A stretch of 64,000 nucleotides of DNA from Methanothrix thermoacetophila PT (lineage in GTDB: Archaea > Halobacteriota > Methanosarcinia > Methanotrichales > Methanotrichaceae), in NCBI RefSeq assembly GCF_000014945.1, contig NC_008553.1, positions 1,550,001 to 1,614,000 of the forward strand. Direction: 5' to 3'. The notes beneath the pieces are model-generated. The model was not told where the DNA came from, searched no databases, and worked only from the letters and a program-made list of their open reading frames with translations. The position numbers and the translations under genes were made by a program. Below are positions 1 to 64,000 of this stretch, piece after piece (position 1 is the first letter of the stretch; every line of letters starts with the position of its first letter).

Positions 1-455
1 CCACGGATGAATTCATCTTCTAGCATGCCTTTTCATTGCATGCGGGGTTTCAGTGAGCATGCTCGATATGTTGAGGTAAATCGCCCTCCCGGCAGATTTC
101 TGGTTGAACCCCGATGATAGCAGCCTCACTGATCAGTAACTCAAGCACTCTCACCGAGCAGATACGTTTCAATGATCTGAGTAACACCACCTTACAGACT
201 AAGAGGACAATTGGCTCCGAACTCACCACAGACATGGGCCAGCAGAGAATTCGTTGCGCCCTTCATGGGTACTGGAAGAGGAACTGCAGGATCGCTGGAC
301 CTCTCCGAGTAAGAGGCTGGAGCCATAAATACGAACCTTACAGCTATTGGTTGTCATAAGCACATATTCAGACGGACCCAGATCGCCGGTCGCATTGTTT
401 ATGCGGTTCCGAGATGAGTCCAATAGCGTAACTTGATGGTTGCAGAGGAGATACC
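1..455. other. gene-free left edge
   Basis: I see no convincing gene here. Short open frames exist on both strands, but none has a ribosome binding site or a recognisable product. The last 15 bases carry the ribosome binding site of the aldolase gene. Confidence 0.5.
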
Positions 456-1016
456 ATGATCTGGATGGAGATTGCCAGGTTCGGGAAAAAGCTTGTTGAG
501 CAGGGTCTGACCGGCTCGCGCTTCGGCAACATCTCGGTGCTGACTGAAGATGGGATAATTATAACATGCACCGGCTCCATGCTCGACGATATCGACGAGA
601 GACAGGTGGTGCTTGTTGAGAGAGACGGAGAGTGTGCCGATGACAGCCTCGCGAGCTGTGAGACCCCGGTTCACAGAGCCATATACCGCAGCACAGATGC
701 CAGAGCAGTGATACACACCCATTCCCCTTACGCTGTGGCGCTATCGCTCCTGGAAGATGTTGTGATGCCAATCGACAGCGAGGGGATTGCATTTCTGGGC
801 GAGATGCCTGTGGTCGACGGCCAGTTCGGCAGCGAGAAGCTCGCCTCCGCCGTATCCGATGCTCTCATGGACCACAGGGCATGCATCGCGCGCGGCCACG
901 GAGTCTTCGCCAAAGGAGGAGACCTGAGAGATGCGTATATCACAGCATCAATGGCTGAGCACAGCTCCAAAATAAGATATCTGGTTAGATGGGGGAGGGT
1001 TGCGCCCAAAGACTGA
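456..1016 (+). CDS. class II aldolase (L-fuculose-phosphate aldolase-like)
   Basis: This is a 186-residue cytosolic class II aldolase/adducin family protein, the usual size for the family. The expected zinc-site residues are visible: Glu69 (SCETPVHR), His87 and His89 (HTHSPYA) and His148 (RGHGVF). The Gly-Asn-Ile-Ser motif near residue 24 fits the phosphate-binding loop. Family members cleave fuculose-1-phosphate or related sugar phosphates to dihydroxyacetone phosphate and an aldehyde. In some methanogens the enzyme is linked to lactaldehyde supply for coenzyme F420, and that role here is inference. The ATG is preceded by GAGGAG five bases upstream, which decides the start. It stands alone; the next gene is on the other strand. 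Confidence 0.85.
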   Translation: MIWMEIARFGKKLVEQGLTGSRFGNISVLTEDGIIITCTGSMLDDIDERQVVLVERDGECADDSLASCETPVHRAIYRSTDARAVIHTHSPYAVALSLLEDVVMPIDSEGIAFLGEMPVVDGQFGSEKLASAVSDALMDHRACIARGHGVFAKGGDLRDAYITASMAEHSSKIRYLVRWGRVAPKD

Positions 1017-1183
1017 ACCGAAGGCTGTGCGTTTACCTTGGGCTCATGGGGTCAAATCGCCAGAGAGGGAACTCTGACGAGCCAACCAGCGGCATTCGTC
1101 CTCTACCATTTCTTCTATATACTGCTCGCCAGCGGGGATTAACCATCTCCTGAGTTACAAGATACACACTGCAGATGGTGAAC

Positions 1184-1297
1184 TCGTCTCAAAAATATCT
1201 GCTATCGATACATCACCTTGAGTAATGAGAACTCCTGGGGACTGCTGATCAACACAACCAGGCTCTGGGCCAGATTTTCGAAGCAATTTTGAGACGA
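1184..1297. mobile_element. MITE-like element, family A copy 1
   Basis: This non-coding element of about 114 bp is bounded by inverted ends TCGTCTCAAAA (left) and TTTTGAGACGA (right). The family consensus end is GAAnTCGTCTCRAAA. Four other copies lie near 8034, 19704, 46253 and 53669. The interior differs strongly from the other copies. Confidence 0.65.
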
Positions 1298-1320
1298 CCA
1301 CGCTGATAGAGAGCGTGGTC
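1296..1320 (-). terminator. hairpin after the TPR gene
   Basis: A perfect 9-bp stem (GACCACGCT / AGCGTGGTC) with a 7-base loop lies just beyond the stop codon of the minus-strand TPR gene. It overlaps the right end of the family A element. There is no long T-run after it, so a terminator role is uncertain. Confidence 0.35.
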
Positions 1321-1323
1321 AGA

Positions 1324-2133
1324 TCATGACAATTCTATCCTCCTTGCCATCTCAAGTGACTCCTCCGCCTCCTCGTGTCTGCCCAGGGACTTCAGGCACC
1401 CACCCCTGTTCATCCAGGCGGTCCAGTAGCCGGGGTAGATCTTTATGGCCTTCTCGAAGCAGAGCAGCGCATCGTCATATCTCTTGAGAGCAACAAGCGA
1501 GACCCCCTTGTTGTTCCAGGCATATGCATCAAATGGCTCGAGCATGATCGCCTCATCATACGATCTGAGAGCGTCCTCATGCCGCCCGAGGTTATCGAGA
1601 GCAGCACCACGGTTGTTCCAGGCCCTTCTCGCATCCTGCCCCATCGGATCGAGCTCGATTGCCCTGTCATAGCTCTTTACCGCCTCCTCGTACTCCCCCA
1701 GGCTATGGTGAGCAAAACCCTTGACGATCCAACTTCTGGAATTGAACGGATCGAGCTCTAGCGCGCGCTTGCAAGCCTCTAGCGCCTCAGAGTAGCGATC
1801 GAGGTTGTTCAGAGCTGCAGCCTTTCCCCTCCAGGCTCTGGCATGTGATGGATCGAGCTCGATCGCCCTCTCAAACGCATCCAGCGCATCTGAGTATCTC
1901 CCAAGAGCCTTCATGAGGTATCTGCCACGTGCGACCCAAAGATCCGCATTCATCAAATCGGTCTCAAAAAAACTCTGGTCGCAGGGCATATCCGGCGCTG
2001 AAACTGCAAAGGTGCTCTCAACATCCTCCACTTCATTCCTGCCCGACTTCTCACTCAAAATAACACCATCTTCAATCTTCAGAGCTGATATACAAATACG
2101 CATCGACGATATGCAGATGTGCATCCGCCTCAT
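1324..2133 (-). CDS. tetratricopeptide repeat protein
   Basis: This 269-residue protein has an N-terminal leader of about 65 residues without repeats. About six TPR units of 34 residues follow (pattern W..+G..L..L.RY.EAL..Y..AIELDP), filling residues 66-265. TPR arrays form helical scaffolds that bind other proteins; the partner is unknown. No signal peptide or membrane segment is clear, so a cytosolic location is likely. Alternative ATG starts lie at residues 4 and 11, and no strong ribosome binding site separates them. A second, shorter TPR protein lies at 33127. This gene is transcribed towards the family A element and is separated from the Orc1 gene by about 70 bp on the same strand. Confidence 0.85.
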   Translation of the reverse strand: MRRMHICISSMRICISALKIEDGVILSEKSGRNEVEDVESTFAVSAPDMPCDQSFFETDLMNADLWVARGRYLMKALGRYSDALDAFERAIELDPSHARAWRGKAAALNNLDRYSEALEACKRALELDPFNSRSWIVKGFAHHSLGEYEEAVKSYDRAIELDPMGQDARRAWNNRGAALDNLGRHEDALRSYDEAIMLEPFDAYAWNNKGVSLVALKRYDDALLCFEKAIKIYPGYWTAWMNRGGCLKSLGRHEEAEESLEMARRIELS

Positions 2134-2203
2134 CTAGCCATTTCAGCCAGGGGGCTTCAGGGGAACTCTGCCGATTTGGAGATTTATCGCCGCATGCCTC
2201 CGC

Positions 2204-3430
2204 TCAAACAGGGCCGAAGCGGGCCTGTGTGGGCACGCTGAAGTTCGCGAGATCCTTGAGCCTGTAGTCCTGAAGCAGTATGCTCTTCAGCTTTGGCGGA
2301 TGAACACTCAGAGAGATCTCCTTCGTTCTTCCATAGCGCCCCTTGCTTATTACAACAGTGTGAAGAATGCCAAGCATATCAAGCTCGGCTATGAGATCCG
2401 TGATCCTCCTGTGTGTGAGCGATTCAACTTCGACAAGCGGGCAGAGCTGCTTGTACATGCCATAAACTGCACTCGTTGTTATGTTCCTGGCAGCCTGCTC
2501 CTCCAAGAGAAGGATGCTGTAGAGCACAAGCTTTGACTGCGTCGGTAGCGTCTTTATGACCTCCTCCACCCTATCCTGCTCGATCTTGTCCCGCGCTGCC
2601 TTCACATGCTCCTCGGTGATCATCTGGCTCCTTGCCCTCTCCGCGATCTCGCCTGCGATCCGGAGAAGGTCAAGCGCGCGTCGCGCATCACCATGCTCCC
2701 GCGCCGCAAAGGCCGCGCAGAGAGGTATGACATCATCCGCGAGCACGCCCGGCCTGAACGCCAGCTCAGCCCGCTGCTCCAGTATATCCTGTATCTGCTC
2801 CGCGTTGTAGGGCGGGAATATGATCTCGTCCTCGCCAAGCGAGGATTTCACTCTGGGATCCAGGAACTCGGTGAACTTCAGATCGTTCGATATGCCGATG
2901 AGGCTCACCCTTGCCTGGACCAGATCGGAGTTAATCCTGGAGAGGTTGTAAAGAACATCATCACCCTTCCTGACGAGCTTGTCGACCTCATCGAGCATTA
3001 TGACGACCACGCGCTTCTTCTCATCCAGCGCGTTCCTGAACTCCGAATAGACCTGATCGGTGGGCCAGCCGGTCATGGGAATATCCTTGTCGAAGTGCCT
3101 GGCGAGGTGTGCGAGTACCCTATACTGCGTATCGACAACCTCGCAGTTGAGGTATATGACAGAGCATGTAGACCCTGCATCCGCCTCTTCCAGCTCCTTG
3201 CCTACATACTTCGCGACGGCAGTCTTTCCCGTGCCGGTCTTTCCGTAGATGAGGATATTTGAGGGTGTCTCGCCGTGCAGGGCCGGAGCTAGGACTGATG
3301 CTAACTCCTGTATCTGCTCCTCTCTGTGGGGCAGCTCCTTTGGAGTGTAGGTGGAACGCAAAACGTCCCGCGACCTGAATATACCTCCTTGGCCGACAAA
3401 GCTGGCAAACAACCCGCTAGAAGTGGTCAC
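2204..3430 (-). CDS. cdc6: ORC1/Cdc6-type replication initiator
   Basis: This is an archaeal origin recognition AAA+ ATPase of about 408 residues, the usual family size. It should bind origin boxes and load the MCM helicase. The Walker A motif (GKTGTGKT) is near residue 64 of the chosen start. Walker B (VVVIMLDEVDKL), a sensor 1 region (LIGISND) and sensor 2 (HGDARRALDLL) follow. A winged-helix DNA-binding domain fills the last 120 residues. The longest frame begins with TTG at 3448, but GTG at 3430 has GAGGGAG six bases upstream and fits better. The region directly upstream carries two direct repeats that resemble ORB elements, so the gene probably sits beside its own origin. Confidence 0.93.
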   Translation of the reverse strand: MTTSSGLFASFVGQGGIFRSRDVLRSTYTPKELPHREEQIQELASVLAPALHGETPSNILIYGKTGTGKTAVAKYVGKELEEADAGSTCSVIYLNCEVVDTQYRVLAHLARHFDKDIPMTGWPTDQVYSEFRNALDEKKRVVVIMLDEVDKLVRKGDDVLYNLSRINSDLVQARVSLIGISNDLKFTEFLDPRVKSSLGEDEIIFPPYNAEQIQDILEQRAELAFRPGVLADDVIPLCAAFAAREHGDARRALDLLRIAGEIAERARSQMITEEHVKAARDKIEQDRVEEVIKTLPTQSKLVLYSILLLEEQAARNITTSAVYGMYKQLCPLVEVESLTHRRITDLIAELDMLGILHTVVISKGRYGRTKEISLSVHPPKLKSILLQDYRLKDLANFSVPTQARFGPV

Positions 3431-3489
3431 AAGAACTCCCTCGAACAATGCATCCTTGGCATGGATGGTATTAAGAGTTATGGTGATCT

Positions 3490-3536
3490 CCCCTTTATTT
3501 CCAGTGGAAGGGGACCAACCCCTTTATTTCCAGTGG
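3490..3536 (-). repeat. two ORB-like origin boxes
   Basis: Read on the minus strand, each box is CCACTGGAAATAAAGGGG, at 3490-3507 and 3519-3536, with a 29-bp period and the same orientation. The archaeal origin recognition box typically has TCCAGTGGAAAC or its equivalent followed by a G-run, and both parts are visible here. These are probable Orc1/Cdc6 binding sites. Confidence 0.6.
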
Positions 3537-3580
3537 AGATTGCCATACACACCGGCAGAGAATCGTGAGCCCGTATTTGC

Positions 3581-3767
3581 TCAGGCTCATGAGGCCTTAG
3601 AGTGATGAACTCTGTACAACCACCACGTAGCTGGAGATCCTGTTTGAAATCGTTCAGGCTCATGAGGCCTTAGAGTGATGAACTCTGTACAACCACCACG
3701 TAGCTGGAGATCCTGTTTGAAATCGTTCAGGCTCATGAGGCCTTAGAGTGATGAGCCATGTACAACC
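3581..3767. repeat. R-S-R repeat locus 1 (73-bp period)
   Basis: Two identical 73-bp units (3581-3653 and 3654-3726) are followed by a partial third copy of about 41 bp. This can be read as repeat-spacer-repeat-spacer-repeat with the same spacer of about 32 bp used twice. The third copy runs directly into a family E interspersed element. It may instead be part of origin architecture. Confidence 0.6.
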
Positions 3768-3822
3768 AGCATTAATCGCCTCTACCCATATGTAAGATTG
3801 CTGATTTGCCAAATCACAGGGG
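3765..3822 (+). repeat. interspersed repeat family E, copy 1
   Basis: The segment contains GATTGCTGATTTGCCAAATC followed by ACAGGG. Related segments occur near 13235-13268 and 53815-53880. No coding potential is seen. Confidence 0.5.
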
Positions 3823-3860
3823 GAATGCCACGACCAGTTATTCAAGCCAGCAATTCTGGA

Positions 3861-4280
3861 TCAAAGCTGTTTAAGTGCTCTGATCGCTATTTCAATGCAT
3901 TCTAGCTTTGACTTCAGGCTGGACAGATCCTGCTCGTTAGCTATACCTTTACACAGCTCCCTCAGCTTTGCATGAAGTGAGCTCCTCACGACTGCAAGAC
4001 ACTCTTTTTCATCATGGCTCCCCAGAGACGACGTAACTCCGACCTGGACTGTGCTTTCTGAAGGGTGTTTCTCTGAAACGCGCTTCTCCTCTTCTGGTAC
4101 TCTTCCAGTGGTCTCCTGCTCAACCCTCTCGGAAACTGAGCAGACCGGGCATATGATCTCGCCTTTATACCGGAAAAGCGGAGCTCCACAATCATGGTGC
4201 TCCGCGAGCATGGTACCGCCAATCTCCATCATTCTCGTGATGCGCCTGATCATCTCTTCTTCGTCCATTTTCTCGTTCAT
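3861..4280 (-). CDS. UPF0148 family zinc-ribbon protein
   Basis: This small protein of about 139 residues matches the archaeal UPF0148 / Sjogren-scleroderma autoantigen-like family. The N-terminal segment RITRMMEIGGTMLAEHH is followed by a zinc-ribbon with a CG..L....G...CPVC pattern at about residues 30-50. After it comes a Ser/Glu-rich linker and a C-terminal helical region of about 60 residues. The molecular role of the family is not established. The frame stays open to 4325, but ATG at 4280 gives the conserved family start and is preceded by AAAGGCG. A direct repeat (locus 2) lies just upstream. Confidence 0.75.
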   Translation of the reverse strand: MNEKMDEEEMIRRITRMMEIGGTMLAEHHDCGAPLFRYKGEIICPVCSVSERVEQETTGRVPEEEKRVSEKHPSESTVQVGVTSSLGSHDEKECLAVVRSSLHAKLRELCKGIANEQDLSSLKSKLECIEIAIRALKQL

Positions 4281-4313
4281 TTCCAATCGCCTTTGACACA
4301 GGAATCCATACCC

Positions 4314-4426
4314 ATGAAGGCTCATCTCCTCTCAAATTACCACGTATTCAAGCCTACCAGGTACGATCGTACCGACAGATCTAGCAAAATGAAGGCTCAT
4401 CTTCTCGAATTACCACGTCTTCAAGC
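4314..4426. repeat. R-S-R repeat locus 2 (75-bp period)
   Basis: A 40-bp segment (4314-4353) recurs at 4389-4426 with three substitutions and a 2-base gap. A non-repeated insert of about 35 bp lies between. The spacing matches the other R-S-R loci in this window. Confidence 0.55.
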
Positions 4427-4553
4427 TGAGTTGGTGTTCAGGAGCACAGATACGGCAGTTTTCCAGCACCTCCTTCCAGTCTTGCATTCCAGCTGGATGA
4501 GCCTCCACGAATTTATTGCTACCTGTCGCTTTTATCTTTTCGCTCTGATTGTC

Positions 4554-4644
4554 GGGACGTTTCCGAATGAGAGCTGAAGCCAGAAGTTTTGGCCTTACTG
4601 CTTTTGGACCGTTAAGATACTTAGTCTTTATTTGGACTAGTCCC
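4554..4644. mobile_element. MITE-like element, family B copy 1 (degenerate)
   Basis: About 90 bp match the family B pattern: an end like GGACntgTCCGAATAAG, an interior GGCCTTACTGCTTTTGGA, and the inverted end at the right. The copy is degenerate. Copy 2 follows directly. Confidence 0.5.
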
Positions 4645-4647
4645 AAG

Positions 4648-4740
4648 GTCTGAACCTGTTCGGATAATGATGATTTCAGAGATCTGTGGCTTAATCCTTT
4701 TTGATGGAGATGACACTCAATCCTTATTCAAATAGGTTCC
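4648..4740. mobile_element. MITE-like element, family B copy 2 (degenerate)
   Basis: The ends TGTTCGGATAATGA and CTTATTCAAATAGGTTCC are degenerate inverted repeats of the family B type. The interior shares the TTTTTGATGGAGAnnACnCTCAATCC pattern with the copy at 27236. Confidence 0.5.
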
Positions 4741-4826
4741 GAGGTCTGAACGTGTTCAAATAAGAAGCGAGATCCAAAATTATATGCTTTACAGCTCTTG
4801 TTTATCACAATAACTTTTTGCTTACG

Positions 4827-4935
4827 CTCTTATTCATATGATAACTTGCCCAAAGGGGCACTGGTCATGGTATGCGTTTGTGTCGAATGAATGAGTGCTA
4901 TCATCAACCACATCACATGCTCTACAAGTTGCTGC
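4827..4935 (+). repeat. interspersed repeat family C, copy 1 (uninterrupted)
   Basis: This non-coding repeat of about 108 bp begins GCTCTTATTCATATGATAAC and contains a GCACTGGTCATGG motif and an ACCACATCACATGC motif. It is the uninterrupted counterpart of the copy at 5913, which carries an extra 73 bp. Shorter relatives lie at 33634, 38263 and 52606. Confidence 0.6.
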
Positions 4936-5088
4936 GCACATAAGAACGTTTGCTTATTCGGGTAGAGACCTGAGGTCTCAACCATACTTTTAAATACAAC
5001 GATATACATGCAGAATACAAAGCTGAGGCGGGGACTGATCCTAAACCCTTTTGCAGCCCCAGAAAACGCAACGGTGGTGATTTTTATT

Positions 5089-5346
5089 ATGTCTGAAAAA
5101 GTGATAAAGCAATGTGTCGAGATTTTGGAGCGGATAATGAGCGACGATACTGTGCCAAGGAACATTAGGCGCTCTGCAGAGAACGTCAAGGGCATACTTC
5201 TCCAGGAAGGTCTCGCCGAAGCGGTGAAAGCAGCTTCAGCAATATCCATACTTGACGAGATAAGCAACGATCCGAATATTCCCCTTCACACAAGAACGCT
5301 GATATGGAATGTTGCAAGCCAGCTTGAGACGATACCTGTCAGCTGA
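5089..5346 (+). CDS. UPF0147 family protein
   Basis: This all-helical 85-residue protein matches the archaeal UPF0147 family. The conserved stretches [20 protein letters not shown] and [17 protein letters not shown] are present along its length. The function of the family is unknown. The frame is open from 5008, but the upstream residues are not family-like. ATG at 5089 gives the usual length and follows a GGTGGTGAT stretch. A long gene-free region follows. Confidence 0.8.
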
Positions 5347-5799
5347 AACACAAAACATACATGCGATCTTCCTGGAGTTTGGTATTTGGTGTGCACTCAC
5401 GTCACTGAGATCCGCAGCATTCAGCCAGCTGGCCTCGGAGAACGCCTCTTGCGTGGACGTGGCTTCAGCGAGATCGTCAGGCTATCAGAGGCCTGATCAG
5501 AGCCCGCAACCTAATAGCGATAGAGCATCAAAAGCGCTATCAACAGCCATCAGTAATTATCAGTGATCAACTTCCACTACCTCCACTGACAGCTCTCATG
5601 CGATTTACCGAGACCGTTGGCTGTTTTGTGCTTTCGTGACTGCGCCAGAATCTGCTAAACGTCTCAGGCCAAATGTCTGCTGGTGACAGACCTACAGGAC
5701 TGCCCGGCCGCGTAATTCAGGGCCTGCCCTGATGAGAGGTCGTGTGGTTGTATTACGGAAACCCCGCATGCAATAAAAAAGAGATGGATGAAAGCGTCT

Positions 5800-5907
5800 G
5801 AGATGATCTCTTTCAAAAATGTGCTGCTGCAGGATTTCCAGCTGCGGCTATCTTCTCCAGCAGACTTGCTCCGAGATGGTCTCTTCCAAAAACATGCCAC
5901 TGCAGGA
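5800..5907. repeat. R-S-R repeat locus 3 (73-bp period, diverged)
   Basis: A segment of about 35 bp (5800-5834) recurs at 5873-5907 with about seven differences. Between them lies a 38-bp non-repeated insert. The divergence suggests it is older than loci 1, 4 and 5. Confidence 0.45.
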
Positions 5908-5912
5908 GGTCG

Positions 5913-6100
5913 CTCTTATCCATTTGATGACTTGCCCGAAGGAGCAGTGGTCATGCTATGCGTTCGTGTCGAATGAAGGAATGTTATCGCCAACCACATC
6001 GCAGATACAGAGCAGGAAAGCGCGCGAAGACAGCCAGAGAGTCGAATGAAGGAATGTTATCGCCAACCACATCGCATGCCCTACAAGTTGCCACGCATTA
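5913..6100 (+). repeat. interspersed repeat family C, copy 2 (interrupted)
   Basis: This copy has the same order of motifs as copy 1 at 4827. It differs by an additional 73 bp consisting of a 36-bp duplication and a 37-bp foreign segment (locus 4). Confidence 0.6.
5968..6076. repeat. R-S-R repeat locus 4 (36-bp repeat, 37-bp insert)
   Basis: A 36-bp sequence at 5968-6003 is repeated without a mismatch at 6041-6076. The 37-bp segment 6004-6040 lies between them. The family C copy at 4827 runs through the equivalent position without duplication or insert and so serves as the empty site. Confidence 0.75.
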
Positions 6101-6121
6101 TATGAGCGCAGGAGGGTAATC

Positions 6122-6231
6122 CTAAGTGTCGTGGTCTTAGGATCACCTTGGGTTGAGGTTCATTCTGGCGTTTCGAAGTGCCCAGAGCTTCAAGCTAATT
6201 GTCGTGGTCTCAGGATCACCTTGGGTTGAGG
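6122..6231. repeat. R-S-R repeat locus 5 (37-bp repeat, 36-bp insert)
   Basis: The 37-bp segment 6122-6158 recurs at 6195-6231 with two differences. The 36-bp insert 6159-6194 has no match that I can see elsewhere in the window. Confidence 0.65.
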
Positions 6232-6400
6232 GGCATCGCATGTGGAGGAGCGGCTGCTGAAGCAGTCGGTGCTCCTACGACAGTAGAAGCATATCGGATG
6301 ACCGGATAGCAGAAGTCCTCGACTCCGTCGAGAGGCTTCGATGTAGTTGGAAGTAATCGAAGCGCAGAAAGCCCCGCCCTTCAGGGCGGGCGGGAACTTG
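6232..6400 (+). mobile_element. relic of an IS200/IS605 right end (omega-RNA-like)
   Basis: Three hairpins follow each other: a CCTCGAC/GTCGAG(AGG) stem near 6327, a CTTCGAT/ATCGAAG stem near 6339-6367, and CCCGCCC-TTCA-GGGCGGG at 6373-6390. Archaeal IS200/IS605 elements commonly end downstream of tnpB with such hairpins and a CCCGCCC...GGGCGGG stem. No tnpA or intact tnpB is present in the window, so this is at most a remnant. Confidence 0.45.
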
Positions 6401-6468
6401 CAGAAAAAAAGTTGTGCATTTGATCAGATCCATCCCGCAATGTCTCCATCGGAAATGAGGGGGTCCCT

Positions 6469-7230
6469 GTGTTCAGGTTTATCCCACTTATATGCGGTTT
6501 GTTGGCTCTGACGTTTGTTCAGGGGTGTGTTGAGCAAAAAGCTGCTGAGCAGAGCGGCTTTGTGGACGTCCATACGTATAAAAAGCTCGATCTCGAGTTC
6601 GAGTCCGGAATCTCCAGCGAGCTCTTCCGGGTATGGGGCACGCTGGACCTCACCTCCAACAGTTCCGAGCCTTATCTTCTGCTTGAGGCAGCTCTTTTGA
6701 GAGAAGGTCAGGAAGTCTTGCGGTCGAAATACCTGCTGATCGATGTGGCTCCAGGTCAGACTGCATTCGAGTTCTCAAAGGCTGCAAGACTGTACCCTGG
6801 CAGGGGCTACACATGCCGCCTTGTGGTTTCTGATGCTGATGGCCCAATTCAAAGCGCCGAGCGTACAGTTCATATCCTGGAGAGCAGCCTGGAAGAGTCG
6901 ATATATCCGCCGTCGCTTTCATTCAGTGAGCCTGCCGAAGCGCCGGCCAGAAATGGGGATGATACCGCGGAAGATCAGGAAGATCGATCTGAGGAGGATG
7001 AGACAGGAAAAAATACGAAAGATGACGAAGCAGGTCTCAATGTCACAGACAGATCTGCAGAGCCTGGGCAGGATGGTGCGAAGTACGTCGGGAGCGCCAC
7101 CTCCAGGAAATACCATCTTCCAGATTGCCGGTACGCCAGGAAGATAAAGCCTGAGCACCTTGTAGTCTTCTCGAGCAAGGAGGAGGCAGAAGCCAGAGGG
7201 TATGAGCCATGCAAGGTGTGCAATCCCTGA
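6469..7230 (+). CDS. lipoprotein with C-terminal Ada-like metal-binding motif
   Basis: This 253-residue secreted protein begins with a lipoprotein signal (hydrophobic stretch, then FVQGC, lipidated Cys20). Residues 30-145 form a probable beta-sandwich. Residues 150-200 are an acidic low-complexity linker rich in Glu, Asp and Lys. The last 45 residues (YVGSATSRKYHLPDCRYARK ... GYEPCKVC) resemble the Ada zinc-binding fold often found at the end of thermonucleases and surface proteins. The cysteines at positions 221, 247 and 250 could bind metal or act in DNA or redox chemistry; the function is unknown. The start is GTG, with GAGGGGGT five bases upstream. Confidence 0.75.
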   Translation: MFRFIPLICGLLALTFVQGCVEQKAAEQSGFVDVHTYKKLDLEFESGISSELFRVWGTLDLTSNSSEPYLLLEAALLREGQEVLRSKYLLIDVAPGQTAFEFSKAARLYPGRGYTCRLVVSDADGPIQSAERTVHILESSLEESIYPPSLSFSEPAEAPARNGDDTAEDQEDRSEEDETGKNTKDDEAGLNVTDRSAEPGQDGAKYVGSATSRKYHLPDCRYARKIKPEHLVVFSSKEEAEARGYEPCKVCNP

Positions 7231-7640
7231 TACGAAGGGAGGTCTGAACTCTGGCTTCTCAGGAAAGGCGCTCTATTCCTCTACCCGTCGTTCGGTCATC
7301 GGGCCGTTCCGAACGCGGCGAAGGCTGGTTGCAGTCGGGGAGTTCGATGCACCTGCCTCCCCTTGAAACACCAGACTCCGGCGCCGATGATGACACCAGG
7401 TCTCTGAAATGTGATGAGCCCTATGAGTTCTGAGGCGCATGAAACCCCGCCCCTCAACTTTAGCGACAGCTGCAGGAGATTCATGCCCATCAACCAGGTA
7501 GTGGGGCGACGGACAAAAATTAACAGGCCTATAGATATCGATTTCGATGCCGATATTGTTCAAAATAACCACGCTCAGTGGAGCCAACCCTTTAGGATAA
7601 ACTCAATGAAGGTAGACTACCTGAGGTAAGACAGAGGGCT

Positions 7641-7821
7641 GTAACCATTCCCCAAGAACTCATAGCAGGACCAGAAATCCCCCAGGATAGCACAGATGCC
7701 GCGCCGGATGCACCGTAACCATTTCCCAAGAACTCATAGCAGGACCAGTGTGAGGGCAACGGTTGGGATTGTTCAACACCCAGAAAGGTAACCATTCCCC
7801 AAGAACTCATAGCAGGACCAG
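7641..7821. CRISPR. three-repeat CRISPR-like array (R-S-R locus 6)
   Basis: Three copies of a 34-bp repeat lie at 7641-7674, 7715-7748 and 7788-7821, with one mismatch in the middle copy. They begin GTAACCATTCCCCAAGAACT. The two spacers (7675-7714, 40 bp; 7749-7787, 39 bp) are unlike each other. The dimensions are those of a real CRISPR. No leader, no cas gene and no typical GAAA(C/G) repeat end is seen, so it could be an orphan array or two successive off-target integrations. Confidence 0.6.
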
Positions 7822-8033
7822 TGCCTCTCCGGATCGAGTCCTCAGATGGATCGGAGATCACTGCCTTAACTTGTGGCATGCAGAGCTGGGGGACTGTCCG
7901 TTCGGGACGTGGGAGGATCTCGCTTCGCTCTTGTGTGTTCAGCAACTTGGTTGGCATGCAAGTTGATCGATGATGCAATCATTCGTTTCCAAGAAGCGCA
8001 TTGCATGGCTGTCTCCACGGGCACAGATGGAAC

Positions 8034-8209
8034 CGTCTCAAAACATCCCGCTGCCATCGAGGGATAAAATCAGCACATGGAACCCGGATGCATGGCAGGA
8101 CACCATCTCACCGCCTTCACGGCTCTCATGCGGCGGCCATCGCTTCCTGGAACCCAAATGCATGGCAGGACACCGTCATACAGCCAGTTGCCGGCTGGTT
8201 TCGAGACGA
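8034..8209. mobile_element. MITE-like element, family A copy 2, interrupted
   Basis: The ends are CCGTCTCAAAA (left) and TTTCGAGACGAC (right). It is 176 bp long, about 70 bp longer than its relatives. That excess equals the period of the duplication at 8078-8177. Confidence 0.55.
8078..8177. repeat. R-S-R repeat locus 7 (70-bp period)
   Basis: A segment of about 30 bp (8078-8107, with ATGCATGGCAGGACACC) recurs at 8148-8177 with three differences, around an insert of about 40 bp. It lies inside the family A element at 8034 and explains that element's extra length. Confidence 0.55.
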
Positions 8210-8232
8210 CTTCATGAATGAGAGCGTTTAGC

Positions 8233-9003
8233 TTATTCTTGATCGCTGCTCGTTTCCGCTGAGCATATCTCTCCGCTCACGAACTCATCGCCGACCCGCC
8301 TGAGCTCACAGACGATCCTTCCGTCCACCAGTCTGAGTATGCGATCAGTCTTCTCCGCCATCTCCATGTCATGCGTCACGAGGATGAACGTCTGGTTGAT
8401 CTTCTTGTTCAGTTCTCTGAGCATCTCATAGATCATCCTTGATGTCTTTGTGTCCAGGTTTCCGGTGAGCTCATCCCCTATGACAATAGATGGCCTGTTC
8501 GCCAGGGCTCTTGCGACCGCAACCCTCTGGTTCTGCCCACCGCTGAGCTGGCTGGGCTTGTGATCGAGCCGGTCTCCAAGGCCGACCTCCTTGAGAAGAG
8601 CCGTAGCACGCTCGCGCGCTTCTTTTCTCTCGACCCCTGCTATGAGCATGGGCATCATCACGTTCTCGACAGCTGTGAACTCGGGGAGGAGATGATGGTA
8701 CTGGAAGACAAAACCCAGCTCTCTGTTTCTCAGCCTCGCCCGCTCATTCGCGCTGATCTTCGTGACATCGATATCTTTCAGCAGTATCGTTCCGTTTGTG
8801 GGGGTATCGAGAAGGCCTATCATGTTCAGGAGCGTCGACTTCCCGGATCCGCTCGGCCCAACTATCGCCAGAAACTCACCCTCTTTTATCGTGAGATTTA
8901 TGTGATCGAGAGCCACCACCTTCACACCATCACTGTATATCTTGGTCAGGTCTCTTATCTCTATGATGGTTCTGTTGCTCTGTCTATCTATAACCGGATC
9001 CAT
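8233..9003 (-). CDS. ABC transporter ATP-binding protein (LolD/MacB type)
   Basis: This 256-residue ATPase is of the type that drives MacB/LolCDE-like export of lipoproteins or peptides across the cytoplasmic membrane. Walker A is GPSGSGKST at residues 49-57. The Q-loop follows (FVFQYHHLLPEF). The signature is LSGGQNQR, and Walker B is IVIGDELTGNLD. The usual sequence at that point is ADEPTGNLD, but the catalytic Asp-Glu pair is intact. The H-loop is LVTHD. A 30-residue tail follows the last core motif. No permease gene is next to it, so its membrane partner must be encoded elsewhere. The exported substrate is unknown. Confidence 0.88.
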   Translation of the reverse strand: MDPVIDRQSNRTIIEIRDLTKIYSDGVKVVALDHINLTIKEGEFLAIVGPSGSGKSTLLNMIGLLDTPTNGTILLKDIDVTKISANERARLRNRELGFVFQYHHLLPEFTAVENVMMPMLIAGVERKEARERATALLKEVGLGDRLDHKPSQLSGGQNQRVAVARALANRPSIVIGDELTGNLDTKTSRMIYEMLRELNKKINQTFILVTHDMEMAEKTDRILRLVDGRIVCELRRVGDEFVSGEICSAETSSDQE

Positions 9004-9257
9004 GGATTATATTCACGCTCCTCGGCTGGATGAGAACTAGCGGACTGCAGGCTTGTATCCAGAATCTCAGGGCATTGACTCTGCAGCTCCAAACAGATTT
9101 CGCGTTTTCTCATGGGAGGCAGCTTCTATCGCGTGAGAAGTCCCACAGAGCTGCATGATGCGAGATGGTTTGGCATGTGCTTCTTCTGTGCTTCTTGTTC
9201 GATTCTGAGCATCCCACATCTCACAAATACCCATGGCATCGGGATGTTTAAATGCTT

Positions 9258-10445
9258 TCATGCCGGCGCATCTCTGGGGTGCCTGATGGTCAGGCTGAGC
9301 TCGAAGGAATTGAACACAACATCTGCGTCCTCCGGGTCCATCCACTCAAGGCCTGTTTTAAGCACCTCCTCTTTTGAGAGCGTCTCATCATATGCGCCCA
9401 CCTTCAGCCCTCTGCTCTTCAGGAGCTTCGCGAGCGCGAGGTTCCTGCTGTGATGGAGCTCCCTCACACCCGGGCGGTATGTTATGCCGTGGATGCATAT
9501 CCTGATATCCACAAGTGGCTTATCGATACGCATACACCCATCCATTATGCGATCCATCCAATAGCGGATCATGCCGTCGTTGAGCTCTCTGGCGGTTCTG
9601 AGCATGACTGCATCTTCAGCTCGCTCTCTTCTCACCATCTCATTTATGAGAAACCACGGGTATACCGGGATGCAGTGCCCGCCGACGCCTGTCGATGGCA
9701 TATGTATGTGACAGTACTCGTGGTTCGCATGCTCCCTTGCCTCGTGGAAATCAATGCCCAGCTCATTTGATATCTTGAAGAGCTCGTTCGCCAGCGCGAT
9801 GTTGACGTCCCTGTAGCAGCCCTCCATGACCTTTATCATCTCCGCAACCCTTGCGGATGATACCAGCCTCAGATTCGGTATGAACCTCCTGTAAACGTCG
9901 TATGCGACAATGCCGCTCCTCTCATCCACCCCCCCAATGACCTTCGGGAACTCTCTGAGCCTGGATATGCTGCATCCTGTCATTATCCTCTCTGGGGAGT
10001 GCGCGAGATAGAACTGTCCGAGTTTGAGTTCGCTACTCTCCTCTATCCATCTGAGCGCGAGGCCTTCTGTCGTTCCGGGAGGCACTGTCGTCTCCAGCAC
10101 CACCAGATCCCCACGCTTCAACACGCTCCCCAGGCTCCTGAAGGCGCTCTCAAGTGTCCTGAAGTCCGGATTGTGGTTCTTGTCTATGAAGAGCGGGACT
10201 ATTACTATGAACACATTGCATGAGACCGCATCTCTGTACTCTGTCGTTGCGACGAGCCCCTTCCCACCATATCTCGATATGAGCTCGTCCAGCCCGACCT
10301 CCTGCGGTATGGGGTTTTTGCCGCTGTTGATTAGATCGCATCTCCTTCTGTCTATATCAACGCCCACGACCTGGATGCCATGGTCTGCGATTACTGCTGC
10401 GAGAGGAAGGCCTGCGTTGCCAAGCCCCACAACAGCTATCTTCAG
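9258..10445 (-). CDS. nucleotide-sugar 6-dehydrogenase (UDP-GlcNAc/ManNAc type)
   Basis: This protein of about 395 residues oxidises the C6 of a UDP-N-acetylhexosamine to the uronic acid with two NAD+ (WbpA/WecC family). The N-terminal Rossmann motif is KIAVVGLGNAGLPLA. The catalytic cysteine lies in GVGGHCIPVYP. The C-terminal UDP-binding domain contains GITYRPGVRELHHS. The first standard start codon in frame is GTG at 10430, which would cut off the first Rossmann strand. No ATG, GTG or TTG exists between it and an upstream stop. The likely start is CTG at 10445, overlapping the TGA of the preceding gene and preceded by GGAGGG. It is the last gene of a four-gene sugar operon. Confidence 0.85.
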   Translation of the reverse strand: MKIAVVGLGNAGLPLAAVIADHGIQVVGVDIDRRRCDLINSGKNPIPQEVGLDELISRYGGKGLVATTEYRDAVSCNVFIVIVPLFIDKNHNPDFRTLESAFRSLGSVLKRGDLVVLETTVPPGTTEGLALRWIEESSELKLGQFYLAHSPERIMTGCSISRLREFPKVIGGVDERSGIVAYDVYRRFIPNLRLVSSARVAEMIKVMEGCYRDVNIALANELFKISNELGIDFHEAREHANHEYCHIHMPSTGVGGHCIPVYPWFLINEMVRRERAEDAVMLRTARELNDGMIRYWMDRIMDGCMRIDKPLVDIRICIHGITYRPGVRELHHSRNLALAKLLKSRGLKVGAYDETLSKEEVLKTGLEWMDPEDADVVFNSFELSLTIRHPRDAPA

Positions 10446-11011
10446 GACGATCCCTCCGTGTTAATGCTTATGAATTCCCCGCAGTCGCACAGGTACTCCT
10501 TCACATCACTATCTCTCACCAGCCTCGTCAGAGGTTTGCCGCACCTGCAGACGTATCCGCGCAGGACAGCAGGGTTCCCGTAGACCAGGCCATACGGCGG
10601 GACGTCTTCTGTGACGACGCTGCCCGCCCCGACCATGGCGTACTCTCCTATGGTGGTGCCGCAGATGATAGTCGCGTTCGCGCCTATACTTGCACCCCTG
10701 CAGACCTTTGTCGGCACGACTCTATCCTCGGACCAGATGAACGCTCTCGGATACAGATCGTTTGTGAAAACCGCTGAGGGACCTATGAAGACGTCATCCT
10801 CGATCTCAACTCCGTGATACACAGAGACGAAGTTCTGGATCTTCACGTTGTCTCCGATCTTGACATCCCTATCTATGTAAACGCCCTTCCCGATGTTGCA
10901 GTTTCTTCCTATCCTCGCGCCCTCCCTGATATGAGCGAAGTGCCATATGCTTGTGCCCTCCCCGATCTCAGCGCTCTCTACGACCGCAGTTGGATGTTTT
11001 CTGTAGCTCAT
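10442..11011 (-). CDS. nucleotide-sugar N-acetyltransferase (left-handed beta-helix)
   Basis: This 189-residue hexapeptide-repeat acyltransferase resembles WbpD, which acetylates the 3-amino group of a UDP-2-acetamido-3-amino uronic acid using acetyl-CoA. The beta-helix repeats (IGEGTSIWHFAHIREGARIG ... VGAGSVVTEDVPPYGLVYGN) fill residues 10-145. The C-terminal 40 residues carry a CRCGKPL...CDCGEF zinc-ribbon-like pair. ATG at 11011 is preceded by GGGAGGT at good spacing and begins at the conserved HPTAVV region. The frame continues upstream to 11053. It lies between the oxidoreductase and dehydrogenase genes of the same operon. Confidence 0.87.
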   Translation of the reverse strand: MSYRKHPTAVVESAEIGEGTSIWHFAHIREGARIGRNCNIGKGVYIDRDVKIGDNVKIQNFVSVYHGVEIEDDVFIGPSAVFTNDLYPRAFIWSEDRVVPTKVCRGASIGANATIICGTTIGEYAMVGAGSVVTEDVPPYGLVYGNPAVLRGYVCRCGKPLTRLVRDSDVKEYLCDCGEFISINTEGSS

Positions 11012-11096
11012 ACCAGACCTCCCGACATCTCGGCCCACCGATGATGTTCGCATAGATGATGTCCGCGATCATCTCGCGGGATACACGCCGCGCGTC

Positions 11097-12011
11097 TCAT
11101 ACCAGACCCCTCGATATCTCGGCGCATACCTTCATGTTTCTGAGCGCCTGCTCCGGAGTTACGGGAAACTCTGATCTGTTCTTGACGGCATCCAGGAACG
11201 CCCGCAGCTCGACCTTAAGTGGTTCCACCTTGCTCACGAGCACCTTCTCGATGATGTTCTCCTGGAGGTACCTCTCTCCCTCTTTGAAGTACTTCTCGGG
11301 CTTCCTGTAGATGTACACCTCCTGGGTCATGAAGTCGCCCTCTGTCGTCACCCCCTCCTCCTCGACGTAGAACGTCCTGAACTTCTTGGATGAGAGACGG
11401 CTCGCTGATAGAGATACAATCGAGGAGTCGAATCGTATCAGGGCTTCGCAGACGTTCCTTGTGCCAGCGCTGCTTATCGTGTAATCCTCCCTCTCCGGGA
11501 AGAGCACGTTGAAGACTATATCGATATCGTGGATCATCAGGTCCTCGACTACCGATGAATCCGTGATCCTCGATGAGCCTGGATTATGCCTTTTAATCTC
11601 AACATATGCGGGCGAGGTGATTATCCTCTTTATCTCCGCCACTATCGGATTGAAGCGCTCGATGTGCCCGACGCCCACTACCAGATCCCTCGAACGAATC
11701 GCGTTCAGAAGCCTCTCCGCCTCATCGAGCGTGAGAGTCATTGGCTTCTCTATGAGACAGTGGACGCCGGCTTCGATCACACACATTGCCACATCGTAAT
11801 GATGCTTCGTAGGGACGCAGATGGATACGGCCTCTGATGCATCGAGGAGCTCATCGATGGTGCGGCATATCGTTGCATACTCCTTCGCTGCCTCTGCATT
11901 CTTTTCCAGGGAATCGTAGACGTAGAGGTTATCCACGCCCTTAAGCTCGGAGTACACACGCACATGGTTGCGCCCCATAGAGCCGACACCTATAACTCCA
12001 ACGTCCATCAC
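11097..12011 (-). CDS. Gfo/Idh/MocA oxidoreductase (nucleotide-sugar 3-dehydrogenase)
   Basis: This 304-residue NAD-dependent oxidoreductase has the Rossmann motif GVIGVGSMGRNHVR at its N-terminus and the family's EKPM motif around residue 90. In this context it most likely oxidises the 3-hydroxyl of a UDP-GlcNAc uronic acid to the 3-keto form, as WbpB does, preparing it for transamination. The start is GTG at 12011 or ATG at 12008, just after the stop of the aminotransferase gene, with GGTGAT upstream. The two genes are therefore translationally coupled. Confidence 0.87.
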   Translation of the reverse strand: MMDVGVIGVGSMGRNHVRVYSELKGVDNLYVYDSLEKNAEAAKEYATICRTIDELLDASEAVSICVPTKHHYDVAMCVIEAGVHCLIEKPMTLTLDEAERLLNAIRSRDLVVGVGHIERFNPIVAEIKRIITSPAYVEIKRHNPGSSRITDSSVVEDLMIHDIDIVFNVLFPEREDYTISSAGTRNVCEALIRFDSSIVSLSASRLSSKKFRTFYVEEEGVTTEGDFMTQEVYIYRKPEKYFKEGERYLQENIIEKVLVSKVEPLKVELRAFLDAVKNRSEFPVTPEQALRNMKVCAEISRGLV

Positions 12012-12012
12012 A

Positions 12013-13104
12013 TCACCCAGCGCTGTTCACCGCGTCCGCGATTCTCTTCAGATCCTCATCGCTGAGCCCTGGATGCACTGGAACGCTTATCACTCTTCTG
12101 GAGATCTCCTCGGCAACGGGACAGATCGATCTGATTCCGAGCTGCCGGTACAGGGGCTGCTCATAAACAGGCATCGGGTAATGTATACCCGTCCCTATAC
12201 CCTTTGACTGGAGATAGCTGGCAAGATCATCGCGGCTCATCGGGAAGTCGTCCTCGACCCTGAGGACGTACTGGTTGTAGACATGCTTGCACCTCGGATC
12301 CCTCCAGGGCGTTGTTATGCCATCTCTGCTTATGTGCGCGCTCAGATACTCCGCATTTTTTATTCTTGCATCAATGAACGCATCCAGCTTTCTGAGCTGC
12401 ACGAGGCCTATCGCGCCCTGGATGTTTGTCATTCTGTAGTTGTATCCGAGCATCACGTGATTGTACTTCCCCCGGTCACCATGGTTCCTAAGAAGTCTGA
12501 GTCTTTCTGCAAGCATATCATCATCTGTTGTTATCATCCCTCCCTCGCCAGTAGTCATGTTCTTCGTCGGGTAGAATGAGAAGCATCCTGTGCCGAAGCT
12601 CCCCGCCCTCTTCCCCTCGTACTCGGCGCCATGCGCCTGGGCACAGTCCTCTATAAGGATGAGGTCATGATCCTCGCAGATCTCGTGAATGGCTTTAACA
12701 TCGAACGGCTGGCCGTAGAGGTGCACTCCCAGGATTGCTTTTGTGTTGCTGTTCACTTTTTCAAGAACATCCTCTGGGTTGAGGTTGAATGTCCGGGGAT
12801 CAACATCTGCAAATACAGGCCGGAGCCCCTGGTACAGAACCGCGTTTGATGTCGCGATGAACGTGAAGGCTGGGCATATCACCTCGTCTCCAGGATCGAG
12901 ACCGAAGGCCTTGAGCGCGAGATCCAGCGCAACGGTGCCACTGCTCACAGCAATCGAGTCTTTCACTCCAACGTACGAGGAGAACTCCTCCTCAAATCGC
13001 CTGACCATCTCCCCCTGAACAAGCATGCCTGACCTGATCACCTGGGATACGACCTCTATCTCCTCATCGCCCAGGAGCGGCCTGGCAATCGGGATGTCAT
13101 CCAT
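12013..13104 (-). CDS. DegT/DnrJ/EryC1/StrS sugar aminotransferase
   Basis: This 363-residue PLP enzyme is in the WbpE group. It should transfer an amino group from glutamate to the 3-keto nucleotide sugar made by the next gene. The internal-aldimine Lys181 lies in FYPTKNMTTGEGG. Asp153 of IEDCAQAHGA binds the pyridine nitrogen. SGTVALDLAL near residue 55 forms the phosphate pocket. The start has GAGGAGAGAG immediately upstream. It heads the operon 13104-9258. Together with WbpA-, WbpB- and WbpD-like enzymes it completes a route to a UDP-2,3-diacetamido uronic acid, a sugar known from N-glycans of methanogens and from bacterial O-antigens. Confidence 0.9.
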   Translation of the reverse strand: MDDIPIARPLLGDEEIEVVSQVIRSGMLVQGEMVRRFEEEFSSYVGVKDSIAVSSGTVALDLALKAFGLDPGDEVICPAFTFIATSNAVLYQGLRPVFADVDPRTFNLNPEDVLEKVNSNTKAILGVHLYGQPFDVKAIHEICEDHDLILIEDCAQAHGAEYEGKRAGSFGTGCFSFYPTKNMTTGEGGMITTDDDMLAERLRLLRNHGDRGKYNHVMLGYNYRMTNIQGAIGLVQLRKLDAFIDARIKNAEYLSAHISRDGITTPWRDPRCKHVYNQYVLRVEDDFPMSRDDLASYLQSKGIGTGIHYPMPVYEQPLYRQLGIRSICPVAEEISRRVISVPVHPGLSDEDLKRIADAVNSAG

Positions 13105-13234
13105 TTCTCTCTCCTCTTGATCATTATTCTGATGTTCACAGGAAGCCTGGAGTATGAATGTGGCTCATGTGATCGCAGCGTTTGGCTATCGAGCTCTGAT
13201 AACCCTAACAGCAATCAACTTCGCCTCTTTCTTC

Positions 13235-13268
13235 AAGCTTACTGATCCGCCAAATCACAGGGATGAGC
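13235..13268 (+). repeat. interspersed repeat family E, copy 2
   Basis: The segment ACTGATCCGCCAAATCACAG matches family E copies at 3765 and 53815. It sits just upstream of the promoter of the MFS gene. Confidence 0.45.
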
Positions 13269-13288
13269 CATCAATGTTTCGCTGAGAT

Positions 13289-13297
13289 GATATATTG
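13289..13297 (+). promoter_or_regulatory. TATA box for the MFS gene
   Basis: The sequence GATATATTG lies about 25 bases before ATG 13320. A transcript starting at the usual archaeal distance would be nearly leaderless. This agrees with the lack of a ribosome binding site. Confidence 0.5.
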
Positions 13298-13319
13298 GTA
13301 TTGTGAAGATCAGCAATTG

Positions 13320-14525
13320 ATGTCAAAAGATCCGCAGGCTGAGGATGGCAGCAGAAATATTCTCTTCTTGGGGCTGGTCAGTCTCTTTAATGACACCAGC
13401 AGTGAGATCATACAGCCGATAATGCCTCTCTTCATAACATCGCTTGGAGGAGGCGCGCTTGCTGTGGGGCTGGTGGGAGGTCTCAGTGAGGGCATTCCGA
13501 GCATTCTGAAGATCCTATCAGGATATGCGGGTGATATAATGGGGAGAAGAAAGCCGTTTGTCCTGGCGGGCTATGGCCTCTCTGCAGCGGCCAAGACGCT
13601 TCTTCCTTTATCGTTAACATGGCAGCATGTTGTCCTGCTTAAGAGCATCGAGCGATGTGGCAAGGGTGTGAGGGCAGCGCCGAAGGATGCGATCATCGCG
13701 GATTCGGCCGAGCCCTCACGCATCGGACGCGGGTTTGGGACCGTCAGGGCTCTCGACACCTTCGGAGCGGTGCTGGGATCCGTTATAGCTTATCTCCTGT
13801 GGAGCGCAGGCCTGAGCTTCAGGGATATTCTGGCGGTAGCGGCTGCACTCTCATTGATGGCATTTGTCCCTCTTTTTTATGTCAGGGATATAAGGAGATC
13901 TCCAGTGGTAGTCCTCAGGCCTGGCATCTCCTCTCTATCGCCACGGCTCAGGTGGTTCATTCTCGTGGCATCCGTATTTTCGCTTGCCAACTTCAGCTAC
14001 ATGTTCTTCATGCTCAGGGCGCAGGAGCTCTTCACAGGGGCTCTCGCAGTTGGAGCTCCTCTTCTGCTTTACATCCTCTTCAACGTGGTCTACTCGGGAA
14101 TGGCCATACCGAGCGGAGCGGTATCCGATCTCATAGGGAGAAGATGGATCCTCGCGATCGGATACGCGCTCTTCTCCTTGGTTGCCCTCGGATTCGTCTT
14201 CGTATCGTCTTCAGAGTGGCTCGTGCTGCTCTTCGTCATGTACGGTCTTGTCTTCGCGGTGGTCGATGGGGGGCAGAGCGCATATGTTTCGGATCTGAGC
14301 TGTGATGAGATAAGATGTACAGCACTGGGCGCATATCATGGAATGGTTGGGATCGCCTCGATAGCTTCTGGCCTGATCGCCGGCACGGTCTGGCAGATAT
14401 ATGGACCGGCGGCGACCTTCCTCCTCAGCGCCCTGCTGGCCGCGGTAGCATCATGTGGCATGATCCTCGGAGGGGTGATTACGGGTGGAGAGAGTCGACA
14501 GCTATCATGCTCAGGTCGAGAGTAA
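13320..14525 (+). CDS. major facilitator superfamily transporter
   Basis: This is an integral membrane transporter of about 401 residues with twelve predicted hydrophobic segments. The loop motif GDIMGRRKPF after segment 2 is the classic MFS signature, and SDLIGRRW repeats it in the second half. The substrate cannot be told from sequence. The frame is open from 13263. ATG 13320 (MSKDPQAEDGS) is favoured because it lies at leaderless distance from a TATA box. It is a stand-alone gene between the sugar operon and an AT-rich gene-free stretch. Confidence 0.85.
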   Translation: MSKDPQAEDGSRNILFLGLVSLFNDTSSEIIQPIMPLFITSLGGGALAVGLVGGLSEGIPSILKILSGYAGDIMGRRKPFVLAGYGLSAAAKTLLPLSLTWQHVVLLKSIERCGKGVRAAPKDAIIADSAEPSRIGRGFGTVRALDTFGAVLGSVIAYLLWSAGLSFRDILAVAAALSLMAFVPLFYVRDIRRSPVVVLRPGISSLSPRLRWFILVASVFSLANFSYMFFMLRAQELFTGALAVGAPLLLYILFNVVYSGMAIPSGAVSDLIGRRWILAIGYALFSLVALGFVFVSSSEWLVLLFVMYGLVFAVVDGGQSAYVSDLSCDEIRCTALGAYHGMVGIASIASGLIAGTVWQIYGPAATFLLSALLAAVASCGMILGGVITGGESRQLSCSGRE

Positions 14526-14599
14526 CGGGTGGGGTTGCAAGCGATTCGCCTTGTGAAACCATCGAATTTGGCTTCTTTATTATTTTATATATTATTACT

Positions 14600-14690
14600 A
14601 AAGTATTACTGAACAATTATTCTGCTGGAATCGAGAGCTATGGCGAGGTATCTCATGAATCTGGAGAGGCTGAGCGCTCCAGATAACGAT
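14600..14690 (+). repeat. interspersed repeat family D, copy 1
   Basis: About 90 bp containing CTGCTGGAATCGAGAGCTATG and GAATCTGGAGAGGC. Related copies lie at 46440-46550 (same strand) and 21880-21970 (opposite strand). Confidence 0.5.
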
Positions 14691-14736
14691 TGACTTCGTG
14701 TTGTGTTACGAAAAATGGCATTGGGTGCAGACTGTT

Positions 14737-14780
14737 TTCATCCACATGGATGATCTCACGTCATGAGCGTTTTTCAGGAG
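14737..14780 (+). repeat. short repeat shared with 16616-16663
   Basis: The segment TTTTCATCCACATGGATGAT and the following TCATGAGCGTTTTTC recur with a few changes at 16616-16663. The CATCCACATGGATG core is a near-palindrome. Confidence 0.45.
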
Positions 14781-14900
14781 AGGCTCGTGTCATACCCTTG
14801 GATAATCAGTATGCTGCAGTTCTGTATGTCTGAATCATGAGGAGCTAAGGCTGCGTGCAGTAGTAATAAATTTGTGTAAAGCCAGCAATTATATTATGGT

Positions 14901-16067
14901 ATGATACGCGATGATCTCGTAATTTTGATCTCGGTGTTGCTCCTGTTTTCAGGCTGCATTCAGCCAGAGGAGCAGCAGGAGGTTGCAGAAAGTGTGGTCT
15001 CGGAGGAGTGGCAACCTGACGGCATTGTGGGTGTGAATGAGTACTCACACTCCCTGAAGCTCTACAGCCCTGCCAGGCAGGGCTACACGGGTGGAGTGAT
15101 GACCATCTCCTGGAAGATCGATGATGAATATCTCTACATGGCCCTCAATGGAAGCACACGCGGATGGCTTGCCATCGGCTTCGAGCCCACTGAGTGGATG
15201 AGAGATGCGGATATGGTGCTGGGGGTTGTTGATGGGAATGCGAGAGTGCTTGACGAATATTCAACGGGCAACTACGGCCCCCACATAGAGGATACATTGC
15301 TCGGAGGCACAGACGACATACTGGAGTACGGCGGAAAGAGCTATGGTACGCACACAGTCGCGGAGTTCAGGAGGAGGCTCGACACAGGAGATCGCTTCGA
15401 CAAGGTGTTGAGGTTGGGGAAGGACGTGTCGATAATCTGGGCGATGTCAGATAACACGGATCCAAGTGTAAAGCACAACATCGCATACGGAGAGGGCTTG
15501 ATCTATCTGGGAATGACACAGAGCTCTGCGGATATTCATGGCTCGCGGGACACATCACGGAATAATATAACACAGAATGTGACACAAAATGATGCCGATT
15601 GGATGCTCTTCATATGGAAGGAGGAGAAGGCAGCCCGTGATCTCTACGAATCGCTTTATGAGCGGACAGGCCTGACGCTCTTCCTGGATCTGGTGAGATC
15701 CGAGCAGAGCCACATGGATCAGATCCGATCTCTCATGGAGCGATACGGAATGGAGACGCCTGACCTGGAGAGAGGCGTTTTCGATAACCAGACGCTGCAG
15801 GGCATCTACAACGATCTCCTCTCGATATCCTCGGATGATGACGCTCTCAGGGCGGCTGCGACCTTTGAGGAGATCAGCATCTCGGATCTGGAGAGAGCGA
15901 TATCTGAAACCAGTAATAAAGAGGCAATCGATGTCTACAGCGGGCTTCTTGCCGGATCGAGGAAGCATCTGCGATCGTATGTGAGGGATCTGGAGGATAG
16001 GGGTATCGAGTATACCCCAGTGTATCTGAGCAGAAGCGAGTTCGATGAGATTGTGAGGGCGGCGTAA
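14901..16067 (+). CDS. DOMON-domain lipoprotein fused to a DUF2202 ferritin-like domain
   Basis: This 388-residue cell-surface protein has a lipoprotein signal ending in LLFSGC (Cys19). Residues 35-210 match the DOMON fold (VMTISWKIDDEYLYMALNGS ... GWLAIGFEP), a beta-sandwich that binds haem or sugars in redox proteins. Residues 230-388 match DUF2202, a four-helix ferritin-like domain. Its candidate metal ligands lie in WKEEKAARDLY, RSEQSHM, FEEIS and SRKHLRSY. The combination suggests an extracellular redox or metal-handling protein. No operon partner is seen. A 71-bp tandem repeat begins right after the stop codon. Confidence 0.8.
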   Translation: MIRDDLVILISVLLLFSGCIQPEEQQEVAESVVSEEWQPDGIVGVNEYSHSLKLYSPARQGYTGGVMTISWKIDDEYLYMALNGSTRGWLAIGFEPTEWMRDADMVLGVVDGNARVLDEYSTGNYGPHIEDTLLGGTDDILEYGGKSYGTHTVAEFRRRLDTGDRFDKVLRLGKDVSIIWAMSDNTDPSVKHNIAYGEGLIYLGMTQSSADIHGSRDTSRNNITQNVTQNDADWMLFIWKEEKAARDLYESLYERTGLTLFLDLVRSEQSHMDQIRSLMERYGMETPDLERGVFDNQTLQGIYNDLLSISSDDDALRAAATFEEISISDLERAISETSNKEAIDVYSGLLAGSRKHLRSYVRDLEDRGIEYTPVYLSRSEFDEIVRAA

Positions 16068-16084
16068 AAGCAGGCCTTCGGTCG

Positions 16085-16470
16085 CATTCTCCGCATTTAT
16101 CCTCTATCATCCCTTATACGAAGAAGAGCGCGAGAGAAGAAAAGATCCTCGAGCTCATTCTCCGCATTTATCCTCTATCATCCCTTATACGAAGAAGAGC
16201 GCGAGAGAAGAAAAGATCCTCGAGCTCATTCTCTGCATTTATCCTCTATCATCCCTTACACGAAGAAGAGCGCGAGAGAAGAAAAGATCCTCGAGCTCAT
16301 TCTCTGCATTTATCCTCTATCATCCCTTACACGAAGAAGAGCGCGAGAGAAGAAAAGATCCTCGAGCTCATTCTCTGCATTTATCCTCTATCATCCCTTA
16401 CACGAAGAAGAGCGCGAGAGAAGAAAAGATCCTCGAGCTCATTCTCCGCATTTATCCTCTATCATCCCCT
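16085..16470. repeat. 71-bp tandem repeat, 5.4 copies (R-S-R locus 8)
   Basis: Five full units of 71 bp start at 16085, 16156, 16227, 16298 and 16369. A partial sixth of about 30 bp starts at 16440. Units differ at only two or three positions. The partial copy covers just the first 30 bp, so it reads as repeat(30)-insert(41) with the same insert five times. 71 is not a multiple of three and no frame stays open. Confidence 0.85.
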
Positions 16471-16615
16471 TGAGTTGGTCGTTTAGTGAAATCATCGATA
16501 TTCGCAACGCCCAGCCCTGCAGATTTGTGGGATTTCTCGTCAGAGCTCGTCTATTGCAACTATATCATTTGGCGGTAGTGTGCTAATTGGTATGAAAATG
16601 GTTCTCACGAAGGTC

Positions 16616-16663
16616 AATTTTCATCCACATGGGTGACCTTGGGTCATGGGTGTTTTTCTGTAA
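16616..16663 (+). repeat. short repeat shared with 14737-14780
   Basis: TTTTCATCCACATGGGTGAC followed by TTGGGTCATGGGTGTTTTTC matches the segment at 14737 with several changes. Confidence 0.45.
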
Positions 16664-16763
16664 ATTGATCTCAAGCTGCTATGCCCTGTTTTGAATTTAC
16701 AGTAAATATGGCACACAGTCTGTTTGGCTCTTCGAGCCCGCAACCCATCTTAAAGCATGGACC

Positions 16764-17492
16764 TCAGAGAGGTCCGATGCGTATCTCATTCTGGCCCGAC
16801 TGCGAGACTGGCGCTCTCGGGCCGGCTCTGAGGGCGAACCTGATCCTCTGGCTGTAGTAGTTGCCGCTTGGATCGTTCGTCTGTATGTAGTTCCTGCCGG
16901 ACTGGTACATCGGGGCATTGTTTGTGCCTGCGATGATGGTACCGTATAGCCCCTGGTCCACAGTGTTGTAGCTGCCCATTATGTAGGCGGAGTTGCTCAT
17001 CGTCTGGCTCGGATCGACATGTGCAGGCAGCATGTTTATCGTCTGCACGACCTGCTGGCTCAGGGTGTTGCCATCTCCCACTATCGTGGCAGTATTCCAT
17101 CCGCTCTGGTAGATCTCATTGCCCGTAGCGCTCTGTGAGACGAGCTGGTTGACTGTGTTCAGATCTCCTACAACAGCGACAGCATTGGCCGCGCTCTGTG
17201 ATATGGTATTGCCATTTGCGCTCTGGGATGTGCTCTGCCCAACCGTATTGTTGTTGCCTATGACAACAGCCGCATTTGCGGCGCTCTGGGTTACGTAGTT
17301 CCCTGAGGCGCTCTGGCTTATCTTCTGGTTGACATTGTTGTTGTCTCCAACCACCACTGCAGCATTCGAGGCGCTCTGGCTCACATAGCCGCCAGATGCG
17401 GACATGTCTATTGACTGCGATACGGTGTTGCCCCCATGATATGCGGAGGCAAGCGGGATCATCAACATCAACATCAATGCAATGTATCTCAT
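16764..17492 (-). CDS. secreted curlin-like repeat protein
   Basis: This 242-residue protein has a signal peptide (MRYIALMLMLMIPLASA). It then has four or five tandem units of about 30 residues with the pattern SQSA.GN..SQSAANA..VVGDNN.VNQ. Regular Gln/Asn/Ser positions of this kind are typical of curlin (CsgA-like) beta-solenoids that assemble into amyloid fibres. Residues after 150 are more irregular. Methanothrix filaments are known to have an amyloid sheath, so a surface or sheath role is plausible but not shown. The ATG has AGGTGAT upstream. The leader contains strong RNA secondary structure. It diverges from another surface-protein gene at 17742. Confidence 0.75.
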   Translation of the reverse strand: MRYIALMLMLMIPLASAYHGGNTVSQSIDMSASGGYVSQSASNAAVVVGDNNNVNQKISQSASGNYVTQSAANAAVVIGNNNTVGQSTSQSANGNTISQSAANAVAVVGDLNTVNQLVSQSATGNEIYQSGWNTATIVGDGNTLSQQVVQTINMLPAHVDPSQTMSNSAYIMGSYNTVDQGLYGTIIAGTNNAPMYQSGRNYIQTNDPSGNYYSQRIRFALRAGPRAPVSQSGQNEIRIGPL

Positions 17493-17503
17493 ATCATCAC
17501 CTG

Positions 17504-17570
17504 CGGGTTAAGGGGCCCCCAAAAGGGGACCCCGCCCGGCGAGTTTCCCCCACGCCCCAACCCGCAAGAG
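17504..17570 (-). promoter_or_regulatory. structured 5' leader of the curlin-like gene
   Basis: Read on the minus strand, an outer stem GCGGGTT/AACCCGC encloses a hairpin GGGGTCCCC-TTTT-GGGGGCCCC. The structure ends about 10 bases before the start codon, just before AGGTGAT. It is highly GC-rich in an otherwise AT-rich promoter region. It could control translation or stabilise the mRNA. I do not recognise it as a known riboswitch. Confidence 0.55.
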
Positions 17571-17679
17571 AAGAGTACCCGTAGCGGATTTAAATTCCTA
17601 TTTTTCACGTAGGTCCAATATCAGCTTGATGTATACCAAGGGGCGGTTAGTGAGGATGATATAGACGGCGACAGAATAT

Positions 17680-17716
17680 TTGGAATTAAATTAATAAATT
17701 TAATCGAATTATTTTA
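17680..17716. promoter_or_regulatory. AT-rich divergent promoter region
   Basis: The stretch TTAAATTAATAAATTTAATC and its surroundings contain TATA-like boxes on both strands between two divergent surface-protein genes. The plus-strand box would serve the gene at 17742. Confidence 0.4.
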
Positions 17717-17741
17717 GTACCTCCTGTTGATAGTAGTAATC

Positions 17742-19193
17742 ATGAGAGTAGCAGTCATTCTGATCTTGATCTTGCTGGTCAGCACAGCCGGCGCGATCAC
17801 CGACGCCGACTACAGCATCACCAGATCCAAGAAAAGCGCTGCAGAGATATCGGGCATGGGATACCACGGAGCTCACTCCGCGCGCCTCAGTGTGTATCCG
17901 GGAGGGTCATCTAAAAGTGTGCCGATAACCATCAGCCCAACACGTATGGATGCGCTCGATACACTCAACCTCTGGATCTACCCGGCGTCTAACAGGGGTT
18001 CTATCGAGCTGGAGGTCTTGCTGGATGGAGATAGTGATGGAAAGTCGGGTACCAGTGATCCAGATGATGCACGCATTCTGATTGACATGGCAGCATGGAG
18101 CGATGGCAGATGGGTTGATACAGGTGGCAACTCCAATGGCTGGCGCGAGTTCGATGCATCAGAATCGAGGCTCGACATAAAGAGCAAGGACTCTCAGAAG
18201 AGCAGAAAGGACCTTACATGGTCTGAGGCACAGGAGGTCCTTCGCGGTATGGATGTCATCAAGGTATACATACGCCTCAGAGGCGCCACGAAGTACGAGG
18301 GCGTATCCTGCTACGTGGATTATGTGAGAATAGCAGGAGAGGTGATAAGCTTCGAGCCTCTGGAAAGAGACTCCATAAAGAAGGCGAAGCAGAGCAGTGT
18401 CAGCCCGGGAAGCACAATCACATACACCATAACATATGGGAACAACTTGGAGGTGCCTGCGGATATTGTTGTGCGGGAGTTCTACGACCAGAGGACGTTC
18501 TTTCTCGAGGCGTATCCTCCGCCGGATCCCGGAACCACAAACGTCTGGACCATACGGGGGTTGAGGCCAGGGGAACACGGCCAGATAACCGTGAAGGTGA
18601 AGACGCTGAGGGGATCATGTACCGCCGGGATCGATGGGAGTGTGGTTGGCGTGGGTTATGCATCCGTGTACCGGAGGCTCTCTACGGAGCGAGAGACATA
18701 CTACGTGACGAACAGCGTCCGCATCGATGGCGGAGGGATCAACCGGAGCGCATCAGCCACGACAAAGGTCAGATCGCAGGCGGGATTCGTTTTCGAGTTC
18801 ACGGAGCATGGGTCTGGGAGCTATGCAGCATCTGATGATATGGATTACTCGACGACGTCGATAGTGTTCCAGAGCGAATCGCAGGCGAACCGATCGCCCA
18901 TTGACCTCAACCTGAGCATGAGAAGCATCGGCTACAACAGCACATGGGGGTTGAGCTGGAGCTGCGAGAACCAGAAGCTGAACAGCTACATGCAGGAGAC
19001 ATATTATGGGGAATTTATAAACCTCAGCGGCATGGCCATCATGAGAAGCACGCGATCCACATTTGAGAGCCGAGGGAGCATCAATGGCATGGCGGACCTG
19101 AGATACATGACAAGGGACTCTGGTGTCGAGAGGAGGCTTTATGGGATCTTCAACCTCAGCACCAAGGGAATTATGTGGAAGAAAAGCCGATAG
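17742..19193 (+). CDS. secreted surface protein with DUF11-like repeat domain
   Basis: This protein of about 483 residues has a signal peptide (MRVAVILILILLVSTAGA). The N-terminal half (to about residue 205) looks like a beta-rich domain similar to those in archaeal surface proteins. Residues 215-300 match the DUF11/conserved-repeat pattern (VSPGSTITYTITYGNN ... VWTIRGLRPGEHGQITVKV) of cell-wall adhesins. The last 170 residues are unassigned. There is no C-terminal anchor segment. The frame begins at TTG 17727, but ATG 17742 directly starts the signal peptide. It diverges from the curlin-like gene, which suggests both contribute to the cell envelope. Confidence 0.75.
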   Translation: MRVAVILILILLVSTAGAITDADYSITRSKKSAAEISGMGYHGAHSARLSVYPGGSSKSVPITISPTRMDALDTLNLWIYPASNRGSIELEVLLDGDSDGKSGTSDPDDARILIDMAAWSDGRWVDTGGNSNGWREFDASESRLDIKSKDSQKSRKDLTWSEAQEVLRGMDVIKVYIRLRGATKYEGVSCYVDYVRIAGEVISFEPLERDSIKKAKQSSVSPGSTITYTITYGNNLEVPADIVVREFYDQRTFFLEAYPPPDPGTTNVWTIRGLRPGEHGQITVKVKTLRGSCTAGIDGSVVGVGYASVYRRLSTERETYYVTNSVRIDGGGINRSASATTKVRSQAGFVFEFTEHGSGSYAASDDMDYSTTSIVFQSESQANRSPIDLNLSMRSIGYNSTWGLSWSCENQKLNSYMQETYYGEFINLSGMAIMRSTRSTFESRGSINGMADLRYMTRDSGVERRLYGIFNLSTKGIMWKKSR

Positions 19194-19486
19194 GGAGATG
19201 TGGCGAGGGAGGGGAGGGTGCCTCCCCCGCATCTTACAGGAGGTATGGAGGACGCTTGGATAGTCCCACTCTCTTACCCGCGCCAGTGAAGGCATACACT
19301 GGTTCTCCTTATATCTCTATGTTTCAGCTAGATCTCATGTAGATCTCATCTATGTCGGGTGCATCAGGCATGAATGAGAACAGGGAGTGTTCCGAATCCA
19401 GTGAGAACGCTCCTGTCCGTTTGCGAATGGTTGATTTATCCCCAGTAACGGGCCGGCGCGGAAGCTGGATCTCCATATCATTCCTT

Positions 19487-19576
19487 GGACCAGTCCGGAT
19501 AAGAGCTTAAGTTAGAAATACTGGACTTTATCGCCTTCTGCAGGTCAGAAACACCTGATCCTTATTCGGGCACGTC
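19487..19576. mobile_element. MITE-like element, family B copy 3
   Basis: The ends are GGACCAGTCCGGATAAGAG and CTTATTCGGGCACGTCC, inverted with respect to each other. The interior keeps the TGGACTTTATCGCCTTCTG pattern of the family. Confidence 0.6.
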
Positions 19577-19703
19577 CTATGCCTTCATGGTGATCCACAA
19601 TGCTCGGTCTGCCCAAACCTCCTGAACATCTCGCACATGGCTATCGATTCCAGGATATCGTTCAGCTGTTTGAGCACACGACCCCTGGTTGCTGATGCAG
19701 AGA

Positions 19704-19812
19704 CAGTCTCAAAATAACCAGCCGGCATAGGTGGCAGCGTTTGGATCCAGGCATCCAGAGGCGCTGAAGGATCGCATAGCGCAGTCGATTGCCGGGTGCA
19801 ATTTTGAGACGA
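19704..19812. mobile_element. MITE-like element, family A copy 3
   Basis: The element of about 109 bp has ends CAGTCTCAAAAT and ATTTTGAGACGAATTC. The right end is a good match to the family consensus. Confidence 0.6.
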
Positions 19813-19825
19813 ATTCTGCCAATTA

Positions 19826-19912
19826 GGAGCTGTCCGAATAAGGATTAAGCGCCTCCGGCACCCAAAGGCAGTAACGCTCAAGTTCCTGGCTTCAGCTCTT
19901 ATCCGGACAGCC
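19826..19912. mobile_element. MITE-like element, family B copy 4
   Basis: The ends are GGAGCTGTCCGAATAAGGA and TCTTATCCGGACAGCCC. The interior closely matches the copy at 38626 (GATTAAGCG...GGCnTCAGCTC). Confidence 0.7.
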
Positions 19913-19973
19913 CTGCCAATTCATTCAGCAGGAATACATAGCAGGACAGGCGTCCCTGCTGGTAAGTTGCCAG

Positions 19974-21809
19974 ATGGATGAAAGCAGTTGTTATAAGGAT
20001 ATGAGCGAAGATGTTTTATTGCCCTCAACTAACATCGGAACCATGATTAGAAGGGCACCTCTGAGCTTGCGATATACAATCCTCTTAGCGGCGTTTGTTG
20101 GTGCGATATCCGGATTGGGTGCGTTCATCTTCTACTTTCTCCTCGAGCTGTCGACGAGGGTGTTTCTGACAGGCTTGGACAACTACACTCCTCCAAAAGC
20201 AGGAGATGTGGAGTTGGTTAATATCGACTTCCATATCGGCATGCTTCCCCTTCCCGCTGTCGTAACACTTGGAGGACTTCTCAGCGGGTTAATAGTTTAC
20301 AAATTCGCTCCGGAAGCGGAAGGGCATGGGACAGATGCTGTCATCAGATCCTTCCACAAAGCGAGGGGGGCTTTGAGGGCAAGAGTGCCGGTTGTAAAAA
20401 CAATATCATCAGCAATAACAATTGGAAGTGGGGGGAGTGCTGGCAGGGAAGGGCCGATAGCTCAGATTGGGGCCGGTTTCGGGTCTTTCGTTGCCGATCT
20501 TCTGAGACTATCGGATAGGGATAGAAGGCTGCTTGTGGTGTGCGGAGTTGCGGGTGGGATAGGGAGTATATTTCGGAGCCCTTTTGGGGGGGCGATGTTT
20601 GGTATCGAAGTGCTTTACAAAAAGGACTACGAGGTTGAAGCGATAGTTCCTGCATTTGTCTCTTCAATAGTTGCCTTCGTTACCTTCAATGTTGTAACCA
20701 GTTACTTTGCAGGCATACCATTTATCTCTCCGCCAATTTTCAAAATCCCTCAGCTTTCAATCCACTCTCCACTTGAGTTTCCTCTCTACGCAGTGGTTTC
20801 AGTTTTGGCGGCTTTTTTTGGAGTTTTTTACATAAAGACCTTCTACACCATCCGTGGTCTCTTTAAATCCTCCAAAATACCGCAAACCCTCAAACCAGCT
20901 TTCGGCGGACTCCTCACTGGATCTATCGGCATGCTTCTCCCAGGTGTTCTTGGAATGGGGTACGGGTACGTTCAAATGGCCATAGATGGGAAGCTGGCGC
21001 TCTCAGTGATATTCCTTCTGATTTTGGGTAAGATCGCAGCCACGTCCTTTACAGTCGGTTCTGGTGGGAGTGGTGGTGTATTCGCGCCATCAATTGTAAT
21101 TGGAAGCATGGTTGGTGCCTTCATCGGATACCTTTTCCATCAACTCTTTCCTGAAATTGTTGTGCAGCCAGAAGCGTTTGTCCTTATCGGCATGTCGGCC
21201 TTCATTGCAGCTGTGGCAAAAACTCCTATAGCATCGATTTTGATGGTTCTCGAAATGTGTGGAAGTTATATGATGCTGCCAGCTTTGATGATCTCCTCCG
21301 CGTTGGCCTACTGTCTTAGTGGTGACCACTCAATTTACTCAGAGCAGGTTGCAACAAGAGCGGAAAGTCCGGCACACAGGATGGAGATGTCAGTAGATGT
21401 TCTTAAGGATGTGAGCGTGGATGAGGCGATGGTTCCGGCAGAGAAGCTGGTCAGCGTCTCACCCAACCAGAAGGTGAGCGAGGTTCTTGCTCTCATAGAG
21501 AAAACGGGACATATAGGTTTCCCTGTTGTTGAGAATGGCATGCTGGTTGGAATCGTGACATTCAGGGATGTCGAGATGGTTCCGGTTGGAGAGAGGGAGA
21601 ACAAGCTTGTTAAAGACATAATGATGAGGGACTTAATTGTAACTTACCCGGATGAGAGCTTAGAGGATGCTCTGATAAAACTTGTTCAGAAAGATGTGGG
21701 GAGGTTGCCTGTTGTTGACAGAAAAATGAACAGAATGCTTTTAGGTCTGATTACGAGAAGCGACATAATCAAGGCCCATGCAAGAGAGGTGGCGAAACTT
21801 AAAGAGTGA
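19974..21809 (+). CDS. ClC-type chloride channel/transporter with CBS domains
   Basis: This 611-residue membrane protein moves chloride, probably in exchange for protons. Selectivity-filter motifs are GSGGSAGREGP (gating glutamate Glu159) and GSGGSGGVFAP near residue 363. The channel domain spans residues 30-445 with 10 or more hydrophobic segments. Two CBS domains at about 470-600 probably sense nucleotides or energy state. An N-terminal extension of about 23 residues precedes MIRRAPLSLR, which offers an alternative start at 20043. Ribosome binding sites are weak for both. The gene looks richer in A/T than its neighbours, which could mean acquisition from another thermophilic archaeon. Confidence 0.9.
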   Translation: MDESSCYKDMSEDVLLPSTNIGTMIRRAPLSLRYTILLAAFVGAISGLGAFIFYFLLELSTRVFLTGLDNYTPPKAGDVELVNIDFHIGMLPLPAVVTLGGLLSGLIVYKFAPEAEGHGTDAVIRSFHKARGALRARVPVVKTISSAITIGSGGSAGREGPIAQIGAGFGSFVADLLRLSDRDRRLLVVCGVAGGIGSIFRSPFGGAMFGIEVLYKKDYEVEAIVPAFVSSIVAFVTFNVVTSYFAGIPFISPPIFKIPQLSIHSPLEFPLYAVVSVLAAFFGVFYIKTFYTIRGLFKSSKIPQTLKPAFGGLLTGSIGMLLPGVLGMGYGYVQMAIDGKLALSVIFLLILGKIAATSFTVGSGGSGGVFAPSIVIGSMVGAFIGYLFHQLFPEIVVQPEAFVLIGMSAFIAAVAKTPIASILMVLEMCGSYMMLPALMISSALAYCLSGDHSIYSEQVATRAESPAHRMEMSVDVLKDVSVDEAMVPAEKLVSVSPNQKVSEVLALIEKTGHIGFPVVENGMLVGIVTFRDVEMVPVGERENKLVKDIMMRDLIVTYPDESLEDALIKLVQKDVGRLPVVDRKMNRMLLGLITRSDIIKAHAREVAKLKE

Positions 21810-21879
21810 GCAATGAGCCAGCAGCGGTGTGGATGCTCTGAGTGGGAATCTGAACGTGACTCAAAATTCCGGTCGGGTA

Positions 21880-21970
21880 CTTGATTCGTTGAAATCCAGA
21901 GCGCCAGTCCCTCCAGATTCAGGGGATATCCTTTCCATGGCTCTCGATTCCAGCAGAACCATTCAGTGAT
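21880..21970 (-). repeat. interspersed repeat family D, copy 2
   Basis: Read on the minus strand it contains TCTGCTGGAATCGAGAGCC and GAATCTGGAGGGACTGGCGC. It matches copies at 14600 and 46440 and extends into flanks shared with the latter (GTATCACTGAA on the left, AATCAAGTAC on the right). Confidence 0.55.
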
Positions 21971-22039
21971 ACGAGCTCACGATCTGGCGTCTGGGCAGCA
22001 GCCTGCTGCAAGTGTGAACTCAATATGATTGAGAAGAGA

Positions 22040-22134
22040 GCAAAAGTCGATTGGATGTAGGGTAAAGGAGGGAGATTGTAATGATAATCGACTTTTGCCG
22101 AGGTTTATATCCGACTTTCGTCGAATATAAACCT
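22040..22134. promoter_or_regulatory. two tandem inverted repeats with TATA-like cores
   Basis: A perfect 13-bp inverted repeat (GCAAAAGTCGATT at 22040 and its complement at 22086-22098) is followed by a near-perfect 15-bp one (AGGTTTATATCCGAC / GTCGAATATAAACCT, 22101-22134). The core GTCGA occurs four times, and TTTATAT lies on both arms of the second palindrome. It could be a promoter with operator sites or the end of a small element. Confidence 0.55.
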
Positions 22135-22167
22135 TCCGGTTACACCATCACGCCATCATATTTATAG
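22081..22167 (+). CDS. possible 28-residue peptide
   Basis: A short frame starts at ATG 22081 and has a strong AAAGGAGGGA ribosome binding site eight bases upstream. It ends in TAG at 22165-22167. The peptide (beginning MIIDFCRGLYPTFVEYKP) is not recognised. It overlaps both inverted repeats, so the frame may be accidental or the truncated start of a lost gene. Confidence 0.25.
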   Translation: MIIDFCRGLYPTFVEYKPSGYTITPSYL

Positions 22168-22313
22168 TTTACTCAACAGCATGCGGGCGGGACTGGATGG
22201 CAAGTGATGCGCAATTTAGGAGGGGGTGACGGGATCGTGATACAGTTCCCTCCCGCGCATGCCGCGCCAGGACGCCTGGGAACCACAAAACGTGAGCTGA
22301 GCGCCTTCTGGGA

Positions 22314-24008
22314 TCACCTGTGCGCAAAGTACGCGACGACCTCCTCCCCAACAGAGTCAATCCTGACGAAACCGTATCGTTCGAACTGAACTATCCTGTC
22401 GAGCTCATCTGAGATGCCATGCTCTCCAATGCCGGTATCTGTCTTATCAGGACCGAGAACGCGGACAGGGATGCCCTCAACAGGAGCCCAGTGGATTATC
22501 CTGAGCTTTAGACGTTTCGCGGTCTCGGGGCTCAGATCGATGAGCTCTGCTCTGAGCGGGAATATCTCCTTTATCTCTATGTTGCACAGGTCCTTCAGCC
22601 TGATCCTGCTTCCAGGCGCCAGCCCCGCCACATCCTCCTTGCATAGAAGGAGCCTGCCCCCTGCCCTTATCCTTCTCGTGCCGCGGTCTATGGTCGGATG
22701 GAGAGGAGCTTCCGCGACCTCAGGCACCTCACCTTTTATCTCTATCTCAACCGGATCCCATACGAAGAACCTTCTGTTTGCGATTGGATCGACAATTCGC
22801 CTGTTCTCCGCGTATATCGAATCCATGCTTATGCTGATGTCTGTCTCCCCGACGCCGAGATCTATCATGAACTTCCTGAGAGCCTCCGCTGTGATGCCCC
22901 TGCGCCTCATGGCCCTCACGGTCGGAAGCCTGGGATCGTCCCACCCGCTGTACTCGCCTGCCTCTATCGCTTTCCTGAGCTTGCTGGTGCTGAATGCACC
23001 GAACTGGAATATCTTCACCCGTCCCCAGTGGAGGACCCTGGGGTAAACCCATCCCATATGATCGTAGAGATACCTCTGCCGCCTCTCGCTGTCTATCAGA
23101 TCCTTGCCCCTGAGTATGTGAGTTACTCCAAGCAGATGGTCCTCAACAGCGGACTCGAAGTCCAGCAGCGGCCAGACGCGGTACCTCTCGCCCACAAGCG
23201 GGTGGCTCTTTGTCACTATTCTGAAGCCAGCCCAGTCTCTCATAGCCGGATCTTTGTGTTTTATGTCTGTCTTCACCCTCAGTACAGCCTCGCCCTCCTG
23301 GAAGCTGCCATCGAGCATTTTATTCCAGAGAGCCATGTTCTCATCGACGGTTTGATCCCTGTGCGGGCATGGCATGGCAGCATCCTTCAGGGCCTTGAAC
23401 GCAGTTTGTTCACATAAACATACATATGCCCCACCTCTGCGAATCAGCTCCTCAGCGACCTCATAGTACTTTTCAACCCTCTGGCTCGCCGCTACGATCT
23501 CGTGGGGCTCTGCTCCAAGCCATTTGCAGTCCTCTATGTACCAGTCATACGCCTCTATCATCGGTCTTTTGTTAACAGGATCGGTATCATCGAAGCGCAG
23601 GATGAACTTCCCGCCGTACATCTTCACGTACTCTGAGTTGATTATTATCCCGCGTGCGCTTCCGAGAGTGGGTGGGCCGTTCGGGTTCGGCGCGAAACGC
23701 ATGACGACTCCACCCTCCGCCCCCTCTAAAGGCTGCAGGCCCTTTGCAGGCTCTTTTCTGGCGCTTATTTCCTCGATAAGCTCTGGCGCCATCTCCCTGA
23801 GCCTGGACTCCCACTGTTCTGGGCTCATCCGCTCTATCTCATTTAACACGCTGGTTATGAGCGGAGCTATCTCCCTGGCCCTGGGCCTGAGATCCGGGCG
23901 CTCCCCCATGAGCTTTCCCATGACAGCACCGTGGTTGGGCGCGGATCTGTACTTGACAGCGTTCTGCAGCGCAAACTTCTCGATCAATTCCCTGATCTCT
24001 TCCGTCAC
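22314..24008 (-). CDS. gltX: glutamyl-tRNA synthetase (archaeal type)
   Basis: This 564-residue class I aminoacyl-tRNA synthetase charges tRNA-Glu and, in organisms without GlnRS, also tRNA-Gln. It has the archaeal/eukaryotic architecture: a helical N-terminal appendage (1-95), the Rossmann catalytic domain (100-400) and a beta-barrel anticodon domain (to 564). The HIGH-like motif reads PTLGS in NPNGPPTLGSARG (residues 108-120), so the usual histidines are missing. The KMSKS-like motif is FSTSKLRKA. The start GTG follows AGGAGGAG. A Nudix gene lies 55 bp upstream on the same strand, so the two are probably co-transcribed. Confidence 0.95.
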   Translation of the reverse strand: MTEEIRELIEKFALQNAVKYRSAPNHGAVMGKLMGERPDLRPRAREIAPLITSVLNEIERMSPEQWESRLREMAPELIEEISARKEPAKGLQPLEGAEGGVVMRFAPNPNGPPTLGSARGIIINSEYVKMYGGKFILRFDDTDPVNKRPMIEAYDWYIEDCKWLGAEPHEIVAASQRVEKYYEVAEELIRRGGAYVCLCEQTAFKALKDAAMPCPHRDQTVDENMALWNKMLDGSFQEGEAVLRVKTDIKHKDPAMRDWAGFRIVTKSHPLVGERYRVWPLLDFESAVEDHLLGVTHILRGKDLIDSERRQRYLYDHMGWVYPRVLHWGRVKIFQFGAFSTSKLRKAIEAGEYSGWDDPRLPTVRAMRRRGITAEALRKFMIDLGVGETDISISMDSIYAENRRIVDPIANRRFFVWDPVEIEIKGEVPEVAEAPLHPTIDRGTRRIRAGGRLLLCKEDVAGLAPGSRIRLKDLCNIEIKEIFPLRAELIDLSPETAKRLKLRIIHWAPVEGIPVRVLGPDKTDTGIGEHGISDELDRIVQFERYGFVRIDSVGEEVVAYFAHR

Positions 24009-24063
24009 CAGACTCCTCCTGGCTCTGCGAGTTACTGGCCACCGCTAGAAATGGCCATCTACT

Positions 24064-24471
24064 TTAGACCATCGCTAGCGCATCACGTATCATCCTGGCA
24101 TGATCGAACGCCAGCTCAGGCAGCTCATCTGGACGGAATATACGCGCATCAGATGCGTCTGATCCTGATCTGAGCTCGCCACTGCCATCAGCGAGATAGC
24201 ATATCGAGACGACATGCCCCCTCGGATCGCGGTCCGGATCAGAGTAAACGCCCACCAGCTTCACAAGAGATGCACTGATGCCGGTCTCCTCCATGACCTC
24301 TCTCCGCGCCGCGTCCTCCACAGTCTCGCCGATCTCGACAAACCCTCCTGGAAGCGCATAGCATCCCATGAACGGAGGGTTCCTGCGGCGGATGAGAACT
24401 AATCCATCATTCATCCTCAATACGACATCAACCGCGAGCATCGGCGTCTGTATGCTTTGTCTATCTCTCAT
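24064..24471 (-). CDS. Nudix hydrolase (ADP-ribose pyrophosphatase-like)
   Basis: This 135-residue protein has a canonical Nudix box (GGFVEIGETVEDAARREVME followed by ETG, residues 42-64) with the metal-binding REVMEE core. Family members hydrolyse nucleoside diphosphate derivatives such as ADP-ribose or oxidised nucleotides; the substrate is not certain here. The ATG has GGAGATGG about seven bases upstream. It precedes gltX with a 55-bp gap. Confidence 0.88.
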   Translation of the reverse strand: MRDRQSIQTPMLAVDVVLRMNDGLVLIRRRNPPFMGCYALPGGFVEIGETVEDAARREVMEETGISASLVKLVGVYSDPDRDPRGHVVSICYLADGSGELRSGSDASDARIFRPDELPELAFDHARMIRDALAMV

Positions 24472-24596
24472 CCAACCATCTCCGGGAGATTCTGCACACG
24501 CAATTGCTATTACCGTTATATCGAGATGCCCTCAGGTTCAGGTCGGTGCAGTATGGTCTTCTGTGTGCGTGTGTCACGCGCACGGTCTGCCCACAC

Positions 24597-24684
24597 GGAC
24601 GTTCTAACTGAGAGCTGATGTCGGAACTATTGGACCTTATCTCCTTTGGATGTCTGAGACGCTTAATACTTATTCGTACAGGTC
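24597..24684. mobile_element. MITE-like element, family B copy 5
   Basis: The right part (TTTGGATGTCTGAGACGCTT and CTTATTCGTACAGGTCC) is well preserved. The left end (CGGACGTTCTAACTGAGAGC) is degenerate. It lies upstream of the DHPS-like gene. Confidence 0.6.
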
Positions 24685-24749
24685 CCCTCAGCACAACAGA
24701 ATATGCCATATAGTAGGTAATACAAAGGACGCCACTGGATTCAGAGGCG

Positions 24750-26012
24750 TTGCGATTGACCATAGAGGGTGAGCTGGGCAGGTTGCGGGTCGGAGACGCT
24801 TATTCCGTCAGGCTGATGGGGGTTATCAACCTGAGCGCCGAGTCGTTCTACAAGGGATCCGTCTCCACGCCCGAGAGAGCGGCCTCATTCGCCATCAAGA
24901 TGGCAGACGAGGGCGCCGAGGTGATAGACGTCGGAGCAGTCTCCACAGCGCCCGGCTCCCCCTTCATCTCAGAGGATGTGGAGCGCGAGAGGCTTTTCCC
25001 CGCTCTTGAGAACATACTGGACAGCGTTGATGCTGAGGTGTCTGTGGACACCCAGAGGGCATCGATAGCGGATCTTGCCTTGTCGATGGGTGCAGCCTGC
25101 ATCAATGATGTATCGTGTCTTAAAGATCCCTCAATGGCAGAGGTCGTTGCAGATCACGGGGCATCGCTTCTACTCATGGCCTCTAGAGATAAGCCTGGGG
25201 ATATCCTGGAGCTAAAGGATATCATCCCGAGGCTCGCGGCGGCTGTCAGCACTGCTGTGGAGAGTGGGGTCGACCCGAGGAGGATTTTGATCGATCCTGG
25301 GATCGGCAGGTGGATTCCTGAAAAGACCTACGAGTACGATCTCGCAATTCTCGATCGGATGAGAAGCCTGCGCTCACTGAGGAAGCCGATCGTCGCGGCA
25401 GTCTCCAGAAAGTCTTTCATCGGTGCGGTTCTCGGTCTGAAAGACCCCGCTGATAGGCTGACAGGATCGATAGCTGCGACGGCAATCGCTGTTTACAACG
25501 GTGCTCATGTTGTCAGGACTCATGATGTCGCTGCCTGCAGGGATGCTGTCAGGATAGCCCAGGCTGCACGCGGAATGCAGATGCCCTCCGGCAGGGTGGA
25601 GCTTCTCCAGCTCACAGGCTCAGCCGAGGAGCTAAGATGCATCCTGGACTGGGTTGAGGTCGATCCGGGAGCTTATGATATCCTCTGGAGGAAGGGCTCG
25701 TTTATTGTAGTTGCTGTTGAGGACATAACCCCGATGGAGGCATTGGTTATAAAGCAGGAGATGCTTGCAGCGGGTGGAGACGCTGCGGTGCCCAGAGGCG
25801 CTCTGAGGTGCGATCCATCCGCAGACAGAGCTGTGATATTCGGAACGCTGGCCCAGATCGAGAGGCTTGTAAGGAAGCTCAGGCTTCAGCCGTTCGGCCT
25901 GCCGGCCATCGCGAGCGAGATCGAGTCAGTTCTCTCCACAGATGCGAGCAGATACAAGGTTACTGAAGATGTAACCGCGTCATCCAGACAGCAGAGCAAG
26001 GGAAGGGGATGA
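24750..26012 (+). CDS. dihydropteroate synthase-like protein with C-terminal accessory domain
   Basis: This 420-residue protein has a DHPS TIM barrel in residues 20-275. Family motifs are MGVINLSAESFYKG, GAEVIDVGAVSTAPG, VSVDTQ, CINDVS, DPGIGRW and SRKSFIG. In methanogens such proteins are thought to join the pterin to the ribofuranosylaminobenzene phosphate in tetrahydromethanopterin synthesis. Residues 280-400 form an extra domain (ALVIKQEMLAAGGDAAVPRG). As I recall, a similar domain sits at the N-terminus of some clostridial DHPS enzymes. The start is TTG 24750 (or 24756) after AGAGG. It ends two bases before the CofE fusion gene, which indicates an operon for cofactor synthesis. Confidence 0.82.
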   Translation: MRLTIEGELGRLRVGDAYSVRLMGVINLSAESFYKGSVSTPERAASFAIKMADEGAEVIDVGAVSTAPGSPFISEDVERERLFPALENILDSVDAEVSVDTQRASIADLALSMGAACINDVSCLKDPSMAEVVADHGASLLLMASRDKPGDILELKDIIPRLAAAVSTAVESGVDPRRILIDPGIGRWIPEKTYEYDLAILDRMRSLRSLRKPIVAAVSRKSFIGAVLGLKDPADRLTGSIAATAIAVYNGAHVVRTHDVAACRDAVRIAQAARGMQMPSGRVELLQLTGSAEELRCILDWVEVDPGAYDILWRKGSFIVVAVEDITPMEALVIKQEMLAAGGDAAVPRGALRCDPSADRAVIFGTLAQIERLVRKLRLQPFGLPAIASEIESVLSTDASRYKVTEDVTASSRQQSKGRG

Positions 26013-26013
26013 T

Positions 26014-27180
26014 ATGCTGGAGATCTTCGGGATAAAGACCGGTCTTCTGAAGCCCGGCGAGGATCACGTAGAGGCTCTGAGGAGGGGGCTTGCTGAGGCA
26101 GGCATCAGGCTCAGGGATAAAGATGTGATCGTCGTCTCTGAGAGTTTTGTTGCAACCGGGGAGGGGCGTGTAGTATCCCTTAAAGACATCACCCCCAGTG
26201 CGCGTGCGATCGCTCTTGCCTCCAGGTACGAAAAAGACCCCGCAGAGATGGAGCTGATACTCAGGGAGTCTGATGAGATACTCGGGGGAATCCCTGGTGT
26301 GGTTCTGACACTCAAGGATGGTTTTCTTTACCCAAATGCGGGAGTCGATCATTCGAATGCGCCTCCCGGGTATGTGGTCCTCCTCCCATCAGACCCGAAG
26401 AGGGCAGCATCTAGAATAAGAACTGAGCTCTCAAACGGCGTCAGAATAGGCGTGATCATAGGCGACAGCAGAACACATCCTCTCAGGCTTGGATGCGTCG
26501 GTGTTGCGCTCGCATGCGATGGCATCATACCTGTGGAGGATGCCCGCGGTAGAAGGGACCTGTACGGAAAACCCCTTCGTATAACCGTCAAGGCTGTGGC
26601 AGATAACCTCGTATCTGCAGCACAGCTTGTAATGGGCGAGGGGGATGAGGGAATTCCTGCAGTTGTGATACGTGGAGCGCCGGTCGAGCTCTCTGATTCG
26701 GGACCTGCTGCAATACCTAACATACCGCCGCACGAGTGCATGTATATCGGCGTACTGAGATCGATACCGCGTCCCTACACAGGCGAGTACGATGATCTCA
26801 TCAAATCCGCAATCGATGCCAGGGACCAGGCATACGCCCCGTACTCGAAGTTCAGGGTTGGAGCTGCGGTACTGTGCGGAAGCGGGAAGATATACAAGGG
26901 CGCAAATGTCGAGAATGCATCATCTGGAGCAGGAATATGTGCTGAGAGAGTCGCGATGGCCACCGCAGTGGCTGCAGGGGAGCGAGAGTTCGTAGCGCTT
27001 GCTGTCGCTGGAGAACTGTCGAAGCCCATAACACCATGTGGCATATGCAGGCAGATGATGATCGAGTTTGGCGATATGGATGTTGTTATGGTGGGATCAA
27101 ATGGCGATGCGCTGATGGTGAGGGCAAGTGAGTTGCTGCCGGATGCCTTCACGTTATCATGCAGATCGGGATGTCCATAA
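26014..27180 (+). CDS. cofE: coenzyme F420 gamma-glutamyl ligase fused to cytidine deaminase
   Basis: Residues 1-250 match CofE, which adds gamma-linked glutamates to F420-0 using GTP (IGVIIGDSRTHPLRLGCVGV and GDEGIPAVV are typical). Residues 255-388 match a complete cytidine deaminase. The zinc site is C309-A-E311 (GICAERVAMATA) with PCGIC at 341-345. The second domain would deaminate cytidine or deoxycytidine to uridine. Both active sites look intact, so this is a bifunctional protein rather than a decayed remnant. ATG 26014 has AAGGGGATG directly upstream and lies two bases after the DHPS-like gene. Confidence 0.92.
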   Translation: MLEIFGIKTGLLKPGEDHVEALRRGLAEAGIRLRDKDVIVVSESFVATGEGRVVSLKDITPSARAIALASRYEKDPAEMELILRESDEILGGIPGVVLTLKDGFLYPNAGVDHSNAPPGYVVLLPSDPKRAASRIRTELSNGVRIGVIIGDSRTHPLRLGCVGVALACDGIIPVEDARGRRDLYGKPLRITVKAVADNLVSAAQLVMGEGDEGIPAVVIRGAPVELSDSGPAAIPNIPPHECMYIGVLRSIPRPYTGEYDDLIKSAIDARDQAYAPYSKFRVGAAVLCGSGKIYKGANVENASSGAGICAERVAMATAVAAGEREFVALAVAGELSKPITPCGICRQMMIEFGDMDVVMVGSNGDALMVRASELLPDAFTLSCRSGCP

Positions 27181-27235
27181 TCGGGGCAGTAGCAGAGAAC
27201 TACTTGGGATCGGGTTCGCCTCAGCTCCGCTGACA

Positions 27236-27323
27236 GGATCTGTCCGGATGAGAGATAAATTCAGAGATCTGTGGCTTGCTCTTTTTGGATGGAGAAACGC
27301 TCAATCCTTAATCGGACAGGTCC
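27236..27323. mobile_element. MITE-like element, family B copy 6
   Basis: The ends are GATCTGTCCGGATGAGAG and CAATCCTTAATCGGACAGGTCC. It sits directly before the promoter of the DUF128 gene. An open frame runs from the element into that gene but is not needed for the protein. Confidence 0.65.
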
Positions 27324-27339
27324 CTCTGACGGATGCATA

Positions 27340-27350
27340 TGTATTTATCA
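27340..27350 (+). promoter_or_regulatory. TATA box for the DUF128 gene
   Basis: TGTATTTATC lies about 25 bases upstream of ATG 27370. This suggests a nearly leaderless transcript. Confidence 0.45.
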
Positions 27351-27369
27351 ACCGTTGCAGATCTTTCCC

Positions 27370-28104
27370 ATGATGCAGGAACCTCTGGTATTCGCCCTGG
27401 GCAGGATAGAGAATCTTGTCCATCAGGTCAGTCTTGATGCCAAGAAAGGCACCGGCAGGGTTATAACAAACAGATCCCTCGTTGCCAGAGATGATCTCCA
27501 TGAGGCGCTTGAGATATTCAAAGATGCGATAGACAGCGGTCTTGCAGTATCTCCGCTGGTCAGGCTGGAGGATGTGGGAGAGAGGTTCATGATACACACA
27601 GTCTGCAGCATGACCATAGACGGATATCTCATAAAGCACGGGATACCTGTTCGCCCCAAGGGCGGGGGGCTGATAGAGGTGATCGACAGGGAGACCGTGC
27701 GCTTTACGGATATAATCATGTACTGGGCCACAACTATAGATCCCCTGGACCTTCTCATAGCTCAGGAGCTGACCGGCATATGCGAGATGATGCGGACAGG
27801 GACTGGCAGAATACTTGGAAATCTGCACGAGGCTCCGATGATCGCCCACGATACGATTGAGGATTTGCTCGATGAGTTGAGAGATGCAGGGATCATGGGG
27901 GTAATAGAGCTCGGCGATCCGAACATGGATGTGTTGGGGATGCCGGTGGAGCGAGATCATCTCGGAGTGGCGCTCATTGGCGGCACGAACCCTGCCGCGG
28001 CCGCGGTCGAGTTCGGGCTTGATATCGAGACAGCATCCATCTCCGGGCTTACCGAGATCTCTGAGATGTGCCACATAGATGAGCTGATTGATCGGATGCT
28101 CTGA
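27370..28104 (+). CDS. DUF128 / NrpR-type regulatory domain protein without DNA-binding domain
   Basis: This 244-residue protein matches the DUF128 domain found in NrpR, the 2-oxoglutarate-responsive repressor of nitrogen genes in methanogens. Conserved stretches include GRIENLVHQVSLDAKKGTG, RFTDIIMYWATTIDPLDLL and DHLGVALIGGTNPAAAA. Full NrpR has an N-terminal winged helix, and none is present here. Some Methanosarcina species split NrpR into two proteins, and this could be the partner lacking the helix; that is inference. The start is ATG 27370 or 27373, placed by the TATA box. The longer frame from 27271 reads through a family B element. Confidence 0.82.
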   Translation: MMQEPLVFALGRIENLVHQVSLDAKKGTGRVITNRSLVARDDLHEALEIFKDAIDSGLAVSPLVRLEDVGERFMIHTVCSMTIDGYLIKHGIPVRPKGGGLIEVIDRETVRFTDIIMYWATTIDPLDLLIAQELTGICEMMRTGTGRILGNLHEAPMIAHDTIEDLLDELRDAGIMGVIELGDPNMDVLGMPVERDHLGVALIGGTNPAAAAVEFGLDIETASISGLTEISEMCHIDELIDRML

Positions 28105-28477
28105 TCGATCTCCAGGAGCACCTCTGGATACCTGAAGAAACACCTTCCCAGAGGTGAATGGACTCCTCTCCGTTATTGAAGCTTGCGTCCTGCTACTCTG
28201 TCATGGACATACCGGTGCTCTGCACAGAAATACCTTGAGAGACCTCTCCTCTAACTCATGCGATCACGTATCGCTGAGCGGAGAGATCTTGCAGGGCTGG
28301 GGGACCTCCCGGTCTTTAGCCCGAGCGACTCATCCATCTGATTTTGCGGAACAGCAGGGAACAGCGGCTTGAATAAAGGGTAAGGTCGATCGCTGCTGGT
28401 TGGAGTCTTAAGAGCACGCCTCTCCGATGATTCGACCATATGAGCCGTCTGAGTTTATGTTCTGCTGCTTCATATCC
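28105..28477. other. gene-free stretch
   Basis: No gene is seen. A hairpin-forming segment (GGGCTGGGGGACCTCCCGG followed by TTTAGCCCGAG) lies near 28293-28326 and resembles segments found at the ends of IS200/IS605 elements. This is too weak to name. Confidence 0.4.
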
Positions 28478-31003
28478 TCATTCTGAGCCAGCTCGCCCTC
28501 TTCTGAATATCATCTTCCATGCCTCGAACCAGAGCACGCTTGTGGATGCGAGGGCGAGGCATATCATGATATCTTTTGGGTGGAGGTATCCGAAATGGAA
28601 CATCTCCCTGAGCGATGGTATGTAGAGAATCATCGATAGCAGTAGCACAGTCCCTCCAAAGATCATCCAGAGCGCGGAGTTTCTGGTTTTAATGCTCTGG
28701 AGTATCGTTTGCGACCAGGATCTGTTTGTGAGTATGAGCAAAAGGTTTGCCAGAACAAGTGTGGTGAAGATCAGAGCTCTGACTTCGTTCATGTCCCCCA
28801 CGATGCTCATAAGGTAAATCGTGGAGAGCACCGCAAGAACGCTTATCCCCTGAAGAGCGCCCAGAGCGATCACACCAGTGCTGACGAGCGGGGCCTTTGG
28901 ATTCATTGGAGGTCTGGACATCACATCGCTCTCCTCAGCCTCGGCCTCGAATGCTATCGAGCACGCGGGATCTATTACGAGCTCCAGGAAGGCTATGTGC
29001 ACAGGCATCAGAAGCAGTGGCTGGCCGAGAGCAACAGGCAGTATGGACATGCCCGCGATCGGAACGTGTATCGCCAGTATATACGCAGTCGCCTTTCGGA
29101 TGTTGTCAAAGATCCTTCGCCCCAGGCGTATCGCCTTGACTATCGAAGAGAAGTCATCGTCCAGCAGCACGATATCCGCAGACTCTCGAGCGACATCTGT
29201 GCCCCTCGAGCCCATCGCTATGCCTATGTGAGATGATTTAAGAGCGGGAGCGTCATTGACCCCGTCCCCAGTCATGGCAACTATCTCCCCCTGACTCTTC
29301 AGAAGCTCGACGAGCCTGAGCTTCTGCTCGGGGACCATCCTGGCGAAGATGTTCGCGTCTCTCAGTCGTTTTGAGAGCTCTTCATCGCTCATGGACTCGA
29401 TCTCAGGCCCGGTCAGGACAGATCCGCGGTTGAGGTTGATGGAGGATGCGATTGAGGCTGCGGTGATTGGATGATCGCCTGTGATGAGCATCACCCTCAC
29501 TCCAGCTCTCTGGCATTCATTAACTGCATCAGGCACGCCCGGCCTGATGGTATCAGAGAATCCCAGCAGCCCCATAAACTGAAAGTCGAACCCGTGCTGC
29601 CCATCCGGCAGCTCAGATTCTGAGATCGCGGCCCTGGCGACCCCCAGAACGCGCAGGCCGTCCGCTGCCATCCTCTCTACAACTTCATAGATCTTATTCA
29701 GCTCTTCACCATCGAGATGGCAGAGATCGAATATCGATTCCGGCGCGCCCTTCGCGGCTATAACATATTCACCCCCGTGCATCCAGACCATCGACATCGC
29801 GAGTATGTCATCAGTGAGCGGATACTCCTGAACGAATGTCCAGTCGTTGTGGATGTGCTCTGTCCCGTTGAGCTCCCTTCTCCCCAGCTCCTGGAGAGCG
29901 ATCTCCATGGGGTTGAACGGATCTCTCCTCCCGGCAAGTATCCCGAACTCAACGACATCGTGAACATCCTCAGGAAGCGCCCCATCAACATCGTATATCC
30001 TGCCTCTGGCGAATATCTTTCTGACACGCATCCTGTTCAGGGTCACTGTGCCGGTCTTGTCTGTGCAGAGGACGGTTACAGATCCGAGTGTCTCTATGGC
30101 GGAGAGGTTTCTGGTCAGGACATTTATCCTCGAAAGCCTCCAGGCGCCGAGTGCTAGAAAGATCGTGAGAACAACGGGGAACTCCTCGGGGAGTATCGCC
30201 ATGGTGAGCGTTATCCCTGCGAGAAGGCCGCGGAGAAGATCGCCGGTCTCAAGCGCATACGCTATCAGAAGAACCGTGCTCAGGGCGAGCCCGAAAAGTG
30301 TGAGCCTGCGGACGATCGATCGCGTCTCTCTCTTTAGCCTGCTCTCCTCGAGCTCTATGCTCTTGAGGGATGCTCCTATCCTCCCCATCAGCGTCCTGGA
30401 GCCAGTGGCGACCACTCTTGCCAGCCCTCTCCCCTGGACGACAAGTGTGCCGGTGTAGACAAAGGGCACATCATCTCCGCCGGGCGGCATGACCTCCTGG
30501 TACTCTTTATCTTCGCATGGGATCTTCCTGACTGGCATCGACTCTCCGGTCAGTATCGACTCATCCACCAGCAGACTGGTGCAGGAGATCACTGCAGCGT
30601 CCGCCGGCACCCTGTCACCCTCCTCGAGGACTATGAGATCTCCCCGGACGACCTCTCTCCCTGGGATTCTGACTGGCGTTCCATCTCTGATCACCAGCGC
30701 TCTCGGGCTCGAGAGAGCCCTGAGAGCATTCAAGGCGCCCTCTGCCCTCCTCTCCTGGTAGAGCGTTATGGAGATGACTACAAGCACAAAGAATATCAGA
30801 ATCAGCGCCTCCCTGCGGTCTCCCAGGAGGAAGTAAATGGCTCCGCAGGCAATGAGAAGGGATATCATCGGCTCCTTCAGCACATCCATCGCGATGGAGA
30901 GAAGCCCGCGCCTTCTCTCAGATGGAAGCTCGTTGTATCCCTCCTCAATAAGCCTCCTCTGTGCATCAGCGCTCGAGAGACCTACAGCCACCATATCAAT
31001 CAC
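28478..31003 (-). CDS. P-type cation-transporting ATPase
   Basis: This 841-residue membrane pump is of the P2 group. The actuator TGES is at 152-155. The phosphorylated Asp315 lies in DKTGTVT. The hinge motif is TGDGVNDAPALK. Up to ten transmembrane segments are visible. The M4 ion-site motif is PEEFP (272-276) rather than PEGLP, and the M6 region reads ELVIDPACSIAFEAE. This variant subgroup has no firmly known ion; calcium, magnesium and manganese are options. The start is GTG overlapping the stop of terC by four bases (alternative ATG three codons later). The two therefore form an operon, which points to divalent metal homeostasis. Confidence 0.9.
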   Translation of the reverse strand: MIDMVAVGLSSADAQRRLIEEGYNELPSERRRGLLSIAMDVLKEPMISLLIACGAIYFLLGDRREALILIFFVLVVISITLYQERRAEGALNALRALSSPRALVIRDGTPVRIPGREVVRGDLIVLEEGDRVPADAAVISCTSLLVDESILTGESMPVRKIPCEDKEYQEVMPPGGDDVPFVYTGTLVVQGRGLARVVATGSRTLMGRIGASLKSIELEESRLKRETRSIVRRLTLFGLALSTVLLIAYALETGDLLRGLLAGITLTMAILPEEFPVVLTIFLALGAWRLSRINVLTRNLSAIETLGSVTVLCTDKTGTVTLNRMRVRKIFARGRIYDVDGALPEDVHDVVEFGILAGRRDPFNPMEIALQELGRRELNGTEHIHNDWTFVQEYPLTDDILAMSMVWMHGGEYVIAAKGAPESIFDLCHLDGEELNKIYEVVERMAADGLRVLGVARAAISESELPDGQHGFDFQFMGLLGFSDTIRPGVPDAVNECQRAGVRVMLITGDHPITAASIASSINLNRGSVLTGPEIESMSDEELSKRLRDANIFARMVPEQKLRLVELLKSQGEIVAMTGDGVNDAPALKSSHIGIAMGSRGTDVARESADIVLLDDDFSSIVKAIRLGRRIFDNIRKATAYILAIHVPIAGMSILPVALGQPLLLMPVHIAFLELVIDPACSIAFEAEAEESDVMSRPPMNPKAPLVSTGVIALGALQGISVLAVLSTIYLMSIVGDMNEVRALIFTTLVLANLLLILTNRSWSQTILQSIKTRNSALWMIFGGTVLLLSMILYIPSLREMFHFGYLHPKDIMICLALASTSVLWFEAWKMIFRRGRAGSE

Positions 31004-31956
31004 TTTCCTGAGAGGCTCTTAAGGCAGCTCAGGACACGCTCTCTGTCGGAGGTCCTTGCCAAAGATGCCAGCATTGATACCAGCAGAACCAGCGCGACAA
31101 ATCCCAGCGCGAATGTGACCGGTATCTCGTACAGATCTGAGAGGAGCATCTTGATGCCCACGAATATCAGTATCAGTATCACACCGTGGTTGAGGTAGTG
31201 GAACATGTGCGCGCAGGCGGCCAGAGCGAAATAGAGCGCTCTCAGCCCGAGAACCGCAAAGACGTTGGACGTGTAAACCACGAATGGATCGACTGTGACC
31301 GCGAAGACCGCTGGGATCGAATCCACCGCGAATACCAGGTCGGTCACCTCGACCGCGATCAGGACGATAAGTAGCGGCGTGGCCATTGTTCTCCCATAGG
31401 CTCTGGTGATGAACCTCCCGCCATCGTAGTGGTCTGTTGCCGGTACAACACTTCTGAACATCCTCACAACCGGATTCCTGTCCGGCTGTACCTTTGACTC
31501 CCTCTGGAGGGCCATCTTAATTCCTGTTATTATAAGAAATATCCCGAAGAGGTAGATGATCCAGTCGAAGTGTTCTATGAGTGTCAAACCGGTTGCTATG
31601 AAGAGCGCTCTCATGAGGAGTGCAACGACTATCCCCCAGAACAGGACTTTGTACTGATGTGTCTCTGGTACCTGGAAGTAGCTGAATATCATCAGGAAAA
31701 CAAAAAGGTTGTCGACGCTCAGCGATCTCTCTATGAGATACCCTGCCAGGAACTCTATGGCCCTGTCCTGGCCATGCCAGAAGAATATTATTATATTGAA
31801 TACAAGCGCGATTGCTGTCCAGATCCCGCTCCAGATCAGCGACTCCTTCACTGTTATAACGCTTGATCTTCTGTGGAAGACTCCGAGATCAACTGCAAGA
31901 AGTAGGACGACGAGAACGCCAAAGCCGATCCAAAGCACAACCTGGTTTGATGTCAA
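31000..31956 (-). CDS. TerC/Alx family membrane protein
   Basis: This 318-residue protein has about nine hydrophobic segments. It shows the TerC signature EVTDLVFAVDSIPAVFAV around residue 190, with acidic residues inside membrane helices. An earlier segment (YLIERSLSVDNLFVFLMIF) is also typical. TerC/Alx proteins are linked to manganese export and tellurite resistance. The start is TTG with no clear ribosome binding site, and a TTAAATAT box lies about 55 bases upstream. Its stop overlaps the start of the P-type ATPase gene. Confidence 0.9.
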   Translation of the reverse strand: MTSNQVVLWIGFGVLVVLLLAVDLGVFHRRSSVITVKESLIWSGIWTAIALVFNIIIFFWHGQDRAIEFLAGYLIERSLSVDNLFVFLMIFSYFQVPETHQYKVLFWGIVVALLMRALFIATGLTLIEHFDWIIYLFGIFLIITGIKMALQRESKVQPDRNPVVRMFRSVVPATDHYDGGRFITRAYGRTMATPLLIVLIAVEVTDLVFAVDSIPAVFAVTVDPFVVYTSNVFAVLGLRALYFALAACAHMFHYLNHGVILILIFVGIKMLLSDLYEIPVTFALGFVALVLLVSMLASLARTSDRERVLSCLKSLSGK

Positions 31957-32305
31957 GGGGACACATCCGTCGAATTTTTGCGATTTGACGAAACCGGAAT
32001 ACGTATTTGCCGATATTTAAGGCCTTTCCATCGCGGCCAGCGTTTGCAGGCACATGAACAGCGATATGAGGGAGTATTCCTATAAACCCTTATTTTTACA
32101 ATGGCGGATTCTCGCTGATATCGTATTTGACTCACATTTGCCTCAAAACCAGAGGTTTTTAGGAATACTCGAGGGTCTCTGACAATACGCAGGCCGGCCT
32201 TGGTCTCTCAGTTCTGTGTATATCTGATACTTCGATACCATGCTCTTTATCGCATAGGCCGCTCGAAACTGTTACATATCGACTTAAACCAACTCTGCAC
32301 AGGAT
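31957..32305. other. gene-free divergent intergenic region
   Basis: The region separates terC (minus) from the DUF166 gene (plus). It should contain both promoters. I see no gene or repeat in it. Confidence 0.4.
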
Positions 32306-33094
32306 GTGACATTCTTGAAGGTTGTGGTGTACTACAACGGAGAGTTCGGCGAGAGGGTCGTTGGCAATCTCCTCAACTACCCGGGATTCTGCATCTCATG
32401 TGGCGAGGCGTGCACGCAGTGCAGAAGCGGAAAGTACAGCGGAGCTGAGGATATCGTTGCGGCTGTTGAGATGCCGGATCCCTCGACCCTGGGAGACTTC
32501 ATAGACGATGTCGAGCCGCTGCTTCCTGCGGTTCCAGAGGCGGATATCGCGATCGTCATAAATGTACATCCGGACATACTCTTCGGAATGCTTCCAAGAA
32601 TGAAGGATGCGGGGATTAGGGGAATAATCGGATGCTCCGAGAGTCCGAAGGATATGCCCATGGGGCTCAGACTGCAGGTATCCAGGGCTGCGGAGGAGCT
32701 GGGGCTGGAGGCCGCCTTCTCCAAGCCGTTCTGTGCCATGAGGCCTGATCCTCTTAAGCCGAACATAGCAGCGTTCCTCAAGAGAGCGATGATCGGCGAG
32801 CCTGAGCTGGAGATTGTGCTCCAGAAGGGCAGAGAGGGGAAGGATGTGATTGCCGCAGCCAATGTCATCAGATCTGCCCCATGCGGATCGACGTGGTTCG
32901 TGGCCAAGCGGCTGATCGGGGTGGAGAAGGACGATCCCAGGCTGCATGAGAGGATCTCGGAGGCTCACCACGCATATCCATGCACTGCGAGCATGGACCG
33001 AGATCCTGAGATCGGAGACACCGTGCTGCATAGGGCGGGGTACATCATAAGGGATAAGGTCGAGGAGGCGATCAGGAGAGCCGTGTCCAGGTAA
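32306..33094 (+). CDS. DUF166 family protein
   Basis: This 262-residue protein belongs to the DUF166 family of methanogens, whose members have been loosely annotated as thymidylate synthase without proof. A four-cysteine cluster C-x2-C-x3-C-x2-C (FCISCGEACTQC) at about residues 29-39 could hold an iron-sulfur cluster or zinc. More cysteines occur near 118, 153, 204 and 237 (GCSESPKDMPMG, PFCAMRPDP, APCGSTW, YPCTA). The start is GTG 32306; TTG 32315 is an alternative. It stands alone on the plus strand. Confidence 0.75.
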   Translation: MTFLKVVVYYNGEFGERVVGNLLNYPGFCISCGEACTQCRSGKYSGAEDIVAAVEMPDPSTLGDFIDDVEPLLPAVPEADIAIVINVHPDILFGMLPRMKDAGIRGIIGCSESPKDMPMGLRLQVSRAAEELGLEAAFSKPFCAMRPDPLKPNIAAFLKRAMIGEPELEIVLQKGREGKDVIAAANVIRSAPCGSTWFVAKRLIGVEKDDPRLHERISEAHHAYPCTASMDRDPEIGDTVLHRAGYIIRDKVEEAIRRAVSR

Positions 33095-33126
33095 GGTTTT
33101 TGTAATATCCTGTGGTATGTAGAATC

Positions 33127-33615
33127 ATGATGTTTACATCATTCGCCTGGGCTTTGGCAGTGATGCTTGTGAGCGAAGCAGACACTGCAGAGGCCAGGAG
33201 ATGGCTCGAGAAGGGCAACTCGCACTTCAACTCAGGAAGATACGAAAACGCTTTGGAGGCGTACGATCGCGCCATAGGGCACGATCCAACAATCGTGGAC
33301 GCATGGAACAACCGCGGCATCGCTCTCTCATACATGGGAAGATATGAGGACGCTCTGAAGAGCTACGATGAGGCGCTCAGGCTCGATCCGAACCATGCGT
33401 TCGCCTGGAACAACAAGGGCATGGCCCTGGGATCGATGAGAAGGTACCAGGAGGCTCTCGCCTGCTTCGACAGGGCCCTCGAGATCGATGCGTACTTCAT
33501 AGGCGCGTGGTACAACAAAAGCCATGCCATGGCAGCTCTCGGCAGAGCAAGGGAGGCGCGGGCTGCGATGATCACAGCAAAGACCCTCGAGAGCGCAGCG
33601 AGAAGATGCAGGTGA
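33127..33615 (+). CDS. short TPR protein with N-terminal hydrophobic segment
   Basis: This 162-residue protein starts with a hydrophobic stretch (FTSFAWALAVMLV), probably a signal peptide or anchor. Three to four TPR units follow (for example ALEAYDRAIGHDPTIVDAWN and ALKSYDEALRLDPNHAFAWN). It is likely a scaffold outside the membrane or attached to it. The TATA-like TTTGTAATATCC lies about 25 bases before ATG 33127, which supports that start over GTG 33112. It is related to the larger TPR protein at 1324. Confidence 0.8.
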   Translation: MMFTSFAWALAVMLVSEADTAEARRWLEKGNSHFNSGRYENALEAYDRAIGHDPTIVDAWNNRGIALSYMGRYEDALKSYDEALRLDPNHAFAWNNKGMALGSMRRYQEALACFDRALEIDAYFIGAWYNKSHAMAALGRAREARAAMITAKTLESAARRCR

Positions 33616-33633
33616 ATCACAGTCTTGCTCTCG

Positions 33634-33690
33634 GCCATCTGATGAATTGTCCGCAGAAGCACTGCCTTTTCATGCGCTCCTCTCGGGTGA
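33634..33690 (+). repeat. interspersed repeat family C, copy 3 (short)
   Basis: GCCATCTGATGAATTGTCCG and AGAAGCACTGCC are degenerate matches to the family C core seen at 4827, 5913 and 52606. Confidence 0.4.
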
Positions 33691-33778
33691 ATTAGTGCTC
33701 ACAATCAGTCGCATTGGCCTCCAAGCTGCTGCAAGAGCGTCTGCAGCCTCTGTGCCCATCGGTGGGGCTTCAGGATTA

Positions 33779-33788
33779 GCTATATATC
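33779..33788 (+). promoter_or_regulatory. TATA box for tRNA-Pro
   Basis: CTATATATCC lies about 35-40 bases upstream of the mature tRNA-Pro 5' end. Confidence 0.5.
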
Positions 33789-33821
33789 CATGATTTGATT
33801 CATACTGCGTTGCCCTTTTGC

Positions 33822-33896
33822 GGGACAGTAGGGTAGCCTGGTCCATCCTCGAGCGTTTGGGACGCTTGGACCGCGGTTCGAATCCGCGCTGTCCCA
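33822..33896 (+). tRNA. tRNA-Pro (anticodon TGG)
   Basis: The acceptor stem GGGACAG/CTGTCCC is perfect, followed by discriminator A. The anticodon stem GAGCG/CGCTT holds the loop TTTGGGA with anticodon TGG. The T-arm is CCGCGGTTCGAATCCGCG. No intron is present, and the CCA end is not encoded. Confidence 0.93.
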
Positions 33897-33938
33897 TCAC
33901 CTGGACTCAGAGGTCCGTCCCATTTATAAGTGGATAGC

Positions 33939-34928
33939 TTACACGACCACAATCTCATCGCAGGAGCTACACGCTCTTTTGATCTCATCCAGCGGTGCGC
34001 CTGGAAAGTGATCGAGGATGCACATATCTGGGGTGTTCACAGCTGAGAATAGCTTTCGTATGTCTCCATGGTACACCTCTATCTCGCATGCGCCCGTTGC
34101 CCGCCCGACGAGCCTGGGACTGCCTCCTACCATCTCCACCCCGCGATCGAAGAGCTCTATGCTCTCAATACCCAGAACATCCCTGTTAACCTCAAGATTT
34201 ATAAGCACGTTCTCGACCGCCGGCAGCCATATGTCGTTCATCACGACCTCCTTCGCGCCGGCCAGGACGCAGACGAACCCCAGCGTTCCGGGCCCGCAGA
34301 GGCCGTCGATCACACTTCTTCCAGAGATCCTGAGGTCCTCCAGAATCCGTATCTTCGGGTAGCTCTCCCTCGGAAACTCTATGTGTATTTTAGACTGATT
34401 TTTATATATCACCAGATCGCCGTAGATGCTCTGGATGATGTCACAGCGCATGTCACAGCCGGAGAGCAGCTCCCATATGTGTCCATTTTTATCTACAACG
34501 CCTGGTATCTCTCTGCTGCGCCTGATCACGCCCTTGATCTCCGGGATCTCAAGGAGTCTTGATGCCGCAGCTCTGTTCACCCTATCCATCACCAGTATGA
34601 GCTGAGAATCGCCGAGGCGCGGCGGATACGGCAGGGGATATCCGATCTCTATCATCGGCGAGCCGACGCTCCGGAGCGGCTCGCGATCGTCGCGAAGGCC
34701 CTCCTCCACGAGGAGATCCATCGCCTCGATCATGACCAGGTCCAGTGGTGCTTTTCCGCACTCTTCACATCTCTCCAGATCTCCTGTCTGGAGAGATCTT
34801 CGTGGGGATTTCTTGTCAATATAAGGCTCATTTTTGCAACTTCTACACGCCATGTAAATATTGTCAATGGAGCTCAGGATATGGGTGGCCGGCCTTACGC
34901 ATCGTCCTCCACAGGATGGGCAGTCCAT
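33939..34928 (-). CDS. zinc-ribbon protein with SAM methyltransferase-like domain
   Basis: This 329-residue protein begins with zinc-binding pairs (CPSCGGRC, CRSCKNE, CEECGKA) within residues 1-60. Residues 190-300 form a Rossmann-like methyltransferase fold. Motif I-like DGLCGPGTLGFVCVLAGA is followed by VVMNDIWLPAVENVLINLEV, resembling Trm5-type RNA methyltransferases. The catalytic motif of known tRNA enzymes is not clear. It may act on RNA or protein in the cytosol. It is transcribed towards tRNA-Pro and divergently from the ATP-citrate lyase operon. Confidence 0.7.
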   Translation of the reverse strand: MDCPSCGGRCVRPATHILSSIDNIYMACRSCKNEPYIDKKSPRRSLQTGDLERCEECGKAPLDLVMIEAMDLLVEEGLRDDREPLRSVGSPMIEIGYPLPYPPRLGDSQLILVMDRVNRAAASRLLEIPEIKGVIRRSREIPGVVDKNGHIWELLSGCDMRCDIIQSIYGDLVIYKNQSKIHIEFPRESYPKIRILEDLRISGRSVIDGLCGPGTLGFVCVLAGAKEVVMNDIWLPAVENVLINLEVNRDVLGIESIELFDRGVEMVGGSPRLVGRATGACEIEVYHGDIRKLFSAVNTPDMCILDHFPGAPLDEIKRACSSCDEIVVV

Positions 34929-35038
34929 GGTGATAGTTGATCTATGAAGATATGTAACACTTTCCTGGCATCAGACCGGAAGCGGACCAGAAGATTTCTA
35001 AATACGAAGTGCTTAGGCCCGGAGAAGGTGGTTGTAAG

Positions 35039-36295
35039 ATGGCACAGAGAGGCATTAGGGAGTTTGATGCTAAGAGGCTGCTGGCCAGGTTTCTCCCAGA
35101 ATACCTCGATGATTTCGATTACAGGGGAGATGTGGCCCTGATCGGGCCTGAGACCGATCTGGACTCGATCGTCTCCAAGAATCCCTGGATCCTCGAGAAG
35201 AGGCTTGTGGTGAAGCCAGATCAGCTCTTCGGGAAGAGAGGAGTGCACGGGCTTGTCCTGCTTAACGCCTCCTGGGATGACGTCAGGGAGTATCTGAGCG
35301 AGAACATGAACAGAGAGGTGACCATAGGCGGCGTCAGGGGAATCCTGGATCACTTCCTGGTTGAGCCTTATGTGCCTCACGAGAATGAGCTCTATGTGGC
35401 CATAAGCTCGGATCGCGACGGAGATACCATCTACTTCTCTACACAGGGAGGCGTCTGCGTGGAGGAGAACTGGGACAGGGTCATTCAGATACACGTCGAC
35501 ATTCTGGATGGCATCGATGTTGCAGATATAAAATCCAAACTCCCGGCCTCTCCTGATGCAGACAGGATGGCGAGATTCATTGAGGCTCTCTTCAGGTTCT
35601 ACGTCGATCTCGGTTTCGCCTACCTGGAGATCAATCCGTTTACAGTCGTGGACGGGAAGATAATTCCTCTAGACATGGTCGCGAAGCTGGACGATGCTGA
35701 GGAGTTCTGGTGCAGGAAGAAGTGGGGTGATCTGCTGTTCCCGGAGCCATTCGGCAGGAGCCTGACACCTGAGGAGCTCTTCATAAAGGAGATAGATGCG
35801 AAGACGGGCGCATCGCTGAAGCTCACAATACTTAACCCGAAGGGAAGGGTGTGGACGATGGTCGCAGGCGGCGGAGCCAGCGTGATATACACTGACACGA
35901 TATGCGATCTCGGCTTCGCCGGAGAGCTGGCGAACTACGGCGAGTACAGCGGAGATCCGAGCACGGAGGATACGTATCATTACACAAAAACGATACTTGA
36001 TCTCATGACCCGGGAGAAGGATCCGAGGGGGAAGGTTCTGCTCATCGGTGGTGCGATAGCGAACTTCACTGATGTTGCGAGCACCTTCAAAGGCGTTATC
36101 ACGGCCCTGAGGGAGTACAGGGAGCAGCTCAGGGAGAACAACGTCAGGATATACGTGCGCAGGGGCGGGCCGAACTATGAGGAGGGCCTGAGGATGATGA
36201 GGGAGCTCGGCAGCGAGCTCGGCATACCCATAGAGGTCTACGGCCCTGAGACGCACATGACCAGGATAGTGCCGCTGGCACTGAGGGAGGAGTGA
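35039..36295 (+). CDS. aclB: ATP-citrate lyase, ATP-grasp (beta-like) subunit
   Basis: This protein of about 418 residues matches the N-terminal third of human ACLY, or AclB of green sulfur bacteria. The ATP-grasp region (KRLVVKPDQLFGKRGVHGLV) is followed by the substrate-binding part (YLEINPFTVVDGKIIPLDMV) and the CoA-ligase flavodoxin-like domain (RVWTMVAGGGASVIYTD ... VLLIGGAIANFTDVA). With the next gene it should cleave citrate with ATP and CoA into acetyl-CoA and oxaloacetate, or its reverse. ATG 35039 (MAQRGIREFDA) is preceded by GGAGAAGGTGG. The frame upstream to 35009 is not conserved-looking. The next gene starts three bases after its stop. Confidence 0.88.
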   Translation: MAQRGIREFDAKRLLARFLPEYLDDFDYRGDVALIGPETDLDSIVSKNPWILEKRLVVKPDQLFGKRGVHGLVLLNASWDDVREYLSENMNREVTIGGVRGILDHFLVEPYVPHENELYVAISSDRDGDTIYFSTQGGVCVEENWDRVIQIHVDILDGIDVADIKSKLPASPDADRMARFIEALFRFYVDLGFAYLEINPFTVVDGKIIPLDMVAKLDDAEEFWCRKKWGDLLFPEPFGRSLTPEELFIKEIDAKTGASLKLTILNPKGRVWTMVAGGGASVIYTDTICDLGFAGELANYGEYSGDPSTEDTYHYTKTILDLMTREKDPRGKVLLIGGAIANFTDVASTFKGVITALREYREQLRENNVRIYVRRGGPNYEEGLRMMRELGSELGIPIEVYGPETHMTRIVPLALREE

Positions 36296-36298
36296 GCT

Positions 36299-38143
36299 AT
36301 GAGCGCGAGGCCTGATTACATTCTCTTCGACAGGAACACGAAGGCTTTCGTTTACGGTTACCAGGTGAACGCCATCCAGAGGATGCTGGACTTCGATTAC
36401 GTGTGCCAGAGGGATACCCCCAGCATCGCGGCCATAATAAACCCGAGCAGATCCGGAATACACAAGGCATTCTGGGGGACGAGGGAGATCCTCCTTCCGA
36501 TGTACAGGACGATCGCCGAGGCTGCTGAGAATCACCTGGATGCGGATGTGATGGTGAACTTCGCCTCCCACAGATCCGCGTTTGATACAACGATGGAGGC
36601 TTTGCGGGAGGATACGATAAGAACTGTTGCGATTATCGCAGAGGGTGTGCCTGAGAGGCACGCCAGGATAATCGGAGCGACAGCGAGAAGAGCAGGCAAG
36701 GTGATAATCGGGCCTGCGACTGTTGGGGGACTGACAGCAGGCGCCTTCAGGATAGGCAACACCGCAGGGACAATAGAGAACATCATTGCATGCAGGCTCT
36801 ACAGGCCGGGGTGTGTTGGATTCGTCTCGAAATCAGGAGGAATGCTCAACGAGGCGTTCAACATCATCTCCAGGAACTCGAATGGTGTCTACGAGGGCAT
36901 AGCCATAGGCGGTGACAGGTACCCTGGCTCCAGCATGCTCGATCACATTCTCAGGTATGAGGCAAATCCGGATATTGCGATGATCGCATGCCTTGGCGAG
37001 CTCGGCGGTGAGGACGAGTACAGGATCGTCGATGCTCTGAATGAAGGGAGAATAACAAAGCCGCTTGTTGCGTGGGTCACGGGAACATGTGCGCCTTTCT
37101 TGCCTGCGAGCGTACAGTTCGGGCATGCAGGCGCGAAGGCGGATACAGCGAAGGAGACCGCACAGGAGAAGAACCGGGCGCTGAAAGAGGCAGGAGCTTT
37201 TGTGCCGGAATCGTTCGATGGATATGGAGATGAGATAAGAAAGGTGTACGAGAAGCTCCTGGCCGAGGGAAAGGTCAAAGAGGTGGTCGAGCCGCAGGTT
37301 CCGAGAATACCGGTGGATTACAGCAAGGCCCTCTCAACGGGCATGATAAGAAGGCCTACAACATTCATATGCACGATCTCGGACGATCGCGGCGAAGAGG
37401 TTCTCTACGCCGGGATACCCCTGAGCGAGGTGCTTGAGAGGAACATGGGAATTGGGGGAGTGATTGGACTCCTCTGGTTCAAGAAGGTGCTCCCAGATTA
37501 TGCTGCCAGGTTCATAGAGCTCGTTCTCCAGATAGTCGCGGATCACGGCCCGTCAGTCTCAGCGGCGCATAACGCGATCGTCGCATCCTGTGCTGGCAAG
37601 GATCTCATCTCATCCCTGGCAAGCGGCCTGCTCACAGTAGGTCCCAGGTTCGGCGGTGCGATCGATGATGCAGCCAGGGAGTTCAAGAGGGCGTATGACG
37701 CAGGCCTCACCCCAGAACAGTTCGTGAATGAGATGAAGAGGAAGGGTGTGAACATCCCTGGAATCGGGCACAGGATCAAGAGCGTCAAGAACCCTGATAA
37801 GAGAGTGCAGCTGTTGATCGATTATGCAAAGAGGCACTTCGCAAGGACGGATCTACTCAACTACGCGCTCCAGGTCGAGGCGATCACGACAGCGAAGAAG
37901 GGCAACCTGATCCTGAACGTCGATGGGTGCATAGGCATACTCTTCCTGGACCTGATGGCATCGTGCCCGGTCTTCACGCAGCAGGACATAGATGATGTGC
38001 TAAAGTACGGATACCTCAACGGCCTCTTCGCGCTTGGCAGGACGATCGGGATCATAGGGCACATCCTGGACCAGAAGCGCCTGGGCGCGAGGCTATACCG
38101 CCATCCATCAGAGGATATAGCCTTCATGCTGCCGGAGCACTAG
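36299..38143 (+). CDS. aclA: ATP-citrate lyase, CoA-binding/citrate synthase-like subunit
   Basis: This 614-residue protein matches the C-terminal two thirds of ACLY. Residues 1-330 form the CoA-binding and ligase domain; the phosphorylated histidine is His276 in FGHAGAK. Residues 345-614 form the citrate synthase homology domain, with GIGHRIKSVKNPDKRV, the catalytic-type Asp in NVDGCIG, and the family end GLYRHP/DI..LPEH seen here as ARLYRHPSEDIAFMLPEH. This end separates it from succinyl-CoA synthetase and from plain citrate synthase. It follows its partner subunit after three bases. No other TCA-cycle gene is next to the pair. Confidence 0.9.
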   Translation: MSARPDYILFDRNTKAFVYGYQVNAIQRMLDFDYVCQRDTPSIAAIINPSRSGIHKAFWGTREILLPMYRTIAEAAENHLDADVMVNFASHRSAFDTTMEALREDTIRTVAIIAEGVPERHARIIGATARRAGKVIIGPATVGGLTAGAFRIGNTAGTIENIIACRLYRPGCVGFVSKSGGMLNEAFNIISRNSNGVYEGIAIGGDRYPGSSMLDHILRYEANPDIAMIACLGELGGEDEYRIVDALNEGRITKPLVAWVTGTCAPFLPASVQFGHAGAKADTAKETAQEKNRALKEAGAFVPESFDGYGDEIRKVYEKLLAEGKVKEVVEPQVPRIPVDYSKALSTGMIRRPTTFICTISDDRGEEVLYAGIPLSEVLERNMGIGGVIGLLWFKKVLPDYAARFIELVLQIVADHGPSVSAAHNAIVASCAGKDLISSLASGLLTVGPRFGGAIDDAAREFKRAYDAGLTPEQFVNEMKRKGVNIPGIGHRIKSVKNPDKRVQLLIDYAKRHFARTDLLNYALQVEAITTAKKGNLILNVDGCIGILFLDLMASCPVFTQQDIDDVLKYGYLNGLFALGRTIGIIGHILDQKRLGARLYRHPSEDIAFMLPEH

Positions 38144-38262
38144 AGCTCCGGCATTTTCTCCCTCTGGTGCAGGCGGAGAAGTTTTGCCGTGAGTCCATCC
38201 CCTTCACTATCTTTTTGGCCATCGCTGTTGCCCATCTGATTGTGTATCCTGTATAGTCCTTC

Positions 38263-38305
38263 ATCGGATGATTTGGCCAGGGGGAGGCACTGGTACTGTT
38301 GATCA
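38263..38305 (+). repeat. interspersed repeat family C, short copy
   Basis: CATCGGATGATTTGGCCAGG and GGAGGCACTGGTACTGTTG match the family C core loosely. Confidence 0.35.
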
Positions 38306-38433
38306 TTCTTGGATATTGTGGTTGAATCGTCGGAGATGTAAACTCTGACACTCCAGCTAGTGTCAACCACCACTGCATCCCTTCTACGAGATTGCAGAGC
38401 GCAGAATCACCGGGATGGGCCAAGAGAGAATAT

Positions 38434-38539
38434 GCCGAAGGATAAGGTCTACAGTTCGTCTCTCTTCAGACGCTATAGGACTGAACCTATCGGGGAAAAA
38501 CGCGGCCGAAGGATAAGGTCTGCAGTTTATCTTTCTTCA
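38434..38539. repeat. R-S-R repeat locus 9 (71-bp period)
   Basis: A 35-bp segment (38434-38468, beginning GCCGAAGGATAAGGTCT) recurs at 38505-38539 with about four differences. A 36-bp insert lies between. Confidence 0.55.
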
Positions 38540-38550
38540 TATACATATCC

Positions 38551-38658
38551 CCTTGGACGGAGGTATCCGAATAAGGATTAAGCGTCTTCCTGGAGCCGGC
38601 TTTGCTCGCCACGGCGGCAATCCTTGGACGGAGGTATCCGAATAAGGATTAAGCGTCT
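38551..38658. repeat. R-S-R repeat locus 10 (37-bp repeat, 34-bp insert)
   Basis: A 37-bp segment (38551-38587) recurs without a mismatch at 38622-38658. The repeated segment is the outer end of a family B element plus four flanking bases. The complete element continues only after the second copy. The 34-bp insert 38588-38621 is GC-rich and absent from other family B copies. Confidence 0.7.
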
Positions 38659-38717
38659 CAGACATCCAAAAGCAGTAAGGTCCAGATTTCTGGCCTCAGC
38701 TCTTATCCGGACAGGCC
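38626..38717. mobile_element. MITE-like element, family B copy 7
   Basis: This is one of the best-preserved copies, with ends GGACGGAGGTATCCGAATAAG and CTCTTATCCGGACAGGCC. Its interior (CTCAGACATCCAAAAGCAG, then TAAGGTCCAGATTTCTGGCC) is close to the copies at 19826 and 46588. Confidence 0.72.
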
Positions 38718-38767
38718 TTGCCACGCATTCGAAACTCATATTTAACAGGTGATCTACCCTGTGATTG

Positions 38768-41338
38768 ATGGTAAGGCTCTCGCCGCTGATGGAGCAGTAT
38801 TCCCGCATAAAGCAGCAGTGCCCAGATGCCCTCCTCCTTTTCAGGGTGGGGGATTTTTATGAGACCTTCGGCGAGGACGCAATTACCACTTCCAGAACGC
38901 TGAACATAACACTCACATCGAGGCAGAAGGACGACGAGGGGAACAGGATCCCGCTGGCGGGCATACCGTATCACTCACTTGACGTTTACCTCTCCAGGCT
39001 TGTTAATGCAGGTCATAAGGTAGCGATATGCGAGCAGGTCGAGGATCCAAAGCAGGCAAAGGGGATTGTGAGGAGAGAGATCACAAGAATAGTTACCCCT
39101 GGAACCGTGATAGAGCCTGCGCTGCTCCAGGAGAGGAGCAACAACTACCTTGCAGCCGTCCTTCTGGAGAACGGGCTGGCAGGGCTGTCTCTTCTCGATC
39201 TATCAACAGGCGATTTCATAGCATCAGAGGTTCCGGTGGAGCGGCTGGGATCGGAACTGGCCAGGTTCTCGCCGGCTGAGTGTCTGGCCCCTCCGGGTGT
39301 ATCTCTGGAGGGCATGAAATTTCAGAACCTCGATGCCGAACTCTTCTCCTTGAACGAGGCGTCTGAATCTGGTGGAATTCTTGGAGATCTCCACAAGAGA
39401 AGCCCGCTTTGCGCCCGCGCTGCCTGCGCGATACTCTCCTACCTGCGGGAGACCAGAATCCAATCCGTGGATCACATCAAGCCGATCCGGATGATATCCT
39501 CCTCTGAGTACATGCTTCTCGATGAGATCACGCTGAGAAACCTGGAGATATTCAGGAACCTCAGGGATGGGTCCAGAAGCGGCACGCTCATGGAGATCCT
39601 GGACGAGACCGTAACGCCGATGGGATCCAGGACCCTGGCTAGGTGGCTCCAGATGCCGTCGATGTCTCTGGAAGTCATTCGCAGAAGACAGGATGCGATT
39701 GAGGAGATGGTGAGAAGAGCTGTGATCAGAGAGGAGATCTCGGAGCTTCTCGATGGACTCAGCGACCTGGAGAGGATCATCGGGCGTGTCTCGCTCGGAA
39801 ACGCGGGTCCGAAGGATCTCGTGGCGCTGCGTTCATCGCTCCGCAGGATCCCTGAGATCGCACATGCGATGAGCGCTCTTGAGTCTGAGTATCTTGTTGA
39901 AATCAGAAAGAGGCTGGATGCAAGCGAGCTTGATGATCTCGTGGTGCTGCTCGAAAGGGCACTCTCAGATGACCCACCAACATCGCCCAGGGATGGTGGC
40001 GTGATACGGGATGGCTACAGCCCTGAGCTGGATGAGATCCGTTCAGCTCTCAGAAACGGGAGGAGCTGGATCGCGGAGCTGGAATCATCTGAGAGAAAGA
40101 GGACGGGGATAAAGTCGCTGAAGGTCGGATACAACAACGTCTTCGGTTATTACATAGAGGTCACAAAGCCGAACCTCTCGATGGTGCCAGACGATTATAT
40201 AAGAAAGCAGACCCTCTCAAATGCGGAGCGCTTCGTGACCCGGGAGCTGAAGGAGGTGGAGAGCAGAGTGCTCTCAGCTCAGGAGAGATCGTCAGCGCTC
40301 GAATACGAGGTCTTCCTCGATCTGAGGGGACAGGTCGCATCCAGGACTAGATCTGTGCAGGAGGTTGCAGCCGCGATAGGCGAGCTGGACACGATTCTCG
40401 GATTGACGAGAGCTGCCCTCATGGGAGCGATGGTGAGGCCTGTTGTAGATGCTGGCAGGGAGGTGATACTCCGCGACTCTAGGCATCCCGTTCTTGACAG
40501 AGTCATGAAGGGCGGCTTCGTCCCGAATGACCTCACGATGGATGAGAGCAGCTGGTTCATGATACTGACCGGCCCCAACATGGCCGGGAAGTCGACGTTC
40601 ATGCGCCAGGTCGCTCTGATAGCGATAATGGCGCAGATCGGCTCGTTTGTTCCCGCCTCTTATGCGAAGATAGGGCTCATCGACAGGATCTTCACAAGGG
40701 TCGGCGCCAGGGACGATCTCGTCTCGGGGAGATCCACATTTATGGTGGAGATGAGCGAGCTCGCGAACATACTGGTATCAGCCACAAAAGACAGCCTGAT
40801 ACTGCTCGATGAGATAGGGAGGGGGACGAGCACGTTTGATGGGCTGAGCATAGCATGGGCAGTCTCTGAGTACATACATTCCAGGATTAAGGCGAAGACG
40901 ATCTTCGCGACGCATTACCACCAGCTTACGCAGCTCAATCTCCCTGGAATTGTGAACTACAGCATGGCTGTGAAGGAGGAGGGGAGATCGATAACATTTC
41001 TCAGAACTGTTGTGCCAGGTGCGACAAACAAGAGCTATGGAATACATGTCGCCAGGCTTGCTGGTGTCCCGGAGCATGTGATTCGACGGGCGGAGGAGCT
41101 TCTCGACATTATAGAGGAACAGGCAGCCATAGAGATAAGGAAGTGCAGATCAAAGGAGAGACCGAAGAGGTACACTCAGCTCATATTCTTCAACCAGCCC
41201 GAGAGCATAGATAACGACATACTCGAGGAGATAAAGAATCTTGAACCTGAGAAGATAACACCGCTGCAGGCTCTGAACCTGCTTGTGGAATACAGAAGAA
41301 GGCTCGGCTGTAAAGATGCCAAGGATACACATACTTGA
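38768..41338 (+). CDS. mutS: DNA mismatch repair protein MutS
   Basis: This is a bacterial-type MutS of about 856 residues. The mismatch-binding Phe-x-Glu motif lies in RVGDFYETF near residue 30. The connector, lever and clamp domains follow. The ATPase has Walker A TGPNMAGKST near residue 600 and Walker B LILLDEIGRGTSTFDG. The YTQLIFF segment and a short C-terminal helical region end it. It recognises mismatches and recruits MutL. The start is ATG 38768 (TTG 38765 also in frame). Its end overlaps the start of mutL by 23 bases. Mismatch-repair MutS/MutL are patchy in archaea and usually viewed as acquired from bacteria. Confidence 0.96.
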   Translation: MVRLSPLMEQYSRIKQQCPDALLLFRVGDFYETFGEDAITTSRTLNITLTSRQKDDEGNRIPLAGIPYHSLDVYLSRLVNAGHKVAICEQVEDPKQAKGIVRREITRIVTPGTVIEPALLQERSNNYLAAVLLENGLAGLSLLDLSTGDFIASEVPVERLGSELARFSPAECLAPPGVSLEGMKFQNLDAELFSLNEASESGGILGDLHKRSPLCARAACAILSYLRETRIQSVDHIKPIRMISSSEYMLLDEITLRNLEIFRNLRDGSRSGTLMEILDETVTPMGSRTLARWLQMPSMSLEVIRRRQDAIEEMVRRAVIREEISELLDGLSDLERIIGRVSLGNAGPKDLVALRSSLRRIPEIAHAMSALESEYLVEIRKRLDASELDDLVVLLERALSDDPPTSPRDGGVIRDGYSPELDEIRSALRNGRSWIAELESSERKRTGIKSLKVGYNNVFGYYIEVTKPNLSMVPDDYIRKQTLSNAERFVTRELKEVESRVLSAQERSSALEYEVFLDLRGQVASRTRSVQEVAAAIGELDTILGLTRAALMGAMVRPVVDAGREVILRDSRHPVLDRVMKGGFVPNDLTMDESSWFMILTGPNMAGKSTFMRQVALIAIMAQIGSFVPASYAKIGLIDRIFTRVGARDDLVSGRSTFMVEMSELANILVSATKDSLILLDEIGRGTSTFDGLSIAWAVSEYIHSRIKAKTIFATHYHQLTQLNLPGIVNYSMAVKEEGRSITFLRTVVPGATNKSYGIHVARLAGVPEHVIRRAEELLDIIEEQAAIEIRKCRSKERPKRYTQLIFFNQPESIDNDILEEIKNLEPEKITPLQALNLLVEYRRRLGCKDAKDTHT

Positions 41339-42989
41339 TGAAGAGACTGTGAGCAGGATAGCTGCGGGGGAGGTGATAGAGCGGCCGGCATCTGTCGTCA
41401 AGGAGCTGATCGAGAACTCGATAGACGCCGGAGCATCAAGAATAATCATCGAGGTCGAGAACGGTGGCATCTCTCTCATAAAGCTCGTGGATGATGGATG
41501 CGGTATCGAGCGCGAGGATCTCCCACTTGCATTCCAGAGGCACGCCACAAGCAAGATCTCTACAGCAGATGACCTGTTCAGGCTTAAAACCCTGGGGTTC
41601 CGCGGCGAGGCTCTCTCTGCGATCGCCAGTGTATCAAAATGCGTGGAGGTGCACACTAGGACTAGATACTCTCCAGTGGGCACGTATCTTCGACTGGAGA
41701 ACGGCAGGGTTGCTGAGATAAAAGATGATGGATGCCCTTACGGAACAAGCATAGAGGTGAGGGGGCTTTTTGAGACGATCCCTGCAAGGCTCAAGCATCT
41801 CTCCTCTCCATCACAGGAGCTTGCGAGGATCGCGGAGATTGTGACACAGATGGCCATAATCCACCACAGGATATCGTTCGAGCTCTCCTCCGGCAGAAGG
41901 ACTCTTTTCAGATCTAACGCCTCTGAGACGTGGGACGATGCACTGATCAGGGCATTTGGCCTCAGAACTGCGAAAGGCATGATTTCCATAATAGCGGAAG
42001 GGGATGGTTTTGACCTTCATGGCATGATCTCCTCCCATGATTCATCACACCATGGCTCTGAGTTAATACTAGTTTACGTAAACAGCCGGCCTGTCTACTC
42101 CAAAGTTGTCGTTCAGGCTCTGAGGGAAGCGTACCGTGGCTTCCTGCAGTCTGGTAGGAGCCCTCTTGCTGTAATCTCGATCGAGATCGAGCCGTCACTG
42201 GTGGATGTGAATGTCCATCCAGCGAAGAGAGAGGTCAGGTTTCTTCGGGAGGATGAGGTATACGATGCTGTGAGGGATGCAGCGCTCAGCGCGCTGAGGT
42301 CCTCAGCAATACCATCTCCACCACCGCCCGCGAGGATCGCAGAGCCGCAGCTCTGGAGCGCGAAGCCCCAGATCCAGAGGACGCTCCCTCTTGAGGTGCA
42401 GGCTGAGCAAAGAATCTCAGAGCCGCTCATCAGAATCGTGGGCCAGGCTCTCGATCTCTATATCATTGTGGAGGACGATGATGGTATAATGCTCGTGGAT
42501 CAGCATGCTGCAGCAGAGCGGATCCGCTACGAGCATCTCCTCGAGAAATGCAAGAGCGGAAGCATCTCTCAGGAGCTGATCCAGCCGGTCACCGTGGAGC
42601 TATCCCCTGGGGAGGTGGCACTGCTCGATTCGTTCTCAGGAGAGCTGGGGGAGATCGGCTTCGAGATCGATCCCTTCGGAGGGAGGGCATACAGCGTGAG
42701 GTCTGTGCCTGCAGCTGCTGGCCTCGAGAGCCCCGAGTCGATTCGCGATGTTCTCAGAGAGATCCTGAATCTCGGCAGGGTGTGCAGAGCATCCTTCAGA
42801 GATGAGGCTCTGAAGCATCTAGCATGCAGGGGCTCGATAAAATCGGGGGAGAGGCTGAGCGAGAGCGCGATGCTCAGGCTTCTCACAGACCTCTTCGCAT
42901 GTGATAACCCCAGGACATGCCCGCACGGAAGGCCTGTCGTTGTTCGGATATCCTCTGAGAGCCTGGAGAAGATGTTTGGGAGGAGATGA
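41316..42989 (+). CDS. mutL: DNA mismatch repair protein MutL with endonuclease motifs
   Basis: This protein of about 557 residues has an N-terminal GHKL ATPase (IAAGEVIERPASVVKELIEN, DDGCGI, TLGFRGEALSAI) in residues 1-330. After a proline-rich linker, the C-terminal dimerisation and nicking domain has DQHAAAERIRYE, ACRGSIKSGE and CPHGRP. These are the metal-binding motifs of endonuclease-active MutL, as found in organisms without MutH. ATG 41316 starts inside the end of mutS and gives the conserved PRIHILDEETVSRIAAGEV beginning. The pair is one transcription unit. Confidence 0.96.
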   Translation: MPRIHILDEETVSRIAAGEVIERPASVVKELIENSIDAGASRIIIEVENGGISLIKLVDDGCGIEREDLPLAFQRHATSKISTADDLFRLKTLGFRGEALSAIASVSKCVEVHTRTRYSPVGTYLRLENGRVAEIKDDGCPYGTSIEVRGLFETIPARLKHLSSPSQELARIAEIVTQMAIIHHRISFELSSGRRTLFRSNASETWDDALIRAFGLRTAKGMISIIAEGDGFDLHGMISSHDSSHHGSELILVYVNSRPVYSKVVVQALREAYRGFLQSGRSPLAVISIEIEPSLVDVNVHPAKREVRFLREDEVYDAVRDAALSALRSSAIPSPPPPARIAEPQLWSAKPQIQRTLPLEVQAEQRISEPLIRIVGQALDLYIIVEDDDGIMLVDQHAAAERIRYEHLLEKCKSGSISQELIQPVTVELSPGEVALLDSFSGELGEIGFEIDPFGGRAYSVRSVPAAAGLESPESIRDVLREILNLGRVCRASFRDEALKHLACRGSIKSGERLSESAMLRLLTDLFACDNPRTCPHGRPVVVRISSESLEKMFGRR

Positions 42990-43214
42990 CAGCGTTGGCT
43001 GCTGGATCTCTAATCACATGGAGATATCGAAACCCCGCATTCAACAGTAGATGCGTGCCCGAATGATGAAAGTGGCCTCGGATTGCAGAGGCGAGGATAT
43101 CCAAAACCTTATGGTGAGTACTTTCATGGTAACCTGGAAGTTCAGGTGATGCTTCATATGGGATCAGATAGGGCCTCATCCAGTTTATGATAGTAGCTTG
43201 CTGCAGGAGAAATC

Positions 43215-43769
43215 ATGTGTGCGAATGACCTCAGAGAGCTCGCATGTGAGATTGTGAGATGTGAGAGGTGCGGGCTTTCAAAGACGAGAAGAAACGCTGT
43301 TCCAGGCGAGGGTCCAGAGGATGCGAGGATCATGATGATTGGCGAGGCCCCGGGTGCGGCTGAGGATCTTGCAGGAAGGCCATTTGTGGGAAGGGCTGGA
43401 GCAATCCTGAACAGAGCTCTCAATCTCGCAGGATTGGATCGTGATGAGATATTCATAACAAACATCGTGAAGTGCCGGCCACCTGGAAACAGGCAGCCCA
43501 GCGCAGATGAGATCAGAGCATGCATGCCGTATCTGAGAAAACAGATCGAGATGGTCAGACCATCAGCGATCTGCCTGCTCGGGAACGTCCCGGCGAGGGC
43601 CATCCTCGGCGTACAGGGCGTGACAGCTCTTAGGGGCAGGGTATTCGATGATCTCTACCTGATCACATTCCACCCAGCGGCTGTTCTGAGAAACATGGGC
43701 CGCATGGAGCTTTTCGTATCTGATCTGGTGAGGCTTAGAGAGATGCGATTCGGAAGCAATGTGCGCTGA
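43215..43769 (+). CDS. uracil-DNA glycosylase, family 4
   Basis: This 184-residue 4Fe-4S enzyme removes uracil from DNA, mainly from deaminated cytosine, a particular problem at high temperature. Motif A is GEAPGAAEDLAGRPFVGRAG. Motif B is TFHPAAVLRN. Four cysteines fit the cluster: two in CERCGLSKTR, one in IVKCRPPGNRQP, one in IRACMPYL. The ATG has GGAG six bases upstream. It follows mutL after 225 bp on the same strand, a plausible repair cluster. Confidence 0.93.
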   Translation: MCANDLRELACEIVRCERCGLSKTRRNAVPGEGPEDARIMMIGEAPGAAEDLAGRPFVGRAGAILNRALNLAGLDRDEIFITNIVKCRPPGNRQPSADEIRACMPYLRKQIEMVRPSAICLLGNVPARAILGVQGVTALRGRVFDDLYLITFHPAAVLRNMGRMELFVSDLVRLREMRFGSNVR

Positions 43770-43847
43770 GAGCGGTCAACATCTCAACAGGAGATTGTGG
43801 TGTATCTCACAACTCTGTAAAAATAGCTGAGTCCAGATCCTCAGACC

Positions 43848-43958
43848 TGGCTCAGACCGATATATATCCTGCATTTTCTGCAAGTAGTCCCCATTGGCAT
43901 ATCTCTTGTGAAGAATGGCGGTGGCTCAGACCGGTATATATCCTGCATTTTCTGCAAG
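43848..43958. repeat. R-S-R repeat locus 11 at the 3' end of pstS
   Basis: A 37-bp sequence at 43848-43884 recurs with one change at 43922-43958. The second copy is the last coding codons and stop of the pstS gene (minus strand), plus a few bases. The 37-bp segment 43885-43921 between them is unique in the window. A duplicate of the gene end therefore lies downstream of the gene. Confidence 0.75.
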
Positions 43959-44759
43959 GCTCTGCCCCTGTGAGCTCAGCACGAAGTCTATGAAGGCCTG
44001 GGCTCCCGGGCTGGGCTCTCCGAGGGTGTAGAAGTACAGCTTTCTTGCCAGTGGGTACTCTCCGGATTTGATGTTCTCCATTGTTGGATAAACGCCATCC
44101 AGCGCAACTCCCTTCACAGTACCGTCTGTGGCGTAGCTGTATCCCAGATAACCTATCGCCTTATCACTGCCTTTTATCGCGGTCTTCACCTCAGAATTGT
44201 CCGCTGCCTCGGTCGCCACTCCAGGAGTCTCCGCCTCCTTGGAGCCCATTATGATCTCGTTGAATGTATCCCGTGTGCCGGATCCCGCCCTCCTCGCTAT
44301 GGCGTATATCTGTCTGTCAGGGCCGCCTACTTCCTTCCAGTTACTGATCTCTCCAGCATATATCTTCCTGACCTGCTCTTTTGTGAGCTCCCTCACACCT
44401 GCATCATAAATCTGGGGGCTCACTGCCACGACTATGCCATCATACGCCACTAGAATCTCATTGAACTTCCTGTCAGCAGTCTCATACTTGCTTCTCTCGG
44501 TCTCCGTTATCTCCCTGGATGCCATGGCGATATCCGATCTCCCCTCTCCCAGATCAGCTATCCCTACACCAGTGCCGCCGCCTGTGACCGTAACCCTGTA
44601 CTCGCTCTGCTCAGAGTTGAAGCTCTCAGCGCATACAGATGCGAGAGGCATCACAGTTGTCGATCCTGAGACGCGCACATCTGTGGCGCTCAGCGCTGGG
44701 CTGATTGCGCCCAGGACAAGCATTATGGTGATTACTTTCAGCAATCCCATTTCGATCAC
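43926..44759 (-). CDS. pstS: phosphate-binding protein of an ABC transporter (PstS-like)
   Basis: This 277-residue secreted solute-binding protein has a signal peptide (ending ISPALSA). The PBP domain shows SGSTTVMPLAS, TGGGTGVGIADLGEGRSDIA and RAGSGTRDTF, typical phosphate-binding loops. It should capture phosphate for a PstCAB permease, which is not encoded nearby. The frame starts with GTG 44759. ATG 44750 with GGTGATC upstream is also reasonable. A TATA box and a perfect palindrome lie just upstream. Its last codons are duplicated downstream (R-S-R locus 11). Confidence 0.88.
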   Translation of the reverse strand: MIEMGLLKVITIMLVLGAISPALSATDVRVSGSTTVMPLASVCAESFNSEQSEYRVTVTGGGTGVGIADLGEGRSDIAMASREITETERSKYETADRKFNEILVAYDGIVVAVSPQIYDAGVRELTKEQVRKIYAGEISNWKEVGGPDRQIYAIARRAGSGTRDTFNEIIMGSKEAETPGVATEAADNSEVKTAIKGSDKAIGYLGYSYATDGTVKGVALDGVYPTMENIKSGEYPLARKLYFYTLGEPSPGAQAFIDFVLSSQGQSLAENAGYIPV

Positions 44760-44778
44760 CGGTGGGAGGGACGTCGAG

Positions 44779-44802
44779 GTTTTATATATACTATTTCGAA
44801 AT
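44779..44802 (-). promoter_or_regulatory. pstS promoter with TATTTCGAAATA palindrome
   Basis: On the minus strand TATATATAAAA forms a strong TATA box about 25 bases before the start. Directly upstream is the perfect 12-bp palindrome TATTTCGAAATA, placed where a regulator could block or recruit TFB. Control by phosphate is a guess from the gene. Confidence 0.55.
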
Positions 44803-44930
44803 AAAAAATATATCTCAATATGTGACTATATTCTGATTATAATGTATATACCCAGAGGCGCGGAACGGGATAACCTCACGCGTGGACTGGCATTCAGATG
44901 AATCAAATGCGGGAAAAACCTCTGCAATGA

Positions 44931-45377
44931 TTACCGCACAGCCTTTCTCAGCGCATTTTTCTCCACAAATATGCTCGGTGTGGATGTCACATTGATAAAA
45001 GTCCTGGTGACTCCTTCGGGGTAAACCACGGTGAACCTGGATATCGGAGAGCTGAGAGGTTTCGCGTCGTAAAGGTAGTAACCATCAAGATACGTGCCGG
45101 CGTTCTCAACAACAAGTGTTGCTGTGGACGGTTTGGCTTTCACTGTTTTTACATTCTGATAGCTGGAGAACAGCCTGACCAGCTCGGGCTCGATATGCCT
45201 GCACCCCAGAGCAAGCACATACAGCCTCGCGAACGGCTCCAGTGTATAATTTACATTAAACTTCAGATCATCTCCATCGGGGATCATCGTCACGTCCTTC
45301 ACCTGGATGTAGCTCAGTCCGGCGGAGGCATGCCATACAAAAAAAACAAACGTGATAATCAGCCCGAGATACCTCAT
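44931..45377 (-). CDS. secreted protein of unknown function
   Basis: This protein of about 148 residues starts with a signal peptide or anchor (MRYLGLIITFVFFVWHASAG). A beta-rich domain follows. I recognise no family. Two Asn-x-Thr/Ser sequons (NVNYT, FINVTS) could be glycosylated. ATG 45377 is preceded by GAGGTGG; the frame is open to 45410. It follows the DUF2116-like gene by ten bases, so the two are probably co-transcribed. Confidence 0.65.
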   Translation of the reverse strand: MRYLGLIITFVFFVWHASAGLSYIQVKDVTMIPDGDDLKFNVNYTLEPFARLYVLALGCRHIEPELVRLFSSYQNVKTVKAKPSTATLVVENAGTYLDGYYLYDAKPLSSPISRFTVVYPEGVTRTFINVTSTPSIFVEKNALRKAVR

Positions 45378-45387
45378 ATCTACCACC

Positions 45388-45612
45388 TCAGCCAGCAGTC
45401 CCCTGTCCAAAGAGAGCAGGCAGGATGCCGAGCAGGACGAACGTTGCTATCATCAGGAGAAGAAATACCACAAAAACAAGCTGCTGTCGCCTCTGTGCTG
45501 ATCTGTACTTAGATTCGCAAAGCTCGTCACAGAACATGCTGTTGGCCTCAATGGCATTACCGCATATTATGCAGTGCTTGTGGGGTGAGAGCTTGTTCAA
45601 CCACACCACCAT
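45388..45612 (-). CDS. DUF2116-like zinc-ribbon membrane protein
   Basis: This 74-residue protein has an N-terminal zinc-ribbon with the pattern C-x2-C (HCIICGNAI) and C-x3-C (FCDELCESKY). One C-terminal transmembrane helix (LVFVVFLLLMIATFVLLGIL) follows. This matches small archaeal DUF2116-type proteins of unknown role. It starts at ATG 45612. Confidence 0.72.
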   Translation of the reverse strand: MVVWLNKLSPHKHCIICGNAIEANSMFCDELCESKYRSAQRRQQLVFVVFLLLMIATFVLLGILPALFGQGTAG

Positions 45613-46059
45613 GGGATGTTCTTAGTCGAAGCACAATGATAGATAAAATTTGCGTGTGATTGCTCCTGCCCGGATGGCTGAGACCCTGTAATTCCCCGCA
45701 ATTCACTGTAGTAAAACTTTCTGCCAGGAAAACCGCTCCGCGTTACGGCATCAGGTCACTGAATCTCTGGATGGTATAACAGGGAATCTGTCGCCCGATG
45801 CTAACTCCGGTGCATCATCCTCCGGCAACCTCTGTCTGACCGGCAACCCTCGCAACGGGCTCATGTACCGCATCTGGGTTGTCTTGAGGTCATCGTCAGA
45901 TCATTTCAGAGATCTCCCACAAGGACCTATCAATGCGGCATGTCGTCCCTCTATCGCACCAGCACTCAAAGCGACATCATGCCATGCTCATGCCAGCCCT
46001 CGTTAAAGGGACTAGTATTTGTTAGATTCTTCATTTATAAATATATCGTTGTCCACGGC

Positions 46060-46150
46060 GGACGTGTTCGGATAAGAAGGGGAGTCTATTTGATGAGCAA
46101 TCCCTTCAAGGCTCGCGATTCAAACACACGGCCTTTATTCGGACAGGTCC
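46060..46150. mobile_element. MITE-like element, family B copy 8
   Basis: The ends are GGACGTGTTCGGATAAG and CTTTATTCGGACAGGTCC. The interior differs from other copies more than the ends do. Confidence 0.6.
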
Positions 46151-46252
46151 TCCAGGGTGGACCTGCCGAATAAGACAAAACCAGAACTGAGTATGGAATT
46201 ACTTCACTGAGATTTAGAAAATTCAGAGAGGTGATGCCGGATGACATCGAAT

Positions 46253-46348
46253 TCGTCTCGAAACTATTTAAGCAACGATGCGGATCTGCATCGACCCTGC
46301 GCGGAAATACAATCTGCATAAATCAATACGCCTGGGGATTTTGAGACG
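46253..46348. mobile_element. MITE-like element, family A copy 4
   Basis: The 96-bp element has ends GAATTCGTCTCGAAAC and TTTTGAGACGACTTC. It is almost identical along its length to copy 5 at 53669, which suggests recent mobility or copying. Confidence 0.78.
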
Positions 46349-46439
46349 ACTTCATCGGTATCTTTGATCTCTGCTTTATCCGGCCCGCCTCTCTTCAGCA
46401 GGAATATGGCCTTTTATGGTGTCTTTTGAAATTAGGTTG

Positions 46440-46550
46440 CGTACTCGTATCACTAAATACTTCAGCTGGATTCGAGAGCTATGGGCAAAATGTCCTGCGA
46501 ATCTGAAGAGGCGGAGTGCTTCCAGATTTCAATGGATCAAGTAAACGACC
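46440..46550 (+). repeat. interspersed repeat family D, copy 3
   Basis: It contains TCAGCTGGATTCGAGAGCTA and GAATCTGAAGAGGCGGAG. It matches copies at 14600 and (inverted) 21880. Confidence 0.5.
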
Positions 46551-46587
46551 AGAAATCAAGCTTTTCGTGATAGCGGCCCCTGGGGCT

Positions 46588-46673
46588 GGACCTATCTGGA
46601 TAAGAGCCGATGCCAGAGATTTGGGCCTTACTCCTTTTGGATGTCTGAGACGCTTAATCCTTATTCGGACATC
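46588..46673. mobile_element. MITE-like element, family B copy 9
   Basis: GGACCTATCTGGATAAGAGC and CTTATTCGGACAT form the ends. The interior GGCCTTACTCCTTTTGGATG is a good family match. The long open frame of herA begins inside this element at ATG 46641. Confidence 0.65.
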
Positions 46674-46733
46674 TCTCTATCCCCCATCACAAAGTTCAAG
46701 GATGTGTGGCGCTCAGAAGCAAAGGGGATTGTC

Positions 46734-48281
46734 TTGAGTTTCGCGGAGAGGATCATGGTGAAGAGCATGCCAGGCAATGTGTACAGAATACTCGCAAAGG
46801 ACGTGCGTTCATACGAGTTCATAATACCCTATGATGAAAAGGCAGATGTGGGGGAGATATTCACTGTGGAGGACAGGGATATGCTCTTTCTCGCCCGTGT
46901 CGTCAATGTGCAGCACGACTCAAACTACAACGGGAGATGGGATACGAGCATTAGGGGCACGGAGCTGTACGATGAGGAGCAGATCTTCAACAGGGTGATC
47001 GCAGAGCCGCTCGGATGCATACCCCGCGATCAGACCAAAAGAAGAGGCGCATTCAGAAAGGCAAAGACAATTCCCACGAAGTTCTCAAAGGTGAAGAGGA
47101 CAGAGGCGGAGGAGTTCGGTTTTTTAAAGGATACTATGGGAGATATCGAGGTCGGTGTTCTGAGAAACGGCAGCAGGGACACAGATGTGACTGTGGCGCT
47201 CCACAGCAGCGCGATGGACCATCATATGGGCATATTCGCAACCACTGGAATGGGAAAGTCTAATTTCATGAAGGTCTTCGCAGCCTCATGCATGAAGCTT
47301 GCTTCAGAGAACAGATCTGAGTTCGGGCTGCTCATAGTAGATCCTCATGGGGAGTACCTGAGAGGCGGAAAGGCCGGCAAGGGGCTTCTTCACCTCACCC
47401 CGTATGCATCAAGCCTTAAATGTTACTCCACAGATCCCAGGAATCACAGCCTCCCGGAGGTCAGCGAACTCACGATCTCCAGAAGGGATATCCTGCCAGA
47501 GGATATCAAGGTGCTGCATGACTGGACCGGTGCGCAGATGGACGCCTTGGACAGTATCGAGCGGATCTTCGATGGGGACTCGTGGATAGATGAGATCCTT
47601 GATGAGAATGGTAAAGCGATGCTGACAGAGAGGGCTAAGGTATCAGAAAAGACTGTCGATGTTCTGGTAAGAAAGCTGGAGAACATACTTTCAAGAAATA
47701 AATATATAAAATCCTCTGGAAACTCCAGCATCCCCGGGATAATCGAGGGAGTGAAGAGCGGAAAGGTCGTGCTGATCGACATCCCCAACCTGAGCGAGAG
47801 CAGCGAGCTCTTCCTGCTCTCCCTGATATCCAGGCGGATAATGGAGGACTACAGAAACGAGGAGGAGGGGAGGAAGAGGTGCATGATAGTCATCGAGGAG
47901 GCGCAGAGGGTTCTCGGGAGTGACAGCAGGATCGCGCGCTTCGAGGAGATAGCAAGAGAGGGAAGAAAGTTTGGAGTTGGACTTTGCGCGATAACACAGC
48001 AGCCGAAGCTGATAGACAGGGAGCTCCTCTCGCAGTTCAACACGGTGGTCGTGATGGGGCTCGCAGACAGGAACGATCGGGTGCGCGTGGAGGAGTCCGC
48101 AAAGCAGGATCTCTCGTCGCTGGATGTTGAGATACAGACCTTGGAGAAGGGAGAGGCGATCATAAGCACGCTGAACGTACCCTTCCCGATACCTGCTAAG
48201 ATACACATATATGAGGATTACATAGAGCGTCTCCGGCCGAGTGCACCCGAGAGAAGGTCGTTCAGGCCGACACCTGACTGA
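46734..48281 (+). CDS. herA: HerA-type DNA translocase/helicase
   Basis: This is a FtsK/HerA-superfamily ATPase of about 515 residues that works with Mre11-Rad50 in DNA end resection. A HAS-barrel-like N-terminal domain covers the first 110 residues. The P-loop is TTGMGKSNF (DNA 47242-47268). Walker B is MIVIEEAQRVL. The arginine-finger region contains DRNDRVRVEE. The open frame reaches back to ATG 46641, but its first ten codons lie in a family B element. TTG 46734, with AAAGGGG six bases upstream, is a better start; ATG 46755 is another option. It heads the herA-mre11-rad50 operon, ten bases before mre11. No nurA is present here. Confidence 0.9.
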   Translation: MSFAERIMVKSMPGNVYRILAKDVRSYEFIIPYDEKADVGEIFTVEDRDMLFLARVVNVQHDSNYNGRWDTSIRGTELYDEEQIFNRVIAEPLGCIPRDQTKRRGAFRKAKTIPTKFSKVKRTEAEEFGFLKDTMGDIEVGVLRNGSRDTDVTVALHSSAMDHHMGIFATTGMGKSNFMKVFAASCMKLASENRSEFGLLIVDPHGEYLRGGKAGKGLLHLTPYASSLKCYSTDPRNHSLPEVSELTISRRDILPEDIKVLHDWTGAQMDALDSIERIFDGDSWIDEILDENGKAMLTERAKVSEKTVDVLVRKLENILSRNKYIKSSGNSSIPGIIEGVKSGKVVLIDIPNLSESSELFLLSLISRRIMEDYRNEEEGRKRCMIVIEEAQRVLGSDSRIARFEEIAREGRKFGVGLCAITQQPKLIDRELLSQFNTVVVMGLADRNDRVRVEESAKQDLSSLDVEIQTLEKGEAIISTLNVPFPIPAKIHIYEDYIERLRPSAPERRSFRPTPD

Positions 48282-48290
48282 GGGGATGCC

Positions 48291-49418
48291 TTGAGGATAG
48301 TTCACATCGCAGATACCCATCTTGGGTTTCAGAGCTTCAGCAGGATGGATGAGAAGGGAAGGAACCTGATGGAGGAGTGCATCTATAGGGACTTCGGGCA
48401 GGCTATCGAGAGGATCACAGAGCTCAAGCCAGATGCAGTGGTGCACGCTGGAGACGTCTTCCACCACGTCCGCCCCAGAATAAGACCGCTCTACATATTC
48501 AAGCAGTCTCTGGAACGCCTCAGCGATGCTGGCATACCCGTGATCGTGATAAGCGGAAATCATGATGCCCCGAAGAGCTACTCAGCGTTGAGCCCGTTCT
48601 ACCTCTACGATGGGATGAAGGATGTGTATATCGCTCACAGATACAGATACGAGCGTTTCGAGGTCGGAGATCATGTCTTCCACTGCATACCATTCTGCTT
48701 CACCCAGGAGGACTACCTGGAGGAGTTCAGAAAAATAAAGATGTGTGGTTCGGATGTACTCGTTATGCACGGGCTCGTGGAGGCGCTGCGCGACCAGAGC
48801 ATGAAGCCAGTGGGAGAGCATATCGTCAGCGACAGCTTCCTGAAGAGCGATTTCAGCTACATCGCGCTCGGACATTATCACGATCAGAGGAGGATAGCAC
48901 AAAACACCTGGTACAGCGGCTCGATCGAGTACTTCAATTTCAACGAGGCTCCGCAGAGAAAAGGAGCACTGATGGTGGATTTGAGCACCGGAGGCGTGGA
49001 GAGCATCGGGGTGCCGAACGTCGGGATGAGGGTGATAGAGCTGGATTGCTTTGGAAGAACGGCTGAGGAGATCCTGGATCTGATCGAGGAGGAGTGTGGA
49101 GGGGAGAGAGACAAGATCGTCCGCGTCGATCTCAGGAGGGTTAACAGAGCAGCCTACAGGAGAATGGATCAGAGAAGGCTGAGCAGGCTCGCTGCCTCGA
49201 TGTTCTGCCTCAAAATAAAACCGGAATACGATGAGACTGCAAGAGCCGAGGAGATTAAACCACCGGAGCGTCTCGATCTGGAGTTCGTGCGCTTCCTGGA
49301 AGGCGAGATGGAGAAGATACCGAATGCGATCCGGCAAGATGTCATGAGCTACGGGACTGAGCTGATCAGAAAGGTGATCGAGAGGAGAGGCACAGAGGGT
49401 ATGGATGCATCTCAATAG
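48291..49418 (+). CDS. mre11: DNA double-strand break repair nuclease Mre11
   Basis: This 375-residue manganese-dependent nuclease opens broken DNA ends for recombination. The phosphoesterase motifs are in order: ADTHLG (Asp8, His10), HAGDVFHH, GNHD, MHGLVE and GHYH. A capping domain and the C-terminal Rad50-binding region follow. The start is TTG with GAGGGGATGCC upstream. It overlaps rad50 by 14 bases, so the two are translated together. Confidence 0.95.
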   Translation: MRIVHIADTHLGFQSFSRMDEKGRNLMEECIYRDFGQAIERITELKPDAVVHAGDVFHHVRPRIRPLYIFKQSLERLSDAGIPVIVISGNHDAPKSYSALSPFYLYDGMKDVYIAHRYRYERFEVGDHVFHCIPFCFTQEDYLEEFRKIKMCGSDVLVMHGLVEALRDQSMKPVGEHIVSDSFLKSDFSYIALGHYHDQRRIAQNTWYSGSIEYFNFNEAPQRKGALMVDLSTGGVESIGVPNVGMRVIELDCFGRTAEEILDLIEEECGGERDKIVRVDLRRVNRAAYRRMDQRRLSRLAASMFCLKIKPEYDETARAEEIKPPERLDLEFVRFLEGEMEKIPNAIRQDVMSYGTELIRKVIERRGTEGMDASQ

Positions 49419-52400
49419 GCTGGTGTTGCGGAACTTCAAGAAGTACAGGCGTGCAGATATAACATTCCAGGACGGGCTCACTGGCATAATAGGCGGGAAT
49501 GGAGCAGGCAAGAGCACGATCGTCGAGGCGATAGCCTGGGCGCTGTATGGCAGCAGGGCATACACTGTCGAGAAGCTCGAGAAGAGGCTCATAAAGAACG
49601 TGAACGCCAGGCCCGAGGAGTCGGTGGAGGTTCATCTGACGCTCTCCATTGGAAAGAATGAGATCGTCATATCGAGAATCATGAAGGGGAAGAGCATGCT
49701 GCCCGATGCATCTCTGTGCATCAACGGCCAAGAGGTCGCAAAGGGCATGCGCGAGGTCGATGCTCATCTCTCTAAACTGATGAAGATAAGCTTCCAGGAC
49801 TTCATGAGGACATTCTATGCGCGACAGAAGGACCTTGATAATCTCATAAGAGAGGGTGGAGCTGGAAAGAGGGATTACCTGCTGAAGCTCCTCGGCCTTG
49901 AGGACATCCGTGAGATCGGGCTCGAGATCACGAAGGATGATCTGAGAGAGATCGAGAGAAGGATCAATCTGGCCTCCGGAGCGCTCTCGGAGCTGGGCGA
50001 TGTGGAGAGGAGGATCGAGGAGATAAGAGCGCAGGAGGCATCTGCCAGGGCAGAGCTGATCAAACGGGAGATTGCTCTCAAAGACGCTGAAAATGAGCGG
50101 AAGAGGGCTAGGGAGGATCTGGAGCGGCTGGACGAGAAGAGACAGGAGCATATGCGTCTGAAGCGGGAGATCGAGCACGTTCAGGGCTACATCGCAGATA
50201 GGGAGAGGACTGCAAGAGAGGAGCGCGCAAGGCTCGAGGGGATTGAGGAGAAGAAGAGAAAGCTCCATGCTCTCACATCAGATCTGAAGCGCCTGAATGA
50301 GATAAGAAAGCACCTCCATGACCTGGAGGCGGCTCGGAGAGATTACGAGCAACTGAACTCAATTCTTAAGAGCCTTCAAATAGAGAGAAGGGAGGCGCTT
50401 CGCTCACTGAATGAGCTTGAGACAAGGCTTGATGAGCTCTACAGATGCCGCAGTGAGATGGAGGGGCTCAGGGAGAAGGCGGATCTCTATGTGACTACAC
50501 AGAGGGAGCTGGAGGAGCTCGAGATAAAGAGAGAGCGGTTCACCTCCCACGTCTCATCTATCGCTAGCCTGGATGCAGAGAGGTCCGCGCTTTTGAGAGA
50601 TTACAAGATGAAGGCTGACCTTGTGAGAGAGCTTCGGGAGGCCAGGAGATCGCTTCCAGATCTCGAGCGCCGGCTGTCTGTCCTGGAATCGCTGAAGAGG
50701 GAGCTGGAGGAGCTTGAAAGGGCAAAAGAGATGCATCGCAGGCTTGATGAGCTGTTATCTGAGAGAGACTCACGCATCGAGAGGAGAGCTCAGCTTCTGA
50801 ATCGGCTTGATATTATTCACAAAAAGCTCTCTGAGATCGGCGATCTTGCCCGGGAGGAGAGGGGTCTCAGAGAGAGGGAGGTCCAGCTGGAGACGCTCAT
50901 AGAGACTCTGAATCAAAAGAGGACAGAGATCGAGAGCCGGCGCAATCTCGCAAGATCCAAGATGCACGAGTCTCAGAGCAACCTCAAACGAATCGAGAGC
51001 CTCGGGGCCGAGAGCCCCTGCCCGACGTGCGAGCGCCCACTTGGCGACCAGTACTCTCGACTTACGGAGAAGTACAGGGAAGAGATCAGAAGGTACAGAG
51101 ACGATTACGAGACTGCTACAAATGAGCTCCGCGATTTGAATGAGCGCGTCAAAAATGCGCAGCATCTCAGGGAGCGTCTCAGGGCATCCGCAGAATCGCT
51201 GGGCAAGAGGAGGAGCGATCTCGCATCGCTTGAGGCTGAGCAGAGGGAGGTCATGCTCCAGCTCTCAGAGATGAGGGAAAGAATCTCCGAGCTGGATGGG
51301 GAGATCGATGCCATAGGCCAGGCTGAGTATGATTCGAAGAGACACGAAGAGGTCAAGCGCTCGCTTTCAGGTTACAATGAGCTCATCGATAAGCGGGCGA
51401 GGCTCCTGGCACGCCTCGAAAACCTCCCCGGGCTGGAGAGCGAGCTGGAGAATACCAGAGAAAAAGCATCCGCGCTGGATGAGAGAATATTCGAGCACTC
51501 GAGAAGCATCTCCATCTTAGATTACGATGAGCGTGCATACCTGAGGGCGAGATCGACTCTCTCAGAGCTCCAGAGCTCCCACGAGAGGTACGGGCTCCTC
51601 CTCCAGCAGACAGGCGAGATTGAAAGGCTTGAGAAGCTGCTGGAAGCCCTGAGAATACGGGTCCAGAGGCTGGACGGAGATATGCTGAAGGTGGAGGGGG
51701 AGCTGTCAGAGCTGGCATTCGATCCGAATGAGTATGATATGCTCAGAGCAGAAGAAACAAGGCTTGCTGAGATCGAATCGATCGCGAACCGCCTCAGGGT
51801 CGAGATCGCAGCTGAGGATCTCTCGAGATCAAGACTGTTCGAGGCCGAAACGGATCTCAGAAGGCTGCACACGCAGATGGCTGAGCTCAGTACGCGTCTT
51901 GAGGAGCTGGGTTATACCGATGCATCTTATGAGAATGCGAAGAGAATACTATCAGATGCGGATGAGAGGCTGAGGTGTGCGAACGAGGAATACGCCAAAA
52001 TGCGCGATGAGCTCAGGAGGCTGGAGTGGTCCCTATCTGGCCTGAATGATGATCTGAAGAGAAAAAGGGAGCTGGAGAGGAAGATCGATGAGCTAAACAG
52101 AAAAGCACAGGTGGTATCCGTAGTCAGGGACCTGCTGGTGCGGTTCATGGACGCGCTCCTGGTGAGGGTGAGAAATGAGATCGCCCAGAACGCGGCAAGG
52201 ATAATGGAGGAGGTCACCGGCAAGTACAGCATACTCAAGATAGATGAGAACTTCAACATACTGGTCGATGACAGGGGCACGGATTATCCGATATGGAGGT
52301 TTTCAGGCGGAGAGATAGATATGATCGCCCTCTCTGTGAGAATAGCGATAAGCGAGTATCTCATGAGGTCTTTCGGGGAAGAGAGCGGCTACTCCTTCAT

Positions 52401-52590
52401 GATACTCGATGAGGTCTTCGGATCGCAGGATATCGAGCACAGGGAGAGGATGATAAACATGCTCAGGAGTCTAGGCGTGAGATTCCCACAGCTGTTTGCG
52501 ATAAGCCACATCAGCGATGTCCAGGGTCAGTTCGACAACACGATAGTGGTGAGCGAGGATGATATGGGAAACAGCGTTGCATATCAGTGA
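49405..52590 (+). CDS. rad50: DNA double-strand break repair ATPase Rad50
   Basis: This 1061-residue SMC-like protein partners Mre11. The N-terminal ATPase lobe has Walker A GGNGAGKSTIVEAI. Long coiled coils (about residues 160-900) are interrupted by the zinc hook CPTC (Cys539 and Cys542), which links two molecules. The C-terminal lobe has the ABC signature RFSGGEIDMIALSVR and Walker B FMILDEVFGSQD. The length is larger than the 850-900 residues common in archaea, because of long coiled coils. It is the last gene of the operon. Confidence 0.95.
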   Translation: MHLNRLVLRNFKKYRRADITFQDGLTGIIGGNGAGKSTIVEAIAWALYGSRAYTVEKLEKRLIKNVNARPEESVEVHLTLSIGKNEIVISRIMKGKSMLPDASLCINGQEVAKGMREVDAHLSKLMKISFQDFMRTFYARQKDLDNLIREGGAGKRDYLLKLLGLEDIREIGLEITKDDLREIERRINLASGALSELGDVERRIEEIRAQEASARAELIKREIALKDAENERKRAREDLERLDEKRQEHMRLKREIEHVQGYIADRERTAREERARLEGIEEKKRKLHALTSDLKRLNEIRKHLHDLEAARRDYEQLNSILKSLQIERREALRSLNELETRLDELYRCRSEMEGLREKADLYVTTQRELEELEIKRERFTSHVSSIASLDAERSALLRDYKMKADLVRELREARRSLPDLERRLSVLESLKRELEELERAKEMHRRLDELLSERDSRIERRAQLLNRLDIIHKKLSEIGDLAREERGLREREVQLETLIETLNQKRTEIESRRNLARSKMHESQSNLKRIESLGAESPCPTCERPLGDQYSRLTEKYREEIRRYRDDYETATNELRDLNERVKNAQHLRERLRASAESLGKRRSDLASLEAEQREVMLQLSEMRERISELDGEIDAIGQAEYDSKRHEEVKRSLSGYNELIDKRARLLARLENLPGLESELENTREKASALDERIFEHSRSISILDYDERAYLRARSTLSELQSSHERYGLLLQQTGEIERLEKLLEALRIRVQRLDGDMLKVEGELSELAFDPNEYDMLRAEETRLAEIESIANRLRVEIAAEDLSRSRLFEAETDLRRLHTQMAELSTRLEELGYTDASYENAKRILSDADERLRCANEEYAKMRDELRRLEWSLSGLNDDLKRKRELERKIDELNRKAQVVSVVRDLLVRFMDALLVRVRNEIAQNAARIMEEVTGKYSILKIDENFNILVDDRGTDYPIWRFSGGEIDMIALSVRIAISEYLMRSFGEESGYSFMILDEVFGSQDIEHRERMINMLRSLGVRFPQLFAISHISDVQGQFDNTIVVSEDDMGNSVAYQ

Positions 52591-52605
52591 TCCTCTGGGG
52601 AACCC

Positions 52606-52672
52606 ATCGCTTTTATCCATCTGATAACCTGCCCGAAGGGGCACTGGTCCTGTTATGCATTTCGATGAATGG
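52606..52672 (+). repeat. interspersed repeat family C, copy 4
   Basis: CGCTTTTATCCATCTGATAA and CCGAAGGGGCACTGGTCC match the first half of family C. It begins 16 bases after the rad50 stop codon. Confidence 0.55.
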
Positions 52673-52924
52673 CAGCCTCTTGAGGAGAGCATGCCAGCGG
52701 ACATCTTCAAGGCCGAAGGTGCACGCATGGTCTGAGAGGATCGGCGTGGAGCCACGCGAGATTCATATCCTCCTATGAAGCACAAGTGGGGCAGCTGCTC
52801 ATCAGCCGGCAGGCTGACGTTCAATGTGGAGCAGCTCCGCCAGCCATCCGAGATAAATTATCATCATGCTTATTCCACGATCTTGTTAAAAACAGCTCTT
52901 ACTGGTACGTCTGGGGTGATACCG

Positions 52925-53206
52925 ATGGATGATGTCGAGAGGCAGCTCAATCTGATCCTGCTCGAGATCGCCAGCCTGGAGGAGAGAATATGGGACGACA
53001 CCGAGAGGCTTCGCGAAAAAGACCGCCTCTCTCCGCAGCTCGAGGAGTACGTTCGCGGCATCATGAGCGAGCTGTCATACTGGACCGCGCTGTGCACCAC
53101 AGCCTCTGAGTCTCCGCATGTGCTCCTGAGGCGCATGGAGGTGCACCTCACGAGAGCCAGGCGTTTGGCCGAAAAGATTGAGCAGCTGAGCGCAGCATGC
53201 GACTGA
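52925..53206 (+). CDS. small helical protein of unknown function
   Basis: This 93-residue protein starts at ATG 52925 (MDDVERQLNLILLEIASLEE) with GGGGTGATACC upstream. The sequence is rich in Leu, Glu and Arg with heptad-like spacing, so it is probably a helical hairpin or coiled coil. I recognise no family. It follows rad50 by about 330 bp, and a role in repair is only a possibility. The frame extends upstream to 52775, but that part is not protein-like. Confidence 0.6.
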   Translation: MDDVERQLNLILLEIASLEERIWDDTERLREKDRLSPQLEEYVRGIMSELSYWTALCTTASESPHVLLRRMEVHLTRARRLAEKIEQLSAACD

Positions 53207-53220
53207 TCACATGCGCAGAC

Positions 53221-53514
53221 CTACAGCGCCACCCTGAGCACTGCGATATACGACAGAAGAGCAATAGAGAGTAACAGGAGATCGACCGCCCTGCCCCGCA
53301 GGCCATGCCTCATGAATGCAAAGCGAGCGCTTATCGTCACATGTATGAGAAAGAACAGCACAAGGAGGGGATCCAGTGTCGTATGGATCTGCGCCGCCTG
53401 CCGGGGGTTCATGATCACGCGCTCGTGCCAGGAGTAGCCGGTTACTATGAATATCACCATCAGAAACAGAAGGATCCATGCGCATATCCTGTTGATTCTC
53501 ACCAACATGCTCAT
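53221..53514 (-). CDS. small membrane protein with histidines in helices
   Basis: This protein of about 97 residues has three hydrophobic segments (WILLFLMVIFIVTGY, PLLVLFFLIHVTISARFAF, LLLLSIALLSYIAVL). Histidines in WHERVI, IHTTL and LIHVTI lie near helices two and three. Such an arrangement resembles small cytochrome b-like membrane proteins (DUF4405 or succinate dehydrogenase anchors), but haem binding is not shown. ATG 53514 is the most likely start. The gene converges with the plus-strand gene before it. Confidence 0.6.
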   Translation of the reverse strand: MSMLVRINRICAWILLFLMVIFIVTGYSWHERVIMNPRQAAQIHTTLDPLLVLFFLIHVTISARFAFMRHGLRGRAVDLLLLSIALLSYIAVLRVAL

Positions 53515-53668
53515 TTGACAGTACAATATGGGATAACGTATTAAAATCTGTTGATCTGGGATATTGGAGCTGGTTTTAACACGCTGTAATCGATGAATTC
53601 ATGATTAAAAGAAACCTTCTCCAGGCACCCCCACCAGATCTGATGATATTTCGAATTTATCTAGGAAT

Positions 53669-53765
53669 TCGTCTCGAAACTATTTAAGCAACGATGCGGA
53701 TCTGCATCGATCATGCGCGGAAATACAATCCACATAAATCAATACGCCTGGGAATTTTGAGACGA
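53669..53765. mobile_element. MITE-like element, family A copy 5
   Basis: The 97-bp element has ends GGAATTCGTCTCGAAAC and ATTTTGAGACGACTTC. It differs from copy 4 at 46253 at only a handful of positions. Confidence 0.78.
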
Positions 53766-53814
53766 CTTCGAGGCAAATGAAGCTGAACATCGGAAGGGGC
53801 AAGCTATGTACAGC

Positions 53815-53880
53815 TAGCATCAATCGCTCTCAGCATCTTGCAAGATTGCTGATCCGACGAATCACATGGACGAGCATGCT
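53815..53880 (+). repeat. interspersed repeat family E, copy 3
   Basis: AGCATCAATCGCTCTCAGCA and GATTGCTGATCCGACGAATC match the segment at 3765-3822, including the TGTACA upstream. Confidence 0.5.
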
Positions 53881-54197
53881 GTGTTCCAATGCTATAAGTC
53901 AATGACCAAATGTCTATTATTTACATTGACGGCAGCAACAATTTGAATGTAAACAATTCCGGCATCCCGCAGATTACTAGCAGCAGTGAGGCATGCTGAT
54001 AGAAAAGTATATATACTATTACTTCTCACAATTAAACGATTAATTATGTCGCTAGCCTCAACTGTAATGGTGAAAATCTACACCAGAATACGTTCGGGGA
54101 TATAGCGGCGCCCTTCTTTGAGCTCCACACTTAGCAGTGCATATTCATCAAACTTAATATTAATAATATTAATTAAATATAAAGGAGGTGACTGGCT

Positions 54198-54791
54198 GTG
54201 AATCGCACTACAAAGCTGCTGATGCTATCGGATATCCTCATGCTCACAGGGCTCGGGCTGATACAGCCCATACTGGCGATATTCATAAATGATGGTGTTG
54301 CGGGTGGCAGTGTCCTCTCCGCAGGAATAGCAAGCACGCTCTTCCTGGTTACAAAATCACTGGTCCAGCTGCCATTCGGGATGTACATTGACAGGGTGAA
54401 TAACAAGAGCAGGTGGCTCCTCGTAGGGACATCAATTGTGTCATGTGTGCCTGTCATGTACATGTTCATTGACAGCATATATCAGGTGTATATCGCAGAG
54501 ATCATCAACGGTGTCGGAAGCGGTCTCGCATATCCCGCCTGGGTGGCTCTGTGGAGCGCAAATGTGGAGAGGGGCAGCGAGGGGTTCGAGTGGTCTCTAT
54601 ACTCCACATCCACAGGCCTCGGGACTGCGTTCACAGCAGCAGTCGGTGCGGCCATAGCCAGCATGCTCGGATTTACTGCCACGTTCATGTTCACAAGCGT
54701 GATGTGTCTCATGGGATCCGGGATAATACTGATGCTCGACCGGGAGGAGCGGGTGGCAGTAAAATCCTTCGCGTCGGCCACTCCTGGCTGA
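54198..54791 (+). CDS. half-size MFS-type membrane protein
   Basis: This 197-residue protein has six hydrophobic segments and MFS-like loops (GMYIDRVNNKSRW after segment 2), equal to the N-terminal half of a normal transporter. No second half follows in any frame. The ribosome binding site AAAGGAGGTGA is one of the strongest in the window, seven bases before GTG 54198. This argues that the short form is expressed and may work as a dimer. The alternative is a truncated transporter gene. Confidence 0.72.
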   Translation: MNRTTKLLMLSDILMLTGLGLIQPILAIFINDGVAGGSVLSAGIASTLFLVTKSLVQLPFGMYIDRVNNKSRWLLVGTSIVSCVPVMYMFIDSIYQVYIAEIINGVGSGLAYPAWVALWSANVERGSEGFEWSLYSTSTGLGTAFTAAVGAAIASMLGFTATFMFTSVMCLMGSGIILMLDREERVAVKSFASATPG

Positions 54792-54910
54792 AACATGAGT
54801 CGTCTCCAGCCCAGCGATCGGTTCATGAGCCGATTCTGGCATCTTTCCGGATGTCCTGCTCCCATGGGATCCCAAAATTGATAAATCTTGAAGAAATCTT
54901 CACTTTGGCG

Positions 54911-57046
54911 ATGAAAGTCTGCGAGAGATGCGGTGGGCAGGGCTTCGTGGTCGTCGGTGAACGTACCTGCCCCAACTGCGATGGGACCGGGAAGACGGAG
55001 TCCATAACACTGACCGAGGCGAGGGATTCTGATATAACAAGCCTGCTCCAGGAGGGCTCAGCGAGATGCGCGGTCTGCAACGGGACGGGCAGAATACCCA
55101 TAACAGAGACGTGCGAGGCATGTGGTGGTCTCGGCAGAGAGTACAGATGTCTTGTGTGCGGGACCAGGTTGAGCTTGAAGGCAGATCTGTGCGAGAGATG
55201 CTCACGCACTCCTCTCGTGTACATCCTTGATAAGGCGTGCGACACGGCCGATCTTGTGGTCGGGAGCATATACGAGGGGAGTGTGTCCGGGCTGGCGAGC
55301 TTCGGCGCCTTTGTGGACCTGAACGAGAACATGCGCGGCCTTGCGCACAACAGGTATCTGAGGTTCAGGCCTGAGGTTGGTGAGAAGCTCTTCGTCAGGG
55401 TGAAGAACATCGCTCCGAACGGCAATATAGAGCTCGAGCCGGTCGAGCTGAAGGAGTACCATGTGATAACTGTGGAAAAGGATCTGCCGCTCACAAAGAC
55501 ATCAGATCTGCAAAAACACCTTGGAAAGATCGTGTGCATCAAGGGAGAGGTGATTCAGGTAAAGCAGACTGCTGGCCCCACAATATTCACAATCGCAGAT
55601 GATAGCGGCACCGTCTCATGCGCTGCTTTCGAGCGAGCAGGTGTTCGGGCCTATCCAGAGATTCAGGGGGATATGGTCGTCAAGGTCATCGGCGAGCCGA
55701 CGATTAGAAACAACCAGATGCAGATAGAGATCCGCTCGATGAAGCAACTCTTCGGCGGGGAGGCGACGAAGGTCAGGGAGGAGATCGAGCAGGCGATAGA
55801 CAGGAGAGCTGAGCCCTTTGACCCGCCACTGCTCATAGAGAGCGAGGTCCTGGAGAGGCTCAGGCCAAGGATGAGGGCGGTCGCCAAGGCGATTCGTAGA
55901 GCGATATTCAAGTCGAAGCCTATAGTAATAAGACATCACGCAGATGCCGATGGTATCTCAGCTGCGGTCGCGATAGAGACCGCGATACTTCCTCTGATGA
56001 AAGAGGTTGGCGGGCCGGATGCAGAGTACTATAGCTACAGGCGTGCTCCCTCAAAGGCACCATTCTACGAGCTCGAGGACGTCACAAAGGATCTCAGCTA
56101 TGCGCTTGAGGACCAGTCCAGGTACGGCCAGAAGATGCCGCTCGTAGTTCTCATCGACAACGGCTCCACGGAGGAGGACGTGCCTGCGATGAAGCACGCC
56201 CAGGTATACGGCCTGGAGATGGTTGTGGTCGATCACCACCATCCAAATGACATTGTCGATCAGTATCTCATCGCCCATGTGAATCCAGCGCACGCGGGCG
56301 GCGATTTTGGTATCACAACAGGAATGCTGGGTGTGGAGATCGCCCGGATGATCAACCCTGATGTGGAGAACAAGATCAAGCACCTTGCCGCTGTCTCTGC
56401 AGTAGGTGACAGAAGCGAGGCTCCTGAGGCGGAGAAGTACATCAAGCTCGTCGAGGACAGGTTCAGGGAGGAGGATCTCAAGAAGATCGCTCTTGCTCTC
56501 GATTATGAGGCGTTCTGGCTAAGGTTCAATGAGGGTCGCGGCCTGATAAACGATATCCTCTGCCTGGGGAGGCTGGATAGGCACCGCAGGATAGTGGATC
56601 TGCTCTGCGATCAGGCGAATGCAGCCATCGAGGATCAGCTCAGGGCGAGCATGGGCAACGTGAAGAGCACTAAGCTTCCAAATGGAGCGATAATGAATGT
56701 AATAGACGTCGAGAACTATGCGCACAAGTTCACGTTTCCTCCGCCAGGAAAGACATCCGGAGAGATCCACGACAGGATGTGCAAGAAGTACGATGGGAAG
56801 CCGGTCGTCACGATAGGATACGGCCCGGACTTCGCGGTTCTGAGGAGCAGAGGGGTGAAGATGAACATACCGCAGATCGTCAAAGAGTTGATGGAGGAGA
56901 TCCCGAACGGTGGCGTGAGCGGAGGGGGTCACCTGGTTGTAGGCTCCATCAAGTTTGTGGGCGGGATGCGGAAGGAGGTCCTGGCCAAGCTTGCCGAGAA
57001 GATCGGAAGCTGCGAGGTCGAGGAGGTCATTCCTTCTGCAGCATAA
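54911..57046 (+). CDS. DHH-family phosphoesterase with DnaJ-type zinc finger, S1 and OB domains
   Basis: This protein of about 711 residues begins with DnaJ-like CxxCxGxG repeats (CERCGGQG, CPNCDGTG, CAVCNGTG, CEACGGLG). A zinc ribbon (CLVCGTR...CERCS) follows. Next is an S1 RNA-binding domain (GSIYEGSVSGLASFGAFVDL) at about 110-180 and an OB-fold (KIVCIKGEVIQVKQTAGPTI) at about 200-280. A DHH/RecJ-like catalytic domain has RHHADADGISAA and VDHHHP, then a DHHA1 part with GGGH. It is probably an archaeal RecJ-like single-strand nuclease acting on DNA or RNA. The frame is open from 54551, but ATG 54911 starts the zinc finger. Confidence 0.87.
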   Translation: MKVCERCGGQGFVVVGERTCPNCDGTGKTESITLTEARDSDITSLLQEGSARCAVCNGTGRIPITETCEACGGLGREYRCLVCGTRLSLKADLCERCSRTPLVYILDKACDTADLVVGSIYEGSVSGLASFGAFVDLNENMRGLAHNRYLRFRPEVGEKLFVRVKNIAPNGNIELEPVELKEYHVITVEKDLPLTKTSDLQKHLGKIVCIKGEVIQVKQTAGPTIFTIADDSGTVSCAAFERAGVRAYPEIQGDMVVKVIGEPTIRNNQMQIEIRSMKQLFGGEATKVREEIEQAIDRRAEPFDPPLLIESEVLERLRPRMRAVAKAIRRAIFKSKPIVIRHHADADGISAAVAIETAILPLMKEVGGPDAEYYSYRRAPSKAPFYELEDVTKDLSYALEDQSRYGQKMPLVVLIDNGSTEEDVPAMKHAQVYGLEMVVVDHHHPNDIVDQYLIAHVNPAHAGGDFGITTGMLGVEIARMINPDVENKIKHLAAVSAVGDRSEAPEAEKYIKLVEDRFREEDLKKIALALDYEAFWLRFNEGRGLINDILCLGRLDRHRRIVDLLCDQANAAIEDQLRASMGNVKSTKLPNGAIMNVIDVENYAHKFTFPPPGKTSGEIHDRMCKKYDGKPVVTIGYGPDFAVLRSRGVKMNIPQIVKELMEEIPNGGVSGGGHLVVGSIKFVGGMRKEVLAKLAEKIGSCEVEEVIPSAA

Positions 57047-57124
57047 TTTTGTGCGGTCCGGGTTCTCCATCTGCTGTTCCCAAAATAACGTCCCTCCTAC
57101 CAGCCCTGGAAAAAAAGGCTGAGA

Positions 57125-58246
57125 TCATCCTGGCGTCAGGATGTGAACGTTCCCCACACGCACCCTCTCGAGTCCAGCTCTTTTCGCAGCGTCGAGGCAC
57201 CGCATGGCCATCGGCCTTGACGTGAACGGCATGTCTCTCATGTAGAACTGCGGGTGGAACGCGAGCAGCGTGTACGGGATTTCTGGGTTGAGCGATGCCA
57301 GGAACTCCGCTATACCTCTGACCTCCTCCTCATCGATGTATCCCGGAACCAGAAGCGTGCTCGCGATGACGAGCGGCGGCACCTCTCTCTCATCCATCAT
57401 CTCCATCGCGGCAGAGATGTTCTCCAGCGTTCTCCTGTTCGAGACCCCTGTCAGCGCCCTGTGGAGGTTCTCATCCATCGCCTTGATGTCGAACTTGATG
57501 CATCCACCGCTGTTCAGGGAGAGCTCGATCATCTCATCAAGAAGATGACGATTCATGGAGCCGTTTGTCTCCCAGCAGATCCGGAAAATCTGATCCCTTC
57601 TCGCGTCGATGGCCATCCTAGATGCCCTCAGGGCGAACGGCAGCTGCGGTGCTGGATCGCCGCCGAAGTAGCAGATGCACGAGGTTTTTTCATCAACACT
57701 CTCCACCAGCTCTTTTACATCAGTCATCCACGGGCGGAGCGTCTCAGCTCTGAACTGCCAGTTCTGGCAGTATAGGCAGTTAAATGTGCATGCATGGAAG
57801 AAGACCGCTAGGTTCCTGTAACCTATCTCCGGGCCGTTTGAGTGCGCGTACTTCGGATACCCGGCGCCCGTCCCGCCTGCGCAGACCCAGTCGCCGACGC
57901 AGTTCGTCGGAAGTGGATCATGATACCATGAGAGCTTTCCTTGTGTTGGTGTGACACCCACCATCTCTCCATCAGCATTCATCCGCAGACCACAGTATCC
58001 CATGCCGCCAGGAGGAATTCTGCACTCATTTACACATATGCTGCACCGCGCACCCTGCGGATCCCTTGGTGGCTCCTCTGGAAGCCCGTACGCAGCTCTG
58101 CTCCTCCTGTGTGCCATTATCGCAATCTCGAGAGACTCTTCCGGCTTGGATCTTATGCAGCCAAGGCATACTTTCAGCTCTCCTGAGATCATGTTTGAGG
58201 TTGCGCCACACAAAGAACAGCGTGCCATAGCATATCTGTTTACCAT
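57125..58246 (-). CDS. radical SAM protein (AmmeMemoRadiSam / PflA-like)
   Basis: This protein of about 373 residues has an N-terminal zinc ribbon (CSLCGAT...CLGC) and a second cysteine region (CSICVNECRIPPGGMGYCG). The radical SAM cluster CTFNCLYC follows near residue 155, then the SAM-binding barrel. It belongs to the group related to pyruvate formate-lyase activating enzyme, often called the AmmeMemoRadiSam system radical SAM enzyme. The substrate is not known, and the usual partner proteins are not adjacent. ATG 58246 is chosen because a TATAATATA box lies about 20 bases upstream; ATG 58228 is an alternative. Confidence 0.87.
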   Translation of the reverse strand: MVNRYAMARCSLCGATSNMISGELKVCLGCIRSKPEESLEIAIMAHRRSRAAYGLPEEPPRDPQGARCSICVNECRIPPGGMGYCGLRMNADGEMVGVTPTQGKLSWYHDPLPTNCVGDWVCAGGTGAGYPKYAHSNGPEIGYRNLAVFFHACTFNCLYCQNWQFRAETLRPWMTDVKELVESVDEKTSCICYFGGDPAPQLPFALRASRMAIDARRDQIFRICWETNGSMNRHLLDEMIELSLNSGGCIKFDIKAMDENLHRALTGVSNRRTLENISAAMEMMDEREVPPLVIASTLLVPGYIDEEEVRGIAEFLASLNPEIPYTLLAFHPQFYMRDMPFTSRPMAMRCLDAAKRAGLERVRVGNVHILTPG

Positions 58247-58443
58247 ATTAATCATCATAGTATATTATAATTGGGGCCAGCGTGCCCGCACTCCTATCAG
58301 AATATTCAGAATTCATCCTGAGAGAGACCGGCAGTGTTGTTTGCAGCGAGATCGAGTAGCTTACTAGATAGGTGTGAATTTAGCCTGCGGCCCCAGCACT
58401 GCCGCGGTTCATGGCGAATATGCACACAGAGGGTGCAGAAAAA

Positions 58444-58457
58444 ATTTTTATATTTGG
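58444..58457 (+). promoter_or_regulatory. TATA box for the gene at 58476
   Basis: AATTTTTATATTTGG lies about 25 bases before the ATG. This fits a leaderless or very short-leader transcript. Confidence 0.5.
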
Positions 58458-58475
58458 AATGAATAACATTTTTTT

Positions 58476-59060
58476 ATGGATGATCTGGTGCTGAGCTATC
58501 AGATGCTGATGAAGGCAGTGTACAATGCAACTGGTGCTCGCAGCTCTATATATCCAAATGATTATAGTTATATTGCTATACCCATGAGGTCTGTCAGAGC
58601 AGTGCTGAGCGCTTTCAGGCCGGAGCCGCAGGGCTCAGACTTATCTGGAGATATCAGCGCGAGAAGGCTCTGGTACATGTTCAGGGAGTACAATCCGCGA
58701 TGCGCATGCTCTCTCATACGCCTCTCCTCGCCCAGGTCGATGGATATCGTGGGGGTTGTGACGCTTGAGGATGTGTCATACGCTCTTCCTTCCCACAGGC
58801 TTGGGGATGAGATAATGCGGGCAGATCTGATGCTTGATGATATCGCTGAGATCACTGGAAACCTCTGGGGCATCGATACGAGATCTCCGTCAGATGCATC
58901 CGGGAAGGCACACGCTGAGACGCTCGAGGAGGATGGCGGCATAGAGATGACGCTGATAGAGCCGCAGACAAAGCAGATCTTCAAGAGGAGCTGGGGTGGC
59001 ACGTTCGGCATGGAGGACTGGCCTGTATCGAGCATAAAGGCCTTTGCCGTCTGGTTTTAA
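58476..59060 (+). CDS. conserved-looking protein of unknown function
   Basis: This 194-residue soluble protein has no recognised domain. It lacks signal peptide and membrane helices. The central part (RRLWYMFREYNPRCACSLIR and MDIVGVVTLEDVSYALPSHR) looks globular. Codon use resembles its neighbours, and a good TATA box precedes it, so it is probably a real gene. Neighbours on both sides are on the other strand and give no hint of function. Confidence 0.6.
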   Translation: MDDLVLSYQMLMKAVYNATGARSSIYPNDYSYIAIPMRSVRAVLSAFRPEPQGSDLSGDISARRLWYMFREYNPRCACSLIRLSSPRSMDIVGVVTLEDVSYALPSHRLGDEIMRADLMLDDIAEITGNLWGIDTRSPSDASGKAHAETLEEDGGIEMTLIEPQTKQIFKRSWGGTFGMEDWPVSSIKAFAVWF

Positions 59061-59209
59061 ATGGACATGGGGCATATTCTACTCTGAATTTTCAGGATGT
59101 GCCATTATCAGCGGTCTTTGGTGGTCGACTCAATCCTCTAGAAGGCACTCGGGATCTCAGATGTTTGGCGATCTAAGCGTACAACAAGATCATTCCCATC
59201 GCCACGATC

Positions 59210-60490
59210 TCAGCCGGAGAGGTAGTAGACTATAAGCGGCAGCATCAGCACGCCCATAGCATGCATTTTCCGTATTCCGGCAAGATGTGGGATGAGGCCT
59301 ATCAGCGTGGAGATGAAAAATATGAAGATGCCAAACGTTCCTGTGAAGATGAGGGCAATCAAAGCGAGTGCTCCGAGGACGATGATTGAGAGATTCTTGT
59401 AATCGATTTTTGATAGAAGAGATCCTGCGATGCAGGCGAGCCATACTGTTGATATGTACGATATAAACGCCACGGCTGTTGCGATTACTATCATCATATA
59501 CACCTGGCCTGCATCGAGATCTATGAGCTCATTTATTGCTGCAGCAGCGCCGCTTCTCGGCCTGCCTATCACCAATAGAGCCACCAGTGAGAGCACGGCG
59601 CATGATGTGTTGACGCCAGAGACTGATACAAGAAATTCTCTGGCGGCTTGATCCTCATCCTCGATCCCCCTTCCGAGCCTTGTGAGCATGGTCGCGACCG
59701 CGGGAGAGACTCCAGGGATCCAGGCGACCACGGAGCCTGCAGCTCCCCCAAGAAGAATCGATCTCATGAGTGGCACTGCTGGAAGATCAAAACCCGTATC
59801 CCTCTGCTCCGCCATCTTCGTTGACGAGAATATGCTCAGGATCAGAGAGGATGCTCCGAAGATCCCGCTCAGCAGCGGCAGAAGCACATCTGGTTCGAGT
59901 CCCAGAGGAGATGAGAGGAGGTCCTGGTTTTCAAACGCAAACATCCCCAGCAGGCCGCTCGTCACGAAGACCGAGATCGCGAACGACCTCCTCTTCAATG
60001 TTTGGTACGGCCCTGGATCGAGGTCTTGCTCTTTCAGTATCATTATGACAGCTATGCCCAGCAGGATAAGCCCGATATGCTCCATGAGGATATCGTAGTA
60101 ATTGCTGAACACCCACGAGAGATGCGGTATCAGGGAGAGCGCGACCAGGACCGATCCGGCTGAGCCTATAGCAGAGAGACGCACAGCCTCTATGCCCCTG
60201 CCTCTCAGCATGAGCCTGTGACCGGGCAGCACCGCGAGCACTGTATCAGAATCAGGCGCGCCCACGAATACCGTCGGTATGGCATCCAGGAACGTCTGGG
60301 ATATGCTGGCCGCCAGGATTATCACAGCCACATGATACGGACTGAGCCCCAGCTCCATCATCGCAGGTGCCGCTCCGAGAAGTATTGCGGCAAAGGTATT
60401 GACATGCAGTCCCGGTATCAGGCCGCTGATCACGCCAAGAAGGAATCCAAATGCTGCACAGGGCACAACACAGAGATCCATGCCGATCAC
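59210..60490 (-). CDS. TctA/DUF112-like permease
   Basis: This 426-residue integral membrane protein has about ten hydrophobic segments. The glycine-rich motifs GVISGLIPGLHVNTFAA near residue 20 and VVAWIPGVSPAVATML near residue 258 match the duplicated signature of TctA-type tripartite tricarboxylate transporters and archaeal DUF112 proteins. Neither a TctB nor a TctC partner lies nearby, as is usual for archaeal members. The substrate is unknown. The start is GTG 60490 or ATG 60481. Confidence 0.82.
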   Translation of the reverse strand: MIGMDLCVVPCAAFGFLLGVISGLIPGLHVNTFAAILLGAAPAMMELGLSPYHVAVIILAASISQTFLDAIPTVFVGAPDSDTVLAVLPGHRLMLRGRGIEAVRLSAIGSAGSVLVALSLIPHLSWVFSNYYDILMEHIGLILLGIAVIMILKEQDLDPGPYQTLKRRSFAISVFVTSGLLGMFAFENQDLLSSPLGLEPDVLLPLLSGIFGASSLILSIFSSTKMAEQRDTGFDLPAVPLMRSILLGGAAGSVVAWIPGVSPAVATMLTRLGRGIEDEDQAAREFLVSVSGVNTSCAVLSLVALLVIGRPRSGAAAAINELIDLDAGQVYMMIVIATAVAFISYISTVWLACIAGSLLSKIDYKNLSIIVLGALALIALIFTGTFGIFIFFISTLIGLIPHLAGIRKMHAMGVLMLPLIVYYLSG

Positions 60491-60792
60491 ATCATATGCA
60501 CATCACAACCGACAGAGCGTTTATGCGATCACATGACATCCAGGGCGGTGGGCTTCTGCGAATTGGTGCGCTTAACAGAGAGGCAGCCCAGCGTTGCCAG
60601 AGTGACTGCAGCTCCAGTCGTTTCACTCCAGAGTGGAGATCCGGGAATGTAAATGTCTCGGTTCAGCCATCTGATCCAATGAATGAGGGTTCACATCTCT
60701 TCCCAAAAGTTACACTCACCACCATCAGCAGGGCATGTTTTATGGATGTTACAACTTTTCAAAAGTGCCAAAACTCATCAAAACTTTCTAAT

Positions 60793-63105
60793 ATGAGCTA
60801 TACACCAAGGCACCTGAGCATGTCAGATCCAAGCGTTGATCGCGAGCTAGCCTTCCAGATACTGAACTCGCTAGGTCAGGGTGTTGTCGTGTCGAAGGTT
60901 GTTGATGAGCGGTGGATCATCGAATACGCGAACCCGGCCTTCGCCCACATGCTTGGATTTTCCTTGAGCGAGATAGTGGGGAAATCCACTGAAGATTTTC
61001 TGCATCCAGATGACATCCCCCTACTTCTGGAGAGCAGGGCGAAGAGACTTGAGGGGCTCACAACCAGCTATGAGGTGAGGTTTCTGCGAAAGGATGGCTC
61101 GATCGTGCCGGTGCTCATTACAGGAGCCCCGAGGATCGTTGATAACAGACCTGCTGGTGGGATACTGGTTATAACAGATCTCACCGATTACTACTCGGTT
61201 TTGAGGCAGCTGAAGAACTCCCAGCGGAGGCTCATGGATATCCTGGAGTTCATGCCTGATCCTGCCCTTGGCATGGACATGGATGGGAGGGTGATCATCT
61301 GGAACAGGGCACTGGAGGCCCTCACCGGCGTGAGAAAGGAAGAGATGCTCGGAAAGGGTAATTACGAGTGTGCGATTCCGTTCTATGGTTACAGAAGGCC
61401 GGTGCTTGCAGACCTTGTGCTCCATGGATACGACGAATCCATGTCCAGGGAGTACAGAAACCTGCAGCGAGATGGCGACGTGCTCACCGCGGAGGTTTTC
61501 ATACCCACGTTCGGGCCAGAGGGTTCGCATCTGTGGCTCAAGGCCGCGCTAATATACGATTCGGAAGGCAGGATCGAGGGAGCCATAGAGGTGATACGTG
61601 ACATCACAGAGAATGTGAAGCGTTTGAACGCTCTGAGTCTGAGCGAGGCGCGGTACAGATCGATCGTGGAGGGCATGCCATTTCTCGTATGCAGATTTGA
61701 TCGTGATGGTGTTCTCACATTTGTCAACGAGAACTACTGCAATTACTTTGGATTCAGAAGAGAGGATATCGTTGGCAGATCGTTCCTTGAGCTGATACCT
61801 GAGGACGAGAGAGAGGCGGTTCTCGAGAGGTTCAGAGGCCTGACCCGGGAGAGGCCGTATGTGACGTATACGCACCGCGTTAAGAGAGGAGAAGAGATAC
61901 GATGGCAGCGATGGACCGACAGAGCGATATTCGGCCAGAATGGCGAGGTTCTCGAGTACCAGTCTCTGGGTGAGGACATCACAGCTGAGAAGAACATGGA
62001 GGATGCGCTGAGGGAGAGCGAGCACAGGTTCAGGGTGCTGGCAGAGAGCACCGCTGCAGGCATAGCGATCATGAGAGACGAGCGGTTTGTGTATGTCAAC
62101 AGAGCCGGAGAGGAGATGAGTGGCTACAGCAGGGACGAGCTGATAGGTGCGCCTGTATGGATGGTGGTCCATCCCGAGGATGCAGCATGGCTAAAGAAGA
62201 TGTACTCGCGGAAGCTCCGCGGTGAGCCGACGCCACCGAGATACGAGTTCAGGATAATCACGAAAAACGGAGATGTCAGATGGGTGGAGTATGCATCCGG
62301 CACACTGGAGCTCGGCGGGGAGATGGCATTGATTGGCACACTCATCGATATCACAGAGAGAAGGCAGGCAGAGGAGGAGCTGCGCAGGTTCAAGGAGTCG
62401 CTGGAGCAGATGGTCGAAGAGCGGACTGCAGAGCTGGAGCAGAGGAATGCGGAGATAGAGAGCTTTGTATACACAGTATCCCATGACCTCAGGAGGCCGC
62501 TGATAACCATAAGCGGGCTGGCAGGTCTTGCGGAGTTCGATCTCGAGAAAGGGAATTTGGAAAAGGCGAGGGAGAGCTTGAGGACCGTCCAGAGATCGTG
62601 TGAAAATATGGATGCGCTCCTGAGGGATATCCTGGAGCTCTCCAGGATAGGCAAAGTCACCAACCCACCTGAGGATGTGCCATTCGAGCTTCTGGTGAGA
62701 GAGGCGATCGATCAGCTCGCTGAGGCGGTTAAAAAGAGATCCGCCGAGCTGAGGGTGGCGGAGGGGATGCCCACAGTTCGCGTCGACCGCGAAAGGCTCG
62801 TGGAGGCACTGGTCAATCTGATCGACAACAGCATAAAATACACGGGAGAAGATACGAGGCCTGTGATAGAGATATTCTATAGAGATGGCGTCTTCTGCGT
62901 CAGGGATAACGGCATCGGAATACCAGAGAGCCAGAGGGAGAAGGTCTTCGATCTCTTCTACAAGGTAGATCCGAAGAGCGATGGCACCGGGGTGGGGTTG
63001 AGCATAGTCAAGAGGATCATCGAGGTCCATGGGGGAAGAATATGGATAGAATCGGATGGCTGCAGCTGGACTGCTTTCTGCTTCACGCTGCCTGTGGTCT
63101 CATGA
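60793..63105 (+). CDS. cytosolic multi-PAS sensor histidine kinase
   Basis: This protein of about 770 residues has four PAS domains in series (about 20-130, 140-265, 270-390, 400-510). A coiled-coil linker follows, then a HisKA domain with the phosphorylated His in SHDLRRPL. The HATPase domain shows LVNLIDNSIKY (N box), DNGIGIP (G1) and GTGVGLSIVKRI (G2). No membrane segment is present, so it probably senses an intracellular signal, redox state or a ligand. No response regulator is adjacent. The frame extends to 60451, but ATG 60793 (or 60820) starts the first protein-like residues. Confidence 0.9.
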   Translation: MSYTPRHLSMSDPSVDRELAFQILNSLGQGVVVSKVVDERWIIEYANPAFAHMLGFSLSEIVGKSTEDFLHPDDIPLLLESRAKRLEGLTTSYEVRFLRKDGSIVPVLITGAPRIVDNRPAGGILVITDLTDYYSVLRQLKNSQRRLMDILEFMPDPALGMDMDGRVIIWNRALEALTGVRKEEMLGKGNYECAIPFYGYRRPVLADLVLHGYDESMSREYRNLQRDGDVLTAEVFIPTFGPEGSHLWLKAALIYDSEGRIEGAIEVIRDITENVKRLNALSLSEARYRSIVEGMPFLVCRFDRDGVLTFVNENYCNYFGFRREDIVGRSFLELIPEDEREAVLERFRGLTRERPYVTYTHRVKRGEEIRWQRWTDRAIFGQNGEVLEYQSLGEDITAEKNMEDALRESEHRFRVLAESTAAGIAIMRDERFVYVNRAGEEMSGYSRDELIGAPVWMVVHPEDAAWLKKMYSRKLRGEPTPPRYEFRIITKNGDVRWVEYASGTLELGGEMALIGTLIDITERRQAEEELRRFKESLEQMVEERTAELEQRNAEIESFVYTVSHDLRRPLITISGLAGLAEFDLEKGNLEKARESLRTVQRSCENMDALLRDILELSRIGKVTNPPEDVPFELLVREAIDQLAEAVKKRSAELRVAEGMPTVRVDRERLVEALVNLIDNSIKYTGEDTRPVIEIFYRDGVFCVRDNGIGIPESQREKVFDLFYKVDPKSDGTGVGLSIVKRIIEVHGGRIWIESDGCSWTAFCFTLPVVS

Positions 63106-63125
63106 TGTGAGCAGAGGTGATCCTG

Positions 63126-63482
63126 TTGAGAAGAATCGAGATCGATATACAAGGCTTTGGCAGAGCCATCGCGGAGCTTGATGGGAGGAATCCGCAAACT
63201 TCTGAGGCTGTTTGGAATGCGCTACCGATCGAGGGAAGGGCGATGCTCTGGGGTGAGGAGGTCTACTTCGGAACATCTCTTATATGTGAGGATGAGAATC
63301 CATCACCATCAGCAACTGCCGGAGACATCTCGTACTGGGTGCCGGGGCATGCGATATGCATCTTTTTCGGGAGGACACAGCCGTACTCACCGGTGAACCA
63401 CATCGGCAGGATCTCTGAGGGTCTCGGGATTTTCACATCCGTAAAAGAGGGTGCTGAGATCGTGCTCAGAAGAGCAGAGTGA
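63126..63482 (+). CDS. cyclophilin-like fold protein (formerly DUF369)
   Basis: This protein of about 118 residues matches the archaeal cyclophilin-like family. Conserved stretches are SEAVWNALPIEGRAMLWGEE, VYFGT, GDISYWVPGHAICIFFG and PVNHIGRI. The fold resembles peptidyl-prolyl isomerases, but activity is not established. TTG 63126 is favoured, with AGAGGTGA at good distance; GTG 63117 lies inside that site. It starts about 20 bases after the histidine kinase and may be co-transcribed. Confidence 0.8.
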   Translation: MRRIEIDIQGFGRAIAELDGRNPQTSEAVWNALPIEGRAMLWGEEVYFGTSLICEDENPSPSATAGDISYWVPGHAICIFFGRTQPYSPVNHIGRISEGLGIFTSVKEGAEIVLRRAE

Positions 63483-63776
63483 AGATTTCACCGAAAATAG
63501 CACAGTTTCAAGATAGCTTCTTACGTATGTGGAAGTGATTGCAGTTCCTTCAGGGCGGATGAGATCATTCAATTTGCCAGAAGAAACCGAAATCTCTCGC
63601 TTTTTTATTTGCTCAGCAACCTGGATGCGGTGCGATCCGAGGCTGGAGCACTCGTTTATTTCCCAGGAAGCGTATAGCCCATGATTCTGCAAACGAGTTA
63701 TTCATAAATCATGTGGGTAAATCATGTGGGAAGAGCATATGAAAATATCTACCAGTGAGAATTGTTATTGAGAGTT
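63483..63776. other. gene-free stretch before 5S rRNA
   Basis: No gene is seen. A T-run (CTTTTTTATTT) near 63599-63610 could end transcription from the plus-strand operon. A 13-bp tandem pair (TAAATCATGTGGG twice) lies near 63705-63731. Confidence 0.4.
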
Positions 63777-63891
63777 GGCAGCGACCTGCATTTCCCGAGG
63801 GCTCGCGCACCTCAGTACAGTGCAGGACGTGGGCGGGCTTATCTTCTGAGTTCGGGAAGGGTTCAGGAGTTTCCCCGCCGCTATGGCCGCC
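63777..63891 (-). rRNA. rrf: 5S ribosomal RNA
   Basis: Read on the minus strand, the sequence starts GGCGGCCATAGC and contains CCCGAACTCAGAAGATAAGC, the conserved loop B-C region of 5S rRNA. It ends GGTCGCTGCC, which pairs with the 5' end. The length of about 115 bases fits. No 23S rRNA is inside the window. Confidence 0.92.
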
Positions 63892-63905
63892 GCTCTCTGA
63901 TTTGA

Positions 63906-63993
63906 AGCCAAGGTCCGGATTCGAACCGGAGTGGTAATGCTATCCGCTGGTTTGGTTCTGCAGGCATTTGCGTAGCCTCTCCGCCACCTTGGC
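63906..63993 (-). tRNA. tRNA-Cys (anticodon GCA) with intron
   Basis: Read on the minus strand, the acceptor stem GCCAAGG/CCTTGGC is perfect, with discriminator T, as expected for tRNA-Cys. The T-arm is TCCGG-TTCGAAT-CCGGA. The anticodon stem AATGC/GCATT encloses a 23-base loop in place of seven. Removing about 16 bases after position 37 leaves CTGCAGA with anticodon GCA. It lies 14 bases upstream of 5S rRNA on the same strand. Confidence 0.82.
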
Positions 63994-64000
63994 GCGTTGT

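Follow-up and report, generated by a model that had tools for sequence, protein, structure and literature searches.

Probable scars of off-target CRISPR spacer integration in the genome of Methanothrix thermoacetophila PT

The integration of spacers outside CRISPR arrays, leading to the generation of neo-CRISPR loci, is said to have been described by Nivala, Shipman and Church in 2018 (Nat Microbiol 3:310), reportedly in E. coli, with a small number of natural instances from Yersinia pestis and Sulfolobus islandicus. Such off-target integration is usually treated as a laboratory effect with few natural examples. Another related process is the integration of casposons, i.e. kilobase elements with inverted ends. 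They resemble the units described below in the target duplication and in the use of a Cas1-family enzyme (which we infer for the units), although their duplication is much shorter. Off-target integration in E. coli under overexpression of Cas1-Cas2 is cited in PMC11788318, and work on non-canonical spacer integration is likewise cited in PMC9456107. In vitro, Cas1-Cas2 of S. solfataricus shows an intrinsic preference for C or G at position +1 and for C at position -2 (PMC5815122).

Here we describe a repeat-spacer-repeat unit located outside CRISPR arrays in the archaeon Methanothrix thermoacetophila PT, together with a large set of similar structures, referred to as ectopic units. The window, i.e. 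the whole 64,000-bp stretch of DNA that was analysed, comprises bases 1,550,001-1,614,000 of the complete 1,879,471-bp genome. Like the cases of Nivala et al., the units consist of short DNA placed outside arrays, with a duplicated target of repeat length, native sizes and sites resembling native junctions. Unlike those cases, which come from overexpression and a few natural examples, the units are natural, number about 60 per genome and have accumulated over time; moreover, they are lineage-specific, partly self-derived and clustered beside orc1/cdc6. Off-target spacer integration is a known process. Its natural density in this genome is new as far as the literature searched is concerned, in which we found no description of such a density, of preserved empty sites, of self-derived inserts or of an orc1/cdc6 cluster.

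The reported unit and its host element

The initial annotation of this DNA had interpreted 37 bases within one copy of a repeat family (family C) as an insertion and the flanking 36 bases as its duplicated target, and had pointed to another copy, about 1 kb away, that reads through the insertion point. Closer analysis confirmed these statements. Direct comparison revealed 36/36 identity between 5968-6003 and 6041-6076, which are separated by 37 bp of unrelated sequence (6004-6040), while the neighbouring copy at 4825-4948 (85% identical to the reported one in a 93-nt block and 84% in the remainder) is uninterrupted. The probability that an exact 36-bp repeat occurs by chance at a given lag is negligible, and the unit is among the freshest in the genome.

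Family C has the features of a MITE: its members are short (about 122 bp) and multicopy, have CGCTC...GAGCG ends and, in several copies inspected by eye, are flanked by an 8-9-bp duplication. There are 41 matches in the genome, including 4825-4948, 5911-6108 and 39 further ones. The longer form in several copies, named in the initial annotation as the finding that would speak against an insertion, was looked for in an alignment of 20 family-C loci and was present in the reported copy alone. As the remaining 19 of 19 copies are uninterrupted, the long form is derived. In addition, none of 63 contiguous (empty-form) alignments, some of which represent overlapping loci, carries an insert at this site.

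Table 1. Coordinates of features within the window
Feature	Position	Strand	Characteristics
orc1/cdc6 replication initiator	2204-3448	-	Cdc6_C 1e-29, Cdc6_lid 4e-30; adjoins the densest cluster
Two direct copies of CCCCTTTATTTCCAGTGGA	3490-3537		origin-box-like repeats
Ectopic-type unit, tandem amplified	3581-3768		73-bp period, 2.6 copies; starts 44 bp past the origin-box-like repeats
Older decayed ectopic unit	4314-4426		about 38-40-bp copies, period 73-75
Empty-site family-C copy	4825-4948	+	uninterrupted at the insert position
Older decayed ectopic unit	5800-5907		35-bp copies sharing 83% identity, period 73
Host element, family-C MITE-like repeat	5911-6108	+	about 122 bp when the insert is disregarded; ends CGCTC...GAGCG; roughly 8-bp flanking duplication
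Target duplication, copy 1 (reported unit)	5968-6003		36 bp, identical to 6041-6076
Insert (putative ectopic spacer)	6004-6040		37 bp; single copy in its own genome; missing from other family-C copies
Target duplication, copy 2 (reported unit)	6041-6076		identical to 5968-6003
Ectopic unit	6122-6231		37-bp duplication, period 73
Two-spacer unit	7641-7823		two spacers of different sequence between three 34-36-bp repeats; periods 74 and 73
Ectopic unit (genome 1558078)	8078-8185		copies of 27-38 bp, period 70; related copies elsewhere are contiguous
Tandem array	16085-16468		71-bp unit, 5.4 copies, nearly identical
Ectopic unit	38434-38539		35-bp copies, period 71
Fresh ectopic unit	38551-38658		identical 37-bp copies, period 71
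Ectopic unit (genome 1593848)	43848-43958		37-bp copies, period 74; sister species align without the insert

Ectopic units in the genome and the native CRISPR systems

The window was scanned for direct repeats at each spacing from 30 to 200, and this lag scan detected a dozen unrelated repeat pairs, nearly all of them with a spacing of 70-74. In the 1.298 Mb sampled for units (69% of the genome) we identified 42 unrelated repeat-spacer-repeat units with a spacing of 70-79 (two further hits, one coding repeat and one copy in a duplicated region, were excluded), which extrapolates to about 60 units genome-wide. Each unit has a "repeat" of its own, and the set represents many independent events. 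All other lags (30-199) yielded 40 hits, mostly tandem arrays, coding repeats and harmonics of the counted units; a spacing of 70-79 nt is strongly over-represented. The median length of the duplication is 37 bp and the median period is 73. Only four of the first 30 units lie within ORFs of at least 200 aa, although such ORFs make up 74% of the bases (p=4e-12), as expected if insertions into coding sequences are purged.

Four units (window positions 3581 and 16085, genome positions 411577 and 1340928) consist of nearly identical 71-73-bp units in tandem, the latter two with 2.4 and 3.5 copies, respectively, and with a period of 71, as at 16085. Arrays of this type would be expected from recombination between unit repeats, and the one at 16085-16468 is probably an amplified ectopic unit. 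The two-spacer unit 7641-7823 is a possible neo-array that has grown once, by a second integration into the first scar. Several other structures were observed in the course of the analysis: (i) a sequence at 7383-7435 of the window that matches sR41, a family of C/D box sRNAs (65.5 bits, above the gathering score), (ii) a 37-bp direct repeat of period 86 (49 between the copies) at genome position 794666, outside the unit count, which may be an ectopic unit whose insert exceeds the usual length, and (iii) three consecutive copies of a segment of about 6.9 kb at about 1641513-1657754 of the genome, with an ectopic-like unit that was copied as part of the segment.

Empty sites are preserved for other units as well. 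Those at genome positions 225685, 407364, 411577, 1063683 and 1558078 reside in dispersed repeats that have contiguous copies elsewhere in the genome. For others, the orthologous place is empty in related species: in 5/5 sister species for unit 466384 (85-90% identity across the junction, with a clean drawn alignment), in four for 1776224 and in one for 519633 (in both cases with contiguous BLAST alignments and a poor drawn multiple alignment), and in at least two for 1593848 (about 80% identity).

The genome contains two CRISPR arrays. The type I-B array runs from 670839, with its cas1 at 662160, and the type I-D array occupies 1696036-1700421, with its cas1 at 1694711; both modules encode cas1, cas2 and cas4. 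The repeats of both arrays are 37 bp long, the spacers mostly 34-39 bp, and the periods are 71-76. The CRISPR-like sizes remarked upon in the initial annotation are therefore those of the host's own systems: the 36-bp duplication of the reported unit is close to the native repeat length, and its 37-bp insert has the length of a native spacer. The units share these dimensions with the arrays, but differ from them in having unrelated repeats, no common leader and one or two spacers. The unit periods do not differ from those of the I-B array (Mann-Whitney p=0.79), whereas they do differ from those of the I-D array (Mann-Whitney p=0.0002). This match points to the I-B adaptation module, which would probably be the main source of the Cas1-Cas2 involved. 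Comparison of the native spacers with the unit inserts, as a possible source of the latter, gave no real match. We also considered the lack of a Csa3 regulator as a cause of leaky integration; this idea was rejected, since a Csa3-type protein is encoded, with a score above the cut-off, near the I-D array (1700512-1701105). In the native CRISPR array of one sister species (G002, L172 10208-12050) blocks of spacers recur in order, which suggests recombination within the array.

Some of the inserts are self-derived: for 6/42, another place on the chromosome is the likely source. The insert of unit 71069 corresponds to chromosomal positions 1074533-1074569 (identical over 35-37 nt), a stretch that is also conserved in sister species and is therefore probably a gene. 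The insert of unit 344742 shows a 94% match to a multicopy transposon-like gene of its own chromosome, and the matches for 411577, 225685, 1032372 and 1558078 amount to 91%, 85%, 84% and 83%, respectively; where identity is lower, the insert may be old or its source may have diverged. No consistent PAM could be discerned beside these sources, which are few and whose boundaries are ambiguous by 1-2 nt. The reported insert has no other match in its own genome, nor in 50 genomes of the order, in phage records or in GTDB contigs. In IMG/VR, searched with exact 19-21-mers from three inserts, one contig (L186, positions 221-240) is identical to the reported insert over its last 20 nt (3' half) but does not align with the remainder, and we treat this partial match as chance or a weak lead. 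The search of the insert proposed in the initial annotation thus provided neither a secure viral source nor a second copy in the host genome.

Five control genomes (632 kb in total) contained no isolated units, where 20 would be expected at the rate of this genome. Three of the controls are relatives that lack cas1 (372 kb) and two possess it (260 kb); since units are absent also from the latter, cas1 alone is not predictive. Within the genus, four units were identified in 197 kb of the sister species G003 and two in 160 kb of G005, and none in G001 (40 kb) or G002 (109 kb, native array aside). Judging from these counts, the process is a feature of the lineage and not of every cas1-bearing genome.

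Possible origin of the units

We interpret the unit 5968-6076 as a scar of off-target CRISPR adaptation, i.e. one product of recurrent off-target spacer integration in which Cas1-Cas2 would be the enzyme responsible (we assign this reading a probability of roughly 0.88). According to this model, Cas1-Cas2 loaded with a prespacer of about 37 bp would attack both ends of a stretch of about 37 bp of ordinary DNA (in this case a MITE) in place of the leader-repeat region of an array; the subsequent filling of the gaps would double that stretch. Some units might have been enlarged later: 7641-7823 through a second integration event, and the tandem identical units through recombination between their repeats.

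The junctions of the units support the involvement of Cas1. The two ends of each of 32 units whose duplications are well defined were pooled (64 junctions). C or G occupies position +1, the outermost base of the duplication, in 48/64 cases (p=1.2e-4), and C occupies position -2, the second flanking base, in 26/64 (p=0.008), a modest bias, with some boundaries blurred by mutation, that coincides with the preference of S. solfataricus Cas1-Cas2, although the latter was determined in the test tube, with type I-A proteins and plasmid targets (PMC5815122). The bias at +1 and +2 had been noticed in the first 50 junctions before the published preference was known to us, and the larger set was analysed afterwards. 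The test for C at -2 was taken from that publication (PMC5815122), this base having already been the commonest one there in the first junction set. An early reading, a GT dinucleotide at both unit ends, faded with more data (8/64, p=0.03), while the +1 C/G bias grew stronger.

Insertion accompanied by target duplication is the classic footprint of transposition, and the family-C host is itself MITE-like; the units could thus be considered very small transposable elements (or MITE-like inserts) generating an unusually long target duplication. Repeated inserts with conserved ends, typical of transposons, were not observed among the units: the inserts are unrelated to one another, all differ in sequence, have no common ends and, apart from the six with a chromosomal source, occur in single copy. 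To our knowledge, there is no transposon that combines a constant duplication of about 37 bp with a random payload of 33-41 bp, and we regard such an origin as highly improbable. It is also very unlikely that the units are duplications caused by replication slippage or break repair, with templated filler DNA and without any participation of CRISPR. Inserts copied from other chromosomal places and the tandem 71-73-bp arrays would fit this mechanism. Slippage or repair should, however, yield a broad spectrum of lengths, whereas the units adhere closely to the native CRISPR values in both duplication and period, and the base preference at the junctions equals that of Cas1.

The similar architecture, and the presence of two different spacers in 7641-7823, might suggest that the units are what is left of genuine CRISPR arrays that have since degenerated. 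Such remnants would have a few repeat types in common, whereas each of the units has its own repeat, whose sequence is found uninserted at the corresponding place in other copies or species. The repeat of the reported unit is local MITE sequence and differs from the native CRISPR repeats. Descent from arrays is therefore, in our opinion, extremely improbable, and the least probable of the explanations considered.

Off-target integration by Cas1-Cas2, our preferred explanation, would make this genome a useful natural record of the process. Dozens of scars, from fresh to decayed, with empty sites in sister copies or species, make its natural rate measurable, as well as the site preference, the source of prespacers and the fate of mis-integrated spacers. 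This bears on the birth of new CRISPR arrays and on the on-target control of Cas1-Cas2 in archaea, organisms without IHF. A simple lag scan could be extended to a survey of all genomes.

The cluster beside orc1/cdc6

The densest cluster comprises six counted units (including the reported one) and two decayed ones within 3581-8185, i.e. in 4.6 kb, against an expectation of 0.3 units per 10 kb (p about 1e-6, uncorrected for the choice of the densest place). The two copies of CCCCTTTATTTCCAGTGGA located upstream of orc1/cdc6 (Table 1) look like archaeal origin recognition boxes (ORB motifs), and together with this gene they constitute the probable replication origin of the genome; GC skew was too noisy to provide a clear signal in support of it. 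The clustering may mean either that the origin attracts integration or that the region merely tolerates insertions. A further version of the model assumes that off-target integration is directed, the I-B Cas1-Cas2 being drawn to the replication origin, and that some sites become working neo-CRISPR arrays gaining spacers, as the structure of 7641-7823 suggests. We consider this doubtful. In the sister species G003, an ectopic-like unit starting with GTCGC (L122, 14566-14673) lies within about 3 kb of the cdc6 gene of that species, and clustering near cdc6 may therefore be shared. A second, weaker Cdc6 match is present in the M. thermoacetophila genome at 1748225-1748440.
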